A stretch of 64,000 bases of DNA from Ensifer sp. IC3342. GTDB taxonomy: Bacteria; Pseudomonadota; Alphaproteobacteria; Rhizobiales; Rhizobiaceae. The stretch is taken from assembly GCF_020193655.1 (NCBI RefSeq), contig NZ_JADYVE010000004.1, positions 310,001 to 374,000 on the forward strand, read 5' to 3'. Positions within the stretch are counted from its first letter, which is position 1. Each line of letters begins with the position of its first letter. Below are positions 1 through 64,000 of the stretch, one piece after another. The notes beneath the pieces are model-generated. The model worked only from the letters and a program-made list of their open reading frames with translations. It did not search any database and was not told the DNA's origin. The translations under genes and the position numbers were made by a program.

Positions 1-87
1 GCCCGGACCGTGGAGGTTAGAGAGAAGTTCGGCAATGCGCGCCGCATCTTCACAGCCCATGCGGCGGTCGCGATCTTTTGTGCCCAT
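1..87 (-). CDS. Partial CDS, N-terminus of an unidentified protein
   Basis: An open frame begins at an ATG at 87 and runs off the left edge with 29 codons and no stop (MGTKDRDRRMGCEDAARIAE...). A GGAG motif lies about 7 bases upstream of the ATG, so translation from here is plausible. The fragment is too short to assign to a family. It has the same orientation as the pca operon but is separated from pcaB by about 140 bases, so it could be the next gene of that transcript. Confidence 0.4.
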   Translation of the reverse strand, partial: MGTKDRDRRMGCEDAARIAELLSNLHGPG

Positions 88-229
88 TGACGGTCTCCAA
101 TGCTCTGGCGACCGTGTTATGCCAATGCGTCCCGATCCTCTTTGCGCCGCAGCAAGCACGGCGGCGAGCATCGGCGACTGAACGAAATACGCGATGAGTC
201 TGGAATCGCCGCGCGTGCCGGAGTGCGGT

Positions 230-1285
230 TCACGCCCCGCCCAAGCGCCTGATATTGCCCGCCAGTTCCGCCGCAAGCCTTGTGGCGGCGGCGGTCGCGC
301 CGGCCATCTGCGGGAGGATCAACCATTCAAGCGTCCAGGCGGAACCGGAGCGTTCCTGCTCATGGACGAGCGCCTGATGCACACCCGCGAGCAGGGTTGC
401 ATTGAATCGCGCCAAGGTGACAAGCACTTCCGCCGCAACCGGATTCTGCTTGTGCGGCATGGCGGAGGAGCCGCCGCCGCCGTCAAGCACGATCTCCTCG
501 CCGGTTTGCGCCATCAGCGCCACATCCTGGCCGAACTTGCCGAGGCTGCCCGTGATCAGCGATAGCAGATTGGCGAAATCCGCCACCGCCGAACGCTGGC
601 TGTGCCATTGCGGACAATCGACCAGCGCAAGCTCCTCGGCGAGCGTCTCGCGAACGGCCTCCGCCATCTCCCCGAGTTTCTCGAGCGTGCCGGCGGCCCC
701 GCCGAACTGTACGGCGAACAAGTCCCGGTCCATGGCCTCGAGGCGGTCCTGGTGGTCGAGAAGCGGCTCGATCCAGGCACGCAGGCGATCCGAAACCGTG
801 ACCGGAATCGCCGCCTGCATGCGCGTACGCCCCATCAGGGGACGAAATCCCCATTGCCGGTCGCACTCTTCAAGCACGGCCACGACGTCGCGGAGACGGC
901 AGCCAAAGAGTTCGGCGATCGCCTTCAGCCGCAGCATTAGGCTGGTGTCGATGACGTCCTGGCTGGTGGCTCCGAAATGCACGTGGCTTGCCGCGTCGGC
1001 ACCGACTGCGGCGCGCAACTGCCGCACCAGTTCCGGAACAACGACGCCGTCTGCCGCCGTCGCGCGGCGCAGCGCCACGACGTCCGGTGAAAAGGCGCGG
1101 CAGGCTTCGGTGATGCGATCGGCCGCGGATCGAGGAATGATCCCGTGCTCCGCTTCGGCCCGCGCGAGCGCTGCCTCGAAGGCAAGCATGGCGCGGATAT
1201 CGGCCGCGGCGGAAAATTCCGCCGCCACGGCCTCGTCGCCAAGAAGACCGGAAAGATAGGGATGATCAAAAGCCGAGTAGGTCAT
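230..1285 (-). CDS. pcaB: 3-carboxy-cis,cis-muconate cycloisomerase PcaB
   Basis: Cycloisomerizes 3-carboxy-cis,cis-muconate to 4-carboxymuconolactone, the second step of the protocatechuate branch of the beta-ketoadipate pathway, in the cytoplasm. The 351-residue protein belongs to the fumarase/aspartase superfamily: HFGATSQDVIDTS lies near residue 92 and the family signature GGGGSSAMPHKQNP near residue 265. The open frame extends upstream to 1351, but MTYSAFDHPYLSG at 1285 is chosen because it follows a GGAG motif and matches the usual family N-terminus. It is the last gene of the pcaDCHGB operon, 90 bases after pcaG. At about 350 residues it is shorter than the roughly 450-residue pseudomonad enzymes; to my recollection the short form is usual in rhizobia. 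Confidence 0.95.
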   Translation of the reverse strand: MTYSAFDHPYLSGLLGDEAVAAEFSAAADIRAMLAFEAALARAEAEHGIIPRSAADRITEACRAFSPDVVALRRATAADGVVVPELVRQLRAAVGADAASHVHFGATSQDVIDTSLMLRLKAIAELFGCRLRDVVAVLEECDRQWGFRPLMGRTRMQAAIPVTVSDRLRAWIEPLLDHQDRLEAMDRDLFAVQFGGAAGTLEKLGEMAEAVRETLAEELALVDCPQWHSQRSAVADFANLLSLITGSLGKFGQDVALMAQTGEEIVLDGGGGSSAMPHKQNPVAAEVLVTLARFNATLLAGVHQALVHEQERSGSAWTLEWLILPQMAGATAAATRLAAELAGNIRRLGGA

Positions 1286-1375
1286 TCCACATCTCCAGGA
1301 TCCCGCCTTCCCGCGCGAGGCCGGAACGGCGACGTCAAAGGTCAGAAGCAACGCGGGCAGGCCGCCACGCGATGA

Positions 1376-1990
1376 TCATATATCCAGGAAGACCGTTTCC
1401 TTCTCGCCCTGGAGATGAATGTCGAAGGTATAATTAGGCGTCGTGCCCGCGGCGACAAGCGTCTCGGCCCGATGACGATGCTCTATCCGGGCAAGCAGCG
1501 GATCTTCGGCGTTCGCCGCCGCCTCGTCCGGGAAATACATCCGTGTGTGGAGACCGATATTGATGCCGCGCGCAACGATCCAGAAGGTGATGTGGGGCGC
1601 CATCAGGCGACCATCCTTGAACAGCACACGGCCCGGCTTGACGGTCTCGAAGGTGAAGACGCCGTCCTCGGCGCTCGTCGGGCACCTGCCCCATCCGGCA
1701 AAATTCGGGTCAGCCGTGCCACGCATTTCCGCGGGGGAATTGTAGAGGCCGCTTGCGTCGGCCTGCCAGATCTCGACGAGCGCATCCTTGAGCGGCATTC
1801 CCGCCCCGTCGATAACGCGCCCCTTAACGGTAATGCGCTGCCCGAGCGTCTTGTCGTTGACCATCGAGGCGCCGAGATCGGATTTGTAGACGCCCGGAAT
1901 GCCGCAGAAGTTCGGTGTCAGGCCGATATGGACGTAAGGTCCCGCGGTCTGCGAGGCGGTTTCCTTGAGGTAGCCAAGTTTCTGAACCAT
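1376..1990 (-). CDS. pcaG: Protocatechuate 3,4-dioxygenase alpha subunit PcaG
   Basis: Alpha subunit of the non-haem Fe(III) intradiol dioxygenase that opens protocatechuate to 3-carboxy-cis,cis-muconate. The 204-residue product starts MVQKLGYLKETASQTAGPYVHIG and carries the intradiol beta-sandwich core (GRVIDGAGMPLKDALVEIWQAD near residue 57, then GWGRCPT and FKDGRLMAPHITFWI). As in other alpha subunits the iron ligands are not all present; the catalytic iron is held by PcaH. It lies 11 bases downstream of pcaH in the same operon, consistent with equimolar subunits. Confidence 0.96.
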   Translation of the reverse strand: MVQKLGYLKETASQTAGPYVHIGLTPNFCGIPGVYKSDLGASMVNDKTLGQRITVKGRVIDGAGMPLKDALVEIWQADASGLYNSPAEMRGTADPNFAGWGRCPTSAEDGVFTFETVKPGRVLFKDGRLMAPHITFWIVARGINIGLHTRMYFPDEAAANAEDPLLARIEHRHRAETLVAAGTTPNYTFDIHLQGEKETVFLDI

Positions 1991-2001
1991 CGGTCGCCCC
2001 C

Positions 2002-3162
<1,161 letters not shown>

Positions 3163-3170
<8 letters not shown>

Positions 3171-3972
3171 TTTTGTCTCCATGCATGACGAGCTCGAAGA
3201 ATGGCCGGAGGATCGCGGTCAGGATCTCCGGCTGTTCGACGCAGGGGATATGACCGGCTTCGCGGATCACCTCGTAGCGTGCGCCCGGGATCAGCTTGGC
3301 CATCGAGAGCACGAGGTCCGGCGGCGTCGATCCGTCGTCCTCTCCGACGACGCACAGCACGGGAACGGCAATCTTCTTGGCCGCCTCCGTGTAATCGGCG
3401 TCGCGAACTGCAGCACAGGTGCCAACGTAGCCTGCCACCGGCTGCCGGAGCAGCATGTTGCGATAGCCGGTGAACGCGACATTCTCCGGCCGCCGGAAAG
3501 CCGGCGTGAACCAGCGCTCGAGTACGGCGTCAGCGACCGCCTCGATGCCGTGGGCCTCGATCGCGGCGATGCGCGCGTCCCACATCTCCGCCGTGCCGAT
3601 CTTGTGCGCCGTGTCCGAAAGCACGAGCGCGCGCACCAGATCCGGGCGGCGCTGATAGAGCGACTGCGCGATCAGGCCGCCGACGGAGAGCCCGCAGACG
3701 ATCGCCTGGCGAACGGCAAGCAGGTCGAGCAGGGCGGCAAGGTCGGTCGCATGGTCTTCGATCGAATAGGGAACCTGGCCGACATCGGAAAGGCCGTGGC
3801 CCCGTTTGTCGTAGAGCACGATCGCGAACTCGCCGGCAAGCCGGACGACGACATCGCGCCAGATGCGGAAATCCGTGCCGAGCGAATTGATGAAGACAAG
3901 GACAGGCTTTTCCCCCGTCGCACCAATCACCTGATAATGAATCGTGATGTCGTTGATACGGGCGAATTGCAC
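3163..3972 (-). CDS. pcaD: 3-oxoadipate enol-lactonase PcaD
   Basis: Hydrolyses beta-ketoadipate enol-lactone to beta-ketoadipate. The 269-residue alpha/beta hydrolase shows the nucleophile elbow CGLSVGGLIAQS (GxSxG Ser near residue 105) and a C-terminal GHIPCVEQPE that supplies the catalytic His. The start is a GTG at 3972 preceded by GGAGGAG. It is the first gene of pcaDCHGB, divergent from pcaQ, with the PcaQ operator in the 93-base gap between them. Confidence 0.95.
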
Positions 3973-4042
3973 GGCAGATCTCCTCCGTCACCAAATTGGA
4001 TGTTTGATCTGGTTAGGTAAAATGATATTTCATGGCTTTCCA

Positions 4043-4058
4043 ATAACTCATAGGTTAT
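4043..4058. promoter_or_regulatory. PcaQ operator (ATAACT-N4-GGTTAT)
   Basis: A 16-base site with perfect outer arms ATAAC/GTTAT lies between pcaD and pcaQ. It matches the PcaQ box described in Sinorhizobium and Agrobacterium (ATAACC-N4-GGTTAA as I recall it). It lies about 71 bases upstream of the pcaD start and 7 bases upstream of the preferred pcaQ ATG, so one site could serve both activation of pcaDCHGB and control of pcaQ itself. Confidence 0.8.
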
Positions 4059-4065
4059 GGATTTC

Positions 4066-4992
4066 ATGATCGACGCTCGTGTCAAGTTTCGCCATCTACA
4101 GACATTTGTCGAGGTCGCGCGCCAGAAGAGCGTGATGAAAGCGGCCGAACTCTTACATGTCAGCCAGCCGGCCGTTACCAAGACGATCCGCGAACTGGAG
4201 GAGGTGCTGGGCGTCGCCGTGTTCGAGCGCGAGGGACGCGGTATCAGGATTACCCGCTACGGCGAGGTCTTTCTCCGCCATGCGGGTGCTGCGCTGACTG
4301 CGCTCCGGCAAGGGCTCGATTCGGTTTCGCAGGAACGCTCCGGCGATGGTCCGCCCATCCGGATCGGTGCCCTTCCAACGGTTTCGACGCGCATCATGCC
4401 CCGCGCCATGGCGCTCTTTCTCAAGGAGGAAACCGGCGCCCGCATCAAGATCGTTACCGGCGAAAATGCAGTGCTCCTGGAGCAGTTGCGGGTCGGTGAC
4501 CTGGATCTCGTCGTCGGCAGGCTGGCTGCGCCAGACAAGATGACCGGGTTTTCCTTCGAGCACCTCTACTCCGAACAGGTGGTGTTTGCGGTGCGTGCCG
4601 GTCACCCGCTGCTCTCCGGCAGGCAGTCGATCTTCGCCCATCTCGGGGACTATCCCGTTCTGATGCCCACCCGCGCCTCGATCATTCGCCCCTTCGTCGA
4701 ACGCTTCCTGATCGCCAACGGCATCGCCAGCCTGCCGAAACAGATCGAAACCGTCTCCGATTCCTTCGGCCGCGCCTTCGTGCGTTCGAGCGACGCGATC
4801 TGGATCATCTCGACCGGCGTCGTCGCAACGGATATCGACGACGGCCTCCTGGCGACGCTGCCGATCGACACCAGCGAGACCAAGGGGCCGGTCGGCCTCA
4901 CCATGCGCGCCGACGCGATCCCGTCCTTGCCGCTCGCCATTCTGATGCAGACGATCCGCGAGGCGGCTGGAGTGGCGATGCCGAAGGGCTGA
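4066..4992 (+). CDS. pcaQ: LysR-type activator of the pca operon, PcaQ
   Basis: LysR-family regulator, 308 residues. The N-terminal winged helix-turn-helix is clear (FRHLQTFVEVARQKSVMKAAELLHVSQPAVTKTIRELEE, residues 8-46), followed by the periplasmic-binding-protein-like effector domain. In related rhizobia PcaQ activates pcaDCHGB in response to pathway intermediates. The frame also contains an ATG at 4057, but that codon lies inside the operator; ATG 4066 (MIDARVKFRH) is preferred and matches the N-terminus I recall for rhizobial PcaQ. Divergent from pcaD. Confidence 0.93.
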   Translation: MIDARVKFRHLQTFVEVARQKSVMKAAELLHVSQPAVTKTIRELEEVLGVAVFEREGRGIRITRYGEVFLRHAGAALTALRQGLDSVSQERSGDGPPIRIGALPTVSTRIMPRAMALFLKEETGARIKIVTGENAVLLEQLRVGDLDLVVGRLAAPDKMTGFSFEHLYSEQVVFAVRAGHPLLSGRQSIFAHLGDYPVLMPTRASIIRPFVERFLIANGIASLPKQIETVSDSFGRAFVRSSDAIWIISTGVVATDIDDGLLATLPIDTSETKGPVGLTMRADAIPSLPLAILMQTIREAAGVAMPKG

Positions 4993-5015
4993 ACGGCGCG
5001 CGCAGAAACGTGGCG

Positions 5016-5061
5016 GTTCGTTGTCCCAAAACCGATGCACACTTTTGGGCGGCATGCATTA
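5016..5061. repeat. Rhizobial intergenic repeat, copy 1
   Basis: The stretch between pcaQ and the next LysR gene contains TTGTCCCAAAACCGATGCAC followed by ACTTTTGGGCGGCATGCATTA. The reverse complement of this unit recurs with few changes at 15133-15180. CCCAAAA and TTTTGGG are inverted arms that could form a hairpin downstream of both convergent genes. I recognise it as a unit scattered widely in Rhizobiales genomes; its role is unknown. Confidence 0.6.
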
Positions 5062-5067
5062 GGCAGA

Positions 5068-5997
5068 TCAGGATCGTTCGTAGGCGGCGCGCGCCCGGCG
5101 CATATGTTCGACGAAAGCGCGCAGCTTGGGCATGACCTGGGCGCGGCTTGGATAATAGAGGAAGACCCCAGGTGTCTCCGGCGCAAAGCCTTCAAGCACC
5201 AGTTCCATGCGCCCATCCTTGATCATGTTGTCGATCAGAGGTTCGGCGATATAGCAAAGTCCCATGCCTTCGATCGTGGCTGCTACGGCAAGGGCGGCAT
5301 CGTTGACGATCAAGGGACCATGAACCGCGAGATCGAAGGTGCGATTGCCGTCCTCGAACTCCCAACGATAGATCGCCCGCGACGACGGCTGACGAAAGCG
5401 GATGCGGGCGTGCTGGCGGAGGTCTTCAGGCTCCTTCGGGCGTCCATGGCGCGCGAAATAGCCCGGCGCACCTGCGACCACGAAGCGAAACGGCGGGCTG
5501 ACGCGGACCGCGACCATATCCGCCTGCACGGTCTCGCCAAGCCGAAAACCGACATCGAAGCCACCCTCGACAATGTCAGTAAAGCCGTCCTCGGCGAAGA
5601 TTTCGACCTCGACCTTCGGGTTGGCGGCAATGAAGGCCGGGAGCGTCGGCTGGATCAGACTTGAAATCATGCCGCGCGGAGCATTGATGCGCAAAAGTCC
5701 GGACGGCTCTTCGCTCAGGGAACGCGCCGCTTCGATCGCTTCGCGCAAGCCGTCAATTGCCGGCCGCGCGTGCGCCATGAAGCGTTCGCCGGCTTCGGTA
5801 AGACCGACACTCCGGGTGGTGCGATGAAAAAGTGCTACACCGAGGCGCGCCTCCAGCGTCTTGATCGCATGGCTGAGCGCCGAGGGCGAGACGCCCAATT
5901 CGGCAGCCGCGGCGCGAAAGTTCCGCCGCTCGGCAACCCGTAGGAAAGCGGGAATCGCGTCGATGTCGTCGCGGGATATTGTGCCATCTCGTTTCAT
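5068..5997 (-). CDS. LysR-family transcriptional regulator
   Basis: 309-residue LysR-type regulator with an N-terminal HTH (FLRVAERRNFRAAAAELGVSPSALSHAIKTLEARLGVALFHRTTRSVGLTEAG, residues 18-68) and the CrgA/AaeR-like effector domain (GLLRINAPRGM, DGFTDIVEGGFDVGFRLGE). Divergent from the methyltransferase gene at 6086, the usual arrangement for a LysR regulator and its target. The start codon lies inside a palindrome at 5995-6014 that may be its own operator. The inducer cannot be read from the sequence. Confidence 0.85.
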   Translation of the reverse strand: MKRDGTISRDDIDAIPAFLRVAERRNFRAAAAELGVSPSALSHAIKTLEARLGVALFHRTTRSVGLTEAGERFMAHARPAIDGLREAIEAARSLSEEPSGLLRINAPRGMISSLIQPTLPAFIAANPKVEVEIFAEDGFTDIVEGGFDVGFRLGETVQADMVAVRVSPPFRFVVAGAPGYFARHGRPKEPEDLRQHARIRFRQPSSRAIYRWEFEDGNRTFDLAVHGPLIVNDAALAVAATIEGMGLCYIAEPLIDNMIKDGRMELVLEGFAPETPGVFLYYPSRAQVMPKLRAFVEHMRRARAAYERS

Positions 5998-6014
5998 AGT
6001 CTGTGCAGACTATG
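5995..6014. promoter_or_regulatory. Palindrome CATAGTCT-GTGC-AGACTATG, likely LysR operator
   Basis: Perfect 8-base arms around a 4-base centre overlap the start codon of the LysR gene and face the methyltransferase gene 72 bases away. The form (A/T-rich dyad with T-N11-A spacing) fits LysR-type sites. A position over its own start suggests autorepression. Confidence 0.5.
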
Positions 6015-6085
6015 GCGGATTATCGAATGGGTAAAGCCGTGGCAGGCTTTGTAAACGATGACTTCATTCATCCCGAGGAGCCGTA

Positions 6086-6697
6086 ATGCCTGCCGCCGAC
6101 AGCTTGCCATTTTTTCGCGCCTGGCTTGCCGCGCCGCTGCGTGTCGCCGCGGTCGCGCCTTCGGGCGCGGCGCTTGCGGAATTGATAACCAGCGAAATTT
6201 CAGAGAAAACGGGACACATCCTTGAACTCGGTCCGGGAACCGGTGCGTTCACGCGGGCGCTTCTGGCGCGAGGTGTCGCCGAACGTGACCTTACTCTCGT
6301 TGAATTCGACGCGGATTTCGTGCGCATGCTCGGACGTCGCTTCCCTGAAGCGCGAATTTTCCACATGGATGCCTCCCGGCTCCATCGCGCCGATCTCTTT
6401 GCCGGGCAGCTTGTGGGCGCGAGCGTCAGCGGTCTGCCGCTGCTGTCGATGCCGAAACGCAAGGTGATGCGGATTCTCGACGGCGTCTTCCGCTCTTTGC
6501 TGCCGGGTGCTGCGCTCTACCAGTTCACCTACGGCCCGCGTTGCCCCGTTCCGCGCCCGATGCTCGACCGGCTTGGCTTGAAGGCGGTCCGCATCGGTGG
6601 GACCTACGCAAACCTGCCGCCCGCCGCCGTCTACCGGATCTCGCAGCGGAAACCGCGGCGCTTCCGGCTGTCGGCGCCGGCAGCAACCGGCATTTGA
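6086..6697 (+). CDS. SAM-dependent methyltransferase, phospholipid N-methyltransferase-like
   Basis: 203-residue class I methyltransferase. The SAM-binding motif ILELGPGTGAFTRALL is near residues 45-60, with the acidic post-II residue in LTLVEFDADF near residue 73. The opening FFRAWLAAPLRVAAVAPSGAALA resembles the bacterial PmtA/rRNA-dimethylase-like group whose members methylate phosphatidylethanolamine or act on unknown substrates. There is no signal peptide or membrane span. The ATG at 6086 has GAGGAG five bases upstream. Divergent from the LysR gene and convergent with ggt. Lipid methylation is family-level inference. Confidence 0.7.
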   Translation: MPAADSLPFFRAWLAAPLRVAAVAPSGAALAELITSEISEKTGHILELGPGTGAFTRALLARGVAERDLTLVEFDADFVRMLGRRFPEARIFHMDASRLHRADLFAGQLVGASVSGLPLLSMPKRKVMRILDGVFRSLLPGAALYQFTYGPRCPVPRPMLDRLGLKAVRIGGTYANLPPAAVYRISQRKPRRFRLSAPAATGI

Positions 6698-6707
6698 CCC
6701 GACATCT

Positions 6708-8453
6708 CTAGTAACCTCTTGCCGCGCCCGCCCCAATGCGGCTGTCGACGGCGCCGTTGTAGCGGGCGCCACCGCCGGCCCCGATCTCCTCCAGGTTTTC
6801 GCCGCCGACGAGGATGCCGGTTGCCTGTCCCCAGATCTTCCAGCTTTCGTCGATCTCGACGTCGTGACCCATGGCGGCGAGAAGCTTGAGGGTGTCCGGC
6901 GAGAGCGCATAGGGCTCCATGAACACCTTGTCCGGCAGCCATTGATGGTGGAGGCGCGGCGCATCGACCGCCTCCTGAATGTTCATGCCGTGGTCAATCA
7001 CATTTAGGATCGCTTCCAGCGTGATCGTGATGATGCGCGCGCCGCCGGGGCTGCCGATCACCATGAAGGGCTTGCCGTCCTTGGAGACGATCGTCGGGCT
7101 CATCGACGAGAGCGGCGTCTTGCCGGGCGCGATCGCGTTCGCCTCGCCCTGGACGAGACCGTAGAGATTGGGCGCGCCAGGCTTGGCGGTAAAATCATCC
7201 ATCTCGTTGTTGAGCAGGATCCCGGTTCCAGGCGCCACCACGCCCGCGCCGAAGGAGCCGTTCAGCGTATAGGTGACGGCGACGGCATTGCCCTCGTCGT
7301 CGATGATCGAATAGTGGGTCGTCTCCTTGCTCTCTGCGAAGCCCGCCGGCATCAGCGCCTGCGACACGCCCGCCCTGAACGGTTCGATCCTCGCACGGAT
7401 TTCCTTCGCATAGGCCTTGTCGGTAAGTTTGCTGACCGGATTTTCGACGAAGTCCGGATCGCCGAGCGCGGTGTTGCGGTCGACATAGGCATGCCGCATG
7501 GCCTCGATCATCGCATGCACGGTCTCGGCCGAGCCGTAGCCGAGATAGGAGAGCGGATAACCCTCGAGCACGTTGAGGATCTCGCAGATGATGACGCCGC
7601 CCGACGATGGCGGCGGCGAGGACGCGATGTCATAGCCGCGGTAGTTGCATTTGACCGGTTCCAGCTCGCGGACCGCATATTGCTCGAAATCCTTCTTGGC
7701 GAGGATGCCGCCCTTCTCCGCACTCGCCTTGACGATCGCGTCGGCGATCGCACCCTTGTAGAAGGCGTCCGGCCCCTTCTCCGCGATGCTTGATAGCGAG
7801 GCGGCAAGATCGGCCTGGACGAGCTTCTCGCCAACCGCGAAGGGCTTGCCGTCGGGCTTCAGGAAGATTGCCGCCGCCGCAGGATCCTTCGCCAACCTCT
7901 CCGTTTTACCGTCGAATGAGTCGACATCGCCCTGCTCCAGCACGAAGCCCTCCTTGGCGAGCTTGATCGCCGGTGCGATCAGTTCCTTGAGCGGGCGCGT
8001 ACCGTAGTGGCTGCGCGCGTGCTCGAAACCCATCACCGGGCCTGGCACCCCGACGGCGAGATAGCCATTGGTGCTCAAGCCTTTGACGAGATTGCCCTTG
8101 TCGTCGAGATACATGGATTTGGTGGCGGCGAGCGGCGCGCGTTCGCGGAAATCGAGAAAGGTCGTCTTGCCATCCTTGAAGCGGATCGTCATGAACCCGC
8201 CGCCGCCGATATTGCCGGCGGTCGGATAGGTGACTGCGAGCGCGTAGCCGACGGCAACCGCCGCATCGATGGCATTGCCGCCATTCTTCAGAACGTCCAC
8301 GCCGATATCGGAGGCGAGATGCTGGGCTGTAACGACCATGCCGTGCTCGGCCTTGACCGGCTCCGGCGACGCTGCCTGCGCCGTCCATGGCGGTGCCGCG
8401 GCAAGCGCGAATATCAAGGCAAAGGACAGGCTCTTCAAGCTCGGACTGCGCAT
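6708..8453 (-). CDS. ggt: Gamma-glutamyltransferase (glutathione hydrolase)
   Basis: Secreted, self-processing N-terminal nucleophile hydrolase that cleaves gamma-glutamyl bonds of glutathione. The 581-residue proenzyme has a Sec signal peptide (SLKSLSFALIFALAAAPPWTAQA), the GNIGGGGFMTIR motif and the autoprocessing site ETTHYS with the likely nucleophile Thr378, followed by TYTLNGSFGAGV. The C-terminus retains IGSPGGARI. ATG 8453 is chosen over an upstream in-frame TTG because GGGAGG precedes it. No glutathione-linked gene lies beside it. Confidence 0.95.
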   Translation of the reverse strand: MRSPSLKSLSFALIFALAAAPPWTAQAASPEPVKAEHGMVVTAQHLASDIGVDVLKNGGNAIDAAVAVGYALAVTYPTAGNIGGGGFMTIRFKDGKTTFLDFRERAPLAATKSMYLDDKGNLVKGLSTNGYLAVGVPGPVMGFEHARSHYGTRPLKELIAPAIKLAKEGFVLEQGDVDSFDGKTERLAKDPAAAAIFLKPDGKPFAVGEKLVQADLAASLSSIAEKGPDAFYKGAIADAIVKASAEKGGILAKKDFEQYAVRELEPVKCNYRGYDIASSPPPSSGGVIICEILNVLEGYPLSYLGYGSAETVHAMIEAMRHAYVDRNTALGDPDFVENPVSKLTDKAYAKEIRARIEPFRAGVSQALMPAGFAESKETTHYSIIDDEGNAVAVTYTLNGSFGAGVVAPGTGILLNNEMDDFTAKPGAPNLYGLVQGEANAIAPGKTPLSSMSPTIVSKDGKPFMVIGSPGGARIITITLEAILNVIDHGMNIQEAVDAPRLHHQWLPDKVFMEPYALSPDTLKLLAAMGHDVEIDESWKIWGQATGILVGGENLEEIGAGGGARYNGAVDSRIGAGAARGY

Positions 8454-8554
8454 GCTTTCCTCCCGCAACTCAGAATGATTGCCCGCTAGATGACGCCCTC
8501 AACCGGCGACTGTAGCATCAAAATTCACCGGTTGCATTTCCGAAAGCAGCCCCA

Positions 8555-9217
8555 TCAATCGCCGGAATAGCGCTCCTCGCGCCACGGATCGCCGCGCATA
8601 TGATAGCCGTTCCGCTCCCAGAAGCCGGCTCTGTCGGCGGCGCGGAAATCGATCCGCGTCAGCCACTTGGCGCTTTTCCATAGATAGAGGTGCGGCACGA
8701 TGAGGCGCATCGGACCGCCGTGGGCACGGCTGATCGGTGCGCCTTCCCAACGTGTCGCGAGGATCGCGTTCTCCGCGGCGAAGTCGACGAGCGGAAGATT
8801 GGTGGTATAGCCGTCATAGCTGGTCAGCAGGACATATTCTGCCTCGGGCTTCGGCATCACCCGATCAAGGAGGTCGCGCGTCAGCACGCCATGCCAGCGA
8901 TTATCGTAGCGCGACCACGTCGTCACACAATGTATGTCGGAGAGACTGTCGCTCTGCGGCAGCGACTGGAGTGCCTCCCAGTCGAGTGACAACGGCTGCT
9001 CGACGAGGCCGGTCAGGTCAAGCCGCCAGGTCTCCAGTGAAATGTGCGGCTGCTGTCCAAGATCCAGAACCGGCCAGTCGTTCACGAGATGCTGGCCGGG
9101 CGGCAGGCGGTCCGTCTCCGGGCGTGCGACGCGCCCCGTCAGGAACTTGCGACCCGCCGCCCATTGCCGCTTGGTGGACGTCAGTTTCGTCTCCAGTACC
9201 GGTTCGTCACCGCCCAT
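8555..9217 (-). CDS. Molybdopterin-dependent oxidoreductase, sulfite oxidase fold
   Basis: 220-residue protein made almost entirely of the oxidoreductase molybdopterin-binding (SUOX/YedY) domain. IHCVTTWSRYDNRWHGV near residue 95 contains the Cys expected to ligate molybdenum, and GGPMRLIVPHLYLWKSAKWL near residue 168 is the usual cofactor-proximal stretch. It lacks the Tat signal and dimerization domain of periplasmic MsrP/YedY and sulfite dehydrogenases, so it is predicted cytoplasmic with unknown substrate. Lone gene between ggt and a long intergenic stretch. Confidence 0.82.
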   Translation of the reverse strand: MGGDEPVLETKLTSTKRQWAAGRKFLTGRVARPETDRLPPGQHLVNDWPVLDLGQQPHISLETWRLDLTGLVEQPLSLDWEALQSLPQSDSLSDIHCVTTWSRYDNRWHGVLTRDLLDRVMPKPEAEYVLLTSYDGYTTNLPLVDFAAENAILATRWEGAPISRAHGGPMRLIVPHLYLWKSAKWLTRIDFRAADRAGFWERNGYHMRGDPWREERYSGD

Positions 9218-9611
9218 GATGCACCCCGTCGTCGTACTGGACGATTTGAGGCTTGAAAGGCCGCGGCGTCAAGCGAGCGGTTCAGGGGTGAGTCGATGCC
9301 CCATTTGAGCTAGATCGAAAGGGTGAGTAACGATTGACTATCTGTTCCCGCCGTGACAGTCTCTGCTGCAGTGCAGCAATGCTGCGCACCTGTCTCGCAC
9401 GGTCACCCTGCCCGATGGAGGACTGCTTTTCTTGCGGCCGGATCGACACGCTTTCGGAAACTCGCGAACCTCCGCGTCAGCCCCGTGGCCTTTGCTAAGG
9501 TGCGGCCTGGTATCGCAGGTTGCGCCGACCCAAGGGCGACTGACCCAACAATTGCCGTCATTCTGGAGTTGATGCCTTTCTCCTCACTCGTTCGGGTGAG
9601 GTGCCAGCCTA
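9218..9611. other. Intergenic stretch with no gene seen
   Basis: About 390 bases between the oxidoreductase and the repeat element at 9612. The short open frames here have no convincing ribosome site or recognisable protein. It contains the small palindrome TGCTGCAGTGCAGCA near 9363. It probably holds the promoter of the oxidoreductase gene and nothing else I can support. Confidence 0.4.
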
Positions 9612-9714
9612 CTGCATGTTCCCTAAATCGGAGCCGATTCAAGGATAGGAACATGCAGCAATTCAAAGTGCTGCAGCGTCCTTTGCGCGGCTTGTCAGAC
9701 GCGCGGCACTGTAG
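9612..9714 (+). repeat. RIME-like two-palindrome element, copy 1
   Basis: A first palindrome (CTGCATGTTCC at 9612-9622 against GGAACATGCAG at 9648-9658) is followed by AATTCAAAGTGCTGCAGCG and a second palindrome ending GCGCGGCACTGTAG. The same order recurs six more times in the window, on both strands. The form matches the rhizobial intergenic mosaic elements described in Sinorhizobium. It lies just upstream of the glycosyltransferase operon. Confidence 0.75.
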
Positions 9715-9751
9715 TGGTCACGGCGAAATGTCTGTATGAAGGAGAAGCGGT

Positions 9752-10837
9752 ATGAAGGTTCTGTTTGCCGGCGGAAACGGTTACTATCCGGAGTTCAGCG
9801 GCGGCGTTCAGTCGAGCACGCACCACCTCGTCCAGCAGTTGCGTGACCGCGGTCACGAGGCCGGCGTATTGGCCGCATTGTTCGGCGACGGCATGTTCGG
9901 CTTCAAGGCGCGAGTCAAGCTTAAGTTGTCCGGGGAGCGTGGCGTCATGGACAGCTTTCCCGGCTATCCCGTCGTTCGGGCCTGGCATCCCTGGGAGGCC
10001 GCAGCCTTCGCCGTCAACAAGCTCCGTCCCGACGTCGCCGTTGTGCAGTGCCACAAATCGGTCCCGATCGGAAAGGCGCTCCAGGTGCACAACGTGCCGC
10101 TGGTGATCTATCTGAGAAACGTCGAATTTCACGAACTTGCCGGCGACCTCAGGGAACTGACCGCCGCCCATTACATCGCGAATTCGGAATTCACTGCCCG
10201 GACATACAAGCAGAAATACGGCATCGACTCGGTGGTCATCCCACCGACAATCAATCCCGAGACCTACAAGACGCCGACGACGCGGGAATATGTGACCTTC
10301 ATCAATCCCTATAAGGAGAAGGGATTCGAGCTGGCGGTCCGCATTGCCGAGCAATGCCCCGACATTCCCTTCCTGTTCGTCGAAAGCTGGAAGCTCGCTG
10401 ACGATCACCGGGCGGAAATCGAAAAGATCATCGCGCCGCTGAAGAACGTGCGCCTTGAAAGCCGCACCAGCGACATGAAGACTGTTTATGGACGGACGAA
10501 GATCCTGCTTGCGCCGAGCAAATGGGAAGAGGCCTGGGGGCGGGTGGCGTCCGAGGCCCATTGCAGCGGCATTCCGGTCGTCGGATCGACGCGCGGCGGA
10601 TTGCCGGAAGCAATCGGCGAAGGCGGCATCCTTCTCGACCACGATGGACCGCTCGAAGAATGGACCGGCGCAATCCGTCGGCTCTGGAGCGACGATGCCG
10701 AATATGAGCGGCTTTCGGTAGCGGCGTCGAAATTCGCCGAGCGGCCGCTGATGCGGCCCGACCGTCAGTTTGCGGCATTCCTCGATGTTCTGGATCGCGC
10801 TGCCGCGAGCCGCGCGTCTGCGCTCAAGGCCTCTTGA
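9752..10837 (+). CDS. Family 4 glycosyltransferase
   Basis: 361-residue GT-B fold glycosyltransferase. The N-terminal half has the donor-side glycine loop (FAGGNGYYPEFSGGVQSS) and the C-terminal half the GT4 acid motif WEEAWGRVASEAHCSGIPVVGSTRGGLPEAIGEGG near residue 255. AAGGAGA lies seven bases upstream of the ATG. It is the first gene of a three-gene run with a second glycosyltransferase and a flippase, which points to assembly of a cell-surface or secreted polysaccharide repeat unit. The sugar donor cannot be predicted. Confidence 0.88.
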   Translation: MKVLFAGGNGYYPEFSGGVQSSTHHLVQQLRDRGHEAGVLAALFGDGMFGFKARVKLKLSGERGVMDSFPGYPVVRAWHPWEAAAFAVNKLRPDVAVVQCHKSVPIGKALQVHNVPLVIYLRNVEFHELAGDLRELTAAHYIANSEFTARTYKQKYGIDSVVIPPTINPETYKTPTTREYVTFINPYKEKGFELAVRIAEQCPDIPFLFVESWKLADDHRAEIEKIIAPLKNVRLESRTSDMKTVYGRTKILLAPSKWEEAWGRVASEAHCSGIPVVGSTRGGLPEAIGEGGILLDHDGPLEEWTGAIRRLWSDDAEYERLSVAASKFAERPLMRPDRQFAAFLDVLDRAAASRASALKAS

Positions 10838-10847
10838 GACGCCAAGC

Positions 10848-12053
10848 ATGCGCGTCGGTTTCATAGTTGGTCAGTTTCCGTCGCTTTCGGAAACCTTCGT
10901 CATCGGCCAGATGGCCGGCCTCTTGCGTCGCGGCTTCGAGGTCGATGTCGTCTGCAACGGGATATCGGATTACAATTTTGCGGATCGGCGCCAGGAGCCG
11001 CTCGCCACCCTCCTGACACGAACCCGTGACTGGTGGGGAGCGGCGGCGCGCATGCGTCCGGCGATCGAGCGGCTGCCGGCGAAAATTCGCGACAAGGTCT
11101 CCACCGCGCTCGACATGTCGTCCGTCGCCCGCCTGAATGAATGCGACGTCCTCGTCGCTCACTTCGGGCACAACGGCGCCCGCGCCGCACGGCTGAAGAA
11201 ATGGAAGCGGCTGAAGCCGCCGATCGTCACGATCTTCCACGGCTACGACGTCGGCGTGCCGCTCCGCGAGCGGGGTCTCGGCCGATACAATGATCTGTTC
11301 GAATACGGCGCGCTCAACCTGACCGTGAACGGCTTCTTTCGCCGCGTTCTGGTGGAAGCCGGAGCGCCGGAAACCAAGGTTGCCGTGCACCACATGGGAA
11401 TCGATCTCAAGAAGATTCCCTATGAGTGGAAATCGTGGCGCGGCATGCCGCTGCAATTGATTTCAGTATGCCGGCTGGCCGAGAAAAAGGGCGTGGAATA
11501 CGCGCTGCGCGCGCTCGCGCGACTGCGCGCCGACGCGCCGGAACTCGCCTGGCATTACACGGTCATCGGTGACGGGCCCCTACGGCGGGAACTGGAAGCG
11601 CTCGCCTCAGAACTCGATATCGCAGGACGCGTTTCCTTCCTCGGCAGCCTCGCCCACCGGGACGTCAAGGAGTGGCTGCGGCGCTCGCACGCCTTCGTGC
11701 TGCCGAGCGTTACCGCCAAGAACGGCGATGTCGAAGGCATTCCCGTGGCGCTGATGGAGGCCATGGCCGCCGGTCTGACGGTGGTCAGTTCCAACCATTC
11801 CGGCATTCCCGAGCTGATCGAGGATCAGAAGACGGGCTTCCTCGCTGACGAACGAGACGTCGAGACGCTTGCTAACCGGCTACGTTTCGTCGCGGAGCAT
11901 CCCGAGCAATGCGAGGACGTCGGGCTGCAAGCAAGAAAGAAGGTCGAGGCCGAATTCGACATGGAGGCGCTCGACAGCGATTTCGCGGAAATCGTCAGCC
12001 GGCTCGCCACAGCGTCCCAGGCCTCATCGCACGCGGACGCTGTAGCATTTTGA
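10848..12053 (+). CDS. Family 4 glycosyltransferase, colanic-acid WcaL-like
   Basis: 401 residues, GT-B fold, starting MRVGFIVGQFPSLSETFVIGQMAGLL, the opening typical of WcaL/AmsK-type exopolysaccharide transferases. IFHGYDVG and VHHMGIDLKKIPY are at mid-protein, and the donor-binding EGIPVALMEAMAAGLTVVSSNHSGIPELI near residue 300 contains the E-x7-E motif. Translation starts 11 bases after the first transferase stops. Probably acts in sequence with its neighbour on a lipid-linked oligosaccharide. Confidence 0.88.
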   Translation: MRVGFIVGQFPSLSETFVIGQMAGLLRRGFEVDVVCNGISDYNFADRRQEPLATLLTRTRDWWGAAARMRPAIERLPAKIRDKVSTALDMSSVARLNECDVLVAHFGHNGARAARLKKWKRLKPPIVTIFHGYDVGVPLRERGLGRYNDLFEYGALNLTVNGFFRRVLVEAGAPETKVAVHHMGIDLKKIPYEWKSWRGMPLQLISVCRLAEKKGVEYALRALARLRADAPELAWHYTVIGDGPLRRELEALASELDIAGRVSFLGSLAHRDVKEWLRRSHAFVLPSVTAKNGDVEGIPVALMEAMAAGLTVVSSNHSGIPELIEDQKTGFLADERDVETLANRLRFVAEHPEQCEDVGLQARKKVEAEFDMEALDSDFAEIVSRLATASQASSHADAVAF

Positions 12054-12174
12054 AAGGCCGCGGGATGAGGAGTGCGCGCGGTTTCCGCCCGCCTCCCGCG
12101 CCAACTCTTTGAAAGACGCAATTCCGGATGGAAGACGCACGTCTCCCCGAATAGCACCAGTCGAGGCAAGTCGC

Positions 12175-13638
12175 TTGAACGCAGAAAACATCCAATTCGG
12201 TCGGCTCGCACTTCGTGGCGGGCTGGTAACCGGTGGCGCCCAGGCCATTCGCATGGTCATCCAGTTCGTCTCCGTCGTTGTGCTCGCACGCTTGCTTGCG
12301 CCGGAGGACTTCGGCCTCGTCGCATCGGTCAGCCCTGTCGTCGCCTTCGTTGGGCTTTTTCAGAATCTTGGGCTGCAGCAGGCGGTCATTCAGCGCAAGG
12401 AGATCGGAGAGACGGAGCTCAATCAGGTCTTCTGGATCAGTACCCTCGTCGGCCTTATCTGCACACTCGTCGTGATCGCGCTGTCGCCCGCCATTGCCGT
12501 TTTCTATGGCGACCAGCGCATGACGGCCATTGCGATTGCCGCAGCACTGCCGCTGCTCCTCGGTAGCCTGGCCGCGTTGCCGCTCGCCTTGATGAACCGG
12601 CACCTGAAGTTCGGGCAGTTGGCGTTGAACGATGTTTATGCCGCGGTCGTAGGCCTGCTCGTCACCGCCGGGGCCGCCTATCTCGGCCTCGGCTACTGGT
12701 CGCTTGTGATCGGTCCCGCGGCGTCTGCGGCAGTCGCCCTCATGGCCGCGTGGTGGGCCACGCGCTGGATGCCGGGGCGGCCGGCGTTTGCAATCGACCG
12801 CGACATCATCTCGTTCGGCGCCAATCTCACCGGCTTCAATCTGGTCAACTTCTTCTCGCGCAATCTCGACAACGTCCTGATTGGCAAGTTTTCCGGGCCG
12901 ATCCAACTCGGCTATTACGACCGCGCCTACAAGCTTCTCCTCTTCCCACTGCAGAACATCACCCAGCCTCTGTCGCGCGTGATGATCCCACTGATGAGCC
13001 GCATCCAGGAGGACAAGCCCCGGTTTCGCGATATCTACATGCGCACCAACTGGCTGCTCGCCGCCGTCACCATGCCCGGCATTGCGGCGCTGACATTAGC
13101 CGCTGAACCGACCGTCAGCATCCTCTTCGGCGAGCAATGGCTGCCGGTCGCACCGATCTTCGCCTGGCTTGGCATCGCGAGCCTGATGCAGCCGGTTTCG
13201 AGCACAACGGGCTGGATCTTCATCTGCCAGGGCGAAACGAAGACAATGTTCCGCTGGGGCATCTATTCGTCGCTGACGACGGTGCTCTCCTTCGTCGCCG
13301 GCCTGCAATGGGGCGCGATCGGCGTCGCAGCCGCCTATGCGATCAGCGGCTACATCTTGCGCGTCCCGGTGCTTGCCTGGCTGCTGCAGCGGGTGGGACC
13401 GGTCTCGGCGATGGATTTCCTCTACGTCCAGGGCCTCTTTCTCATATCGGCCCTGGCCGCCTGGATCTGCTATCGGCTGCTGCCGGAAGTCCTGACAGGA
13501 AGCTCGGACATCCTCGCCCTCGCCTCCGCGATTTGCCTGAACTACGGACTGGCGCTCGTTTTCGCCCTTGCTTTACGCCAACCGCGCAAAGTCCTGCTCG
13601 AAACCCTTTCCAAGGCCATCGGCGCGATTCGCCGATAA
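12175..13638 (+). CDS. Polysaccharide flippase, Wzx/WzxC type (MOP superfamily)
   Basis: Inner-membrane protein of 487 residues with many hydrophobic segments and the WzxC-like landmarks LARLLAPEDFGLVA near residue 40 and NLDNVLIGKFSGPIQLGYYDRAYKLLL at mid-protein. Family members flip undecaprenyl-linked oligosaccharides to the periplasm. The start is uncertain: TTG 12175 has GAGG eight bases upstream, while a TTG at 12109 would add 22 poorly conserved residues. The 3' end overlaps the convergent pyruvyl-transferase-like gene by 66 bases. No Wzy polymerase or chain-length regulator is nearby. Confidence 0.85.
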   Translation: MNAENIQFGRLALRGGLVTGGAQAIRMVIQFVSVVVLARLLAPEDFGLVASVSPVVAFVGLFQNLGLQQAVIQRKEIGETELNQVFWISTLVGLICTLVVIALSPAIAVFYGDQRMTAIAIAAALPLLLGSLAALPLALMNRHLKFGQLALNDVYAAVVGLLVTAGAAYLGLGYWSLVIGPAASAAVALMAAWWATRWMPGRPAFAIDRDIISFGANLTGFNLVNFFSRNLDNVLIGKFSGPIQLGYYDRAYKLLLFPLQNITQPLSRVMIPLMSRIQEDKPRFRDIYMRTNWLLAAVTMPGIAALTLAAEPTVSILFGEQWLPVAPIFAWLGIASLMQPVSSTTGWIFICQGETKTMFRWGIYSSLTTVLSFVAGLQWGAIGVAAAYAISGYILRVPVLAWLLQRVGPVSAMDFLYVQGLFLISALAAWICYRLLPEVLTGSSDILALASAICLNYGLALVFALALRQPRKVLLETLSKAIGAIRR

Positions 13639-14916
13639 GCCTTCGATTACAGGGCGCAGGAGATCCGCCGCGGACATCGCCGAGGCGTGCTCCTCGAGGA
13701 CCGCCTTGAGGCTGACTTCGCGATAAAGGTCGAGCTCGCCGACGAAGCGGTCGAGCTTGCCGCTCGCCTCTTCTGGCGTCACCGTGTCGATATCGAGCAG
13801 GACATCGTCAACGCCGACGCGCTTGGCGACTTCTTTGGTCTTGAACTCATAGGCAATCGGCAGCACCGGCGTACCGGTGCAAAGCGACATGATCATCATG
13901 TGCATGCGCGTCGCCACGACGAAGTCGAGGCCTTTGGCAATCGCCATCAGTTGCTCAGGCGTGTGGAACGACGCGTCGACGTTCACGTGCTCGGCAATCT
14001 CCGGCGCCAGTCCCGAAACGATGAGGTTCGCCGTCTTCGAATCGTCGTGCGCATATTCCGGGACGCCCTGGCAGGTCGAAATGAACGTGACCTTCTTGCC
14101 GTGGTCGCGCACGAGCTTCGTCGCCATCTCGCGAACCGAATCGATGTACCGACCCATGCCGCCGTCGCCGCCCTTGACGTAATGCCAGTGCCGCACGGAG
14201 ATGCCGACGCGGCCAGTCGGTGCCGGACGGCCGATCATCAGCAGCGCCTTGATCCGCTCCACGTCTGCAAGCGCGAAGACGGAATCGGCGACCACGTGGC
14301 ATTTCGCCGGATCGTCGACGAGACCGAGGATATGCTCGCGTGAACGAGCGTCGCGCAGGAGGATCAGGGGGCTGCGGGCGAAAATCGGCGGCAGCATCCG
14401 AAGGTTGTAGGGCTTCGCGAACGGACCGAGCGACTGGGTGAAGAAGATCGTCCTCTTGCCAAGCAACTCGCCGAGCTTGAACTGGTTGATGCGCCGCTCG
14501 AGCGAATAGTTCTCGACGAGATAGGTGCCGCCGGTGGTGATCACCAGATCGGCGTCCTTGTAGAGTGCAAGGCTCTTGCGATCCTCGTCGCTGAAGAAGC
14601 GCCGGTCGAGATAATTGCCGCTACCGAGATGGCGGAGCGCCTGGAACGCAGCCTGGTTATAGACCTGCTTCAGCGCATTCTTGACGGTGTTGTCGTCGTA
14701 TTTGTACTTGAAGATCGATTCCGACGGGAGTTTTCGAAGCTCGATGTCGGGAAATTGTTCTTTCGGATACAGTCGCGCTGCGACGTCCGGCTGGCTGTCG
14801 AACACCAGGAATTCGACGTTCTCGCCTAGTATCGATCTCAGGATGTGCCTGATCGCGAAAAGAATGGCCGCGTCGCCCGTGTTCAAGCAGACGGTATTTT
14901 CGACTACAACTTTCAT
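13573..14916 (-). CDS. Polysaccharide pyruvyl transferase family protein
   Basis: 447-residue protein of the CsaB/EpsO-type family that transfers pyruvate ketals to polysaccharide sugars. Visible landmarks are NTGDAAILFAIRHIL near residue 11, TTGGTYLVENYSLERRIN, FFTQSLGPFAKPYN and, near the C-terminus, VVATRMHMMIMSLCTGTPVLPIAYEFKTKEV, the conserved RxH...P..Y block. It has no signal peptide or membrane span. Transcribed towards the flippase, so not in the same operon, but grouping suggests decoration of the same polymer. Confidence 0.85.
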   Translation of the reverse strand: MKVVVENTVCLNTGDAAILFAIRHILRSILGENVEFLVFDSQPDVAARLYPKEQFPDIELRKLPSESIFKYKYDDNTVKNALKQVYNQAAFQALRHLGSGNYLDRRFFSDEDRKSLALYKDADLVITTGGTYLVENYSLERRINQFKLGELLGKRTIFFTQSLGPFAKPYNLRMLPPIFARSPLILLRDARSREHILGLVDDPAKCHVVADSVFALADVERIKALLMIGRPAPTGRVGISVRHWHYVKGGDGGMGRYIDSVREMATKLVRDHGKKVTFISTCQGVPEYAHDDSKTANLIVSGLAPEIAEHVNVDASFHTPEQLMAIAKGLDFVVATRMHMMIMSLCTGTPVLPIAYEFKTKEVAKRVGVDDVLLDIDTVTPEEASGKLDRFVGELDLYREVSLKAVLEEHASAMSAADLLRPVIEGLSANRADGLGKGFEQDFARLA

Positions 14917-15132
14917 GTTCCGTCATCCCCGTGTGAAAGTCTCGCCAGACATGGGAGGGTGGTGCCGGCCGACTTGCCGCTTGCGCGCGGATCCGTGCCC
15001 GACGGACAACCCGCAATAGCGTTCTGTCGGGAAGTTTTGGTGAATTCATGGCCGGCGAAGCGATTTTTGCCGCAATGCAGCATAAGGCGGCGCGGCCGCT
15101 GGTGGTGCAGGCCTTGGCTTTAATAGCGATTA

Positions 15133-15180
15133 CTAATGCATGTCGCCCAAAAGTGTGCAGCGGTATTGGGACACGACAAG
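15133..15180. repeat. Rhizobial intergenic repeat, copy 2
   Basis: CTAATGCATGTCGCCCAAAA followed by GTGTGCAGCGGTATTGGG is the inverted counterpart of the unit at 5016-5061, with a handful of substitutions. It is followed directly by a second dyad at 15195. Confidence 0.6.
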
Positions 15181-15194
15181 CAAAAAACTAGGAC

Positions 15195-15238
15195 CTAAAG
15201 CGCGTTGCATGAATTCGATTAAACGCGACGCGCTTTAG
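15195..15238. repeat. Dyad CTAAAGCGCG ... CGCGCTTTAG
   Basis: Perfect 10-base inverted arms enclose a 24-base A/T-rich centre. I recognise the AAAGCGCG/CGCGCTTT dyad as part of a composite repeat common in rhizobial intergenic regions. It lies downstream of the copper operon and could end its transcript, though no T-run follows. Confidence 0.55.
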
Positions 15239-15297
15239 TTTCTACGCCAGAGGCGACAAGCGCAGATTCAACCGAGATCGTGATTGCAGTCGAGCGA

Positions 15298-15899
15298 TCA
15301 TTCGAAAAGGTTCTTCAGCCGATCCCACCAACCGGGCTGTTCGCGTCCCGGCTTCTGGACGTTGTTGCTGAGGCCGTTGATGTAGAGGACCATGTTGAGC
15401 GGATCGAATCTTAGACCATGGAACTTGGCCGCAAAGCGTCCTCCGCGGTCGATAACGTGCGTGACGGCCCCGTGCATCTGCTGGTCGTCGTCGAGCGGCT
15501 CGAAGCGGACTTTGTAAGCCTCCGAGAGTTTCCTGGTCGTGTCCTCCGGCTGGCCCGGTCGTGTCGTCAGAAACATCCAATTGCTCGCGTCCAATCCGTG
15601 CGCGGGGCCGTGGGCCCTGAGCACTTCAGGCGTGTCCTTCGATGGGTCGGTGGTGATCGCCAGAAACTGCACCATGTCCTTCATCGGCGTAATGTTGATC
15701 TTGCGCTGAATGTCAGCGATCACCTCGGTTCGAATGGCGGCGCGACCGGCTCGTCTATGACCTGGAAGAATTTCTCGGCGCTGCCCATCATCTTGTCGAG
15801 ATCCGCTCCCGGATGATGCGCCAACGCGGCTGGCGCGGAGGCCAGCAACAGCGACAGTGTGGCGATTAGTATTCTTGATTTGATCATGATGTTTTCCAT
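15298..15899 (-). pseudogene. Broken SCO1/SenC-family copper chaperone gene
   Basis: Two adjacent frames together make an SCO protein with its middle missing. The 5' part (15720-15899) encodes a signal peptide and MMGSAEKFFQVIDEPVAPPFE and then stops two codons later. The 3' part (15298-15723) resumes in another frame with IADIQRKINITPMKDMVQF, including the later conserved Asp and His positions (MHGAVTHVIDR), and ends GWWDRLKNLFE. The segment that should sit between them, with the thioredoxin-fold strand and the copper-binding CxxxC, is absent. An internal deletion of roughly 45-50 codons with a frameshift explains this. It is last in the copper operon, after cytochrome c. Confidence 0.75.
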
Positions 15900-15931
15900 T
15901 TGAGGCGGGATCTGAGGTGGAGGCCGCATAG

Positions 15932-16405
15932 TCACCGCACCTCCTCTCGCTCCCGGCGAGTCATCTCCGCCTGATATTGCCTTTCCTGTTCCGGCCAGGT
16001 GCTCTTGATGAAGGCCAGCACGGCCCGGATTTCTTCGTCGCCCATCACCTTGCCGAACCCTGGCATATCGCTTTGGTAGCCGCCTCCAACGAACGCTGCC
16101 GGTCCTTCCTTGGTGATGCGAAAGAGCACGCCGTCCGGATGATGCCAGGTGTGGCCGGATGCATCATGCGGCGGCGCCGGCATGCGTCCGGAAGGCAAGG
16201 GGCTTTTCCAGTCGCGTTGCCCTTCGAGATTCCTGCCGTGGCAGGCGGCGCAGTGCTCGGCATAGAGCGTGTTGCCGAGCGCAATCGTCGCGGCCGAGAC
16301 GTTGTCGCGTGCCATCTTGGCGGCGATCCAAGGCCATGCCCATGCGAGCCCAAAACCCGCCGCGACAAACCCGAGTATCGAGAGGAAAACAGACGTTCTT
16401 CTCAT
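15932..16405 (-). CDS. Membrane-anchored class I cytochrome c
   Basis: 157-residue c-type cytochrome with an N-terminal membrane anchor (residues 5-26), one haem site C52-A-A-C55-H56, and a likely axial methionine M114 in SDMPGFGKVMGDEE. It should face the periplasm and carry electrons, perhaps to or from the multicopper oxidase upstream. The ATG overlaps the stop of the 39-aa membrane peptide gene (ATGA), so the two are translationally coupled. Part of the minus-strand copper/redox operon. Confidence 0.88.
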   Translation of the reverse strand: MRRTSVFLSILGFVAAGFGLAWAWPWIAAKMARDNVSAATIALGNTLYAEHCAACHGRNLEGQRDWKSPLPSGRMPAPPHDASGHTWHHPDGVLFRITKEGPAAFVGGGYQSDMPGFGKVMGDEEIRAVLAFIKSTWPEQERQYQAEMTRREREEVR

Positions 16406-16521
16406 TTACCGCCGCCGAAGAACAGGTACTTGAGGAGCGCTGCAGCCCCAAGAGCGAGCATGACGATGACAAGCAGCCACACCAGCCCCATCCCGATCAT
16501 CATGTCGTTCATGCCTTCCAT
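16402..16521 (-). CDS. 39-residue single-span membrane peptide
   Basis: A short gene in the gap between the DUF411 and cytochrome c genes: MEGMNDMMIGMGLVWLLVIV, then MLALGAAALLKYLFFGGGK. It is one hydrophobic helix with a Met-rich N-terminus and a basic tail. AGGAG lies ten bases before the ATG, overlapping the DUF411 stop, and its TGA overlaps the cytochrome c ATG. The tight packing on both sides supports real expression. A Met-rich head suggests metal contact, which is inference; I do not recognise a named family. Confidence 0.75.
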   Translation of the reverse strand: MEGMNDMMIGMGLVWLLVIVMLALGAAALLKYLFFGGGK

Positions 16522-16534
16522 CGTCGGGCCGCTC

Positions 16535-16975
16535 CTATTCCCTGGCGTAAACGCCGCCGACGCCGCCGGATTTGTTGATCTCCAGCATCTCGAACGGTGC
16601 TTGCTTGGTGCCGCTCATGCCGGGCGAACCCATGGGCATGCCGGGCAACGTCACGCCCTTGATGTCCGGCCGTTCGGTCATCAGCTTGTTGACGGTGCCG
16701 ATCGGCACGTGACCGCTCACCACATAGCCGTCGATCATCGAGAGGTGGCACCCCTGGGCCTCGTCTGGAATGCCGGCGTCTCGACTCATCTGGGCGAGGT
16801 CGTGCGTCGCCTTCACTGTCACGTTGAAGCCGTTTTGGCGTAAATAATCGGCGTAGCCCTCGCAGCAGCCGCATTCCGGGTTCTTGTAGAGCATCACGTC
16901 CTTTTCGCCGGCGAGCGCCGGTGTTGCACCCAACAGGATGGAGGTGAGGACGGCAGCTTTCAGTATCTTGGACAT
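16535..16975 (-). CDS. Periplasmic DUF411 metal-binding protein
   Basis: 146 residues with a Sec signal peptide (ILKAAVLTSILLGATPALA) and a DUF411 domain: YKNPECGCCEGYADYLRQNGF near residue 30, QGCHLSMIDGYVVSGHVPIGTVNKLM and GVTLPGMPMGSPGMSG, where conserved Cys and Met could bind copper. Family members are often found in copper and silver resistance clusters. It lies 17 bases downstream of the multicopper oxidase and has an AAAGGAG ribosome site. Confidence 0.88.
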   Translation of the reverse strand: MSKILKAAVLTSILLGATPALAGEKDVMLYKNPECGCCEGYADYLRQNGFNVTVKATHDLAQMSRDAGIPDEAQGCHLSMIDGYVVSGHVPIGTVNKLMTERPDIKGVTLPGMPMGSPGMSGTKQAPFEMLEINKSGGVGGVYARE

Positions 16976-16992
16976 TTGTTTCTCCTTTCAGG

Positions 16993-18477
16993 TCAGGCAA
17001 CGCGGAAGACAGCCATCATGCCGCCGGCCTGGTGCTCGAGAATGTGGCAATGGAACATCCAATCGCCGGGATTATCGGCGACGAAGGCGATCTCGACCTT
17101 CTCGCGCGGCGAAACCAGCACGGTATCCTGCCATTCCTGATGACGGGTGCGTTGGCCGTTGCGGGAAATCACTCGGAACGAATGACCATGCAAGTGGATC
17201 GGATGATGCCACGCAGTGGCGTTGGTCATGGCGATGACGTGGCTCCTGTCCTTTGCGAGCGTCAGCATCGGCTTCATGTCGTGGCTGGCCTCGTCAGCGG
17301 CGACGCCGTTGATGAACCAGGCGGCGCCGGAGTTCATCATCCGCATCATCTCTCCCATCATCGAACTTGTGTGCCCCATCATACCGCCCGACGCGCCTCG
17401 GCCCATGCTTTCCCCCATATCCTGCGCAACCATCTCGCCCATCATGCCGCCGGTGAAGACAACCTCGTTGCGCGATGCGCGCTTAACATCCGGTTCCGGC
17501 AAAGGATTTGCAGGCAGGGCGAACGGCCAGTCGGGCGCGCGCTCCCTCAGCGGTGTAGCGTCATAGACGAGATCTACCAGCCGGAACTCCAGATCTTCAT
17601 AAAAGCGATCCGTAACGGCGGCTCGGCTGCCGGCATTGCCGTTCATGTCGATATTCAGGTCGACGCGCATCGCCGGCGCGAGCGTCACCCGTCCATTGTC
17701 CGGCGCATGCGGCGTGACCGGTTGGCCGTCGAGCGCGATCACGACCGGCTCGTGCCCGGCGAAATCGAGGCTGAAGATGCGGGCACTGGCGGCGTTGATC
17801 AACCGCAGGCGGATGCGCTCCCCCTTCCTGACGGCAAAACCACCTGGTACGCGGCCGTTGATGGTCACCGTATTGCCGACGCGCCCATTGTGGTGGATAT
17901 CGTGCCGGTTGCCGAAGTCCTCGCTGATCGCCCCCGCTTTCGTCAGCCGCCAATCGCCGAGCATCCAGGTCACGTCGCGATCGACGCGCACCGGTTCCCG
18001 TTCCTCCACGATCAGCGGACCATAGAGCCCCCGCGCGACCTGCTCGAAGCTCTTCTGGTGCGGGTGATACCAGAAGGTGCCGGCGTCAGTCGCGTCGAAC
18101 TCGTAGACGAAACTGTCGCCTGCTCCGATGGGCTTCTGCGTGAGGTTCGGCACGCCGTCCATCGCGTTTGGAACACGCACGCCGTGCCAGTGGATCGTTG
18201 TTTCTTCGGTGAGGGAATTGTCGACCGCCACGCGCAGCCGTTCGCCCTGGCGGAGACGGATCTCTGGGCCCGGAACGGTGCCGTTGTACAACCAGGCGGC
18301 CGTCTCGCCGTGCGGCACGAGGCGGACGCGCCCGATGGCAGCCCGCAACGAGACTTCTCGCGGGGCGGCATTGGCCGGCGAAGCTGTCAAAAGAGGAAAT
18401 ATCGCGCCGGTCGCGCTTGCGGCTGCCGATGCGAGAAAGGCTCGACGCGTCAGCGCCGGAGCAGGGTATCGGGACAT
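16993..18477 (-). CDS. Multicopper oxidase, CueO/CopA-like, Tat-exported
   Basis: 494-residue periplasmic multicopper oxidase, probably oxidizing Cu(I) or another metal. All four copper motifs are visible: TIHWHGVRVPN near residue 95, FWYHPHQKSFEQ near residue 135, WHHPIHLHGHSFRV near residue 422 and MFHCHILEHQAGGM near residue 474, giving the type 1, 2 and 3 sites. A Met/Ser/Gly-rich insert (MMGEMVAQDMGESM ... MMRMMNSG, residues 345-385) resembles the methionine-rich segment of CueO. The N-terminus TRRAFLASAAASATG is a twin-arginine signal. It leads the operon MCO-DUF411-peptide-cytochrome c-SCO. Confidence 0.94.
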   Translation of the reverse strand: MSRYPAPALTRRAFLASAAASATGAIFPLLTASPANAAPREVSLRAAIGRVRLVPHGETAAWLYNGTVPGPEIRLRQGERLRVAVDNSLTEETTIHWHGVRVPNAMDGVPNLTQKPIGAGDSFVYEFDATDAGTFWYHPHQKSFEQVARGLYGPLIVEEREPVRVDRDVTWMLGDWRLTKAGAISEDFGNRHDIHHNGRVGNTVTINGRVPGGFAVRKGERIRLRLINAASARIFSLDFAGHEPVVIALDGQPVTPHAPDNGRVTLAPAMRVDLNIDMNGNAGSRAAVTDRFYEDLEFRLVDLVYDATPLRERAPDWPFALPANPLPEPDVKRASRNEVVFTGGMMGEMVAQDMGESMGRGASGGMMGHTSSMMGEMMRMMNSGAAWFINGVAADEASHDMKPMLTLAKDRSHVIAMTNATAWHHPIHLHGHSFRVISRNGQRTRHQEWQDTVLVSPREKVEIAFVADNPGDWMFHCHILEHQAGGMMAVFRVA

Positions 18478-18501
18478 GGTTCAACCATCCTGAAAAGCCG
18501 A

Positions 18502-18587
18502 TACAGCGCTGTGCGTCATCAGACGCACGCAGGGCGCTATAACACTTTGAACGACTGCATGGTTTTATGCTTAAGGACCCATGCAGT
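18502..18587 (-). repeat. RIME-like two-palindrome element, copy 2 (inverted)
   Basis: Reads TACAGCGCTGTGCGTCATCA, then GACGCACGCAGGGCGCTATA, ACACTTTGAACGACTGCATG and a degenerate palindrome ending CCCATGCAGT. It is the reverse orientation of the elements at 9612 and 39136. It lies between the multicopper oxidase gene start and the next minus-strand gene, so it may separate two transcripts. Confidence 0.65.
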
Positions 18588-18701
18588 GGTGTTTCGCGTC
18601 GCGCCGGAAGGCGTTTCATGCGAACAGCGATCATGGGCGGCGGAAGGATCCGCCACGCATGGTCGTTGGCGCCGGCACCGGGCATGCCCGGCCGACGCCG
18701 G

Positions 18702-19040
18702 CTAAAGGACGATGGTTCGTGGTGGTGGAGGATCGGGCGGGCCGGTGCGGCCGGCTATCTCTTCTGCTGACAGTGTTGCGAGATCGACCGCCAAAATTGG
18801 GAGTTCAAGCTCCGTCGCGGCCGGAACCGCGATGAAGGTTGCAAGACAGAATTGTGCGCAGAGCGAGGCTTTGCCGTCGTCGCCGGGCGGACAGCCATCG
18901 CAATCGCCCATGTCTTCGTCGGCCATCGCGGCGGCAGACATAGTGAGGGACATGCCAGTCGCATTCGCCGCATGCGCAACACTGCCCATGGCAAATACCG
19001 CGAGCAAGACAATCGCGAAGATGCGAACGAGTCTGTCCAT
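18702..19040 (-). CDS. Small secreted Cys-containing protein, DUF2946-like
   Basis: 112 residues with a signal peptide (IFAIVLLAVFAMGSVAHA) and four cysteines arranged DCDGCPPGDDGKASLCAQFC, followed by a proline-rich tail GPPDPPPPRTIVL. The pattern resembles DUF2946-type proteins often found near copper genes. It lies upstream of the multicopper oxidase operon in the same direction, with a repeat between them. A metal-related role is inferred from context. Confidence 0.6.
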   Translation of the reverse strand: MDRLVRIFAIVLLAVFAMGSVAHAANATGMSLTMSAAAMADEDMGDCDGCPPGDDGKASLCAQFCLATFIAVPAATELELPILAVDLATLSAEEIAGRTGPPDPPPPRTIVL

Positions 19041-19134
19041 CCGCTCATGCTAGCCGGTTTCCGCGTCATGTCCAGTTACGGACTGTCGCAGCCGGTGGCG
19101 TCGGCAAAGCTTGGTCTTCACTGCTCCGGCGCGC

Positions 19135-19890
19135 CTATTGCACAAGCGGCCGCAGCGCCGCTTGTGTCTCCTTGAGCAAGGGCAGGTAGCGTTCCGCAAG
19201 CTCGGAGGCTGCGACATGGGCGGCGGGGGCACCGATGTTGAGCGCCGCGACCACCTGGCCGCGCGCGTTCATCAACGGCACCGCGATCGAGCAAAGTCCG
19301 AGCTCGAGCTCCTGGTCGATGACCGCATAGCCCTGCTCGCGAACCCGACGCAATTCCTCGATCAGCTCTTCCGGATCGGTCTTCGTCAGCGGCGTGTTGG
19401 CCTTGAGTTCGGTGCGTTTCAGGATTTCGCGCGCCTCCGTTTCGGGAAGTGCGGCAAGCAGCACGCGACCCATGGAGGCGCAATAGGCGGGAAGGCGCGA
19501 TCCTGGCATCAGGTTGATCGACATCACCCGCCGCTGCGAGGCGCGCGCCACATAGACGACCTCCGTGCCGTCGAGGACCGACGCCGAGGCACTCTGGCCG
19601 GCCTTTACCGACAGCTGGTCGAGATAGGGCTGGACGAGCGCCGGCAAAGGTGTCGCCGACAGATAGGCGTGGCCGAGCCGCAGGATTTTCGGCGTCAGTG
19701 TGAAGAACTTGCCGTCGTAGTCGGCATAGCCGAGCTCGGAAAGCGTGAGCAGCGAGCGCCGCACCGTGGCACGGTCTAGGTCGGTGATCTTCGCAGCCTC
19801 TGCAATCGTCAGGCGCGGTTGCGCCTCCCCGAACGCCTCGATGACCTTCAAGCCCCTCGCGAAGCCGCTGACGAAATCCGTTTCCCGCAT
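19135..19890 (-). CDS. pcaR: IclR-family regulator of pcaIJF, PcaR
   Basis: 251-residue IclR regulator: N-terminal winged HTH (LTIAEAAKITDLDRATVRRSLLTLSELGY, residues 27-55) and C-terminal effector domain (SVLDGTEVVYVARASQRRVMSINLMPGSRLPAY, then IDQELELGLCSIAVPL). Its length and divergent position next to pcaIJF match PcaR of rhizobia and pseudomonads, which senses beta-ketoadipate. The ATG at 19890 (MRETDFVSG) is preferred to an upstream in-frame start at 19938. Confidence 0.9.
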   Translation of the reverse strand: MRETDFVSGFARGLKVIEAFGEAQPRLTIAEAAKITDLDRATVRRSLLTLSELGYADYDGKFFTLTPKILRLGHAYLSATPLPALVQPYLDQLSVKAGQSASASVLDGTEVVYVARASQRRVMSINLMPGSRLPAYCASMGRVLLAALPETEAREILKRTELKANTPLTKTDPEELIEELRRVREQGYAVIDQELELGLCSIAVPLMNARGQVVAALNIGAPAAHVAASELAERYLPLLKETQAALRPLVQ

Positions 19891-19919
19891 GATTCGCTCA
19901 CCTCGTTTGCTCACCCATC

Positions 19920-19966
19920 TTGTGCGATATATGAACAAATGTCAAATAACGCACAAAATGTTTGAC
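19920..19966. promoter_or_regulatory. Interlocked inverted repeats in the pcaR-pcaI gap
   Basis: TTGTGCG (19920-19926) and CGCACAA (19950-19956) form a 7-base inverted pair with a 23-base spacer. An overlapping pair is GTCAAA (19941-19946) with TTTGAC (19961-19966). Together they cover the likely promoters of both divergent genes, the place a PcaR operator would be expected. Confidence 0.45.
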
Positions 19967-20075
19967 GTGCGTCTGAAACGAGCGCTTATTTCCGCCATCA
20001 CCGATGACGAGAGCCAGGGCACCACCGCGGGTCCCCTGCTCGACGTTCGGCAACATCAATGGAGGAGGGACCAGG

Positions 20076-20933
20076 ATGGCTTGCATATTGTCGCTCGCCG
20101 AGGCGGTCGCCGAAAACGTGAAGGACGGCGACACCGTCGCCATGGAAGGGTTCACCCATCTCATTCCCTATGCCGCCGGCCATGAGGTGATCCGCCAGGG
20201 CAGGAAGGATCTCTTCCTCGTCCGCATGACGCCGGATATCCTCTATGATCAGTTGATCGGCGTCGGCGCCGCACGGGGCATGAAATTCTCCTGGGGCGGC
20301 AATCCGGGAGTCGGCTCGCTGCACCGCTTCCGCGATGCGGTCGAAAATCAGTGGCCGCGGCCGCTGGAAATCGAGGAGCATTCCCACGCGGCGATGGCGA
20401 ACGCCTATGAGGCGGGCGCCGCAAACCTGCCCTTCGCGATGCTCAGGGGCTATATCGGCGCCGACCTGCCGAAGGTGAACCCGAACATCAGACAAGTTGC
20501 CTGCCCCTTCACCGGCGAAGTGCTTGCCGCCGTGCCGGCGATCCGTCCGGACGTGACGATCATCCACGCACAGCGTGCCGATCGGAAGGGCAATGTGCTG
20601 CTCGAAGGAATCGTCGGCGTGCAGAAGGAAGCGGTGCTTGCCGCCAAGCGCTCGATCGTGACCGTCGAGGAGATCGTCGACGAACTCAACCCACCCTCTC
20701 CGAATTCGGTCGTGCTGCCGACCTGGGCGGTGACGGCAGTCGTCCACGTGCCCGGCGGCGCATTCCCCTCCTATGCGCATGGCTATTATCCGCGCTCCAA
20801 CGCGTTCTACATCGCCTGGGACGAGATCGCCCGCGACCGGGAAACGTTCACCGCCTGGATCAAGGAAAACGTGCTCGACGCGAAGCCCGAGGACTTCGCC
20901 AGACATGCAGCAAAGTCGGCAAAGGCCGCGTGA
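20076..20933 (+). CDS. pcaI: 3-oxoadipate CoA-transferase subunit A PcaI
   Basis: Alpha subunit of the enzyme that moves CoA from succinyl-CoA to beta-ketoadipate. The 285-residue product has the CoA-transferase family I opening (ACILSLAEAVAENVKDGDTVAMEGFTHLIPYAAG) and DVTIIHAQRADRKGNVLLEG at mid-protein. The ATG at 20076 follows GGAGGAGGG; an in-frame upstream start at 20004 has none. At 285 residues it is longer than the pseudomonad PcaI. First gene of pcaIJF. Confidence 0.94.
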   Translation: MACILSLAEAVAENVKDGDTVAMEGFTHLIPYAAGHEVIRQGRKDLFLVRMTPDILYDQLIGVGAARGMKFSWGGNPGVGSLHRFRDAVENQWPRPLEIEEHSHAAMANAYEAGAANLPFAMLRGYIGADLPKVNPNIRQVACPFTGEVLAAVPAIRPDVTIIHAQRADRKGNVLLEGIVGVQKEAVLAAKRSIVTVEEIVDELNPPSPNSVVLPTWAVTAVVHVPGGAFPSYAHGYYPRSNAFYIAWDEIARDRETFTAWIKENVLDAKPEDFARHAAKSAKAA

Positions 20934-20943
20934 GGAGGCGACG

Positions 20944-21734
20944 ATGACGGATTTCACACCCACGGAAATGATGACGATTGCCGCGTCGCGCGAACTTTCC
21001 AATGACGACGTCTGCTTCGTCGGCATCGGCGCGCCGTCGGCCGCCTGCAATGTCGCCCGGCTGACGCATGCGCCGGACATCACGCTGATTTACGAGAGCG
21101 GCACCGTCGGCACCAAGCCGGACGTGCTGCCGCTGTCGATCGGCGACGGCGAGCTTTGCGATACCGCGCTCTTCACCGTCTCGGTCCCGGAAATGTTCCG
21201 CTACTGGCTACAGGGCGGGCGTATCACGACCGGCTTTCTCGGCGGCGCGCAGATCGACCGCTTCGCCAACCTCAACACCACCGTCGTCGGCCCCTATGAC
21301 CATCCAAAGGTCCGCCTGCCGGGCGGCGGCGGCGCGCCGGAGATCGCCTCCAATTGCGGCCGCATCTTCATCACCATGGCGCTCTCGAAGCGCGGCTTCG
21401 TCGAGAAGCTGCCCTTCATCACCTCGATGGGTCACGGCCAAGGCGGCAACCACCGCGAACGGCTCGGCATGAAGACGAAAGGTCCGACCCGCGTCATCAC
21501 CGACCTTTGCATCCTCGAACCCGATCCCGAGACGAAGGAGCTGACCGTCGTCTCGATCCATCACGGCGTCACGCGCGATGAGATCGTCGAAAATTGCGGC
21601 TGGGCGATCAAGTTCGTCGACACCGTCATCGAGACGCCGGTGCCGACCGAAACGGAACTTGCGGTGCTGCGCGACATCAACGCCCGCACCAAGAAGGCCC
21701 ATCAGGGAACCGACAAGGGTAAGGAGGCCGCCTG

Positions 21735-21735
<1 letters not shown>
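20944..21735 (+). CDS. pcaJ: 3-oxoadipate CoA-transferase subunit B PcaJ
   Basis: Beta subunit of 3-oxoadipate CoA-transferase, 263 residues, starting MTDFTPTEMMTIAASRELSNDD. The family block VGIGAPSAACNVARLTHAPDITLIYESGTVG contains the glutamate expected to form the CoA thioester intermediate. It begins 10 bases after pcaI with a GAGG site, and its TGA overlaps the pcaF ATG by one base. Confidence 0.94.
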
Positions 21736-22937
<1,202 letters not shown>

Positions 22938-22954
22938 CCCGCGCCGGCGGATCT

Positions 22955-22980
22955 CATCACCGATGTGTCAATCGGTGATG
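22955..22980. terminator. Hairpin between pcaF and acyP
   Basis: CATCACCGAT and ATCGGTGATG are perfect 10-base arms around a 6-base loop, 17 bases after the pcaF stop. The right arm also encodes the last residues of the convergent acylphosphatase. No T-run follows on either strand, so it may act bidirectionally or with Rho. Confidence 0.55.
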
Positions 22981-23252
22981 TGAAACCCCAAGGGCGTATG
23001 TACGGACGAGGCATCTTCGCTCTCGACGTTTGACACTCGTGCCGCCGGCGGGCCTTTCCAGAATCGGCTCAACATCGTCGAGATCGCCGCCTCGGGTCCG
23101 GCAATGAGCGCTGTGACGGAGCCGTCGCGCTCGTTGCGGACCCAGCCTTCCAGGCCAAGCCGCGCCGCTTCGTCGCGGGTCCAGACACGGAAGGCAACGC
23201 CCTGCACCCTTCCAGTGACCCGGACCAGAGCCGCCTTGCGATCCTCCGCCAT
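22968..23252 (-). CDS. acyP: Acylphosphatase
   Basis: 94-residue acylphosphatase hydrolysing carboxyl-phosphate bonds. The family signature is complete: VRVTGRVQGVAFRVWTRDEAARLGLEGWVRNERDGSV, with the phosphate-binding Arg in VAFRVW and the catalytic Asn in WVRN. The family is usually 90-100 residues. Single gene, convergent with pcaF. Confidence 0.93.
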   Translation of the reverse strand: MAEDRKAALVRVTGRVQGVAFRVWTRDEAARLGLEGWVRNERDGSVTALIAGPEAAISTMLSRFWKGPPAARVSNVESEDASSVHTPLGFHITD

Positions 23253-23435
23253 GGCCGCCTCCTTCTGTTCGGTCTTCTGAATCTGGCGCAGACGACGGCG
23301 AATGCAAGCCCATCGCCCGGGTGGTGGCCCGCATCAGGCCATGCATACGCGGCATCGTGCCGGCACCGTTGCCGTTTAGAAAATCTGCCCTTCCGGCCTT
23401 GAAGGCGCTCCGTCGCAACACCATTGTATGAGTCA

Positions 23436-23548
23436 TCGATGGAGCCTCCTCCCCCCGGCTCTGTCGTGGGATCGGCAACCCTCCTCCTCCCAGTTGCCGA
23501 TCAGAATCGGAAGCCCGGCGACCTCCTCCCCGCCGGGCTTTCTTTTTT
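23436..23548 (+). ncRNA. Small RNA with three CCTCC-loop hairpins (alpha-r14 / cuckoo type)
   Basis: Three hairpins in a row each show an anti-Shine-Dalgarno run in the loop. Stem 1 is GAGCC/GGCTC (23442-23461) with loop TCCTCCCCCC. Stem 2 is GATCGGCAAC/GTTGCCGATC (23470-23502) with loop CCTCCTCCTCCCA. Stem 3 is AAGCCCGGCG/CGCCGGGCTT (23511-23540) with loop ACCTCCTCCC, followed by TCTTTTTT as an intrinsic terminator. This is the architecture of the alpha-r14/cuckoo sRNA family of Rhizobiales, where CCUCCUCCC motifs in loops are thought to pair with ribosome sites. The 5' end is estimated; a weak CTTGAA/TTGTAT promoter lies at 23398-23429 with a long spacer. Confidence 0.8.
23511..23548 (+). 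terminator. Intrinsic terminator of the small RNA
   Basis: Ten-base perfect stem AAGCCCGGCG/CGCCGGGCTT with a 10-base loop, followed immediately by TCTTTTTT. Strong Rho-independent terminator on the plus strand. Confidence 0.85.
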
Positions 23549-23558
23549 GAGGGCTACG

Positions 23559-23644
23559 GCATGCTTCCTTAATCGTTGCCGATTTCAGGGAAAGTACATG
23601 TAGCAATCAAAGCGCTACAGCGTCCTTTGCGCGTCCGGCTGTAG
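23559..23644 (+). repeat. RIME-like two-palindrome element, copy 3 (degenerate)
   Basis: GCATGCTTCCTTAATCG with CGATTTCAGGGAAAGTACATG forms an eroded first palindrome. It is followed by AATCAAAGCGCTACAGCGTC and a shortened second palindrome ending GGCTGTAG. It lies between the sRNA terminator and the ECF sigma promoter. Confidence 0.6.
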
Positions 23645-23693
23645 GGTCGAAGCGCGCATATGATCCTGATAAAATGGCCACCAATTGCACATT

Positions 23694-23723
23694 CGGGAAC
23701 GTTTGCGCGGGTCAGGCATCCAA
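23694..23723 (+). promoter_or_regulatory. Predicted ECF-type promoter of the sigma gene
   Basis: CGGGAACGTTT (23694-23704), 11 bases, then GCATCCAA (23716-23723). The same two blocks with identical spacing occur at 24431-24460 in front of the DUF4142-cupredoxin pair. GGAAC followed after 16 bases by CATCC has the form of an ECF sigma promoter, so the sigma factor probably drives both. Confidence 0.65.
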
Positions 23724-23745
23724 TGTGCGACAAGGAGCCTCGACC

Positions 23746-24429
23746 ATGCCCATCGCTGAGAAAGTCCCTTCCCGAAAACGCGAGACATCGCCGCAAGACA
23801 TCGACGCCTTTCGCGTCATCATGCAGACGCACAATCGCAAGCTCTATCGGATTGCGCGGAGCATGGTGCAGAATAACAGCGATGCGGAGGACGTTCTTCA
23901 GGAGGCCTATGTCCGCGCGTTCACGCATTTTTCCGAATTCCGCGGCGACTCGGCGATCACCACATGGCTGTCGCGCATCGTGATCAACGAGGCCTTGGGC
24001 AGGCTGCGCCAGGGGCGGCGCAGGAGGCGGCTCACCGAAGATATGTTGCAAACCCATCAGGCGGAAATCATCGCCTTCCCGCGCAACGCAGACACGGATG
24101 ATCCGGAAAAGACGATGGCACAGCGACAGATTCTCGACCTTGTCGAAAAGGCGACTGATCAGCTTCCGGATATCTACCGCACCGTCTTCGTCATGCGGGT
24201 GATCGAGGGCCTCAGCAACGAAGAGACCGCCGATCTGTTGGCGCTTCGCCCCGAGACCGTCCGAACGCGGCTCTTTCGCGCGCGACACCTCATCAAAGAG
24301 CAACTGGAGAGACAAATCGGTCCGCTTCTGCTCGACGCCTTCCCCTTCGCGGGCAAGCGTTGTGAGCGTCTGACCGAGGCCGTGCTCGCGCGCATCTCGC
24401 AAAGGGAACCGGAGGGCGGCGGAAAGTAA
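23746..24429 (+). CDS. ECF-family RNA polymerase sigma factor
   Basis: 227 residues with sigma-70 region 2 (IMQTHNRKLYRIARSMVQNNSDAEDVLQEAYVRAFTHFSEFRGDSAITTWLSRIVINEA, residues 24-84) and region 4 (DQLPDIYRTVFVMRVIEGLSNEETADLLALRPETVRTRLFRARHLIKEQL, residues 137-186), joined by a linker of about 50 residues. The ATG at 23746 has AAGGAG upstream and replaces a longer in-frame start at 23674 that would lie inside the promoter. A C-terminal extension of about 35 residues contains one Cys. No anti-sigma gene is next to it, so the control mechanism is not evident. Confidence 0.9.
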   Translation: MPIAEKVPSRKRETSPQDIDAFRVIMQTHNRKLYRIARSMVQNNSDAEDVLQEAYVRAFTHFSEFRGDSAITTWLSRIVINEALGRLRQGRRRRRLTEDMLQTHQAEIIAFPRNADTDDPEKTMAQRQILDLVEKATDQLPDIYRTVFVMRVIEGLSNEETADLLALRPETVRTRLFRARHLIKEQLERQIGPLLLDAFPFAGKRCERLTEAVLARISQREPEGGGK

Positions 24430-24430
24430 T

Positions 24431-24460
24431 CGGGAACGTTTCGACCTGCGAAGCATCCAA
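24431..24460 (+). promoter_or_regulatory. Predicted ECF-type promoter of the DUF4142-cupredoxin operon
   Basis: CGGGAACGTTT (24431-24441), 11 bases, GCATCCAA (24453-24460): the same blocks and spacing as the promoter of the sigma gene at 23694. It begins two bases after the sigma gene stop and lies about 50 bases before the DUF4142 start. The word CAATTGCACAT also recurs near both promoters but at different offsets. Confidence 0.65.
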
Positions 24461-24510
24461 AGCACATCAATTGCACATCCCGCTTTGAACTTCGAGGAAA
24501 GGAACATCCG

Positions 24511-25035
24511 ATGACCATACGCTTAACCACCGCAGCCGCTGCAATCGCCCTGTTGCTCGGGGGAAATTGGGCGTTCGCCGGCGACAAGCCGACGGATCCA
24601 CAGATCGCGCATATCGCCTACACCGCAGGTGTGATCGATGTCGAAGCGGCGAAGCAGGCCATTGCAACATCGAAAAACAAGACCGTCGTCGAATTCGCCG
24701 AGAGCATGCTGCGCGACCACGAATCGGTGAACAAGCAGGCACTCGATCTCGTCAAGAAGCTCAATGTTACGCCCGAAGATAACGACACCAGCAAAGCCCT
24801 GTCGCAGGCGGCCGAAACCAAACGTTCGGAACTGGCGAAGCTGACGGGGACGGACTTCGACAAGGCCTATGTCGAGAACGAGGTCGCGTACCACAAGCAG
24901 GTCAACGGCGCGCTGGAGACCCTGCTGATCCCGTCTGCACAAAATGCCGAGCTAAAGTCTCTGCTCGAGACCGGGCTGAAGGTGTTCCAGGGCCATCAGC
25001 AGCACGCCGAACATGTCGCGACGGAATTGAAATGA
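24511..25035 (+). CDS. Secreted DUF4142 (ferritin-like fold) protein
   Basis: 174 residues with a Sec signal peptide (LTTAAAAIALLLGGNWAFA) and a helical DUF4142 domain: DPQIAHIAYTAGVIDVEAAKQAIA, FAESMLRDHESVNKQALDLVKKLNV, and the C-terminal LETGLKVFQGHQQHAEHVATELK. Family members are small periplasmic four-helix proteins of unknown function, often stress-induced. It has a GAGGAAAGGA ribosome site, is coupled to the cupredoxin gene by a 4-base overlap, and is probably transcribed by the neighbouring ECF sigma factor. Confidence 0.85.
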   Translation: MTIRLTTAAAAIALLLGGNWAFAGDKPTDPQIAHIAYTAGVIDVEAAKQAIATSKNKTVVEFAESMLRDHESVNKQALDLVKKLNVTPEDNDTSKALSQAAETKRSELAKLTGTDFDKAYVENEVAYHKQVNGALETLLIPSAQNAELKSLLETGLKVFQGHQQHAEHVATELK

Positions 25036-25361
25036 ACGCGGCAGTAAACCCGCTAGGATCGGCCATTCTCGCCCTGTTGTTGGGAACGGCGGCCCTCGTC
25101 GTTCCCGCCCAGGCAGAAACCATTGAGGTGACGATCGACCGCCTCGTCTACGCGCCCGCGGAGATCGAGGCGAAGGTGGGCGATGAAATCGAGTGGATCA
25201 ACAAGGATGCGCTCGTTCACACCGCCACGGTGAAGGGAGGCGCGGAAGTGCTCCTCCCGGCGAAAAAATCAGGTCGCCTCCTGCTGAACGAGCCGGGCAG
25301 CTTCGACTATGTCTGCCGCTATCATCCCAACATGAAAGGCCACATCGCCGTGGGCCCGTAA
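25032..25361 (+). CDS. Cupredoxin, plastocyanin/amicyanin-like
   Basis: 109-residue periplasmic blue copper protein with a signal peptide ending VVPAQA. The type 1 copper ligands are visible as His63 (ALVHTATV), Cys95, His98 and Met101 (DYVCRYHPNMKG), the amicyanin/pseudoazurin spacing with a short C-x2-H-x2-M loop. Likely an electron carrier. The ATG overlaps the DUF4142 stop, so both are made together. Confidence 0.9.
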   Translation: MNAAVNPLGSAILALLLGTAALVVPAQAETIEVTIDRLVYAPAEIEAKVGDEIEWINKDALVHTATVKGGAEVLLPAKKSGRLLLNEPGSFDYVCRYHPNMKGHIAVGP

Positions 25362-25376
25362 ACCCACGGGGCGAGA

Positions 25377-25407
25377 GCGACCGGCCGGGTGTCCGCCGGC
25401 CGGTCGC
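25377..25407. terminator. GC-rich hairpin between convergent genes
   Basis: GCGACCGGCCGG and CCGGCCGGTCGC are perfect 12-base arms around a 7-base loop. It lies 16 bases after the cupredoxin stop and 5 before the end of the convergent ABC ATPase gene. It lacks a T-run but could end both transcripts. Confidence 0.6.
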
Positions 25408-25411
25408 CTGC

Positions 25412-26137
25412 TCAATGCAGGCCGAGGAACTGCTTCAGCTCCGGCGTTTGCGGATTGGCAAAGACTTCCCCTGGCCGCCCGATCTCGTGCACGCGGCCCT
25501 GGTGCATGAAGACGACACGCGAGCAGACGTCGCGGGCGAACTTCATCTCATGCGTCACCATCAGCAGCGTCATGCCCTCGGCGGCAAGCTCGCGCACGAC
25601 CGCCAGCACTTCGGCGACGAGTTCCGGATCAAGCGCCGAGGTGATCTCGTCGCAAAGCAGCGCCATAGGCTGCATGGCAAGCGCACGCGCGATCGCCACG
25701 CGCTGCTGTTGGCCGCCGGAGAGTTCGTCCGGATAGGCGTCGAATTTTTGCTTCAGGCCGACGCGCTCCAGCATCCTGCGCGCCATCTTCTCCGCCTCCG
25801 GTTTCGCCGTCTTCTTGACCACCATCTGCGACAGCATGACGTTGCCGCCGACCGTCAGATGCGGGAAAAGATTGAACTGCTGGAAGATCATGCCGACCTT
25901 CAAGCGCAGCGCCTTCAGGTGCACTTCATCGTCGTGAAGCTGAGCGCCCGCAACGGAGATTGAGCCCTTGCTGATCGTCTCAAGGCCGTTGATGCAGCGT
26001 AAGAGCGTCGACTTGCCCGAACCGCTCTTGCCGATGATGGCGATCACCTCGCCCGGCTCGACATCGAGATTGATGCCCTTCAGGACCTCGTTCTCGCCGT
26101 AGCTTTTGCGGACTTCAGTGATTTCGATGAGCGACAT
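25412..26137 (-). CDS. Polar amino-acid ABC transporter, ATP-binding protein
   Basis: 241-residue ATPase of the GlnQ/HisP type. Walker A is IIGKSGSGKSTLLRCI near residue 34, the signature is ELSGGQQQRVAIARAL near residue 136, and Walker B reads MALLCDEITSALDP. It powers the two permeases upstream, whose last gene it overlaps by 23 bases. Last gene of the amino-acid uptake operon. Confidence 0.93.
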   Translation of the reverse strand: MSLIEITEVRKSYGENEVLKGINLDVEPGEVIAIIGKSGSGKSTLLRCINGLETISKGSISVAGAQLHDDEVHLKALRLKVGMIFQQFNLFPHLTVGGNVMLSQMVVKKTAKPEAEKMARRMLERVGLKQKFDAYPDELSGGQQQRVAIARALAMQPMALLCDEITSALDPELVAEVLAVVRELAAEGMTLLMVTHEMKFARDVCSRVVFMHQGRVHEIGRPGEVFANPQTPELKQFLGLH

Positions 26138-26774
26138 TGAGTTTCCTTTCGAGGATCTGGCTGCTTTTGGAGAGCGGGCAGCAGAGCGCGAAATAGATGA
26201 GGGCGACGAGGCCGTAGACGGTGAAGGGCTGGAAGGTGGCGTTGGTGACGACGGTTCCGGCCTTCGACAGTTCGACGAAACCGATGATCGAGGTCAGCGC
26301 CGTGCCCTTGATGACCTGAACGGAAAAACCGACCGTTGGCGGAACAGCGATCTTCATTGCCTGCGGCAGGATGACGTAGCGCATCTGCTGCAAGCGGCCC
26401 ATGCCGAGGCTGGCGGACGCTTCCCATTGCCCTTTGGCGATCGCCTCGACGCAGCCGCGCCAGATTTCTCCCAGAAAGGCGGCGGACCAGAGGATCAGCG
26501 CCAGTCCGGCGGCGAGCCAGGCCGGGACGTCGATGCCGAAAAGGCCAAGCCCAAAGAAGGCGATGAAGAGTTGCATCAGGAGCGGCGTGCCCTGGAACAG
26601 CTCGATGTAGTATTTCGCCAGCGACCGCGACCACTTGCGCTTGCTGATGCGCAGGAAAAGCAGGCCCAGCCCGACGATACCGCCACCAACAAAAGAGACG
26701 GCTGACAGAACGATCGTCCAGCGGGTGGCAAGCAGCAGGTTTCGCAAAATGTCCCAGATCGTGAACTCGATCAT
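26115..26774 (-). CDS. Polar amino-acid ABC transporter permease
   Basis: 219-residue inner-membrane HisM/GlnP-type permease. The EAA loop is ASASLGMGRLQQMRYVILPQAMKIAVPP near residue 135, and GTPLLMQLFIAFFGLGLFG follows the second span. Its start overlaps the stop of the other permease by four bases (ATGA), and its end overlaps the ATPase gene. The two permeases probably form a heterodimer. Confidence 0.92.
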   Translation of the reverse strand: MIEFTIWDILRNLLLATRWTIVLSAVSFVGGGIVGLGLLFLRISKRKWSRSLAKYYIELFQGTPLLMQLFIAFFGLGLFGIDVPAWLAAGLALILWSAAFLGEIWRGCVEAIAKGQWEASASLGMGRLQQMRYVILPQAMKIAVPPTVGFSVQVIKGTALTSIIGFVELSKAGTVVTNATFQPFTVYGLVALIYFALCCPLSKSSQILERKLNVAHRNH

Positions 26775-27442
26775 CGCGCTGCCCTCCTCGGGAAGATGAG
26801 CCCGCCAACGATCGCCAGCACTTGTCGAAGCAGCACCGCAAGCGCCAGATAGACGGCGGTCGAGACTATATAAGCCTCGAAGGCGCGGAAGGTCCTCGAC
26901 TGGATGAAGTTCGCCGCGAAGGTCAGGTCTTCCGCGGCGATCTGGGAAACGACGGCCGAGCCGAGCATGACGATGACGACCTGCGAGGAAAGCGCCGGCC
27001 AGATCCGTTGAAGCGACGGCACGAGAACCACATGGCGAAAGGTTTCGAAACGCGTCATGGCGAGGCTGGCACCCGCCTCGAACTGGCCCTTCGGCGTCGC
27101 CTGGATGCCGGCCCTAATGATTTCGCAGCTATAGGCGCCGAGATTGACGACCATGGCAACATTGGCCGCCTGCAGTTCACTGAGCTGCAGGCCGAGCGAC
27201 GGGAGGCCGAAGAAGATAAAGAAGAGCTGGATGAGGAACGGCGTGTTGCGGATCAGTTCGACGTAAAGCGCGACGATCGGCTTCAGCCAGGCAGGGCCAA
27301 GCGCCCTCACCCAGGCGCAGAAGATGCCGAGCGAAATGCCGGCAACGGCGCCGACCGCGATCAGTTCGACCGTGATCCCGATCCCCTTGACGATCTGCGG
27401 ATAATATTCGGCAAGCCAGCCGAATTCGAATTGATAATTCAA
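26771..27442 (-). CDS. Polar amino-acid ABC transporter permease
   Basis: 223-residue HisQ-type permease: NTPFLIQLFFIFFGLPSLG after the second span, and the EAA loop GASLAMTRFETFRHVVLVPSLQRI. Start choice: TTG 27442 (reading NYQFEFGWLAEYYPQIVKGI, the usual N-terminus of this family) has GGGGTG upstream; ATG 27466 is an alternative with a poorer site. It lies 74 bases after the binding-protein gene. Confidence 0.88.
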   Translation of the reverse strand: MNYQFEFGWLAEYYPQIVKGIGITVELIAVGAVAGISLGIFCAWVRALGPAWLKPIVALYVELIRNTPFLIQLFFIFFGLPSLGLQLSELQAANVAMVVNLGAYSCEIIRAGIQATPKGQFEAGASLAMTRFETFRHVVLVPSLQRIWPALSSQVVIVMLGSAVVSQIAAEDLTFAANFIQSRTFRAFEAYIVSTAVYLALAVLLRQVLAIVGGLIFPRRAAR

Positions 27443-27516
27443 GGCGCACCCCTGTTTGGCAAACATTCGGCGACGCCATCCCGTCTGGTAACCCCACGCG
27501 GGATGGCACTGGCCGA

Positions 27517-28302
27517 TCAGAGATCGGTGGGCAAGTCGCTTCCGAGCCATTTCTGCGAAATGGCGTTCAACGAACCATCGGCCTTGGCGGCGGCAATGAT
27601 ACCGTTGACCTTTTCGAGCAGCGCGGGCTGCTCCTTGCTGAGGCCGATGTAGCAGGGCGAATTCTTGATGAGGAATTTTAGCTCCGGCCGCTTCGGCGGG
27701 TTCTTGGCGAGAATGGCCGCGGCAACGACGTTACCGGTCGCAACCGCTTCGACCTGTCCGGAAAGGAAAGCGGAAATCGTCCCGTTGTTGTCTTCATAGC
27801 GCTTGATGACCGTGTCGGTCGGCGCGATCTTCGTCAGTTCCAAATCCTCGACGGCGCCGCGCGTGACGCCGACCACTTTGCCGGCGAGTTCCTCCGGTTT
27901 CGCGGCGGCGAATTCGGCAGGCCCGAAAACGCCGTTGAAGAACGGCGCATAGGCGATCGAGAAATCGATCACCTTTTCGCGCTCAGGATTCTTGCCGAGG
28001 CTGGAAATCACCAGATCGACCTTGTTGGTCTGGAGGTATGGAATCCGGTTAGCGCTGGTGACCGGTACGAGTTCGACCGTCACGCCCAGTTTCTCGGCGA
28101 TCAGATTGGCCATGTCGATATCGTAGCCGACCGGCGCCATGTCTGGTCCCACACTGCCGAAGGGCGGGAAATCCTGGGGAACCGCGACGCGCAGCGCGCC
28201 GCGCGCGGTGATATCTCCGAGTGCATCGGCGTGGACAATCGAACCAAAGCCGACGGCGACGGACAGCGCCGCCATGGCAACGAAAAGTCTTCTTTTCAAC
28301 AT
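27517..28302 (-). CDS. Amino-acid ABC transporter periplasmic binding protein
   Basis: 261-residue family 3 solute-binding protein with a signal peptide (LFVAMAALSVAVGFGSIVHA). Landmarks include LRVAVPQDFPPFGSVGPDMAPVGYDIDMANLIAEKLG near residue 36, VDLVISSLGKNPEREKVIDFS and VGVTRGAVEDLEL. The ligand is not predictable beyond polar amino acid or a derivative. First gene of the transport operon; the GntR gene ends 20 bases upstream. Confidence 0.92.
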   Translation of the reverse strand: MLKRRLFVAMAALSVAVGFGSIVHADALGDITARGALRVAVPQDFPPFGSVGPDMAPVGYDIDMANLIAEKLGVTVELVPVTSANRIPYLQTNKVDLVISSLGKNPEREKVIDFSIAYAPFFNGVFGPAEFAAAKPEELAGKVVGVTRGAVEDLELTKIAPTDTVIKRYEDNNGTISAFLSGQVEAVATGNVVAAAILAKNPPKRPELKFLIKNSPCYIGLSKEQPALLEKVNGIIAAAKADGSLNAISQKWLGSDLPTDL

Positions 28303-28321
28303 CGAGTCATTTCTCCTTTGT

Positions 28322-29056
28322 TTAGGGTTTGGCTTTGCGCGACGCCTTCGAAGACGAGGCGAGGGTCTGGGGAGGAAGCGAAAGGGAACGTCTGAGATCG
28401 GCGAGCGGGTCGGGGCGCCTCGTGAGGTCCAGCCCGGTCTCCACCTCGTCGAGATGCTCGACGGAAAGCGATGCCGCCTTCAGGAAGTCGCCCGCCTCCA
28501 TCGCCGCAACTATGCGGCAATGGCCGAGATGGGACTGCATGGCGTGAAAATCGCTCTGGTAGAGCATCGAAATCAGGATCGTGCGCGCAGTCAGATCGCG
28601 AAGGATATCGACGAGAATGGCATTGCCGGCGAGTTCGGCGATGCGGATGTGGAAGTCGCCCATCAGGCAGGTCAGGCGCTGCCGGTCGCCGGCGGCAATT
28701 GCCGCCTTCTCCTCGGCGAGATGGGCGTTGAGGATTGTGCGGCCGGTTTCCGTCAGGCGGTCCATAGTGCGCAGGAGCCCGGCCTCGATGACGCGGCGCG
28801 CCCCGTAGACCGTCATCGCCTCGTCTGCAGAGGGCTCCACCACGAACCAGCCGCGCCGCGGGCTGACATTGACGATGCCGCGCGCCTCCAGCCGCATCAT
28901 CGCCTCGCGCACGCGAGTGCGTGAAACGTCAAAAAGCGCGGCGAGCTGGTTTTCGCTCAGTCGCGTGCCGGGACGGATGCGGGCGGAGAGAATGGCGGAG
29001 ACGATAGCCTCGTCGATGCCATTCTGTGCGGTCTGTTGTGGCGACAAATCTTGCAT
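28322..29056 (-). CDS. GntR-family regulator, FCD subfamily
   Basis: 244 residues: N-terminal winged HTH (IRPGTRLSENQLAALFDVSRTRVREAMMRLEARGIVNVSPRRGWFV, about residues 25-70) and a C-terminal FCD helical domain with likely metal-binding Asp and His residues (GDFHIRIAEL, SDFHAMQSHLGHCRIVAAM). It precedes the amino-acid transporter genes in the same direction, so it probably controls them. ATG 29056 (MQDLSPQQ) is preferred over an in-frame TTG three codons upstream. Confidence 0.88.
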   Translation of the reverse strand: MQDLSPQQTAQNGIDEAIVSAILSARIRPGTRLSENQLAALFDVSRTRVREAMMRLEARGIVNVSPRRGWFVVEPSADEAMTVYGARRVIEAGLLRTMDRLTETGRTILNAHLAEEKAAIAAGDRQRLTCLMGDFHIRIAELAGNAILVDILRDLTARTILISMLYQSDFHAMQSHLGHCRIVAAMEAGDFLKAASLSVEHLDEVETGLDLTRRPDPLADLRRSLSLPPQTLASSSKASRKAKP

Positions 29057-29306
29057 ACAAGGCAAGCAAGCAAGCGTCGTGCCAACTTTATACTCTTATT
29101 CTTTCAAGTGGTTAGCCGCAGGTCGCGGCAAATATGGCGAGTGAGCATGCAATGGGAATCTAAGTTGCGCGTCTTTTCATCAGCCGTGGTCGATGATCGT
29201 TCCGCAGCCGGACCGCCCGCGACCTTAATCCGTACAGCCATGTCGACCGGCGCGAGCTGCCGCCGACATGGAGCGTGGCGCCATGACGAGCCGCCGGACG
29301 GCGCGC

Positions 29307-30062
29307 TCAGTGGGCCGTGTAGGCGCCATCCACGAGATGGACGCTTCCGGTGATGAAGCTCGCCTGCTCGGACAGGAGGAAGCAAACTAGGGACGCCACC
29401 TCTTCCGGCTTGCCGCGCCTTGCCATTGGCTGCAGCGACATCATGCGCCGGGTGCTCGCGATGTCTGCATGCTCCGACAGGAGCGGCGTTTCGATCCAAC
29501 CGGGGCCGACGGCATTGATGCGGATGCCCATCCGCGCATATTCGATCGCAGCGACCTTCGTCAGCCCGACAATCCCGTGCTTGGCCGCGGTATAGGCGGC
29601 TGCGGTTGGCAGGCCGACCGAGCCGAGAATGGAAGACATATTGACGATCGCGCCGCCGCCCTCGGCCAGCATGGCGGCGATCTCGTGCTTCATGCAGTAA
29701 AAGACGCCATTCAGGTTGACGTTCATCACTTTGTGCCACTCGTCGAGTGGATAGTCGGCCGTCGTTTTGCGGATGCCGTCGATGCCGGCGTTATTGACCG
29801 CCAGATGCAGGCCGCCGCATTTTTCGACGGCGAACTTCACCAGGTTTTCCACAGCTTCGACATCGGCGACGTCGACGGCGAAGTCATGAGCCTTGCCGCC
29901 ATGCGAACGAATCTCCGCGGTGATTCGGCGCGCCGCGTCAGCGTCCAGGTCGGCAACGATAACCTCGGCCCCCTCGCTACCGAGTTGCAGGGAAACAGCC
30001 GCGCCAATTCCGGAACCCGCACCGGTCACGATCGCAACCTTCCCCTCGAAGCCAAGTTTCAT
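29307..30062 (-). CDS. Short-chain dehydrogenase/reductase
   Basis: 251-residue classical SDR. The NAD(P) site VTGAGSGIGAAVSLQLG is near residue 11, NNAGIDG near residue 88 and the catalytic YTAAKHGIVGL (Tyr and Lys) near residue 155. It is preceded by its own start MKLGFEGKVA at 30062 rather than the longer frame from 30116. It reads in the same direction as the GntR regulator and transporter, 250 bases upstream; a shared substrate is possible but unproven. Confidence 0.88.
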   Translation of the reverse strand: MKLGFEGKVAIVTGAGSGIGAAVSLQLGSEGAEVIVADLDADAARRITAEIRSHGGKAHDFAVDVADVEAVENLVKFAVEKCGGLHLAVNNAGIDGIRKTTADYPLDEWHKVMNVNLNGVFYCMKHEIAAMLAEGGGAIVNMSSILGSVGLPTAAAYTAAKHGIVGLTKVAAIEYARMGIRINAVGPGWIETPLLSEHADIASTRRMMSLQPMARRGKPEEVASLVCFLLSEQASFITGSVHLVDGAYTAH

Positions 30063-30504
30063 TTGTCTATCCCTGTTGTCGTGCCCCGACCTAATCGAGC
30101 GGGCACAGCGCCGCAAGACGTTTCACAAGCCGTGAAGAGCGGCATCCACTTCAACGGCCCGAAAATCCTGGCAAGCTCGCGAGAAACGCCTGTTGTTCCC
30201 GCTCCTGTTCATTCGCCGAACTACATCGCTGTGCGCCTTATCAGACGCACAAAGGGCGCTGTAGCACTTTGAATTGCTGCATGTTTCATCCTCAAATCGG
30301 CTACGATCTAAGGAAACATGCAGTGGGCGCTGTTACAGATATACCACGCTTGCCCCACATATGCTTTGGCCCGCAAGCAAAGATGTAGTCCAATCCAACT
30401 TTCTATCGTCTCCAGCCGTCTTAATCGACGGGCAAGACTTGGCCGCCGCGCGCCGCAGTGTTAAAGACGAATCCGGGGCGCACCGATTTGCTCAGCAGGT
30501 AAAG
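30063..30504. other. Intergenic stretch holding a RIME-like repeat
   Basis: About 440 bases between divergent genes (SDR and L,D-transpeptidase). The only structured part is the repeat at 30221-30323. The rest presumably contains both promoters. Confidence 0.4.
30221..30323 (-). repeat. RIME-like two-palindrome element, copy 4 (inverted)
   Basis: CTACATCGCTGTGCGCCTTA, TCAGACGCACAAAGGGCGCT and GTAGCACTTTGAATTGCTGC lead into ATGTTTCATCC and the closing AAGGAAACATGCAG. Same order as copy 2, inverted relative to copies 1, 5 and 6. Confidence 0.72.
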
Positions 30505-31101
30505 ATGGACAATGACCAAATTACGCGCCGGATGCTCGTTCTGAGCGGTCTGGCTCTGTTGACCTCTGGATGTAGTTCAACCTGGCAAGGAATGGGGGTG
30601 CCCGTTCCATCCATGTTCGGAAACTCCTCCGGCATCGATCCGCGCTACCGGAGGCGGCATGTCCGCTACGAGGGATACGAAGCGCCCGGAACGATCGTCG
30701 TCGACACGAATCAGCGTTACCTTTATGCGATCGAAGAGGGCGGCTGGGCGACTCGCTACGGGATCGGCGTCGGAGAAGAGGGCCTCACGATGAAAGGCAA
30801 GGCGGTCGTCGGTCGCAAGGCGGAATGGCCCTCGTGGACACCGACAGCCTCCATGATCAAACGCAAGCCGCACCTGGCGCAATATGCAGGCGGGGTCTCC
30901 GGCGGACCGCACAATCCACTTGGCGCGTCCGCCCTTTATCTCTACCGCGGCGGGCAGGACACCATGTTCCGCGTGCACGGAACGAACGAACCGTGGACGA
31001 TCGGCCACGCGGTTTCGAACGGCTGCATCCGCTTGACGAACGAAGATATCGTCGACCTCTACAGCCGCACGCCGGTAGGCACGGAGGTACTGATCATCTG
31101 A
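30505..31101 (+). CDS. L,D-transpeptidase (YkuD) lipoprotein
   Basis: 198 residues. The N-terminus MLVLSGLALLTSGC is a lipoprotein or Tat-like signal (RRM precedes it). The YkuD domain covers most of the protein, with catalytic motif HGTNEPWTIGHAVSNGCIRLTNEDIVDLY near residues 153-182 carrying the nucleophile Cys and its His. It forms 3-3 peptidoglycan cross-links or attaches proteins to peptidoglycan. Start ATG 30505; the much longer frame from 30274 begins inside a repeat. Confidence 0.9.
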   Translation: MDNDQITRRMLVLSGLALLTSGCSSTWQGMGVPVPSMFGNSSGIDPRYRRRHVRYEGYEAPGTIVVDTNQRYLYAIEEGGWATRYGIGVGEEGLTMKGKAVVGRKAEWPSWTPTASMIKRKPHLAQYAGGVSGGPHNPLGASALYLYRGGQDTMFRVHGTNEPWTIGHAVSNGCIRLTNEDIVDLYSRTPVGTEVLII

Positions 31102-31291
31102 TGGTGTTTCCCCTCAATTTTCGGTATAAATAATGAAGCTGTGTGTTTTTGGGACACCGTTGAAAGTTCGGCAACGACAAACCGAATGGCAACTGTGTCC
31201 TTTCTGCACTAGGCCGAGTCGCAAATCGCCACTATTACTTCAAATGTTGCCTTCGATAACCCATTCCGAGTATTGAGGAAAGGACTTCTTG

Positions 31292-31429
31292 ATGAGCAGA
31301 ATTCTAATCGTGATGATTGCGTTGTTTTCGGTCGCCAGCCTGAGCGCTTGCGGGACGATTGGCAAAGGCAAGGGGAAGGCCCCGCCACCGGCAGCAGCGC
31401 CGGTAGAACCGGCACCGGTTTATAAGTAA
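31292..31429 (+). CDS. 45-residue lipoprotein
   Basis: A short gene, MSRILIVMIALFSVASLSAC then GTIGKGKGKAPPPAAAPVEP and APVYK, with a lipobox LSAC at residues 16-19 and a Pro/Ala-rich tail. AGGAAAGGA stands before the ATG and a strong hairpin follows the stop. Small proline-rich lipoproteins of this kind are common in rhizobia without known function. Confidence 0.75.
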   Translation: MSRILIVMIALFSVASLSACGTIGKGKGKAPPPAAAPVEPAPVYK

Positions 31430-31442
31430 ATTTGAACTTTGC

Positions 31443-31478
31443 GCGGGGAGGGTCTCGCGACCCTTCCCACGCTTTCTA
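31443..31478 (+). terminator. Hairpin after the 45-aa lipoprotein
   Basis: GGGAGGGTC-TCGC-GACCCTTCCC, a GC-rich stem with one bulged T, extended by outer GCG/CGC and followed by TTTCTATT. It lies 14 bases after the lipoprotein stop. Confidence 0.65.
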
Positions 31479-31582
31479 TTCATGGCCACACCGGCTTAGG
31501 ATCTACAGCGCGGAAGCTACAGACTCAGACGAGTTGGCTTTCAACATTGCGCTCATCAGAGCTCGGGAGATAGAGCGTAGTA

Positions 31583-32173
31583 ATGACGCTTATACGAGGT
31601 CGTATATCGCTTGTGGTCTTGCTCGCAATGGCCACTGCAGCATGTCAAACTGAAGACAAGGCTCCCCAACCGCGTTTTGTTTCGAGTATCGACGCCACCG
31701 CGGCGCGAACCGCCGGAAAGTCTCAGCGGAGAGACTACGGCTATTTTATCGAATTCCGCTCCCGCTACGCGCTCAGCTATGGTCACTCCTATGTGATATT
31801 CGGGCGCACGAATAAGTCTGGAGCAATGATCAACCCAGAGGTTGCAGGACTTGCGCCGGCTACGAACGATACCGCACCCTACGTCATGGGCCATTTCCTG
31901 CCCGTTCCGGCCGAGACCGGGGCCAGCGACGGCGACCTGGAAGAAGAATACAGGTCGGCAAGTTGGCGCGTTCTGCTGACGGAAGCCGAGTACCAGGAAG
32001 TCGTCGCGAACATTCGCAAGCTCAAAGCGAAGTCCCGGCTCTGGCATGCGTCGCTCTACAACTGCAACGCCTTCGTGGCGGAGATTGCCCGTTCCATGGG
32101 GTATAAGACACCCGGCATCTGGCTCAGGCCGCAAGAATTCATTACAAAGCTTCGGGAGATGAACGGCGGGTGA
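31583..32173 (+). CDS. Uncharacterised lipoprotein with HSYVIFGR and YNCNAF motifs
   Basis: 196 residues. The N-terminus ends VVLLAMATAACQ, a lipobox. The mature part contains RYALSYGHSYVIFGRTN near residue 62 and LWHASLYNCNAFVAEIARSMG near residue 153. An invariant-looking His early and a Cys in NCNxF late recall permuted papain-like/LRAT-type folds, but this is a motif impression only. No sequence-based function is claimed. Single gene. Confidence 0.65.
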   Translation: MTLIRGRISLVVLLAMATAACQTEDKAPQPRFVSSIDATAARTAGKSQRRDYGYFIEFRSRYALSYGHSYVIFGRTNKSGAMINPEVAGLAPATNDTAPYVMGHFLPVPAETGASDGDLEEEYRSASWRVLLTEAEYQEVVANIRKLKAKSRLWHASLYNCNAFVAEIARSMGYKTPGIWLRPQEFITKLREMNGG

Positions 32174-32315
32174 GCGCAATCGGTGCTCGCCGCCGCTTGT
32201 CCGACGGTCGGATCGTCCGATCGTAGCACTTTCATCGGTCGGAGCGGAGTTATATGGCCACATGTTTGACAGCCGTTGCGATGGCCGCGATCGCAGCGAG
32301 GCTTGGTGAGCTAGC

Positions 32316-32909
32316 GTGAACATAACGGTCGCTTCCGTCGGCGAAATCATCTGGGTGCTCGGCATCATCGCCTGGTACTTCATTCGGCGTCCTTATGAAC
32401 GTCGGGCCAAGCGCGTGCGGGTCGTCAGCAACCGCCGCTCGCTTTCCGAGACCGTCGGGCTTGCAGCGGCGCTGCTCGGCCTTGCGATCGTTCCCGGTTT
32501 TTATGTCGCCACCGGCAAGCCCGAGGCTGCCGACTATCCAGCACACGCATGGGCGGTCGTCCTCGGCGCCTTGATCTTTGCCATGGCGATGTGGGTCTTT
32601 CGCAGAACCCATAAGGAGCTCGGTCGCAACTGGTCCATTTCGCTGGAGATTCGCGACAAGCACGAGCTGATTTGCCGCGGACCCTATGCCCTCGTCCGTC
32701 ACCCCATGTACACGTCCTTCCTGTTGATGGGCGTCGGTCAGGCCTTTCTGCTGTCGAACTGGGTGGCCGGCCTCGCGGGCCTGGTAGGCTTTGCCGTCCT
32801 CTTTTTCCTGAGAGTGGACAAGGAGGAGCGCATGATGCTGGAAATATTTGGGTCGCAGTACCGCGACTATATGGACAGGACCAAGCGAATTATCCCCTAT
32901 CTTTACTAG
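32316..32909 (+). CDS. Isoprenylcysteine carboxyl methyltransferase (ICMT)-family membrane protein
   Basis: 197 residues with about four to five membrane spans and the ICMT/PEMT C-terminal core: LGRNWSISLEIRDKHELICRGPYALVRHPMYTSFLLMGVG near residue 110, then KEERMMLEIFGSQYRDYM. This core binds SAM. Bacteria lack prenylated CaaX proteins, so the substrate is unknown and may be a lipid or small molecule. GTG start with GGTGAG upstream. First of three tightly spaced genes with a lone E2-type acyltransferase domain and an SDR. Confidence 0.82.
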   Translation: MNITVASVGEIIWVLGIIAWYFIRRPYERRAKRVRVVSNRRSLSETVGLAAALLGLAIVPGFYVATGKPEAADYPAHAWAVVLGALIFAMAMWVFRRTHKELGRNWSISLEIRDKHELICRGPYALVRHPMYTSFLLMGVGQAFLLSNWVAGLAGLVGFAVLFFLRVDKEERMMLEIFGSQYRDYMDRTKRIIPYLY

Positions 32910-32916
32910 AGGTGGC

Positions 32917-33705
32917 ATGATGCGAGGCCGAGCCCTCAAGCTTTCGGCGGCACGACGCCTTGTCGGGGATCTGATGAGATTTTCGATTGGCGTGCCACGG
33001 GTCACGGTGCAGCGCCAGATGAACCTTGGCGGTCTGCAAAAAGCGAGATTGGCAGAGCCAAGCCGACCGTCCTGGACAGTGCTTTTCCTGAAGGGATACG
33101 CTCTTCTCTCCAAGGAGACGCCGGAGCTTCGCCGCGCCTACGTCAAATTTCCGAGACCCCAGCTCTACGAATATCCGGGAAGCGTCGCCTCGATCGCGCA
33201 CGAGCGCGAATATGAAGGCGAACGGGTCGTGCTCTTGAGCACCATCAAGACACCGGAGCAGCGTTCGATCGCCGAATTGGGGGCGCTGATCCAGTCGGCG
33301 CGATCGCGTCCGGTCCTTGAGATCAAGCAGTTCCGTCGCGCTTTGAAGCTCGCCCGCGCACCGGCGCCGATAAGGTGGCTGCTCATGTGGCTTGGCCTCA
33401 ATATCGGGCGCCAGCGCGGGCGCCATTTCGGCACCTTCCAGCTATCGGTCTATTCTGGCCTCGGTGCGGAGTCGCTCAATCCCCTGACGCCGCTTACGAC
33501 GATCTTCAATTACGGTCCGATCAGCGAGGATGGATTGGTGACCGTCCGCATCCACTATGACCACAGGGTCATGGACGGCGCCAATGTCGCGCGGGCGCTG
33601 GAGCGGTTCGAGAAGATCCTGAACGGCGAAGTCGCCGATGAAGTGGCAGGCCTTTCCGAGAGGGGAACCACCCCTAATGCCGCCGCATCGGGATCAGCCG
33701 CATGA
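32917..33705 (+). CDS. Stand-alone 2-oxoacid dehydrogenase acyltransferase (E2 catalytic) domain protein
   Basis: 262 residues resembling the catalytic domain of dihydrolipoamide acyltransferases, with the CAT-like active-site block RIHYDHRVMDGANVARALERFEKIL near residue 210 (His and Asp of HRxxDG). No lipoyl domain and no E1/E3-binding domain are present, so it cannot act in a normal dehydrogenase complex. It starts 7 bases after the ICMT gene and overlaps the SDR gene by four bases. Probably uses a free acyl carrier; the acyl group is unknown. Confidence 0.78.
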   Translation: MMRGRALKLSAARRLVGDLMRFSIGVPRVTVQRQMNLGGLQKARLAEPSRPSWTVLFLKGYALLSKETPELRRAYVKFPRPQLYEYPGSVASIAHEREYEGERVVLLSTIKTPEQRSIAELGALIQSARSRPVLEIKQFRRALKLARAPAPIRWLLMWLGLNIGRQRGRHFGTFQLSVYSGLGAESLNPLTPLTTIFNYGPISEDGLVTVRIHYDHRVMDGANVARALERFEKILNGEVADEVAGLSERGTTPNAAASGSAA

Positions 33706-34589
33706 CCTCAAGCCAAGAGTTTCGGCCAGCCGTCGTAGTGGTCGGCGCTTCGCGCGGCCTCGGCAAGGCGATCGCCGAGGCTGCCGCAAGGGACGGCGCC
33801 ACCATCGTCCTGGTCGCGCGTTCGGCAGAAGGCCTGGAGGCGGTCGCGGCCGCCGTGCGGAAGGCGGGCGGCGAGGCATTTACGCTTGCTCTGGATCTTA
33901 TGGCCGACGATGCGGCGGCGCGTCTCGAAGACTTCCTGTCCAATGAGGGGCTGATATGCGACGTTCTCGTCAACAGCGCCGGCTACGGCCTGCGCGGCGG
34001 GGCTGCGACACTGCCGCTCGACGAACAAATCGGGATGGTCGACCTCAATATCCGCGTCGTGACCGAGCTCACGCTCCGTTTCCTGCCGGGAATGGTCGCG
34101 CGCGGCAGGGGCGGCGTGATCAATCTCGGCTCCGTCGCGAGCTTCACGCCCGGGCCGTTCATGGCCCTGTACTATGCGAGCAAGGGCTTCGTCCGTTCCT
34201 TTTCGGAGGCGCTGCATCAGGAGGTGCGCCCGGCCGGCGTAACCGTCACCTGCGTCGCCCCGGGGCCGGTGTCGACGGAGTTCCTCGAAAAATCGGGCGC
34301 CAACAGGGCGGCGCTGTTCAAGATCCTGCCCAAAGTGGATTCGGAATATGTGGCCGAACGCGCCTGGCGCGGATTCAAGGCGGGCCGACGTCTCGTGATC
34401 CCAGGCGTCTCCGCCAGGCTGGCGATCCTTCTCGCCGGATTCTTGCCGTCCGCGGCCCTCCTGCCCCTGATCGGCCGCCTGCAACTGCGCGGCAATGATC
34501 CCTGTCCTTGCGGTTCGGGCAAGACGTTCAAGAGCTGCTGTCGTGCCGGCCGATCGCAACGGCATGCGCGGTCCGAAACGAAGGCCTGA
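33702..34589 (+). CDS. SDR-family oxidoreductase with C-terminal SEC-C zinc motif
   Basis: 295 residues. Residues 1-260 form a short-chain dehydrogenase (VVGASRGLGKAIAEAAARDGA, NSAGYGLRGG, catalytic YYASKGFVRSF). The last 35 residues carry GNDPCPCGSGKTFKSCCRAG, the SEC-C zinc-binding motif named from SecA. The fusion is unusual and may recruit ribosomes or other proteins. The ATG overlaps the preceding stop (ATGA). Confidence 0.85.
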   Translation: MTSSQEFRPAVVVVGASRGLGKAIAEAAARDGATIVLVARSAEGLEAVAAAVRKAGGEAFTLALDLMADDAAARLEDFLSNEGLICDVLVNSAGYGLRGGAATLPLDEQIGMVDLNIRVVTELTLRFLPGMVARGRGGVINLGSVASFTPGPFMALYYASKGFVRSFSEALHQEVRPAGVTVTCVAPGPVSTEFLEKSGANRAALFKILPKVDSEYVAERAWRGFKAGRRLVIPGVSARLAILLAGFLPSAALLPLIGRLQLRGNDPCPCGSGKTFKSCCRAGRSQRHARSETKA

Positions 34590-34620
34590 TTGTCGACGCT
34601 GCGAAGGCGGCTTTTCTCGC

Positions 34621-35025
34621 CTACGCCGGTGGCGTGATCAGCACGAGCGACGGGAAATAGGTTCGGTACCGGCCGATATCACGGGTCAGCAACGGGATCT
34701 GGCTGACCGCGGCGTGCGCACCGATGAAGAAATCGGGCAAGACGCCGGTCCTTGACCCTCCCGCCCGTCGATACTGCGTAAAGACCTTGGCTGCCAGAAA
34801 AAGAGCCGATCGAGGCGTCGGCGTCATCTCGAGCCCGGCCTCGTCGAGAAATGCGTCAAGGTTCTCGATCCGATCGTATCGAACCGACAACTCTGCGTAA
34901 ATCGTATCGTTGATCAGCAGGGGGCCGGCGAGGCTTGCCGCTTCAAGCTGTGCAATCGACCAATCTGCCCACTTGACGTCATCCGTGACAATGTCCAGTA
35001 AGACGTTGGTGTCGACGAGCGTCAT
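34621..35025 (-). CDS. vapC: VapC-type PIN-domain toxin
   Basis: 134-residue PIN ribonuclease toxin. The acidic metal-binding positions are visible: Asp5 in LVDTNVLLDIV, Glu near residue 45 in INDTIYAELSVRY, Asp near residue 98 in LPDFFIGAHA and Asp near residue 115 in LLTRDIGRY. VapC toxins usually cut tRNA or rRNA. Its start overlaps the antitoxin stop by four bases. Confidence 0.9.
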   Translation of the reverse strand: MTLVDTNVLLDIVTDDVKWADWSIAQLEAASLAGPLLINDTIYAELSVRYDRIENLDAFLDEAGLEMTPTPRSALFLAAKVFTQYRRAGGSRTGVLPDFFIGAHAAVSQIPLLTRDIGRYRTYFPSLVLITPPA

Positions 35026-35255
35026 GCCTCACCGCGCGTCAACGCCATGATGGCGTCCGTGTCGAGCCCCCTGCCTGCGTGACCGCGCAACTTTGCAAAG
35101 CGGCTCGCCGGTTGTTTCTTGTCGGCACGCGTCAGCACGATGCTCCCATCGGCGGCACGGCGAAAGTCGACCTTGCTGCCGGGGCCGATCCCCAACAGAT
35201 CACGGACAGGCTTCGGAATCGTCACTTGGCCTTTCGCTGTGACCGTCGTCGTCAT
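35022..35255 (-). CDS. vapB: VapB-type AbrB-family antitoxin
   Basis: 77 residues with an N-terminal AbrB/MazE swapped-hairpin DNA-binding domain (VTAKGQVTIPKPVRDLLGIGPGSKVDFRRAADGSIVL, residues 5-41) and a C-terminal toxin-neutralizing tail. It precedes vapC and probably represses the operon through the palindrome at 35267-35296. Confidence 0.9.
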   Translation of the reverse strand: MTTTVTAKGQVTIPKPVRDLLGIGPGSKVDFRRAADGSIVLTRADKKQPASRFAKLRGHAGRGLDTDAIMALTRGEA

Positions 35256-35266
35256 CTGGGCACCTC

Positions 35267-35296
35267 GGTAATACTCGTTGTCCTTAAAGTATTACC
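35267..35296. promoter_or_regulatory. vapBC operator, GGTAATACT/AGTATTACC
   Basis: Perfect 9-base inverted arms separated by 12 bases (35267-35275 and 35288-35296), starting 12 bases upstream of the vapB ATG. Such a dyad is what AbrB-type antitoxins bind, alone or with VapC, for autorepression. Confidence 0.75.
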
Positions 35297-35411
35297 CCGA
35301 TGAGCAGATTTCAAGCAATCGCGTATGCGCTGTTTCGAGGCTATGCGCCCGGCGAGACAGTAATTCGGAAAGGACCTCTGATCGCTACGTCCTCGAGATG
35401 AGGCCTTAGCA

Positions 35412-38246
35412 TCACTCTATATCATCGCTTTCGGGCGTGCCCGAATGGTCGCGTTGGCCGTAGATGATCTCGCGCTTGCCGACATGGTTGGCGGGGCCGA
35501 CAAGGCCCTCCTTCTCCATGCGTTCGACGAGCGACGCCGCACGGTTGTAGCCGATGCCGAGGCGGCGCTGGATGTAGGAGGTCGAGCACTTCTTGTCGCG
35601 CAGCACGACCTTGACCGCCTGGTCGTAAAGCTCATTGCCGTCCTCGGAGGCGATCGCGCTCTTGTCGAACACGGTGCCCTGATCCTCTTCGGCCTCCTCT
35701 TCCTCTTCGTCCGCGGTCACCGTCTCCAGATATTCCGGACGTCCCTGCGTCTTCAGATGCGCCACCACATGCTCGACCTCGAGATCGGAGACGAACGGCC
35801 CGTGGACGCGGGCGATGCGGCCGCCGCCGGCCATGTGCAGCATGTCGCCCTGGCCGAGGAGCTGTTCGGCGCCCTGCTCGCCGAGGATCGTGCGGCTGTC
35901 GATCTTCGAGGTGACCTGGAAGGAGATGCGCGTCGGGAAGTTCGCCTTGATCGTGCCGGTGATGACATCGACCGATGGGCGCTGCGTCGCCATGATCAAG
36001 TGGATGCCGGCGGCGCGCGCCATCTGCGCCAGCCGCTGGATCGCGCCCTCGATCTCCTTGCCGGCGACCATCATCAGGTCGGCCATCTCGTCAACGATGA
36101 CGACGATATAGGGCATCGGCGCCAGGTCCATTTCCTGCTGTTCGAAAAGCGGCTCGCCTGTGCCCTTCTCGAAACCGGTCTGGACCGTCGCGAGAATCGG
36201 TTCCCCCTTCTCGCGCGCTATCGCCGCCCGCTGGTTGTAGCCATCGATGTTGCGGACGCCGAGGCGCGACATCTTGCGATAACGGTCCTCCATCTCGCGT
36301 ACCGCCCATTTGAGCGCCATCACGGCTTTCTTCGGGTCGGTGACGACCGGAGTCAGCAGATGTGGGATGCCGTCATAGACGGAGAGTTCCAGCATCTTCG
36401 GATCGACCATGATCAACCGGCATTCCTCCGGCCTCAGCCGGTAGAGCAGCGACAGGATCATCGTGTTGATCGCGACCGACTTGCCCGAACCGGTAGTGCC
36501 GGCGACGAGCAGGTGCGGCATCTTGGCAAGCTCGGCGATCACCGGTTCGCCGCCAATGGTCTTGCCAAGGCAGAGCGCCAGCTTGTAGCCGGTCTTGCGG
36601 AAATCGGCGGACTCGATCAGTTCGCGGAAATAGACCGTTTCGCGGGTGGCGTTCGGCAGCTCGATGCCGATGACGTTGCGGCCGGGCACGACCGCAACGC
36701 GGGCCGAGAGCGCCGACATCGAACGGGCAATATCATCGGCGAGGTTGATCACGCGGGACGATTTGACGCCCGGCGCCGGCTCGAATTCGTAGAGCGTGAC
36801 GACGGGACCCGGCCGCACATGGATGATCTCGCCCTTGACGCCGAAATCTTCGAGCACGCTTTCGAGGAGCCCGGCATTCTGCTCGAGCTGCTCCTGCGTC
36901 ATGAAGAAGCCCCGGCCTTCCGGTGGCTCCTGCAGGAGCTCCGCAGACGGAAACTCGTATGCATCGGAGGCATGGAGCCGCTCGACCGCGCCAATCGGCG
37001 GCAGCGACGGGGAGGGGGAGCGCTGCACTACCGCCGGCATTGTGACCATTGCCTTCGCCACCGGCGCCTCGGAAACCGGCTTCTTCTCCGGCACCGCGGC
37101 CAACATGACCGGCTCGGCCGGGCCGGGCGCTTGCACGGCCACTGCGGTTGCCGCCGCAGCGGGTTCCTCGGCAAGCGGCTCGTCGATCACGTCAGGCGTT
37201 GGAGCGGAAGCAGGCAGCTCAGCGGCCGGCGCCGGACGCCGGCATTCGACAACCCGGAACAGCGAGGTGATTGCGGTCGCCGGCTGCGCGGGGAGTTCCG
37301 CCGGCCGGGCGGCCACAGGCTGCGGTTCTACTGCGACCTCAGGCGAGCCTGCCACGGTGCGGGCAACGGTTATGGGCGCAGCGACCGTGGGAGCGACGGG
37401 GGTCACGACCTCCGGCTGCATGAATTCGAAGAAGGCGTGATCGGAAAGATAGGCCAGGCGCGTGTCGGGCTGAATGCCGATCTTCACAGGCCCACCGGAG
37501 GTGATCGCTGGAGCCTCCGGAAGCCTGTCCCCGACCTTCACGTCGGCGGCTTCCTGCGTGGAGGCCGGTTGCATTGCCACCGGCCCTTGCGCTGCGACCG
37601 GCTCCGAAGCCAACGCTGATTCGGCCGTGCCGGCGTCGTTGGTTTGCTGAGAACTCAAGGAGGGAAGCCGCTGCATCAGGACGCGCAGGAGTTCGGACGG
37701 GCTGTAGTTGGGCGTTTCGGGCTCAAGGGCTGGCACGTCATTCGCCGCTTCAACCGTCGCCTCCCCGAGGTTCTCCGCAGTCGCGACACCCGTGTCGGCG
37801 ACCTCGGCCGCCACCTCTGCTTCCGATTCGTCCTCCTCGATCGCCGGGGCGCGGCGCTTCATGAATTCGCGCTCGGGCGTGCGGGTGAAACGGACATTGG
37901 GCGACAGGAAGAAATGGCTTTCCCAGGTGGTATCGCCGTCATGGCCGGTGATTTCGGCAAGCGTCGGCAGCGGATCTCGCGTGGAGGCCGTGACCTGGGC
38001 CGGAGCATAAGCCGAGCCCTGCCCATAGAGCCGCGCCGCGCGCCCGGCATAGCCCGTGTCATGGGCTTCCTGGCCAACCGCGCGGCGGGGCGCTACCGGC
38101 GCCTCGAACAGATGATCGTGTTCGCTGGTGCCTGCTGCGTGGCGATGAGCGCTGCCCGGGGCACCCGGATGCGGAGCCTCGAAATCGTCCGCCTGGTTTG
38201 CGTCATACAAAGCTGCCGTCGAGAAATTTGTCCGGGGAATACGCAT
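35412..38246 (-). CDS. ftsK: FtsK/SpoIIIE-type DNA translocase lacking N-terminal membrane spans
   Basis: 944 residues. The first 430 are Ala/Pro/Glu-rich, low-complexity and without a hydrophobic segment long enough to span a membrane. The motor follows: alpha/beta domains from [13 protein letters not shown], Walker [14 protein letters not shown] near residue 580, Walker [14 protein letters not shown] and [14 protein letters not shown] gamma winged helix ends the protein ([39 protein letters not shown]). FtsK pumps DNA and activates XerCD at dif; this one is presumably a second, soluble or recruited copy. Followed by the VapBC module in the same direction. Confidence 0.9.
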
Positions 38247-38606
38247 GGCCTGAAAACTCGAAATTCATTATCGAAGGGGCTGCCTTAAGCGAATAGGAAA
38301 TGAAGGTTAACAACTCCCTTCCACGCACATCGCCAGAAGGGGCCGAATGCCCTCCAAAGAGCTTCGCGAGAACCCATCCTGGCGACCGCATCCAAGGCTT
38401 TTCAGGGCCTCGGCCGCCGGTTTTTGCCGCTGTTCAAATTCTGTTTCAGACCGGGAAGATTTTCGAAGCGTGAGCGCTATCTTTTGCAAACACAGATTGC
38501 CATCGCCATCCCTCCTCGTGAGGACAGGCGGAAGGCTCAATAGCGCCGGTGATGGGCGGCAGTTGCAAATCTTCTGGCGCCCGACCCGCTAAGAAAGGTA
38601 CTCGAC
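38247..38606. other. Intergenic stretch, no gene seen
   Basis: 360 bases between divergent ftsK and doxX-like genes. It should hold both promoters. No clear palindrome, RNA hairpin or coding frame with a ribosome site was found. Confidence 0.4.
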
Positions 38607-39011
38607 ATGAGCGACAACCTCGCACTTCAGAGCGTCCTGGCCTTCATCGGTCGTCTGCTTCTCGTCGCCATTTTCCTCTCGTCCGGCTTCGAGAAATTGG
38701 CGGATCCCGCAGGAACGATCGAGTATATAAGAGCGGCCAATCTGCCCCTGCCCACGGTAGCCTATGCCGTCGCTCTCGTCGTGGAACTCGGCGGCAGCAT
38801 CCTTCTCGTGCTCGGCTATCAAACCCGCTTGGCGGCTCTCGCCCTGGCGATCTTCACCCTGGCATCGGCTCTCGGATTTCACACCAATTTCGCCGACCAA
38901 AACCAGATGATCCACTTCATGAAGAATCTCGCCATCACGGGAGGATTTCTCCAGATCGCCGCCTTCGGCGCAGGTGCCTTCAGCCTGGATGGACGCGCCG
39001 CGCGCGTCTGA
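38607..39011 (+). CDS. DoxX-family membrane protein
   Basis: 134 residues with four membrane helices and the DoxX opening FIGRLLLVAIFLSSGFEKLADPAGTIEYI, then VELGGSILLVLGYQTRLAALALAIFTLAS and HTNFADQNQMIHFMKNLAITGGFL. Family members are linked to redox and oxidative stress complexes, but the exact role is unclear. Single gene with a GAAAGG site. Confidence 0.85.
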   Translation: MSDNLALQSVLAFIGRLLLVAIFLSSGFEKLADPAGTIEYIRAANLPLPTVAYAVALVVELGGSILLVLGYQTRLAALALAIFTLASALGFHTNFADQNQMIHFMKNLAITGGFLQIAAFGAGAFSLDGRAARV

Positions 39012-39135
39012 GCGGAAGCAGGGCAAGGCGGCTTGCGGCGATCTTCAACGCTCGCCGATTACTTACTATCGCCTTAGTCAGCCTCTAGGCAGTCCCCTTG
39101 TGCGTCGCAACATAGCACGCAGGCAGTAACCTTTA

Positions 39136-39240
39136 CTGCATGTGTTCCCTTAAATCGTAGCCGATTTAAGGGAACACATGCAGCACTTCAAAGTGCTACA
39201 GCGTCCGTTTGCGCGCATGAAAAGACGCGCGGCGCTGTAG
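39136..39240 (+). repeat. RIME-like two-palindrome element, copy 5 (best preserved)
   Basis: The first palindrome is perfect over 22-base arms (39136-39157 and 39162-39183) around TAGC. It continues with CACTTCAAAGTGCTACAGCG and a second dyad GCGCGCATGAAAAGACGCGC, ending GGCGCTGTAG. It is the reference copy in this window. Confidence 0.8.
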
Positions 39241-39264
39241 TAGCCACAAGGACGAAGATTGCTG

Positions 39265-40419
39265 ATGGCTGACTATGATCCCCGCAAAATCCGAATCGAT
39301 TGCCTGGATGGACTTCGAGGGCTGGCGTCTCTCTGGGTGATGATCGGCCATGCGCTGCTGCTGACGGGTTGGCGCTTGCCGGTTCTGTCGGAACCCGATC
39401 TCGGTGTTGATCTCTTCATCATGCTTTCCGGGTTCCTGATGGTGTTTCACTATCAGCTCCGTGCCGCCAAGGAGCCGTGGGAATTGACGTCGACCTGGGG
39501 ACGCTTCTGGATCCGGCGTTTTCTCAGAATTGCGCCGCTCTACTATGTTCTTCTCGCCGTTGCCTTCGCGCTCGGCGCCTGGCTGTTCGAATCGAGAATG
39601 GTCATCGACGCCTTCCTCGGAAGAACGCCTCAATCACCCCAACGCTATCTCGACAACGGACTGACTAACGGGCTGATGCACGCCAGCTTTCTGTTCGGCC
39701 TCTCCCCCGACTACGCCTACCGGACGCCGCTCCCGGACTGGAGCATAGGGCTCGAAATGCAGTTCTACGCGGCCTTTCCCTTCATCATGCTCTTGCTCAA
39801 GAAAGGCGGGTGGCTGAAGGGCGCACTCTTCACAGCCATTATTGCCCTTGCGATCGTGTCGACGTCGAGTCTGCTGGGGGTCCACTTTCCAATGCCGGCG
39901 TTCCTGCCGCTGAAGATGCATATCTTCCTTTGCGGAATGCTGTTGGCACTTGGTCTTCACGCGGACCGGTCGAAAGCCCTTCTCCACGGCGGGGCGGCGA
40001 TCGCGCTCGCTCTTCTGCCGGTCGGCGGTGATATGACCACCACCAAAATGCTGATGCGCGTCACGCTCGTCGCCGTCTTCTTCGCGCTTCTCTACCATCG
40101 CCTGATCGGCAACGCAGTGGGCGTGAGGCTTCGCGCCTTATCCTCGTCGCTCGGCAACAGGTTCTTCCATTGGCTCGGCGAACTTTCATTCGGAGCCTAT
40201 CTCTGGCACTTGATCTTCCTGCAGCCGATCGCCGCCTATTTCATTGCCGCTTTCGGCGACACGATGACGCCACCAGCGCGCTTCGCCGCGGTTACAGCCA
40301 TTCTCGTGCCTTTGGTCTACGCGGCCGCCTGCATGACTTTCTTCGCGGTCGAACGACCTGGTCAGAGCCTCGCCAAGCGTTTGATCAACAGGCAAAAAAC
40401 TCAGCCGGTTCGGGCGTGA
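39265..40419 (+). CDS. Acyltransferase 3 family membrane protein
   Basis: 384-residue multi-span acyltransferase of the OafA/NodX/ExoZ type, which O-acylates surface sugars. The conserved start RIDCLDGLRGLASLWVMIGHALL has the catalytic His in MIGHALL. Later blocks are DLGVDLFIMLSGFLM, RFWIRRFLRIAPLYYVLL and WSIGLEMQFYAAFPFIM. About ten hydrophobic segments follow. ATG 39265 is preferred to an in-frame TTG two codons earlier. No glycan synthesis genes lie next to it. Confidence 0.88.
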   Translation: MADYDPRKIRIDCLDGLRGLASLWVMIGHALLLTGWRLPVLSEPDLGVDLFIMLSGFLMVFHYQLRAAKEPWELTSTWGRFWIRRFLRIAPLYYVLLAVAFALGAWLFESRMVIDAFLGRTPQSPQRYLDNGLTNGLMHASFLFGLSPDYAYRTPLPDWSIGLEMQFYAAFPFIMLLLKKGGWLKGALFTAIIALAIVSTSSLLGVHFPMPAFLPLKMHIFLCGMLLALGLHADRSKALLHGGAAIALALLPVGGDMTTTKMLMRVTLVAVFFALLYHRLIGNAVGVRLRALSSSLGNRFFHWLGELSFGAYLWHLIFLQPIAAYFIAAFGDTMTPPARFAAVTAILVPLVYAAACMTFFAVERPGQSLAKRLINRQKTQPVRA

Positions 40420-40472
40420 TGACGCCGTTGAAATTCGCCCTTGACCTCAATTTAACTTGAGGAAGCATTGTC

Positions 40473-41000
40473 GTGCTCTTCGAGATGACGAGAGGCATAA
40501 CGACCATCATGGCTACGAAAGTTCCTTCAGGGCAGAACATCGGCGCAGCGATATCAGGCATTTACGAGACACACCTGCCGGTACGCGATCTCCGCCGCTC
40601 GGTGGCATTCTATCGCGACCGACTCGGGCTGGAGTTTGCGAAAGAGTTCTCGGAAAGGAGGGTCGCCTTTTTCTGGGTCGGCACAAAGGCGCAAGGAATG
40701 CTGGGGCTCTGGGAAACAGGTACGGCACCGCTGCAGATGAAACTGCACTTCGCGTTTCGAGCGCCGGCAGCAATAGTCGTCTCTTCCTGCGAAACCCTGC
40801 GAGCGGCCGGCATCCAACCGCTCGGTTTCAATGGGGAATCGGTTCTGGAGCCCGTGGTGCTCGGATGGGTACCGGCCATCTCCGTCTACTTCAAAGATCC
40901 CGATGGGCACAGCCTCGAGATCCTTTCCACACTCGATGAGGCCCCGGATGCGGAGTTCGGTGTCCGGCCGTACTCGTCGTGGGTAATGAAAGGCGGCTGA
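40473..41000 (+). CDS. VOC (glyoxalase/bleomycin-resistance) superfamily protein
   Basis: 175 residues with one vicinal-oxygen-chelate domain: ISGIYETHLPVRDLRRSVAFYRDRLGLEFAKEFSERRVAFFWVG (metal His in ETHLPV near residue 33), and ISVYFKDPDGHSLEILSTLDE with the C-terminal metal Glu. GTG 40473 has GAGGAAG seven bases upstream; an ATG at 40509 is closer to the domain but has no good site. Enzymatic activity cannot be specified. Confidence 0.8.
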   Translation: MLFEMTRGITTIMATKVPSGQNIGAAISGIYETHLPVRDLRRSVAFYRDRLGLEFAKEFSERRVAFFWVGTKAQGMLGLWETGTAPLQMKLHFAFRAPAAIVVSSCETLRAAGIQPLGFNGESVLEPVVLGWVPAISVYFKDPDGHSLEILSTLDEAPDAEFGVRPYSSWVMKGG

Positions 41001-41056
41001 CGGGACAGGCATCTCCGGTTGATGCCGGCCTTGAAGGCGCACGCCGGTCGAGAATT

Positions 41057-41080
41057 GCATCCGCTCGGCGGATGCTTTCT
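41057..41080 (+). terminator. Hairpin downstream of the VOC gene
   Basis: GCATCCGC-TCG-GCGGATGC, perfect 8-base stem and 3-base loop followed by TTTCT, 56 bases after the VOC stop. Likely intrinsic terminator on the plus strand. Confidence 0.65.
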
Positions 41081-41092
41081 CAGGTGGGAAGT

Positions 41093-41114
41093 CCCCTCCC
41101 ACAGATGGGAGGGG
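41093..41114. terminator. Hairpin CCCCTCCCA-CAGA-TGGGAGGGG
   Basis: Perfect 9-base arms with a 4-base loop between the convergent VOC gene and repB. No T-run on the minus strand, so it may be a pause or stability element or a bidirectional terminator with the hairpin at 41057. Confidence 0.45.
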
Positions 41115-41253
41115 CTTAACCTGCCGCACCGTTTCCGCCTCTGTCTAACCCGTCCACGAGCGCAAAGCTGAAGTGGGAGCACGCGATCGCAACGGGCTCC
41201 AAGCCCCGCCTCCTCGTGGGGAGGTGCATTCTTGCGGCAGGTCAGAAGAAAAA

Positions 41254-42306
41254 CTAAGGCTTCTGGTTCCTCACAAAAGTCGCGTGCCATTTTGCCAACA
41301 TCGACACCGCCTCCTTGAGGAAAGCCGGGTGCGTGCCGGGCAGGAACTCGATTTTTGGGGCCTTTCCGTCGAGCCTGAGCCGCGCGAAGACACGGCCCGC
41401 CTCGTCTCTCAGCTCCTCCGGCTTCGCCGGTTCCGGCTTGTCGCTCTCAGACAGGCGATTGAAGACGAGCTGGAAGCGGCGGTCGGTGTCTGCGGCGCGA
41501 AACCGCGGCGAACCGATTTCCTCATCCGCCAGTCCGCGCGCTTCTTCCCGTTCGAGCAGCGTGGCGATCGCCATCCACCGCTCCCGCCCCGCCTTCGGCG
41601 CCGGGCCGATGGCGCGGGCGAAATGATGCGGCACGCTGTCGGCCACCTGGAGGAGGCGCGACAATTCGCTCTTCTGCACCGCAAGCGCGTCGCCGATCAC
41701 CTTGCGGTCGAATCCGCGCGCGGCGAGCGCCGCCGCGAAAAGGGCTCGCTCGATGAAGGAAAGGTTGCGCCGTTCTGCATTTTCCTTGCCCTGGGCGAGC
41801 ACCAGCTCATCGTCGGAAAGCGGCCGGACGATCGCCTTCACCTGCAGTTCAAGCCGGCGCACCGCCTTCAGTCGGCGATGGCCGTAGGCGGTCTGGTAGT
41901 GCCCCTGCCTTTCCGGGTGCGGCCGCACGAGGATCGGCGATTGCTGGCCGTTCTCGCGGATGCTCTCAACCAGCGCCAGAAAATCGGGATCGTCCACCTC
42001 GCCGTCGGTCAGCCGGTCCTCGACGAAAGAGCCCTCGACCAGCGCAGGATCGAGTGCCACGACGCGCTCGCCCTGGGTGAGGGCTTCCCGCAACGCGCGC
42101 GCCTCCTCCGCCTCGCGGGTAATATTGCCAAGCGAGAGCCCCATTGCCCGGACCGCGCCCGATGCCGCGCGCGGGGCATCCGGTGTGGGGACGTGGCGGC
42201 CGTTGACAGGTGTCAACTCGCTCTCGGCCTTCTGTTCCGCCGGTGCCGCGGGAGCACCGCCCGCAAAAAGCGCCCGCAATTCGTTCTTCCGGTTGTTGCC
42301 AGCCAT
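41254..42306 (-). CDS. repB: RepB-type plasmid partition protein (ParB family)
   Basis: 350-residue centromere-binding CTPase-like partition protein. The N-terminus MAGNNRKNELRALFAG is typical of RepB of repABC plasmids. The ParB core is visible as IRENGQQSPILVRPHPERQGHYQTAYGHRRLKAVRRLELQVKAIV near residue 120 and an HTH near ALAARGFDRKVIGDALAVQKSELSRLLQVADSVP. It starts three bases after repA stops. No repC follows: the next gene downstream is on the opposite strand. parS sites of the GTT-N4-GC-N4-AAC form were looked for nearby but not found. Confidence 0.92.
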   Translation of the reverse strand: MAGNNRKNELRALFAGGAPAAPAEQKAESELTPVNGRHVPTPDAPRAASGAVRAMGLSLGNITREAEEARALREALTQGERVVALDPALVEGSFVEDRLTDGEVDDPDFLALVESIRENGQQSPILVRPHPERQGHYQTAYGHRRLKAVRRLELQVKAIVRPLSDDELVLAQGKENAERRNLSFIERALFAAALAARGFDRKVIGDALAVQKSELSRLLQVADSVPHHFARAIGPAPKAGRERWMAIATLLEREEARGLADEEIGSPRFRAADTDRRFQLVFNRLSESDKPEPAKPEELRDEAGRVFARLRLDGKAPKIEFLPGTHPAFLKEAVSMLAKWHATFVRNQKP

Positions 42307-42309
42307 GTC

Positions 42310-43584
42310 TTAGCGCCCCCAGGCCGCATGAATGAGAGCCTCGACTTCGCCGTTGACGGCGTTCAGCGACTCGATTGCCCGGTCGTAGGTCGCGCGGGTG
42401 AAATTCTCGCGGCCGACCTCGTAGAGCGTCTGCTTCGTCAGGCCAGCATCCGAGATCGCCGTGGATTTCACCATGGCCGAGGTCAGCACCCGTTCGCCAA
42501 AGAGCGAGCGCATGAAGCCGACGATCTGCGCCTGCGGCCCGTCATTGGGCTCGAAGCGAGTGACGAGATAGCGCAGGAAATCGAAATTGAGCTCGCCGCC
42601 GGCTTCGCGCACGACGCCGAGCAGGTCCGAGGTCATGTAGAGAAACTGGTTCATCGAGGCGACGTCGAGCATCTGCGGATGCACCGTCACTATGACCGAG
42701 GTGGAGGCGCAGAGCGCCGAAAGCGTGAGGTAGCCGAGCTGAGGCGGGCAATCGATGACCACGACGTCGTAGTCGTCGGCAACGCTCGCAAGCGCCGACT
42801 GCACGCGGGCGAAGAACAGCGGCCCGGCATCCGCGCCGCTCTGGCGGGCGCTCAGCGCCTGCGGCGTCGTGTGCTCGAACTCCTGCAGTTCGAGATTGCC
42901 CGGAACCAGGTCGAGCCCGTCGAAATAGGTCTTGCGGATGATATCCTTGAGCGGTCGCGCCTCGGCGTCGTAGCGGATGGCGCCGTAAAGCGTGTCGTTG
43001 CCGGTCAGGTCCAGTTCCGGCTGATAGCCGAACAGCGCTGAAAGCGAGGCCTGCGGGTCGAGATCGACCGCGAGGACCCGGTGGCCGGTCATGGCGAGAT
43101 ACTGGGCAAGATGGACCGACGAGGTCGTCTTGCCGGACCCGCCCTTGAAGTTGGTGACGGAGATGACCTGCAGGTGCTCGTCCTTGGCGACATCGCGCCA
43201 TTTCAGGTAGCTGCGCGCCTTGGCACCATTGCCCTTGGCAAGCGCCTGCTCGGCGAGATGGCGGCGAAGCGCATTGATGTCGGAGAGCGAATAGGAGCGT
43301 CGCCCGCCGGACCCGGTGTCGGGCTGCGGGCCCTCGCCCGCCAGCGACAATTGCCGAAGATAACCGTCCGAAACGCCGATCAGCCGGGCCGCCTCGCCCG
43401 AGGTGAAGCTTCTGAGCGTCTTCATCGCCGTCGGCGGAAACAGGCGCTCGCGCATTGCCTTCAACTGCTCGGATAGTGCCCGCGCGTCTGCGGCGATCGC
43501 CTCGTCCGCGGGTCGCCGATGGCCTGTCCCGTTCACGCCCCCCGCTTCTCCGACCGCCGCCGTCGATCCCGCCATATCCATTCC
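42310..43584 (-). CDS. repA: RepA-type plasmid partition ATPase (ParA family)
   Basis: 424 residues. An N-terminal MerR-like HTH (RSFTSGEAARLIGVSDGYLRQLSLAGEGPQP) precedes the deviant Walker A ISVTNFKGGSGKTTSSVHLAQYLA near residue 130, DLDPQASLSALFGYQP, and Walker B YDVVVIDCPPQLG. This is the RepA layout of alphaproteobacterial repABC replicons, which also repress their own operon. ATG 43584 has GAGAGGG upstream. Part of a repAB pair without repC. Confidence 0.92.
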   Translation of the reverse strand, partial: GMDMAGSTAAVGEAGGVNGTGHRRPADEAIAADARALSEQLKAMRERLFPPTAMKTLRSFTSGEAARLIGVSDGYLRQLSLAGEGPQPDTGSGGRRSYSLSDINALRRHLAEQALAKGNGAKARSYLKWRDVAKDEHLQVISVTNFKGGSGKTTSSVHLAQYLAMTGHRVLAVDLDPQASLSALFGYQPELDLTGNDTLYGAIRYDAEARPLKDIIRKTYFDGLDLVPGNLELQEFEHTTPQALSARQSGADAGPLFFARVQSALASVADDYDVVVIDCPPQLGYLTLSALCASTSVIVTVHPQMLDVASMNQFLYMTSDLLGVVREAGGELNFDFLRYLVTRFEPNDGPQAQIVGFMRSLFGERVLTSAMVKSTAISDAGLTKQTLYEVGRENFTRATYDRAIESLNAVNGEVEALIHAAWGR

Positions 43585-43705
43585 CAAATACCCTCTCGCG
43601 TTTCGCATCGCATTTACGGCGGCAATCAACGGTGTCCGTATTGCGGCGGCGCAAATGCGCCCGCAACGTCTCCTTACAGACCCTTCGCTGAACTACGCTG
43701 AAATG

Positions 43706-43726
43706 CGGAATATGCGCTCTATTCCG
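43706..43726. promoter_or_regulatory. Inverted repeat CGGAATA-N7-TATTCCG upstream of repA
   Basis: Perfect 7-base arms around TGCGCTC, about 120 bases upstream of the repA start, in the gap before the sugar permease gene. RepA proteins repress their own promoters through dyads, so this is a candidate operator. Confidence 0.5.
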
Positions 43727-43786
43727 TTAGAAGGTGATTCATCCTCTGATTCGCGTCAAGCCATTTCAGAAGATGGCGAAGCATCT

Positions 43787-44779
43787 TCACCGGTTCGGCG
43801 GCGTGCGGCCGTAGAGAAGCAGCATGACGATGATGACGACGCCGTAGACGATCTGGCGGCCCGCTTCCGGCATTTGCATCACCGAGAGGATCGATTGCAG
43901 GAGCGTGATCAGGATCACGCCGGCGACCGTGCCCAGATAGGAGCCGCGACCGCCAAGGATCGAGGTACCGCCGAGCACGACGGCAGCGATCGCCGGCAGC
44001 AGATAGGCGTCGCCCATCGCCTGTGCCGCCTTCGAGGAATAGCCGGCGAGCAGCACGCCACCGAAGGCGCTGAGCGCACCCGAGATCGCAAAGGCGATCA
44101 TGACGACGCGGCGCGTGTCGACTCCGGACAGATAGGCCGCGCGTTCGCTGTTGCCGATACCGTAAACCGCCCGTCCGAAGGCTGTGCGCGTAAACAGAAA
44201 TATCATCATGGCGCTGATCGCGACCCAGACGAGGATGGCATTGGGCAGGCCTGGAATGAGGAACCCGGTCGCGAGCCAGCGCACCGGCGGCGGTGCTGAG
44301 TCCTGCGGCGAGAAGCCGCCGGTATAGACGACCATCAACCCTTGGGCGACGACATTGCTCGCAAGCGTGACGATCATCGACGGGATGCGCAGATAGGCGA
44401 CGCCAAAACCATTCAGCAGGCCGAAGGCCGTGCCGCATATGATCCCGAAGGGAATGGCGATCACCGGTCCCACGCTTCCGAAGCCGGCGGCGGCGCAGGC
44501 CATCATCGCGCCGGTCGTCATCACCCAAGGGACGGAAAGATCAATGTGGCCGAGAAGAATTACCACCATGACGCCGGCGGCCACCACTCCGAGGAACGAG
44601 GCAACCTTGAGCTGTTGCAGGAGGTAGTTGAGTGACAGGAAATTGCTGGAATAGAGACTGCTCAGAAGTAGCAGCAGGAGGATGCAGCCGAAGGCGGTGA
44701 GCACGGCGGGATCGGCGCGCCGGAGGAATGCCGGCAGGCGGGTCCTGATCGAAATGCGGTCCTCGGATGTGTCGCTCAT
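43787..44779 (-). CDS. Sugar ABC transporter permease (CUT2/RbsC family)
   Basis: 330-residue inner-membrane permease of the ribose/galactofuranose type with about nine spans. The family block is GVDTRRVVMIAFAISGALSAFGGVLLAGYSSKAAQAMGDAYLLPAIAAVVLGGTSILGGRG. ATG 44779 (MSDTSEDRIS) overlaps the other permease's stop by four bases; the upstream open frame to 44875 belongs to that gene. Last of four transport genes. Confidence 0.92.
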   Translation of the reverse strand: MSDTSEDRISIRTRLPAFLRRADPAVLTAFGCILLLLLLSSLYSSNFLSLNYLLQQLKVASFLGVVAAGVMVVILLGHIDLSVPWVMTTGAMMACAAAGFGSVGPVIAIPFGIICGTAFGLLNGFGVAYLRIPSMIVTLASNVVAQGLMVVYTGGFSPQDSAPPPVRWLATGFLIPGLPNAILVWVAISAMMIFLFTRTAFGRAVYGIGNSERAAYLSGVDTRRVVMIAFAISGALSAFGGVLLAGYSSKAAQAMGDAYLLPAIAAVVLGGTSILGGRGSYLGTVAGVILITLLQSILSVMQMPEAGRQIVYGVVIIVMLLLYGRTPPNR

Positions 44780-45756
44780 TGGAACCAGTCCAGACGGTTG
44801 CGCACCCGCAGCAAGGCCAGGGAACCGATACTGACGGCGATCATCAGGACGACACCCTGGAGAAGCGGCTGCCACAGCGGATCGACGTCGAAGACGAACA
44901 ACATGTCACCGGTCGTGCGGGCGGCGAAGGCGCCGAAGATCGCGCCGATGGCGCTGCCGCGGCCGCCATAGAGCGAGACGCCACCGAGCACGACCGCCGC
45001 GATCGACCAGAGCGTATAGCCGCTGCCGCTGGCATAGGCCGCCTCGCCGGTATAGGTGAAGAAGGTCAGGAACAGCCCACCCATGGCGGCTAGCAATCCG
45101 GCAAGCGTATAGGCTGCGAACTTGCCGCGTCGGATCGGCACGCCCGACATGAAGGCCGCCTGCTCGGACGAGCCGGCCGCATAGGCCGCCCTGCCAAGCC
45201 GCGATCGCCGGAAGGGCAGCCAGACCAGGAGAACGGCCGCCGCCAACACCACGAGGCTCGACGGGATCACGCCGAAGAGACGACCGGTCAGCGCATCCGC
45301 GAGATCCTCGTTGACGGAGCCGCCAGGAAAGGGTCTCAGCAGCAGCGCCAGGCCGAAATAGACGGCGCCCGTCGCGATCGTCGCGACGATCGGCTGCAGC
45401 CGCCCATAGATCACCAGAAGCCCGTTGATGGCGCCGCAGACCATGCCCGCCGCGAGGACGGCAACGACGCCCAATGCGGTCGGCAGCGGTTCGCCCACGA
45501 CGATCCAGGATGCCAGGCAATTGGTCAGGATGAAAATCATGCCGACCGACAGATCGATGCCCGCCGTGATCACCACCAGCGTCTGGGCCATGGCGACGAA
45601 GGCGAAGAGCACGCCCTTGTTGGCAGCGGTCTGGGCCACGTTGGCGGTCAGCCCGGCCGGGTGGTTCGCGATATAGACGGCAAACATCAGCAGAAAGATC
45701 GCGAGCCCCATGAGCGTCCCGCGTTGCTCGTTCAACCAGTAGCGCCACTCGCTCAT
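44776..45756 (-). CDS. Sugar ABC transporter permease (CUT2/RbsC family)
   Basis: 326-residue permease paired with the next one, with VVITAGIDLSVGMIFILTNCLA and GVPIRRGKFAAYTLAGLLAAMGGLFLTFFTYTGEAAYASGSGYTLWSIAAVVLGGVSLYGGRGS. Its ATG overlaps the ATPase gene stop by four bases. It probably forms a heterodimer with its neighbour. Confidence 0.92.
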   Translation of the reverse strand: MSEWRYWLNEQRGTLMGLAIFLLMFAVYIANHPAGLTANVAQTAANKGVLFAFVAMAQTLVVITAGIDLSVGMIFILTNCLASWIVVGEPLPTALGVVAVLAAGMVCGAINGLLVIYGRLQPIVATIATGAVYFGLALLLRPFPGGSVNEDLADALTGRLFGVIPSSLVVLAAAVLLVWLPFRRSRLGRAAYAAGSSEQAAFMSGVPIRRGKFAAYTLAGLLAAMGGLFLTFFTYTGEAAYASGSGYTLWSIAAVVLGGVSLYGGRGSAIGAIFGAFAARTTGDMLFVFDVDPLWQPLLQGVVLMIAVSIGSLALLRVRNRLDWFQ

Positions 45757-47306
45757 GCCGCCGTTCCCCTGCGGTCGCCGTCGTCGACGTTGAGAGCGCT
45801 CGCGATCAGCGCATGCTCGGTGATATCCCGGCCTTCAAGCTCGCGGACGATGCGGCCGTCATAGAGTACGAGAACCCGGTCGCAGCAGCCGATCAACTCG
45901 TCATAATCGGTCGAATAGAACAGGATCGCCGCGCCGGCGTCGGCCAGCCGGCGCAGAAGCTGGTACATCTCCTGCTTCGTGCCGACGTCGATACCCCGTG
46001 TCGGGTCATTGAGCAGAACTATGCGCGGCTTGCGCATCAGCCACTTCGCAATCACCACTTTCTGCTGATTTCCGCCCGATAGCGCGCCGACCGGGATGTC
46101 GAGCCCGGCCGTCTTGATCGCGAGCAGCCGCACCATTTCATCGATCAGTTGCTCTTCCGCGGTGCGGTCGATGATCCCGCCGCGCGAGACATGGTCGAGT
46201 GCGGCGAAGGAAAGGTTCTCCCGCACGGTCATCGGCAGCATCAATCCCTCGGTCTTGCGGTCTTCCGGAATGAGCGCCATGGCGCTGCGCGAAGCGCGGG
46301 CGACCGCGGGGCTGGCGATCGTCATCGGCACGCCGTCGATCAGCACCGAGCCTGTGGCCCCGCGCAACACGCCGAAGAGAGCGAGCAGAAGGTCGCGCTG
46401 GCCTTGGCCATCCAGCCCGCCCAGGCCCACCACCTCCCCTTCGGCGACCGAGAGCGAAATGTCGCGCAGCCGGTCGCCCCAGCCGAGATTCCGGCATTCG
46501 AGGCGGGGAGGCTTGGCGATCACCGCACGTGGCGGCTTCGGCGGAAAGACGTTGCTGTATTCGCGCCCGATCATCATTTCGACGACTTCGCTGTTGCTGC
46601 GGGTGCCGGCGCGGAAGCTTGCGACATTGCGGCCGTTGCGGAACACGGTGCAGGTGTCGGCGAGTTCGGCGATCTCATGCATGCGGTGCGAGATATAGAG
46701 CAGGGCCAGACCTTCGGAACGCAGGCGCTTCAGCACCGCAAACACCTTGGCGACATCGCCGGCCGTCAGCGCCGATGTCGCTTCGTCGAGGATCAGGATG
46801 CGTGGCTTTGATGCCAGCGCCTTGGCGATCTCGACCATCTGCCGGCGGGACAGCGGCAGGTCCTTCACCGCCGCCCGCGGGTGAATGTCCTCGGCGCCGG
46901 CGCGCGCCAGCGCCTCTTCCGCGATCGCGCGCTGGGCGCGGCGGTCGATCAGGCCGAAGCGGCGCGGCGGATTGGCAATCGCGATATTGTCGGCAACGCT
47001 GAGATCGGGGATCAGCGACAGTTCCTGGAAGACGCAGGCGATGCCCGCGGCCGAGGCGGCGGCCGGCGAACGAAAGGTGATGTCCTGGCCATCGAGCAGC
47101 ATGCGGCCCTCATCCGCCGCCACCACGCCTGCCATGATCTTGATCAGCGTCGACTTGCCGGCGCCGTTCTCGCCGAGGATCGCGTGGATCTGGCCCGCTT
47201 CCACGTCGAGCTTGGCATTTTCCAGGGCGCGCACGCCGCCATAACGCTTGGACACACCTTCCATCCGGAAGAGCGGGGACGTCGCCTGTATCTCTGCCGT
47301 TGTCAT
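45753..47306 (-). CDS. Sugar ABC transporter ATP-binding protein (CUT2)
   Basis: 517-residue double ATPase of the RbsA/MglA type. The first cassette has GENGAGKSTLIKIMAG near residue 45, LPLSRRQMVEIAKAL and ILILDEATSALT. The second has GLGGLDGQGQRDLLLALFG in place of a canonical Walker A, and GALSGGNQQKVVIAKWL plus VLLNDPTRGIDVGTKQEMY, as usual in this family. The start is ATG 47306 (MTTAEIQATSP); the frame open to 47591 overlaps the binding-protein gene and is not used. Confidence 0.93.
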   Translation of the reverse strand: MTTAEIQATSPLFRMEGVSKRYGGVRALENAKLDVEAGQIHAILGENGAGKSTLIKIMAGVVAADEGRMLLDGQDITFRSPAAASAAGIACVFQELSLIPDLSVADNIAIANPPRRFGLIDRRAQRAIAEEALARAGAEDIHPRAAVKDLPLSRRQMVEIAKALASKPRILILDEATSALTAGDVAKVFAVLKRLRSEGLALLYISHRMHEIAELADTCTVFRNGRNVASFRAGTRSNSEVVEMMIGREYSNVFPPKPPRAVIAKPPRLECRNLGWGDRLRDISLSVAEGEVVGLGGLDGQGQRDLLLALFGVLRGATGSVLIDGVPMTIASPAVARASRSAMALIPEDRKTEGLMLPMTVRENLSFAALDHVSRGGIIDRTAEEQLIDEMVRLLAIKTAGLDIPVGALSGGNQQKVVIAKWLMRKPRIVLLNDPTRGIDVGTKQEMYQLLRRLADAGAAILFYSTDYDELIGCCDRVLVLYDGRIVRELEGRDITEHALIASALNVDDGDRRGTAA

Positions 47307-47376
47307 CCGTCGCCTCGGCTGCCGCAGTTTTCCCGCATGCCGCGCCCGAGCGCGGCATGCGGGTGAGGAAGGATCT

Positions 47377-48501
47377 CTACTGGTTTTCCTTCGTCTGCCC
47401 CATGATCTCTTGGGCGGTGAAGTTGATGCCACAGGTCGGGAAGGCGTTGCCGACGAAGAAGTTGTCCGACTGGTCGGGATAGAAATCCTGGCCTTCCTTG
47501 AAGTTCGGATCCTCGACGATTGCCAGCGGCAGCTTGATCGACTGCGGCACCACCTGACCCTCGAGCGCGGCGATCGCCGTCTTGATAGCAACGGCCACCT
47601 GGGCCGGGCCGGTGCCGGCCGACGAGCACTTCAGCCCTTCCCCGGCATATTTGGCGCAGAACTTGCGGAAGCCGTTCTCCGTCTCGCCGCCGAAAGGAAC
47701 GAAGGGATGGCCGGCATCGATCATCGCCTGCACGACGCCGGTGTCGCCGCCCTGGGCGGTGATGCCGTCGAATTTCTTGTGAACGGCAATCGCGTCGGCC
47801 GTCGCCTTTTGCGCCGTCGGGTCGTCCCACTTGCCGATTACCTCGACGACGTCCCATTTCTTGCCGGTCGAAGCGAAGGTCTCATGAATGCCGTTGTGGC
47901 GGTCTGTATCGACCGATGTGCCGGCGACACCGCGCACCTCAAGGATCTTGCCGCCCTCCGGAAGGTGCTTGGCGAGCCAGTTCGCCCAGAGCACGCCGAG
48001 ACCCTTCTGGTCCACGTTGACATTGATCGCGTCTTCGGTGTCGAGAATGTTGTCGAAGGCGACCAGCACGACGCCCGCTTGCTTGGCGCGCTTGATGACC
48101 GGCCCGAAGGCGGTCGGGTTCTGGGCGTTGACGATGATCGCGTCATAACCGGAGTCGATGAAATTGTTGATCGCCGAGATCTGCGCCGGCACGTCCTCGC
48201 CGGTGGAAACGACCTTGAACTCCTTGAGCTTCGCCGCGACGTCCGGTTGCGAGGCGTAGGCCTTGGCCGTCTGGATCATCTGGATTCGCCATGTATTGGC
48301 GATGAAGCCGTTGGCGAGCGCGATCCGATACGGACCATCCTTTTTTGGAAACTTGAAGAATTTGGTTTCAGCCGTCCAGGGCGCGAAACAATCCGGCTCG
48401 GCCGCCGGCCCGCTGACGATTTCGGGTTCGGCATGTGCTGTCGTCGATAGAAGCGTGAGCGCAGCGGCCGCGAGAATGCCGCTGACGAATGTTCTGGTCA
48501 T
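47377..48501 (-). CDS. Sugar ABC transporter periplasmic binding protein
   Basis: 374 residues with signal peptide (SGILAAAALTLLSTTAHA) and a type 1 periplasmic-binding fold: YRIALANGFIANTWRIQMIQTAKAYA near residue 58, AQISAINNFIDSGYDAIIVNAQNPTAFGPVIKRAKQAGVVLVAFDN and ITAQGGDTGVVQAMIDAGHPFVPFGGE. At 374 residues it is longer than RbsB. The sugar is unknown. First gene of the operon, downstream of a LacI operator. Confidence 0.92.
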   Translation of the reverse strand: MTRTFVSGILAAAALTLLSTTAHAEPEIVSGPAAEPDCFAPWTAETKFFKFPKKDGPYRIALANGFIANTWRIQMIQTAKAYASQPDVAAKLKEFKVVSTGEDVPAQISAINNFIDSGYDAIIVNAQNPTAFGPVIKRAKQAGVVLVAFDNILDTEDAINVNVDQKGLGVLWANWLAKHLPEGGKILEVRGVAGTSVDTDRHNGIHETFASTGKKWDVVEVIGKWDDPTAQKATADAIAVHKKFDGITAQGGDTGVVQAMIDAGHPFVPFGGETENGFRKFCAKYAGEGLKCSSAGTGPAQVAVAIKTAIAALEGQVVPQSIKLPLAIVEDPNFKEGQDFYPDQSDNFFVGNAFPTCGINFTAQEIMGQTKENQ

Positions 48502-48593
48502 CGAATTCCCTCCCATTTGTGGTTATGCGGGACAGGGCATCGAAACAGGGGGCCGTTAGAGCGTCCCGCTTTGGGTGGAATCACGAAAAGCGT

Positions 48594-48621
48594 CCTAGTG
48601 CGTTCACTCGAACGCACTAGG
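48594..48621. repeat. Perfect hairpin CCTAGTGCGTTC/GAACGCACTAGG
   Basis: Twelve-base perfect arms with a 4-base loop ACTC, about 95 bases upstream of the sugar-binding protein gene, followed by ATCTAGACGTCG. It resembles a repeated palindrome of rhizobial intergenic regions. It could block read-through from the LacI gene into the transporter. Confidence 0.6.
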
Positions 48622-48743
48622 ATCTAGACGTCGAGCATTCGCCGCAGGCAGCGCCTGCGCTCGTCGCCAATCCGGCACGACATATCGATACGCGAGTCCG
48701 GTGACGTCAGACAGGTCTCCTCCCGAAACGTCACAAGCAGGGA

Positions 48744-48757
48744 TGGTAGCGCTACCA
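48744..48757. promoter_or_regulatory. LacI-family operator TGGTAGCGCTACCA
   Basis: A 14-base perfect palindrome with central CG, the classic LacI/GalR half-site form. It lies between the LacI gene stop and the sugar-binding protein gene, 243 bases upstream of the latter's start. Confidence 0.75.
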
Positions 48758-48797
48758 ACAGGCATTGTAAAGCGGCGCATTCTGGCCGCATTGGCGG

Positions 48798-49865
48798 TTA
48801 GAGCGCAGGTACCGCCGGGCGCATGGTGCTCTCGCGTATCTTCAACTCGAAGCCGAGGTCCACGACAGTTCGTTGTGGCCGTTTGCCGGCAATGGCGGCC
48901 CGCGCCATGGCGATGGCGCGCCGTCCGATCTCGTATCGCGGAGTTCGCACGCTGGTGATGGAAGGCGACGCGACTTCCATCATTTCAAGATCGTTGAAGC
49001 CGGCTATTCTGATTTGAGCCGGAACCTGCAAACCTGCGCGATGGCAGGCGAAGAGGACGCCGAGCGCCACGTCGTCATTGTTGCAGATGACCGCGTCGAG
49101 ATCCGGGGTTTCTTCGAGCGCCTTGTGAAACAGGTTTACCCCCATCGACACGCTCGAGGGCAAAGTAGTCGTCGTCACGAGTGTTGTATCGAAGCGGCCC
49201 ACTTCGCGCATCACCGCCTCATACCCCGCGAGACGCCGCCGCGAACGCGGGTCCATGCGGGCGCCAAGAAACCCTATGCGCTTGCAGCCGACATCGATCA
49301 GGTGTCGCGCCACCGCCTTACCGGCCTCCAGGTGGGAAAAGCCGACCATCATATCGACCGGATCCGGCCCGATCTCCATGATCTGCACGACCGGACAGCC
49401 TGCCTCTTCCAGCATCTGCCGCGTCGTCGGTCCTTGATCGATGCCGGAAACGATCAGCGCCGAAGGACGCTGGCCGAGGAAGACCCTCAGCAACCGCTCT
49501 TCCTCCTCATCGGAATAATGCGTGTTGCCGAACTGGATCTGCAGCGGGCAATCCCCGAGGCCCTCGTGGATGCCGCGCAAGACTTCGGCAAAGACATTGT
49601 TCGTCAGCGACGGAACGAGCACGCCGATGACATCGACGCGCGCCGAGGCCAGCGCACGCGCGCTCGGGTTCGGCACGTAGCCCAGTTCATCGACAGCCGC
49701 GGCGATGCGCTGGCGCAACTCCGGCGACACGCGCGCGGGGTCGCGCAGCGCCCGGGAAACCGTGATGCTGCCGACGCCTGCGAGACCCGCAACATCCGCG
49801 AGCGTCGGGCGGCCGCTGCCGCGGCGCGATCGGTTCCTGACTTCGCTGTCGTTTGACGACGCCAC
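48798..49865 (-). CDS. LacI-family transcriptional regulator
   Basis: 355 residues. The N-terminal LacI HTH is PTLADVAGLAGVGSITVSRALRDPARVSPELRQRIAAAVDELGYVPN (about residues 20-67) with the minor-groove hinge ARALASARVDVIGVLVPSL after it. The effector domain follows (FAEVLRGIHEGLGD, ICNNDDVALGVLFACHRAGLQVPAQIRIAGFNDLEM). GTG 49865 (VASSNDSEV) is chosen; the frame extends to 49940 without a ribosome site. Upstream of, and co-oriented with, the sugar transporter it probably represses. Confidence 0.9.
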   Translation of the reverse strand: MASSNDSEVRNRSRRGSGRPTLADVAGLAGVGSITVSRALRDPARVSPELRQRIAAAVDELGYVPNPSARALASARVDVIGVLVPSLTNNVFAEVLRGIHEGLGDCPLQIQFGNTHYSDEEEERLLRVFLGQRPSALIVSGIDQGPTTRQMLEEAGCPVVQIMEIGPDPVDMMVGFSHLEAGKAVARHLIDVGCKRIGFLGARMDPRSRRRLAGYEAVMREVGRFDTTLVTTTTLPSSVSMGVNLFHKALEETPDLDAVICNNDDVALGVLFACHRAGLQVPAQIRIAGFNDLEMMEVASPSITSVRTPRYEIGRRAIAMARAAIAGKRPQRTVVDLGFELKIRESTMRPAVPAL

Positions 49866-50173
49866 ACCCCGCCTCAATCTGGCCCAACGGCGATACTCGC
49901 CGCGCGGGGAGAATTGCGCATGGCCTAGCGCTCCCCTCATCCGACTATCTTACGGCATGGCAGGAAAGGAAAGAACTCTGTCGCGCGGCAACGGTCCTGC
50001 GGGTCGCGCCAGACAACGAAACAGCGCGGCAGGACCGCCGCGCTGTTTGCGCAATCCGGCCTTCTGCGTGTCTCCTTAAATCGTACCCGATTTAAGTATA
50101 AAAACATGCAGCATTTCAACGTGCTGCAGCGTGCTTTGCGCGTCTGATGAGACGCGCAGCGCTGTAGGCACTG
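49866..50173. other. Intergenic stretch holding a RIME-like repeat
   Basis: About 310 bases between the LacI gene start and the next minus-strand gene. The right part is the repeat at 50064-50167. The left part probably contains the LacI promoter. Confidence 0.4.
50064..50167 (+). repeat. RIME-like two-palindrome element, copy 6
   Basis: CTGCGTGTCTCCTTAAATCG pairs with CGATTTAAGTATAAAAACAT GCAG (some decay). It is followed by CATTTCAACGTGCTGCAGCG and the dyad GCGCGTCTGATGAGACGCGC, ending AGCGCTGTAG. It lies just past the stop of the hypothetical gene at 50174. Confidence 0.72.
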
Positions 50174-50557
50174 TCACTCAGCGTGAAGCGGCTGATTGAA
50201 GCGGTCGGCAAAAGCTTCGATCGAGCCGCGGCCGAAGCGCCTCAGCCGACGCCGTACCAGAACGGACATGACGCGGGCTGCGGTGGAAAAGGTCATCTCG
50301 TCAAGCGGTCCGCGGCCGCTCCATGGCTTGCTCAGCCGATCGGTGACGATACCGAGCATGTTGGCAGGCATGATATCGGTGCAAGGTTTCATCCAGTCGA
50401 AAACCTCGCTGATCGCGAGCACGTTGCCTTCATAGGAAACGATCGGTTCAGGCATCCCCTCATCCCAGTCGTCATAGGCCTCGAGTGCGTCTCGAAACAG
50501 GTTCTGCAGGGTGATCGGGGCGTGCCCTTCGTAAAGGGCGGGCAGGAAATTCGTCAT
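50174..50557 (-). CDS. Hypothetical protein, 127 residues
   Basis: Starts MTNFLPALYEGHAPITLQNL at 50557 with GGAGGAG before it; the longer frame to 50686 has no such site. Predicted soluble and mixed alpha, acidic in the first half (ALEAYDDWDEGMPEPIVSYEGNVLAISEVFDW), basic near the C-terminus (VLVRRRLRRFGRGSIEAF). No signal peptide, no recognisable motif. Single gene upstream of a repeat. Function unknown. Confidence 0.6.
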   Translation of the reverse strand: MTNFLPALYEGHAPITLQNLFRDALEAYDDWDEGMPEPIVSYEGNVLAISEVFDWMKPCTDIMPANMLGIVTDRLSKPWSGRGPLDEMTFSTAARVMSVLVRRRLRRFGRGSIEAFADRFNQPLHAE

Positions 50558-50793
50558 TAGGGTCTCCTCCGATTGGGTAGGCCGGAAACGCGAAATGGCC
50601 AATTCCGTCAGCGGTAACGGATTGTGATGCTCCTTTATAAAAAGTGCAGCGGCAGTATGGTTCAAAGCAACGGGCAGCGCAAACACAATCGATTAAAACA
50701 CTGTATTTTTTACCGCGCTCCGAGGGCAAGGCATCCTTCGAAAAGCGCACAAGCGGCTGAATTTCTGGAATAATTTACCCCTGTGGAAAACCA

Positions 50794-51489
50794 TTACACG
50801 GTTAGATGCCGCCGCGCCTCCGGCGTATCCAGCGTCTCGGCCGGCCCCTCATGCACGAAGGCACCGCGGTCCATGATATAGACGTGATCGGCAAGCTCGC
50901 GGCAGAAGTCGAGATATTGCTCGACGAGCAGGATGGCCATGCCGGTCGAATCCCGCAAGTATTTGATCGCACGGCCGATGTCCTTGATGATCGAGGGCTG
51001 GATACCCTCGGTCGGCTCGTCAAGTACCAGAATCTTGGGGCGCGCTACGAGCGCCCGGCCGATGGCGAGCTGCTGCTGCTGACCGCCGGAAAGATCGCCG
51101 CCGCGACGGCCGAGCATCGTCTTCAACACCGGAAACAGGCTGAAGATGTCGTCGGGAATGGAGCGATCTGCCCGCTTCAGCGGCGCATAACCGGTTTCGA
51201 GATTCTCCCTGACGGTGAGCAAGGGGAAAATCTCGCGACCCTGCGGCACGTAGCCGACGCCGAGCTTTGCCCGCCGAAAGGGCGCCATGCCGTCGAGCGG
51301 GGCGCCGTTGAAGGAGATCGCGCCGCTCGTCACTGGATGCTGGCCGGTGATTGCCCGCAAGAGGCTCGACTTGCCGACGCCGTTGCGCCCGAGCACGCAG
51401 GTGATCTTTCCCATCTCCGCCCCGATCGAGACGTTGCGCAGAGCCTGCGCGGCGCCGTAGTGAAGGCTGACGTTTTCGACGGTCAACAT
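50794..51489 (-). CDS. urtE: Urea ABC transporter ATP-binding protein UrtE
   Basis: 231-residue LivF-type ATPase: VLGRNGVGKSSLLRAITG near residue 32, GGDLSGGQQQQLAIGRALVARPKILVLDEPTEGIQPSII and VEQYLDFCRELADHVYIMDRG. The motif TEGIQPSI is typical of UrtE. Last gene of urtABCDE; with UrtD it powers the UrtB-UrtC pore. Confidence 0.93.
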   Translation of the reverse strand: MLTVENVSLHYGAAQALRNVSIGAEMGKITCVLGRNGVGKSSLLRAITGQHPVTSGAISFNGAPLDGMAPFRRAKLGVGYVPQGREIFPLLTVRENLETGYAPLKRADRSIPDDIFSLFPVLKTMLGRRGGDLSGGQQQQLAIGRALVARPKILVLDEPTEGIQPSIIKDIGRAIKYLRDSTGMAILLVEQYLDFCRELADHVYIMDRGAFVHEGPAETLDTPEARRHLTV

Positions 51490-51519
51490 GGGTCCAGAAC
51501 TCCTTCCGCTCGCGCTCGA

Positions 51520-52272
51520 TCATCGGCCGAGATAGTTTTCGATCACCTTCGGATCGCTGCTGACGAAATCGATAGAGCCCTCCGCCAGAACCGAGCCCTC
51601 GGCAAGGCAAGTCACCTTGACGCCGAGATCACGGACGAAGCCCATGTCGTGCTCGACGACGACAACCGAGCGCGTCCTGGCAATTTCCTTGAGCAGCACG
51701 GCCGTCTCGGCCGTCTCCGCATCGGTCATGCCGGCGACCGGCTCGTCGACGAGCAGGAGCTCCGGCTCTTGCGCGAGCAGCATGCCGATCTCCAGCCATT
51801 GCTTCTGTCCATGCGAAAGGTTGGCGGCGAGGTCGTCGCGGCGGGCCGTGAGCCGCACGGTCGCAAGAATCTCCTCGATGCGAGCCTTGTCCTCCGTCGT
51901 CAGGCGGTAGAACAGTGTCGCGAAGACGCCGCGGCTACGGTTCAGCGCCAGCTCCAGATTGTCCCAGACGGTGTGGTTTTCGAACACGGTCGGCTTCTGG
52001 AACTTCCGCCCGATGCCTAGCTGGGCGATCTCCGCCTCGTCCTTTCGGGTCAGATCGATATCGCCCTTGAAGAAGACCTCGCCCTCGTCGGGTCGGGTCT
52101 TGCCGGTGATGATGTCCATCATCGTCGTCTTGCCGGCGCCGTTCGGACCGATGATTGCTCTGAGCTCGCCCGGCTCGACGACGAAGGAGAGCGAATTCAG
52201 CGCCTTGAAGCCATCGAAGGAGACTGAGACGCCGTCGAGATAGAGCAGGCTCTTGGGTTTCTTCTCTTGCAT
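51520..52272 (-). CDS. urtD: Urea ABC transporter ATP-binding protein UrtD
   Basis: 250-residue LivG-type ATPase: IIGPNGAGKTTMMDIITGKTRPD near residue 43, NLSHGQKQWLEIGMLLAQEPELLLVDEPVAGMTDAETAETA (the LSHGQKQWLEI signature is usual in UrtD) and VVVEHDMGFVRDLGVKVTCL. The start is ATG 52272 (MQEKKPKSLLYL); the frame open to 53481 runs over urtC and is not coding. Confidence 0.94.
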   Translation of the reverse strand: MQEKKPKSLLYLDGVSVSFDGFKALNSLSFVVEPGELRAIIGPNGAGKTTMMDIITGKTRPDEGEVFFKGDIDLTRKDEAEIAQLGIGRKFQKPTVFENHTVWDNLELALNRSRGVFATLFYRLTTEDKARIEEILATVRLTARRDDLAANLSHGQKQWLEIGMLLAQEPELLLVDEPVAGMTDAETAETAVLLKEIARTRSVVVVEHDMGFVRDLGVKVTCLAEGSVLAEGSIDFVSSDPKVIENYLGR

Positions 52273-52277
52273 GACAA

Positions 52278-53453
52278 TCACTCCGCGGCCATCGGTTCGG
52301 CAGCCGGCAGGCCTGCCTCGTCGTCGCTCATTCTTTCGTTCCGGGCGGCCTCGCGATAGGAGCGGCGCCGGACGAGATAGTGCTGTGTCGTGCCGACAAT
52401 GCCCTTCGGCATGAGCAGCGTGACGAGCACGAAAAGCCCGCCTAGCGCAAAGAGCCAGAATTCCGGGAAGGCGGCGGTGAAGATGCTCTTTCCGCCGTTG
52501 ACCAGGATGGCGCCGATGATCGGGCCGATCAGCGTGCCGCGCCCGCCGACCGCCGTCCAGATGACAACCTCGATCGAATTGCCGGGCTCGAACTCGCCGG
52601 GATTGATGATGCCGACCTGCGGCACATACAGGGCGCCGGCTAGACCCGCCATCATCGCCGAGACGGTGAAAGCGAAGAGCTTCATGTGTTCGACGCGGTA
52701 GCCGAGGAACCGGGTGCGACTTTCGGCGTCGCGCAACGCCACCAGCACCTTGCCGAACTTCGAGCGCACGATGCCGGACGTGATGACCAGCGAAATGGCA
52801 AGCGCGAGCGCAGAGGCGGCGAAGAGCGCGGCGCGCGTACCGTCCGCCTGGATGTTGAAGCCGAGAATGTCCTTGAAGTCCGTCAGCCCGTTGTTGCCGC
52901 CGAAGCCCATGTCGTTCCTGAAGAAGGCGAGCAGCAGCGCATAGGTCATGGCCTGGGTGATGATCGAGAGATAGACGCCATTGACGCGCGAGCGGAAGGC
53001 GAACCAGCCGAAGACGAAGGCTAGCAGCCCGGGCACCAAAACGACCATCAGCGCCGCGAACCAGAACATGTCGAAGCCGTACCAGAACCAGGGCAGTTCC
53101 TTCCAGTTGAGGAACACCATGAAGTCCGGCAGGAGTGGGTTGCCGTAGGAACCGCGCGCGCCGATCTGGCGCATCAGATACATGCCCATGGCATAACCGC
53201 CGAGCGCGAAGAAGGCGGCGTGGCCGAGCGAGAGAATGCCGCAGAAGCCCCAGACGAGATCGAGCGCCAGCGCCAGCAGCGCATAGGTCAGGTACTTGCC
53301 GAACAGCGAAACGAGGTAGGTCGGCACGTGCAGTGGATGGTCGGGCGCCGTCAGCAGATTGAGCGCCGGTATGAGAACGGCAAGCGCCAACAGGACCGCC
53401 ACGGCGACGAGAATGGTGCGATCCAGCGACTTGATGAGGAACGAGGTAATCAT
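52278..53453 (-). CDS. urtC: Urea ABC transporter permease UrtC
   Basis: 391-residue LivM-type membrane protein with about ten spans, including YALLALALDLVWGFCGILSLGHAAFFALGGYAMGMYLMRQIG and GFGGNNGLTDFKDILGFNIQ, typical of UrtC. It starts at ATG 53453, overlapping the urtB stop by four bases. A frame running to 53957 is not used. Five bases separate it from urtD. Confidence 0.94.
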   Translation of the reverse strand: MITSFLIKSLDRTILVAVAVLLALAVLIPALNLLTAPDHPLHVPTYLVSLFGKYLTYALLALALDLVWGFCGILSLGHAAFFALGGYAMGMYLMRQIGARGSYGNPLLPDFMVFLNWKELPWFWYGFDMFWFAALMVVLVPGLLAFVFGWFAFRSRVNGVYLSIITQAMTYALLLAFFRNDMGFGGNNGLTDFKDILGFNIQADGTRAALFAASALALAISLVITSGIVRSKFGKVLVALRDAESRTRFLGYRVEHMKLFAFTVSAMMAGLAGALYVPQVGIINPGEFEPGNSIEVVIWTAVGGRGTLIGPIIGAILVNGGKSIFTAAFPEFWLFALGGLFVLVTLLMPKGIVGTTQHYLVRRRSYREAARNERMSDDEAGLPAAEPMAAE

Positions 53454-55066
53454 GCTTCCACCGCCCGACCCTTGAGTGCAAACAGCCCGCGCGGCCGCTT
53501 CTGGATGAAGAGGATGATCAGCACGAGCACGAGGATCTTGCCGAGCACGGCGCCGGCATAGGGCTCGAGGAACTTGTTGAGGATGCCGAGCGAGAAGGCG
53601 CCGACGAGCGTGCCCCAGAGATTGCCGACGCCGCCGAAGACCACGACCATGAAGCTGTCGATGATGTAGCCCTGGCCGAGGTTCGGCGAGACGTTGTCGA
53701 TCTGTGAGAGCGCCACGCCCGCCATGCCGGCAATCCCTGAGCCGAGTGCGAAGGTCAGCGCATCGACCACGGGCGTGCGGATACCCATGGAGGAGGCCAT
53801 CCGCCGGTTTTGCGTCACCGCCCGCATCTGCAGGCCCATCGGTGTCTTTTTCAGGAGGAAGAGCAGGCCGGCAAAGACGGTGAGCGCGAACAGAATGATC
53901 CAGAGACGGTTCCAGGTGATCGTCAAGCCGCCGAGGTCGAAGGCACCGGACATCCACGACGGGTTGCCGACCTCCCGATTGGTAGGCCCGAAGATCGAAC
54001 GCACCGCCTGCTGCAGGATCAGCGATATGCCCCAGGTGGCAAGCAGCGTCTCGAGCGGCCGGCCATAGAGGAAACGGATGACGCCGCGCTCGATCGCCAG
54101 ACCGACGGCGCCGGTGACCAGAAAGGCGAGCGGCAGCGCGATCGCCAGCGACCAGTCGAAAAGCCCGGGAAAGGACGTGCGGACGATCTCCTGCACGAGA
54201 AAGGTCGTATAGGCGCCGAGCATCACCATCTCGCCGTGCGCCATGTTGATGATGCCCATGACGCCGAAGGTGATGGCGAGACCGATTGCGGCAAGCAGCA
54301 GCACCGAGCCGAGCGAGAGCCCGTACCAGACATTCTGGCCGGCCGCCCAGAGCGCCTGGCTCTGCTCGATACTCGCGAGCGCCGCCTCGATCTCCGGCTT
54401 CAATGTCTCGTCGGCGGTGCCGAGGGCGGCCGAGAGAATCGAAAGCGCCTCGCGACCGCCGTTTTGCTTCAGGGTTTGAACGGCCTGCCGCTTCTCCTCG
54501 CCGGGTCGGTCGGAGGTGAGGATCGCCGTTGCGCGCGCCTGTTCGAGCAACGCGCGGATGGCCGCATCCTTCTCGGCAGCAAGCGCGTTTTCGATGGTCG
54601 GAAGCGCGTCCGCGTGGGACGACTGCATGATGGACTGTGCTGCCTTGAAGCGTTGATTGCGATCGGGGCTCAGCAGCGTCAAGCCGCCGAGCGCGGCGCG
54701 AACGGCACGGCGGACGCTGTTGTTGACCTTGATCTTCTGCAGTGCGCTCTTCGGCGCCTCGCCGACGCTCTCGCCGGAAAGCGGATCGGTCAGCGTCAGG
54801 TTCGCGCCCTCCTCACGCGTGAGGAACACCTCGCCATCGGCCTTGCGGGCATAAAGATTGCCGTCGCCGAGCGCTTCCAGAATCGGCACGATCTTCGGAT
54901 CGCCACTCTTCGCAAGCGCCGCGATGTGCTCGTCCATGTTGGAGAGCTTCGCCGTGCCAAGCGCATTCACGAGGTCGCGCAGCGGCTCCTGCGCCCTCAC
55001 GTCCGCGGTCGGGATCACGGTCAAAAGAATCAGCGCCACAAGCACGGTTTGTAGGATGCGGTACAT
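53450..55066 (-). CDS. urtB: Urea ABC transporter permease UrtB
   Basis: 538 residues: signal-like N-terminus (ILQTVLVALILLTVIPTADVRA), a periplasmic helical region of about 200 residues with repeats around KIVPILEALGDGNLYARK, then a LivH-type permease (AIGLAITFGVMGIINMAHGEMVMLGAYTTFLVQ, LLATWGISLILQQAVRSIFGPTNREVGNP). The long extracytoplasmic extension is characteristic of UrtB and separates it from branched-chain amino-acid permeases. Confidence 0.94.
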   Translation of the reverse strand: MYRILQTVLVALILLTVIPTADVRAQEPLRDLVNALGTAKLSNMDEHIAALAKSGDPKIVPILEALGDGNLYARKADGEVFLTREEGANLTLTDPLSGESVGEAPKSALQKIKVNNSVRRAVRAALGGLTLLSPDRNQRFKAAQSIMQSSHADALPTIENALAAEKDAAIRALLEQARATAILTSDRPGEEKRQAVQTLKQNGGREALSILSAALGTADETLKPEIEAALASIEQSQALWAAGQNVWYGLSLGSVLLLAAIGLAITFGVMGIINMAHGEMVMLGAYTTFLVQEIVRTSFPGLFDWSLAIALPLAFLVTGAVGLAIERGVIRFLYGRPLETLLATWGISLILQQAVRSIFGPTNREVGNPSWMSGAFDLGGLTITWNRLWIILFALTVFAGLLFLLKKTPMGLQMRAVTQNRRMASSMGIRTPVVDALTFALGSGIAGMAGVALSQIDNVSPNLGQGYIIDSFMVVVFGGVGNLWGTLVGAFSLGILNKFLEPYAGAVLGKILVLVLIILFIQKRPRGLFALKGRAVEA

Positions 55067-55120
55067 TCGCCCCTCACACGGGTTTCCGCGTCGGTTCGCG
55101 GCGCGGCATCGGTGAAACGC

Positions 55121-55154
55121 CCCTCCGTCCGAATGGACGCTTTCGGACGGAGGG
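55121..55154. promoter_or_regulatory. Hairpin in the urtA-urtB gap
   Basis: Perfect 13-base arms CCCTCCGTCCGAA and TTCGGACGGAGGG around an 8-base loop. It lies 87 bases after the urtA stop and 54 before urtB. It probably stabilizes the urtA message or stops part of the transcripts, giving more binding protein than permease, a common feature in ABC operons. Confidence 0.6.
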
Positions 55155-55241
55155 TATTTCGATCTATCGGTTCGTCATGAAACGATGTTGTCGAAGAAGG
55201 CCGACATGGTCTTTTTCGAGAGCAAGTGCTTCGTCATGAAA

Positions 55242-56534
55242 TCAGGAACCCTTGCCGCCGCATTTGCCCGTGGCGATGTTGAAGTTGCCGCAGGACATCG
55301 GCGCCCGCCAGTCGGAGATTAGGTCCTTCGAGTCCGGCAGGTAATCCGACCACTCGTCGCCGACCACGAGGCCGGGCGTTTCCCAGACTGTCTCGAACTG
55401 GCCGTCCGACTGAATCTCGCCGATCAGCACCGGCTTGGTGATGTGATGGTTCGGCATCATCGTGGAATAGCCGCCGGAGAGGTTCGGCACGGAAATGCCG
55501 ACCATCGCATCGAGCACGGCGTCGGTGTCGGTGGTGCCGGCCTTCTCGACCGCCTTCAGCCACATGTTGAAGCCGATATAGTGGGCTTCCATCGGGTCGT
55601 TGGTGACCCGCTTGTCGTTCTTGGTGTAGGCCTTCCAGGTCTTGATGAATTCGGCATTCGCCGGATTGTCGACCGACTGGAAATAGTTCCAGGCGGCGAG
55701 GTGGCCGACGAGCGGGCCGGTGTCGAGCCCGGCGAGTTCTTCCTCGCCGACGGAGAAGGCGACGACCGGGATGTCTTCGGCCTTGATCCCCTGGTTGGCG
55801 AGTTCCTTGTAGAAGGGCACGTTCGCGTCGCCGTTGATCGTCGAGACGACGGCGGTCTTCTTGCCGGCCGAGCCGAACTTCTTGATGTCGGAGACGATCG
55901 TCTGCCAATCGGAGTGGCCGAAGGGCGTGTAGTTGATCATGATGTCTTCGGGCTTCACGCCCTTGGAGACCAGGTAGGCCTCGAGGATCTTGTTGGTGGT
56001 GCGCGGATAGACGTAGTCCGTGCCTGCGAGCACCCAGCGCTCGACCTCTTCATTCTCCATCAGATAATCGACGGCGGGAATCGCCTGCTGGTTCGGCGCG
56101 GCACCGGTGTAGAAGACGTTGCGCTGGCTTTCCTCGCCCTCGTACTGGACAGGGTAGAAGAGGATCGAGTTCAGTTCCTCGAAGACCGGCAGCACCGATT
56201 TGCGCGACACGGAAGTCCAGCAACCGAAGACGGCCGAAACTTTGTCGACGGAAATGAGTTCGCGCGCCTTTTCGGCAAAGAGCGGCCAATCGGAGGCCGG
56301 GTCGACGACGACGGCCTCCAGCTTCTTGCCAAGCAGGCCGCCCTTCTTGTTCTGCTCGTCGATCAGCATGAGCATGGCGTCTTTCAGCGTCGTCTCGGAG
56401 ATCGCCATGGTGCCGGAAAGCGAATGAAGAATGCCGACCTTGATCGTGTCCTCGGCGGCGAAGGCGCCGTTGAACGCAGTCGTCGAAAGGGCGGCAGCGA
56501 GGAATGCGCCGCAAACGCGTGCCCTGATAGTCAT
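55242..56534 (-). CDS. urtA: Urea ABC transporter substrate-binding protein UrtA
   Basis: 430-residue periplasmic urea receptor with signal peptide (GAFLAAALSTTAFNGAFA) and the UrtA core: DTIKVGILHSLSGTMAISETTLKDAMLMLIDEQNKKGGLLGK near residue 28, FGCWTSVSRKSVLPVFEELNSILFYPVQYEGEESQRNVFYTGAAPNQQ and VAFSVGEEELAGL. The start at 56534 (MTIRARVCG) replaces a frame start at 56606. First gene of urtABCDE. No urease genes are in the window. Confidence 0.95.
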   Translation of the reverse strand: MTIRARVCGAFLAAALSTTAFNGAFAAEDTIKVGILHSLSGTMAISETTLKDAMLMLIDEQNKKGGLLGKKLEAVVVDPASDWPLFAEKARELISVDKVSAVFGCWTSVSRKSVLPVFEELNSILFYPVQYEGEESQRNVFYTGAAPNQQAIPAVDYLMENEEVERWVLAGTDYVYPRTTNKILEAYLVSKGVKPEDIMINYTPFGHSDWQTIVSDIKKFGSAGKKTAVVSTINGDANVPFYKELANQGIKAEDIPVVAFSVGEEELAGLDTGPLVGHLAAWNYFQSVDNPANAEFIKTWKAYTKNDKRVTNDPMEAHYIGFNMWLKAVEKAGTTDTDAVLDAMVGISVPNLSGGYSTMMPNHHITKPVLIGEIQSDGQFETVWETPGLVVGDEWSDYLPDSKDLISDWRAPMSCGNFNIATGKCGGKGS

Positions 56535-56708
56535 CGGATTGAACCCCTCTAGTTCTGGTCGCGCAACGGGGCGATGATTATTCTTGGCCGTTGCTTCACC
56601 GATCATCCGATGTTCGTGCTGCGCTGCACATACGTCATTCTACGTAGGTGGCGGGGGGAAGAAGGAAGTGTGCGAGGCCTTTCGTTACCGACGATCTGCC
56701 CGAGCTAT

Positions 56709-57083
56709 TCAGGAAGCTCCCTGTTCAAAGCGTGCAGATCTGAGAATCACCAGGAGACCGACGACTAGAACCACGAGCAGGATGATGTGGAATGTCTTGT
56801 CAGCCGCAGTCTGCGGACCAATCCCCACGGCGATCGTGAAAGCGCCGACTAACGTCCCGAGAAGCGCGAATCCCTGAACCGCGAGGGCGATAAGGCGCGT
56901 CCGCCTTGGCGCGCCGATGCAAGCCAGCAAGCCAAGGATCAGGACTGCCGCGATCATGCCCTCCGCAGTCGCGGCGCGCGAATGCTCGTAGCCGCGATAT
57001 AGAATGCCGGCGTGGACAAGTGAGGCGGCTGTAAACAGTAGGGCCTCTAATCCGAGTATCGATCTTATCGAAGGGACAGGCAT
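56709..57083 (-). CDS. Small four-span membrane protein
   Basis: 124 residues with four hydrophobic segments (ALLFTAASLVHAGI, MIAAVLILGLLACIGA, ALAVQGFALLGTLVGAFTIAVGIG, FHIILLVVLVVGLLVIL). Start ATG 57083 with GAGG upstream. It resembles small integral membrane proteins of unknown function common in proteobacteria. Single gene downstream of a repeat. Confidence 0.7.
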   Translation of the reverse strand: MPVPSIRSILGLEALLFTAASLVHAGILYRGYEHSRAATAEGMIAAVLILGLLACIGAPRRTRLIALAVQGFALLGTLVGAFTIAVGIGPQTAADKTFHIILLVVLVVGLLVILRSARFEQGAS

Positions 57084-57171
57084 CACGTTCTTCCTCTTAG
57101 ACAGCTGATCCGACAATGGGCCCAGCACCACCGGAGACCTAGCATCACGGGATCACTTCGCCGTGAGGCCA

Positions 57172-57274
57172 ACTGGCGCCGCGCGCCTTTTGAGACGCGC
57201 AAAGGACGTCGTAGCCGTTTGAATTGCTGCATGTTTTCATCGTTAGACCCGGCTACGACTTTAAGAACAAGCAG
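57172..57274 (-). repeat. RIME-like two-palindrome element, copy 7 (inverted, degenerate)
   Basis: GCGCGCCTTTTGAGACGCGC is the second dyad, AAAGGACGTCGTAGCCGTTT and GAATTGCTGCATGTTTTCAT follow, and the first palindrome decays to GGCTACGACTTTAAGAACAA before GCAG. It lies between the small membrane protein and the dehydrogenase gene. Confidence 0.6.
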
Positions 57275-57348
57275 TCGGCTCCGGCTTGAAACGAGAGCAA
57301 GCCGCTCCAATTCCCTCCAGCAAGTCAGCTTGCATTCGGAGGGCGCCG

Positions 57349-58353
57349 ATGGACGTCTTTTCCTCAAAAGCCGGATCTCTCTCCGTTCGAATGGGATTTC
57401 TCGCACTGGCGGCGGTCGCCTCCGGCGTGGCTCTCGGCCCGGCGCGGGCCGAACTGCTCGCCCGCGTTCCCGCTGCGCGCGAAATGGCGGTCTGCGGCGA
57501 CGTAGTGTTCGTCGGAACCAAAGGTTCCTCGGTCTATGCCGTGCCGTTGTCCGGCGGCGGCGCCCGGCGGGTCGCCTCCGGGTTCTCCGCTGCCAACGGT
57601 GTCGCATGCACCGGCGGTCGTTTGTTTGTCGCTTCGAGGGACAGCGTAACCGCGTTCGACATCGGACGCGGGGGCGCTCTGACCGGCAGGCGCGATATTC
57701 GCCGCGGGCTGCCGAATTCGGGGGCCCATAGTTATCGCTATATCGCCGTGGGCCCCGATTCCCGGCTCTATGTCTCGTTTGGATCGCCTTGCAACATTTG
57801 CCGGCCGCGCGGGCTGCAGGGCACGATCGTCAGCATGAACCAGGACGGGTCCGATCTTCGCCGGGTCGCCTGGGGCGTGCGTAACTCGGTCGGCTTCGAC
57901 TGGCGCGGCGGCACCATGTACTTTACCGACAACGGCGCCGACGGAATGGGCGACGATATCCCGCCCGACGAGCTCAACGCGCTCCGGCCGGGCGGCTTTT
58001 ACGGCTTTCCCTATTTTGGAGGCCAGACCCGGCTCGAAGGGTTTGAGGACGCGGCGCCGCCCGAGCGGCAGATTCCGCCCGTCCTCGACTTTCAGGCCCA
58101 TGTCGCGGCCCTCGGTATCCATTTCTTCCGCAGTCTCGGCGGCGACGCTCTGGTCGCCCAGCACGGCAGCTGGGACAGGTCGGTTCCGGTCGGATATCAG
58201 GTCGTGCGCGTACGCTTCCGGGGCGGCCGACCGGTTTCGGCGACGACTTTCCTCAGAGACGTCGGCCGGCCGGTGGACGTCAAGGAAGCGCCCGGCGGTT
58301 CCATTCTCGTATCCGACGATGCCGGAGGAGCGGTTCACGTCTTCAGGCGATGA
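57349..58353 (+). CDS. Secreted beta-propeller, PQQ-type sorbosone/glucose dehydrogenase-like
   Basis: 334 residues with a signal peptide (LSVRMGFLALAAVASGVALGPARA) and a six-bladed propeller of the soluble glucose/sorbosone dehydrogenase family: SYRYIAVGPDSRLYVSFGSPCNIC near residue 125, VAWGVRNSVGFDWRGGTMYFTDNGADGMGDDIPPDELNAL and FGGDALVAQHGSWDRSVPVGYQVVRVRF (observed as SLGGDALVAQHGSWDRS). The His/Arg residues for PQQ and calcium are plausible but unverified. GGAGG lies before ATG 57349. The substrate is unknown. Confidence 0.82.
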   Translation: MDVFSSKAGSLSVRMGFLALAAVASGVALGPARAELLARVPAAREMAVCGDVVFVGTKGSSVYAVPLSGGGARRVASGFSAANGVACTGGRLFVASRDSVTAFDIGRGGALTGRRDIRRGLPNSGAHSYRYIAVGPDSRLYVSFGSPCNICRPRGLQGTIVSMNQDGSDLRRVAWGVRNSVGFDWRGGTMYFTDNGADGMGDDIPPDELNALRPGGFYGFPYFGGQTRLEGFEDAAPPERQIPPVLDFQAHVAALGIHFFRSLGGDALVAQHGSWDRSVPVGYQVVRVRFRGGRPVSATTFLRDVGRPVDVKEAPGGSILVSDDAGGAVHVFRR

Positions 58354-58447
58354 CACCGGAGCTGTCCGCGATAATCCCCAGACCGTCCCCACGGCGACCG
58401 CGAAGGCCCAACTCAGTTTCCGAGAAGACAGCGGCGCTTCCCCGCCC

Positions 58448-59542
58448 TCACCGCGGGAGGATCTGTTCATAGGTGCACTGGCGCGGATCCTTGTCCGGCC
58501 TCCAACGCATCAACTTTGTGCCGTGACGAAAGCGCCGGTTGCTGACGTGATCAAACCTTACCTCGACGACGAGTTCCGGACGGACCGGCTCCCATTCGCC
58601 GCTACGTTCGCTGCTCCAACGGCTGGGGCCGCCGGGAGCCTTGCCGGTAAAGCCCGGTGGTTCGCGCAAGGCCTCGAGTCGGCGCGTCAGCGCAGGCCGC
58701 TCCTTGTCGGAGATCGTCGCGGTGAAGCCGACATGGTTCAGCGTTCCGTCTGCCTCGTACAAGCCGAGCAGGAGGGAGCCGACCTCCGCGCTGTCGCTTT
58801 CGTACCGGAAGCCGCCGACGACGCAATCGGCCGTCTTCAGGCGTTTGACCTTCACCATTGCCCGCTCTCCGCATTCGTAAGGGCCGTCGCGTTTTTTTGC
58901 GACAACGCCATCGGTGGCGCCTGCTTGCCACCCGGTGAGCCAGCGCTCGGCTTCGTGCCTGTCAAGCGCGAACGGCGAAAGTTCCAGCTTGTCCGTAATG
59001 GCGTTCTCCCTGGCGAAGGCTTCAAGCGCAGTGCGCCGGACAGTGAGCGGCTCGCCGGTGAGGATTGCACCATCCGTGCCAACCAGAACGTCGAAGAGGA
59101 TGAGCTTGGCGGGCGTCTCCTGCGAGAGCTTTCGAACGCGGCTCGCCGCCGGATGCAAACGCATCTGCAGCGCGTCGAAGGAAAGGCGTCCATCGACCTC
59201 TATTACCAGTTCGCCATCGACCACGAATTGTGCGGCGCTCAGTTGCCGCAGCACGGTGACGACCTCCGGGAAGAAGCGCCCGAGAGGCTTCCCGGACTTC
59301 GCACGCAGATCGACCTCTTCGCCGGACTTGAAGGCGAGGCAACGGAAACCGTCCCACTTCGGCTCGTACTGCCATGCACGACCAGCCGGGAGCTCTTGGG
59401 CCGAGCGCGCCTCCATCGGCGCGGTACTGACAGGCAGCAAGAAGCCGCCGGGGGTCAAGACTTCGTCGGTGGCGCCTCCCCTTCGGGCCAGCCCCGCTGC
59501 CTCGGCCCTCTTCGTTGGTCTTTCACGCGAGCGCAGAGCCAT
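58448..59542 (-). CDS. ATP-dependent DNA ligase, LigC-like
   Basis: 364 residues. The adenylation domain has the nucleotidyl-acceptor Lys in WQYEPKWDGFRCLAF near residue 62, and later motifs DGELVIEVDG, ELSPFALD, TDGVVAKKRDGPYECGERAMVKVKRLKTADCVVGGF. An OB-fold domain follows and the C-terminus ends KDPRQCTYEQILPR. No polymerase or nuclease domain of LigD is present, so it is the stand-alone LigC/LigD-ligase type used in repair. Convergent with the upstream dehydrogenase. Confidence 0.9.
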   Translation of the reverse strand: MALRSRERPTKRAEAAGLARRGGATDEVLTPGGFLLPVSTAPMEARSAQELPAGRAWQYEPKWDGFRCLAFKSGEEVDLRAKSGKPLGRFFPEVVTVLRQLSAAQFVVDGELVIEVDGRLSFDALQMRLHPAASRVRKLSQETPAKLILFDVLVGTDGAILTGEPLTVRRTALEAFARENAITDKLELSPFALDRHEAERWLTGWQAGATDGVVAKKRDGPYECGERAMVKVKRLKTADCVVGGFRYESDSAEVGSLLLGLYEADGTLNHVGFTATISDKERPALTRRLEALREPPGFTGKAPGGPSRWSSERSGEWEPVRPELVVEVRFDHVSNRRFRHGTKLMRWRPDKDPRQCTYEQILPR

Positions 59543-59554
59543 CGTCCATCCCCG

Positions 59555-59662
59555 CTACATCAACCTGACGGAGCGTTCCTTCGCCCAGCCGCCGCAACTG
59601 GAGTCGTGGTCGGCAATGGTGGCCGGTTTTTCGTTCTTTGGCCCGGCGGCTCTCTTGGCCAT
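59555..59662 (-). CDS. Possible 35-residue protein upstream of the DNA ligase
   Basis: An ATG at 59662 with AAGGAG seven bases before it opens a frame MAKRAAGPKNEKPATIADHD, then SSCGGWAKERSVRLM and a TAG. It ends 12 bases before the ligase start in the same direction. The ribosome site is better than that of the ligase, so it may be a leader peptide coupling translation. No family recognised. Confidence 0.4.
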   Translation of the reverse strand: MAKRAAGPKNEKPATIADHDSSCGGWAKERSVRLM

Positions 59663-59929
59663 GACAGCACTCCTTTGGTCGAGCACCAACGGACACGAAA
59701 CCCCGACCCACGGAGGTTAGTTCCGCCTGCGGACCAGGATCGACTGCCTCGGTCGCTGCAGCGAAACAGCGATCAAGGTCGCACCGGAGTTGACGGCGGT
59801 GCGTGGAAAATGGCGCAAAAAGATTGATGACGAAATCGACGTGGCTGTCTGGCGGCAGCATGATTTTTCCGGCTATTGGAAACCCGTGAGCGCCGGCCGG
59901 CTGGGCATGTCAAATAAAGGGGCAAAATC

Positions 59930-60364
59930 ATGAAAGCACGAATCAAATGGGTTGAAGAGCGAACGTTCGTCGGCGAGTCGGGGAGCGGCCACAAACTCGT
60001 ATTCGGAACGGCCTCGGGCCCCGAGGGGCGAACGCCAGGACCGAGCCCGATGGAACTGGTGCTAATCGGGGCCGGCGGCTGCTCGGCCTACGACGTCGTT
60101 CACATCCTGGAAAAAGGCCGCGAGGCGGTCGAGGACTGCACCGTCGAGCTCGACGCGGAGCGAGCCGAAACGGACCCGAGGGTCTTTACCCGCATCCACA
60201 TGCACTTCGTGGTCAAGGGGCGCGGCATAGCCCCAAAGAAGGTCGAGCGGGCAGTGGCTCTGTCCCTGGAAAAATACTGCTCGGCATCGGCGATGCTGGC
60301 GAAGAGCGCCACTATCACCCATGACTTCACCGTCATCGACACCGCCGTGACGGGCGGGGCCTAA
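59930..60364 (+). CDS. OsmC-family protein
   Basis: 144-residue OsmC/YhfA-type protein: GPSPMELVLIGAGGCSAYDVVHILEKGREAVEDCTVELDAERAE near residue 40 (first conserved Cys in GGCSAYD) and VALSLEKYCSASAMLAKSATITHDF with the second Cys near residue 120. The pair of cysteines reduces organic hydroperoxides in OsmC. Single gene. Confidence 0.9.
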   Translation: MKARIKWVEERTFVGESGSGHKLVFGTASGPEGRTPGPSPMELVLIGAGGCSAYDVVHILEKGREAVEDCTVELDAERAETDPRVFTRIHMHFVVKGRGIAPKKVERAVALSLEKYCSASAMLAKSATITHDFTVIDTAVTGGA

Positions 60365-60507
60365 TCAACGTGTTCATCGCGGGGCAGCAATTCAGGCGCC
60401 CGCCCGGCTCGGCTTGAGTTGCTGTGCACTGGCATATTGGCCAGTGCACGCGATCGGCGACGCCGGATGCCGGAGAACCTCTCCGACCGGAATTGCTCCG
60501 GCCGAAA

Positions 60508-60906
60508 CTAGGCGCTTTCGGGAATGCGCGCGATGACCTTGATTTCGAAATCGAAACCCGCAAGCCAGTTCACGCCGATTGCGGTCCAGTTCGGGTACGG
60601 CGGTTTATCGAATATGTGATTCTTGACCGCCATGATGGTCTCGAACTGGTTCTCGGGATCCGTATGGAACGTGGTCACATCGACAATATCGTCGAAAGTG
60701 CAGCCTGCCGCCTCTAGTGTGGCCTGCAGGTTTTCAAAGGCCAATTGTACCTGACGCTTGAAGTCCGGCTCAGGGCTTCCATCGGCGCGGCTACCGACCT
60801 GCCCCGAAGCAAAAAGAAGGTCGCCGGAGCGGATCGCGGCCGAATAGCCGTGGGCTTCGTAGAGTGCATGCCGATTAGCCGGGAATACTGCGTTACGCTG
60901 TGTCAT
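60508..60906 (-). CDS. RidA/YjgF-family protein
   Basis: 132 residues of the Rid superfamily (YSAAIRSGDLLFASGQVGSRADGSPEPDFKRQVQLAFENLQATLEAAG near residue 21; VTTFHTDPENQFETIMAVKNHIF). The Arg that binds imine acids in true RidA is not in its usual place near the C-terminus (WLAGFDFEIKVIARIPE), so it probably belongs to another Rid subgroup with unknown substrate. Divergent from a TetR gene, with three operator-like dyads between them. Confidence 0.88.
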   Translation of the reverse strand: MTQRNAVFPANRHALYEAHGYSAAIRSGDLLFASGQVGSRADGSPEPDFKRQVQLAFENLQATLEAAGCTFDDIVDVTTFHTDPENQFETIMAVKNHIFDKPPYPNWTAIGVNWLAGFDFEIKVIARIPESA

Positions 60907-60956
60907 CTTTTAAGTCCTTTCACCTTGGGGCTTCACACGCCGTTACATAATTTGAT

Positions 60957-61016
60957 ATACGACGCGTATGCAGAACACACATACGCACCGTATGTCAACC
61001 CACATACATCGCGTAT
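60957..61016. promoter_or_regulatory. Three tandem ATAC-N5-GTAT dyads
   Basis: ATACGACGCGTAT (60957-60969), ATACGCACCGTAT (60981-60993, extended to perfect 7-base arms ACATACG/CGTATGT at 60979-60995) and ATACATCGCGTAT (61004-61016) are spaced 24 and 23 bases apart, about two helical turns. They fill the promoter region shared by the RidA-like and TetR genes and are the likely TetR operators. Confidence 0.75.
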
Positions 61017-61034
61017 ATGAACAGGAAACGAGTG

Positions 61035-61631
61035 ATGGCCGCGAAGCGACGAGCTGAGATGATGGAGGAGAACCGCGCAAAGCTGATCACGGCCGCGCGA
61101 AAGGCCTTTGCCGAAAAGGGTTATGCCGCTGCTTCAATGGACGATCTGACCGCTGAGGCGGGGCTCACGCGGGGGGCGCTCTACCACAATTTCGGGGACA
61201 AGCGCGGACTTCTGGCGGCCGTTGTCAGCCAGATCGACGCAGAGATGGCAAGGCGAGCGCAGGAGATTGGCGTCCACGCACAGGACGAGTGGGAAGGGCT
61301 AATGGCCGAAGGAGTGACCTACATCGAAATGGCGCTCGATCCCGAAGTGCAGCGTATCGTTCTGCTTGACGGGCCGGCGGTCCTTGGTGATCCATCGCAA
61401 TGGCCCAGTCAAAACAGCTGCCTGCAGGCGACAAAGCGGACAGTTGAACGCCTCATCGAACAGGAAATCATGAAGCCGATGGATGCAGAGGCTGCAGCCC
61501 GGCTACTGAATGGTGCAGCGCTCAATGCCGCTCTCTGGATCGCTGCGAGCGACGATCCCAAAGATGTCCTCTCGAAAGCCGTCGAGGCCTTCCGTTCCCT
61601 GGCGAGTGGTTTGCTGGCGAAGTCGATGTGA
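61035..61631 (+). CDS. TetR-family transcriptional regulator
   Basis: 198 residues: N-terminal TetR HTH (LITAARKAFAEKGYAAASMDDLTAEAGLTRGALYHNFGDKRGLLAAVV, residues 16-63) and a variable ligand domain with the C-terminal form common in AcrR-like repressors (EVQRIVLLDGPAVLGDPSQWPSQN). ATG 61035 (MAAKRRAEMMEENR) has AGGAAACGAG before it; ATG 61017 lies in the third operator dyad. It probably represses itself and the divergent RidA-like gene. Confidence 0.9.
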   Translation: MAAKRRAEMMEENRAKLITAARKAFAEKGYAAASMDDLTAEAGLTRGALYHNFGDKRGLLAAVVSQIDAEMARRAQEIGVHAQDEWEGLMAEGVTYIEMALDPEVQRIVLLDGPAVLGDPSQWPSQNSCLQATKRTVERLIEQEIMKPMDAEAAARLLNGAALNAALWIAASDDPKDVLSKAVEAFRSLASGLLAKSM

Positions 61632-61854
61632 ACCTGGAGAAGGAGCCGGACGGTATCGTTGGTGCCGAGCGCGTTCCCATCATCCTGAACACCTTCATCT
61701 ACGGCGGCTGCACGCCGATGCATAACTGCCGTCGGCGCTACGAAAGACACCGAACCGGATCGGACCGATTGGCGGAAACTTTCCGCAATGCAGCAATTTC
61801 GTAGTCCGCCCGTCTGTGTTACGAAAGCGAGGGACGCTAGAGACACGAGGGACC

Positions 61855-64000
61855 ATGGCGGCACGCCAGCGCATCATTCCCGTTCGACGAGAATACAATC
61901 GCTGGGTCGCCAACCAGACGCTTGAGGATTATGCGCTGCGGTTTACCGCCAAAAGTGCGCGGCGTTTTTCCTCCGAGCGCATCTCGCAGACGGCGATCGG
62001 CGCGATCTCGTTCCTGGCGCTTGAAGCCATCGGCGGTGCCATCACGATGTCCTACGGCACGACGAATGCGATCGTCGCGATCCTCGTCGCCAGCATCATG
62101 ATCCTGCTCGTCGGCCTGCCGATCAGCCGCTACGCGATCCGCCATGGCGTCGACATCGACCTTCTGACACGCGGCGCGAGCTTCGGCTATATCGGCTCGA
62201 CCATCACCTCGCTGATCTATGCAAGCTTCACCTTCATTCTCTTTGCGATCGAGGCGTCGATCATGTCCGGGGCGCTGGAGCTTGCCCTCGGCGTGCCGCT
62301 CTGGATCGGCTACATCGTCAGCGCCGTCGTGGTAATCCCGCTTGTGACCCACGGTGTACGCCTCATCAGCAAGTTCCAACTGATGACGCAACCTTTCTGG
62401 ATCGTGCTCAACATCCTGCCCTTCGCCTTCATCGCGCTCGCCGATTGGGAAAAGGTGGGACTGTGGCTTGCCTATTCCGGCATCCACCATGCCTCAGGTC
62501 CTTCAGGCACGCTTGCGCCCTTCGATCTCGTGGAGTTCGGCGCCGCCTCCGCCGTGATCTTCGCGCTGATGGCGCAGATCGGCGAACAGGTCGACTTCCT
62601 CCGCTTCCTGCCGCCCGATGGCCAGAGGAAGCTGCATCACCGGATCGCGGTGTTTCTCGCCGGCTCCGGCTGGGTGATCGTCGGCGCACCGAAGCTGCTG
62701 GCGGGTTCATTTCTCGTCGTGCTGGCGCTCAGTGCCGGCGTGCCCTCGACGCGGGCCGCCGACCCGGCGCAGATGTACTACACGGCTTTCGGCTACATTT
62801 TCCCGTCGGATACGGCAGCGCTTCTTTTGATGGTCGCCTTCGTCGTCATCTCGCAGCTGAAGATCAATGTGATGAACGCCTATGCCGGCTCGCTCGCCTG
62901 GTCGAACTTCTTCTCGCGGCTTACCCACAGCCATCCCGGCCGCGTCATCTGGCTGGTCTTCAACGTGGCGATCGCGCTCCTCCTGATGGAGCTCGGCATC
63001 TACCGGCTGCTCGAGGAAACGCTCGGTATCTTTTCGATCATCGCCATGGCCTGGCTCTGCGCCATCTCGGCCGATCTCTTCGTCAACAAGCCGCTGGCCT
63101 TGTCACCGCCCGGCATCGAGTTCAAGCGTGCGCATCTTTATGACGTCAATCCCGTCGGTCTCGGGACCATGGGGATCTCGACAATCCTCGCGCTTGCGGC
63201 GCATTTCGGCGCCTTCGGCGATGTCGCCGCCTCGCTCGCCCCCTATATCGCGCTCGTCACGGCCTTTATCGCCTCGCCGCTGATCGCCTGGGCGACGGAA
63301 GGAAAATTCTATCTCGCGCGCAAGCCGCGCAAGAGCTGGTTCCGGGAGAGCGAGATCGCCTGCTCGATCTGCGAGCATCCGTTCGAGCCGGAAGACATGG
63401 CCTGGTGTCCAGCCTATGCGGCGCCGATCTGCTCGCTCTGCTGCTCGCTCGACAGCCGCTGCCACGACATGTGCAAGCCGAAAGCACGACTGAACACGCA
63501 GATCGCGACGGTCGCAAAGGCGATTCTGCCGGAGGCGGTGACTGCAAAGCTCGCCACAAGGCTCGGCCGCTACGCGATCTCCGCCCTCCTCTCGATCACC
63601 GGTATCGGCATCATTCTCGCGATGATCGCTCATCAGACGACCGCCGCCTCGCCCGAGACCGCCGCCGTCGTCGAACGCACGATCGCGATCGTCTTCTTCG
63701 TCTTTGCGATCGTGACCGGCGTCGTCTGCTGGTTCTACGTGCTCGCCCATGACAGCCGCGTCGTGGCGGAAGAGGAATCCTCGCGCCAGAACACGCTGCT
63801 CCTCAAGGAAATCGCCGCGCACAAGAAGACCGACGCCGCCTTGCAGAACGCCAAGGAAGCGGCGGAAGCAGCGAACCGGGCGAAGAGCCGCTATGTCGTG
63901 GGCTTGAGCCACGAACTGCGCACGCCGCTCAACGCCGTGCTCGGCTATGCGCAGATCCTCGAACGCGACGACACCATACCGCCCTCAAGGCAGGGAGCGA
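61855..64000 (+). CDS. NCS1-type permease fused to Cys cluster and histidine kinase (3' end outside window)
   Basis: An uninterrupted frame of 715 codons runs off the right edge. Residues 1-490 are a 12-span nucleobase-cation-symporter-1 (purine/cytosine/allantoin permease) domain (NQTLEDYALRFTAKSARRFS, then SQTAIGAISFLALEAIGGAI; YGTTNAIVAILVASIMILLVGLPISRYA). Residues 503-540 hold eight cysteines (503, 506, 518, 526, 529, 530, 536, 540), a likely zinc or Fe-S site. Two more spans (about 577-630) and a coiled linker lead to a HisKA domain with His686 in LSHELRTPLNAVLGYAQIL. The catalytic ATPase domain and any receiver lie beyond the window. It should sense or transport a nucleobase-like compound at the inner membrane. 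GAGG precedes ATG 61855. Confidence 0.85.
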   Translation, partial: MAARQRIIPVRREYNRWVANQTLEDYALRFTAKSARRFSSERISQTAIGAISFLALEAIGGAITMSYGTTNAIVAILVASIMILLVGLPISRYAIRHGVDIDLLTRGASFGYIGSTITSLIYASFTFILFAIEASIMSGALELALGVPLWIGYIVSAVVVIPLVTHGVRLISKFQLMTQPFWIVLNILPFAFIALADWEKVGLWLAYSGIHHASGPSGTLAPFDLVEFGAASAVIFALMAQIGEQVDFLRFLPPDGQRKLHHRIAVFLAGSGWVIVGAPKLLAGSFLVVLALSAGVPSTRAADPAQMYYTAFGYIFPSDTAALLLMVAFVVISQLKINVMNAYAGSLAWSNFFSRLTHSHPGRVIWLVFNVAIALLLMELGIYRLLEETLGIFSIIAMAWLCAISADLFVNKPLALSPPGIEFKRAHLYDVNPVGLGTMGISTILALAAHFGAFGDVAASLAPYIALVTAFIASPLIAWATEGKFYLARKPRKSWFRESEIACSICEHPFEPEDMAWCPAYAAPICSLCCSLDSRCHDMCKPKARLNTQIATVAKAILPEAVTAKLATRLGRYAISALLSITGIGIILAMIAHQTTAASPETAAVVERTIAIVFFVFAIVTGVVCWFYVLAHDSRVVAEEESSRQNTLLLKEIAAHKKTDAALQNAKEAAEAANRAKSRYVVGLSHELRTPLNAVLGYAQILERDDTIPPSRQGA

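Follow-up and report, generated by a model that had tools for sequence, protein, structure and literature searches.

A putative urea and short-chain-amide transceptor: an NCS1-like transporter domain fused to a hybrid histidine kinase and associated with a conserved palindrome upstream of urtA

We describe a protein of a soil bacterium in which a 12-TM NCS1-like transporter domain, an eight-cysteine cluster and a hybrid histidine kinase share one reading frame. Judging from sequence comparison and a predicted model, it is likely to be a transceptor for urea or short-chain amides that controls urea uptake through a partner regulator and a palindromic site. The kinase is probably a sensor for urea/small-amide genes, since these lie nearby in most of the relatives sampled, often with a matching palindrome. 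The architecture and its conservation, the urea/amide linkage, and the palindrome with its kinase association are documented below.

Results

The window, by which we mean the whole 64,000-nucleotide stretch of DNA that was analyzed (G000:C60:310001-374000), is part of a 7.4-Mb genome. At its end lies the 5' part (61855-64000, plus strand, residues 1-715 of 1124) of a hybrid sensor kinase gene, an open frame with its ATG at 61855 and with 130 homologous loci. The frame remains open beyond the window up to a stop codon at L006:11227-11229, 1229 bases past the window end, which gives a product of 1124 aa. A sequence-only reading had placed a transporter, eight Cys within 38 residues and a HisKA domain with His686 in one frame, and this was confirmed. 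The transporter domain (residues 1-490, 61855-63324, plus strand) is recognized from hydropathy, an AF2 model, Foldseek and a solo homolog; the Cys cluster covers residues 503-540 (63361-63474, plus strand); and HisKA (residues 677-742, plus strand from 63883 to 64000 and on past the window; Pfam PF00512, E 1.6e-16) holds the phosphoacceptor His686 within SHELRTP (codon 63910-63912). The same reading had made an intact kinase depend on what follows position 64000. HATPase_c (789-896) and REC (922-1030) do follow in frame, both over the Pfam cut-off, and no stop or frame error precedes the ATPase domain. Two extra TM helices between the Cys cluster and the kinase (63559-63771, plus strand) were absent from that earlier description: hydropathy gives 12 peaks before C503 and two after it (574-592 and 612-630), and the AF2 model has helices at 569-598 and 600-639. 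This second AF2 model (55 sequences) reached a pLDDT of 87.8 and a pTM of 0.88, and its TM layout agrees with the hydropathy. In alignment A2, which comprises 51 of the 55 non-redundant sequences, H686, N800, G859, G861 and G863 of the kinase are invariant, and D970 and K1019 are kept at 90% or more of the 51 rows, two of which are without a receiver. With its HisKA histidine, HATPase_c domain and receiver Asp and Lys, the kinase half is by sequence a hybrid histidine kinase.

The next gene downstream encodes P0002, a protein of 306 aa with REC and LuxR-type HTH domains (PF00072 and PF00196, both over cut-off). On this domain content, a REC followed by a GerE HTH, it is classed as a LuxR/NarL-type response regulator. 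The kinase and regulator genes overlap by eight bases and are for this reason probably co-transcribed. Because kinase core and regulator gene are both present at 128 of the 130 homologous loci, the fusion of transporter and kinase is more than chance. Beyond the window end, the pair is followed by dctA-dctB-dctD-like genes (L006:12243-17025), which are likewise annotated in S. meliloti pSymB; among 94 homologous loci compared, the dctA cluster occurs at Sinorhizobium loci only.

The transporter domain is best read, from sequence comparison and the predicted model, as a divergent NCS1-type clade in or beside NCS1. No direct family match leads there. Pfam and NCBIfam give no relevant family for residues 1-560, and PF02133 matches none of the 14 rows of the sensor alignment A1 at E up to 10. 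When 58 class genomes were searched with PF02133, this genome gave no match and the matches listed include no sensor gene. A PDB sequence search with A1 alone retrieved no NCS1 structure, its only match being a non-significant one to a zinc finger, and searches with single solo relatives returned nothing useful. The fold and the intermediates point the other way. In a Foldseek search of the AF2 model the top five were all CodB or Mhp1 entries, with TM scores by target length, for this predicted model, of 0.77 for CodB and 0.65-0.67 for Mhp1, and SSS-type (SLC5/SSS) structures ranked below them; the weaker first AF2 model also matched NCS1 structures. Together with the 12 hydropathy peaks, this describes a predicted NCS1-type LeuT fold with 12 TM. 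The solo protein P0003 (41% identical over 506 columns; hhalign probability 100% to A1) passes PF02133 with 37.7 bits against a cut-off of 23.5. L157, matched by the A1 profile at 6.6e-46, passes with 36.4 bits, and the solo L228 passes as well; the solo L229 is below the cut-off. A profile of sensors, solos and true NCS1 rows matches CodB at 3.3e-20 and Mhp1 at 9e-11. It is these fold matches and the homologs passing PF02133 that favor a divergent NCS1 type despite the absent Pfam call. The earlier description of a complete NCS1 permease thus survives as to type, by fold and intermediates, although it has no direct Pfam or NCBIfam match; a domain search that did not call NCS1 for residues 1-490 had been named as counting against it, and Pfam made no such call, whereas fold and transitive homology support the assignment.

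CodB and Mhp1 share the predicted fold of the sensor domain and are both matched by the mixed profile. The sensor differs from them in its fused kinase, its Cys domain, a QIGEQ insertion before the DxxRF motif, and a Lys-Ile pair aligned with two Mhp1 residues that we take to be its sodium site. Given this Lys-Ile, any transport is probably not sodium-coupled.

The eight Cys stand at 503, 506, 518, 526, 529, 530, 536 and 540. Their register, C-x2-C-x11-C-x7-C-x2-CC-x5-C-x3-C, recurs in 130/130 homologs; of 18 further frames 17 share it, and the remaining one is a solo transporter. Among three solo relatives with the Cys domain, L229 retains all eight, and P0003 and L228 retain only C503, C506, C526 and C529. 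This 4+4 split suggests two metal sites, one made by 503/506/526/529 and the other by 518/530/536/540. The AF2 model gives the domain short strands and one helix (block pLDDT 83-89), and the best PDB sequence match of the region, a zinc finger, is not significant (E 5.9). Since solo transporters retain Cys, the cluster goes with the transporter and is not kinase-specific, and since they share these residues, a structural zinc knuckle is likelier, on sequence grounds, than an Fe-S input. The metal or Fe-S site of the sequence-only reading is upheld in part: a metal site is likely, but Fe-S input to the kinase is weakened by the solo transporters that carry the same Cys.

The cluster could still be the actual input, sensing redox or metal status, or the input could be general nitrogen status, with the transporter a mere membrane scaffold. 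The constant register of the eight Cys in every one of the 130 homologs would fit such a role, as would a TM8 position where the four aligned solo relatives have Ser and all 130 sensors have Ala. However, CodB also has Ala at this site in the alignment, and for the same reason we dropped the Ser-to-Ala change as a mark of lost sodium coupling. The transporter part is, moreover, conserved at least as well as the kinase core at 128/128 loci with both, and the retention of all eight Cys in one solo transporter makes the cluster part of the transporter module. We regard a scaffold role as unlikely and favor a transporter-derived domain that senses urea or a small amide.

The solo relatives bear on the ligand. 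P0003 is Klebsiella WP_002916878 (L201:7944-9551), which is annotated as a 'cytosine permease' and lies directly after urease genes; it has no kinase and is likely, from its sequence, to be a transporter, and it may carry urea rather than cytosine. Its frame ends inside the Cys domain, and the tblastn match continues about 45 bases past the stop. L228 directly follows a urease operon. L229 is the first gene of an operon with fmdA and amiE. A kinase/regulator pair is divergent from this operon, the palindrome described below lies between the two, and the transporter occupies the place taken elsewhere by urtABCDE. Downstream of the more distant solo L157 come a nitrilase-like gene and AmiC- and AmiR-like genes (assigned by reading). 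In a tree of 78 rows made in quick mode, a branch with an SH-aLRT of 99 sets the 65 sensors apart from the other rows, L229 is next (92) and the urease-linked pair falls outside; the quick mode and the long outgroup branches make its rooting weak.

This genome has one copy of the sensor kinase. At an E of 0.001 or below, matches occur in 16 of 240 class genomes, and 14 of these, this genome included, are full-length; 59 of 398 phylum genomes match, weak ones counted. A scan of assembled-genome contigs gave at least 593 relatives, and matches are also present in 541 plasmid records, of which 342 are from Klebsiella. The nearest named match of the transporter domain, among those listed, is from Sinorhizobium (S. 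psoraleae, 97%). The annotations seen were 'ATP-binding protein', 'response regulator', 'hybrid sensor histidine kinase/response regulator' and 'Aerobic respiration control sensor protein ArcB', and the records of many relatives carry no annotated name. Neighborhoods were compared in four samples: the best-scoring 80 of the at least 593 genome contigs, mostly Rhizobiales kin; 34 phylum places hand-picked from 57 with E below 1e-200; 13 class loci; and 15 Gammaproteobacterial loci.

In the window itself, urtABCDE lies on the minus strand at 50794-56606, 5.2 kb from the kinase. The genes for the urea ABC transporter binding protein, urtA (55242-56606, likely true start 56534; TIGR03407, 573.9 bits, cut-off 492.75), and for the permease, urtB (53450-55066; TIGR03409, 436.3 bits, cut-off 250.3), are followed by a urtC-like permease gene (52278-53453, an open frame in the same place and order as in homologous loci), a urtD-like ATPase gene (51523-52280, ends approximate; tblastn 96% to the L023 gene) and a urtE-like ATPase gene (50794-51489, an open frame whose first residues read like the L023 cluster-0 gene). 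A long segment with a HEAT-repeat match extends UrtB at its N terminus.

When the surroundings of the kinase, in stretches no longer than about 20 kb, were searched by tblastn for UrtA, FmdA, AmiE, AmiF, UreC, UreD and UreG, at least one of these urea, amidase or urease markers was present at 34/34 phylum loci, 10/13 class loci, 77/80 genome contigs (the best of at least 593) and 8/15 Gammaproteobacterial loci, and in 0/20 control regions of the same genomes. The loci with no marker were L109, L110, L113, L203, L070, L077, L085 and seven Gammaproteobacterial ones, five of which are stretches under 16 kb. Kinase and urtA are divergent in 43 of 44 pairs from the class, phylum and Gammaproteobacterial samples, with a spacing of 288-642 bp in 35 of these. 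Two kinds of locus recur: one has a true urtABCDE, often with urease, and the other, an amide kind, has a UrtA-like protein about 40% identical together with formamidase and amidase. On a Raoultella plasmid a urt-like/amiF cluster adjoins the kinase ortholog. The Klebsiella urea-uptake cluster UrtABC/AmiF is discussed in a paper whose main text does not contain the terms 'histidine kinase' or 'two-component' (PMC13060141). In a Paracoccus locus (L204:7564-13656), a shorter kinase of the clade has fmdA and an AmiS/UreI-type gene as neighbors, and the response regulators there are separate. The link to nitrogen scavenging that had been drawn from neighboring genes is borne out through the urea transporter and through the urt, amidase and urease genes near the kinase across the samples; the RidA-like gene cited alongside has no such standing, clustering with no called frame in the other 93 loci.

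Classical NCS1 ligands are nucleobases, hydantoin and allantoin, and the domain might sense one of these, urea uptake then being controlled because urea is a breakdown product. NCS1 is indeed the nearest fold, Asn341 aligns with an Mhp1 residue that presumably binds hydantoin, and one Azospirillum locus with no urea/amide marker has the kinase by xanthine-dehydrogenase-type genes. Yet formamidase, amidase and urease genes are what recurs near the kinase, the solo relatives are located in urease and amidase operons, and purine breakdown would leave the amidase-type loci unexplained. Of 272 script-called candidates, 140 marker-free neighbor frames (at most three per locus) were taken from 47 class and phylum loci; the Pfam families found in at least three of them were ABC ATPases (with the overlapping AAA_21), UreJ, UreF, UreE, chemotaxis-receptor and EAL/GGDEF families, and no purine or pyrimidine catabolic family was among the 25 commonest of 146. 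A nucleobase or allantoin ligand, as the sequence-only reading had proposed, is thus unsupported and in our judgment quite improbable; neighbors and the common palindrome indicate urea and short-chain amides.

Upstream of urtA, at 56631-56646, is the palindrome TACGTCATTCTACGTA, a proposed binding site of the regulator that is conserved in homologous loci with the consensus ATACGTCA-NN-TGACGTA (TACGTCA-NN-TGACGTA). An unguided count of dyads in the amide-type divergent regions ranked TACG-N8-CGTA first (31/43). This core is present in 82 of 99 kinase-urtA intergenic regions (51/56 urea-type, 31/43 amide-type) against a Markov shuffle expectation of about 0.2 in each region set, and in eight of the 17 regions without it a site agrees with the consensus at 12 or more of the 14 bases, a level reached in 1/400 control segments of 500 bp. 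Control regions totaling 380,020 bases had three cores. Other strong dyads (ACCG-N8-GTCA and the like) were set aside, since those traced fall in the end of the urtA coding sequence, which the regions also covered. At 23 loci, mostly of Rhizobiales kin, kinase and urtA are at least 2.2 kb apart; in 23/23 the palindrome is upstream of urtA, 134-176 bp ahead of the aligned UrtA segment. In the present genome, 56631-56646 is the sole mismatch-free match to TACGTCN5ACGTA, with a looser copy, TACGTN6ACGTA, at C49:34862; the pattern is not enriched there (20 matches when one mismatch is allowed, against 101 for its reversed control), and within the window alone it is not significant, a match occurring in 26/100 shuffles. 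At L109:7727 and L110:11237 the palindrome lies just upstream of the kinase, in stretches with no urea/amide marker.

Might the palindrome serve another regulator of urt, with the kinase pair controlling something else and merely adjoining these genes? The exact core lies no more than 700 bp upstream of the kinase or UrtA at 75 of the 80 genome contigs (best of at least 593), 9/13 class loci and 6/15 Gammaproteobacterial loci, and at 17/34 phylum loci, where its absence from half of the sample would suit a separate regulator. Against this, the palindrome is in 0/19 urtA upstream regions (600 bp) of class genomes that have no kinase, in a control for which 54 genomes gave a urtA match and the 30 best loci were read; at L229 it stands between the kinase and a target other than urt; and the genes between kinase and urtA vary among loci. 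We consider a separate regulator highly improbable, a slight chance at most, and keep to the partner regulator as the protein that would bind the palindrome. In 10 of 11 kinase-bearing genomes, the exception being the present one, no palindrome was found within 600 bp of the urea-type urtA that was examined. Two of the ten (G175 and G225) have it nearer the kinase, and in the other eight the urtA examined is at least 9 kb from the kinase or on another contig. Near the kinase of urease-only Gammaproteobacterial loci, no exact palindrome was found.

Discussion

We infer the ligand, the direction of signaling, the metal, the phosphotransfer route and the binding of the regulator to its operator, and propose the following mechanism. 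The NCS1-type domain, derived from a urea/short-chain-amide transporter, would bind urea or a small amide, and the resulting conformational change may pass through the cytoplasmic, zinc-knuckle-like Cys domain and the two-helix TM hairpin to the HisKA/HATPase core. His686 could then pass its phosphoryl group to Asp970 in the attached receiver, to Asp59 of the partner REC-LuxR regulator, or to both. The regulator would bind TACGTCA-NN-TGACGTA upstream of urtA and activate urtABCDE; in other bacteria it may activate fmd/ami operons instead.

CbrA, CrbS and RpuS are SLC5/STAC histidine kinases, in which a transporter domain is fused to a kinase; among them CrbS is of the hybrid type and has a LuxR-type partner, and CrbR and RpuR require repeat motifs in their target promoters (PMC13022988, PMC5715377, PMC9100948). 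As described in the cited passages, these systems resemble ours in the transporter-kinase fusion and, for CrbS, in the hybrid kinase with its LuxR-type partner. They differ from it in that the present kinase has an NCS1-like domain, a linker made of an eight-Cys domain and a TM hairpin, linked urea/amide genes and the palindrome TACGTCA-NN-TGACGTA. The SSF (SLC5) family is absent from its Pfam matches at E up to 1; no STAC match was listed in the Pfam search, although Pfam may hold no STAC model. In Sinorhizobium fredii, RpuS/R controls the transporter gene mctP (PMC9100948). In Ks-Amt5, too, a transporter for a nitrogen source has been recruited as the sensing part of a histidine kinase, in its case an Amt domain and ammonium, and the abstract of that work mentions no Cys cluster, unlike what is seen here (PMC5764959). 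By analogy, the simplest account of our kinase would be a transceptor that controls its own uptake operon, like RpuS/R with mctP (PMC9100948) and Ks-Amt5 (PMC5764959). In the full text of open-licence papers we found no account of this family, nor a proposed urea/short-chain-amide sensor of such build.

SLC5 and Amt domains are both known from fusions to kinases, and an NCS1-type domain would be a further recruitment. The pair proposed here offers a concrete, testable regulator and operator through which rhizobia and other bacteria would control urea uptake, and the close solo relatives open the direct question of how a transporter becomes a sensor.

The front half of the protein also occurs with other outputs. 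In one Gammaproteobacterial genome (L231:6852-10520, minus strand) transporter and eight-Cys domain are fused to PAS-GGDEF-EAL, a c-di-GMP output, and at L232 the same front half precedes PAS-PAS-HisKA-HATPase-REC. The NCS1-like core and Cys domain may therefore be a portable urea/small-amide input module, with a single origin from a urease/amidase-linked transporter and later attachment to HisKA-HATPase, HisKA-HATPase-REC, PAS hybrid kinases and PAS-GGDEF-EAL; the module and its own operator together would make up an undescribed and widespread urea/amide system of Pseudomonadota, a proposal on which we are evenly divided. On a Streptomyces plasmid, a gene at L205:5956-7938 combines an NCS1-like domain with a CxxC-CxxC tail and an SCP2 domain, and adjoins a 2-nitroimidazole nitrohydrolase gene and molybdenum-hydroxylase-type genes.
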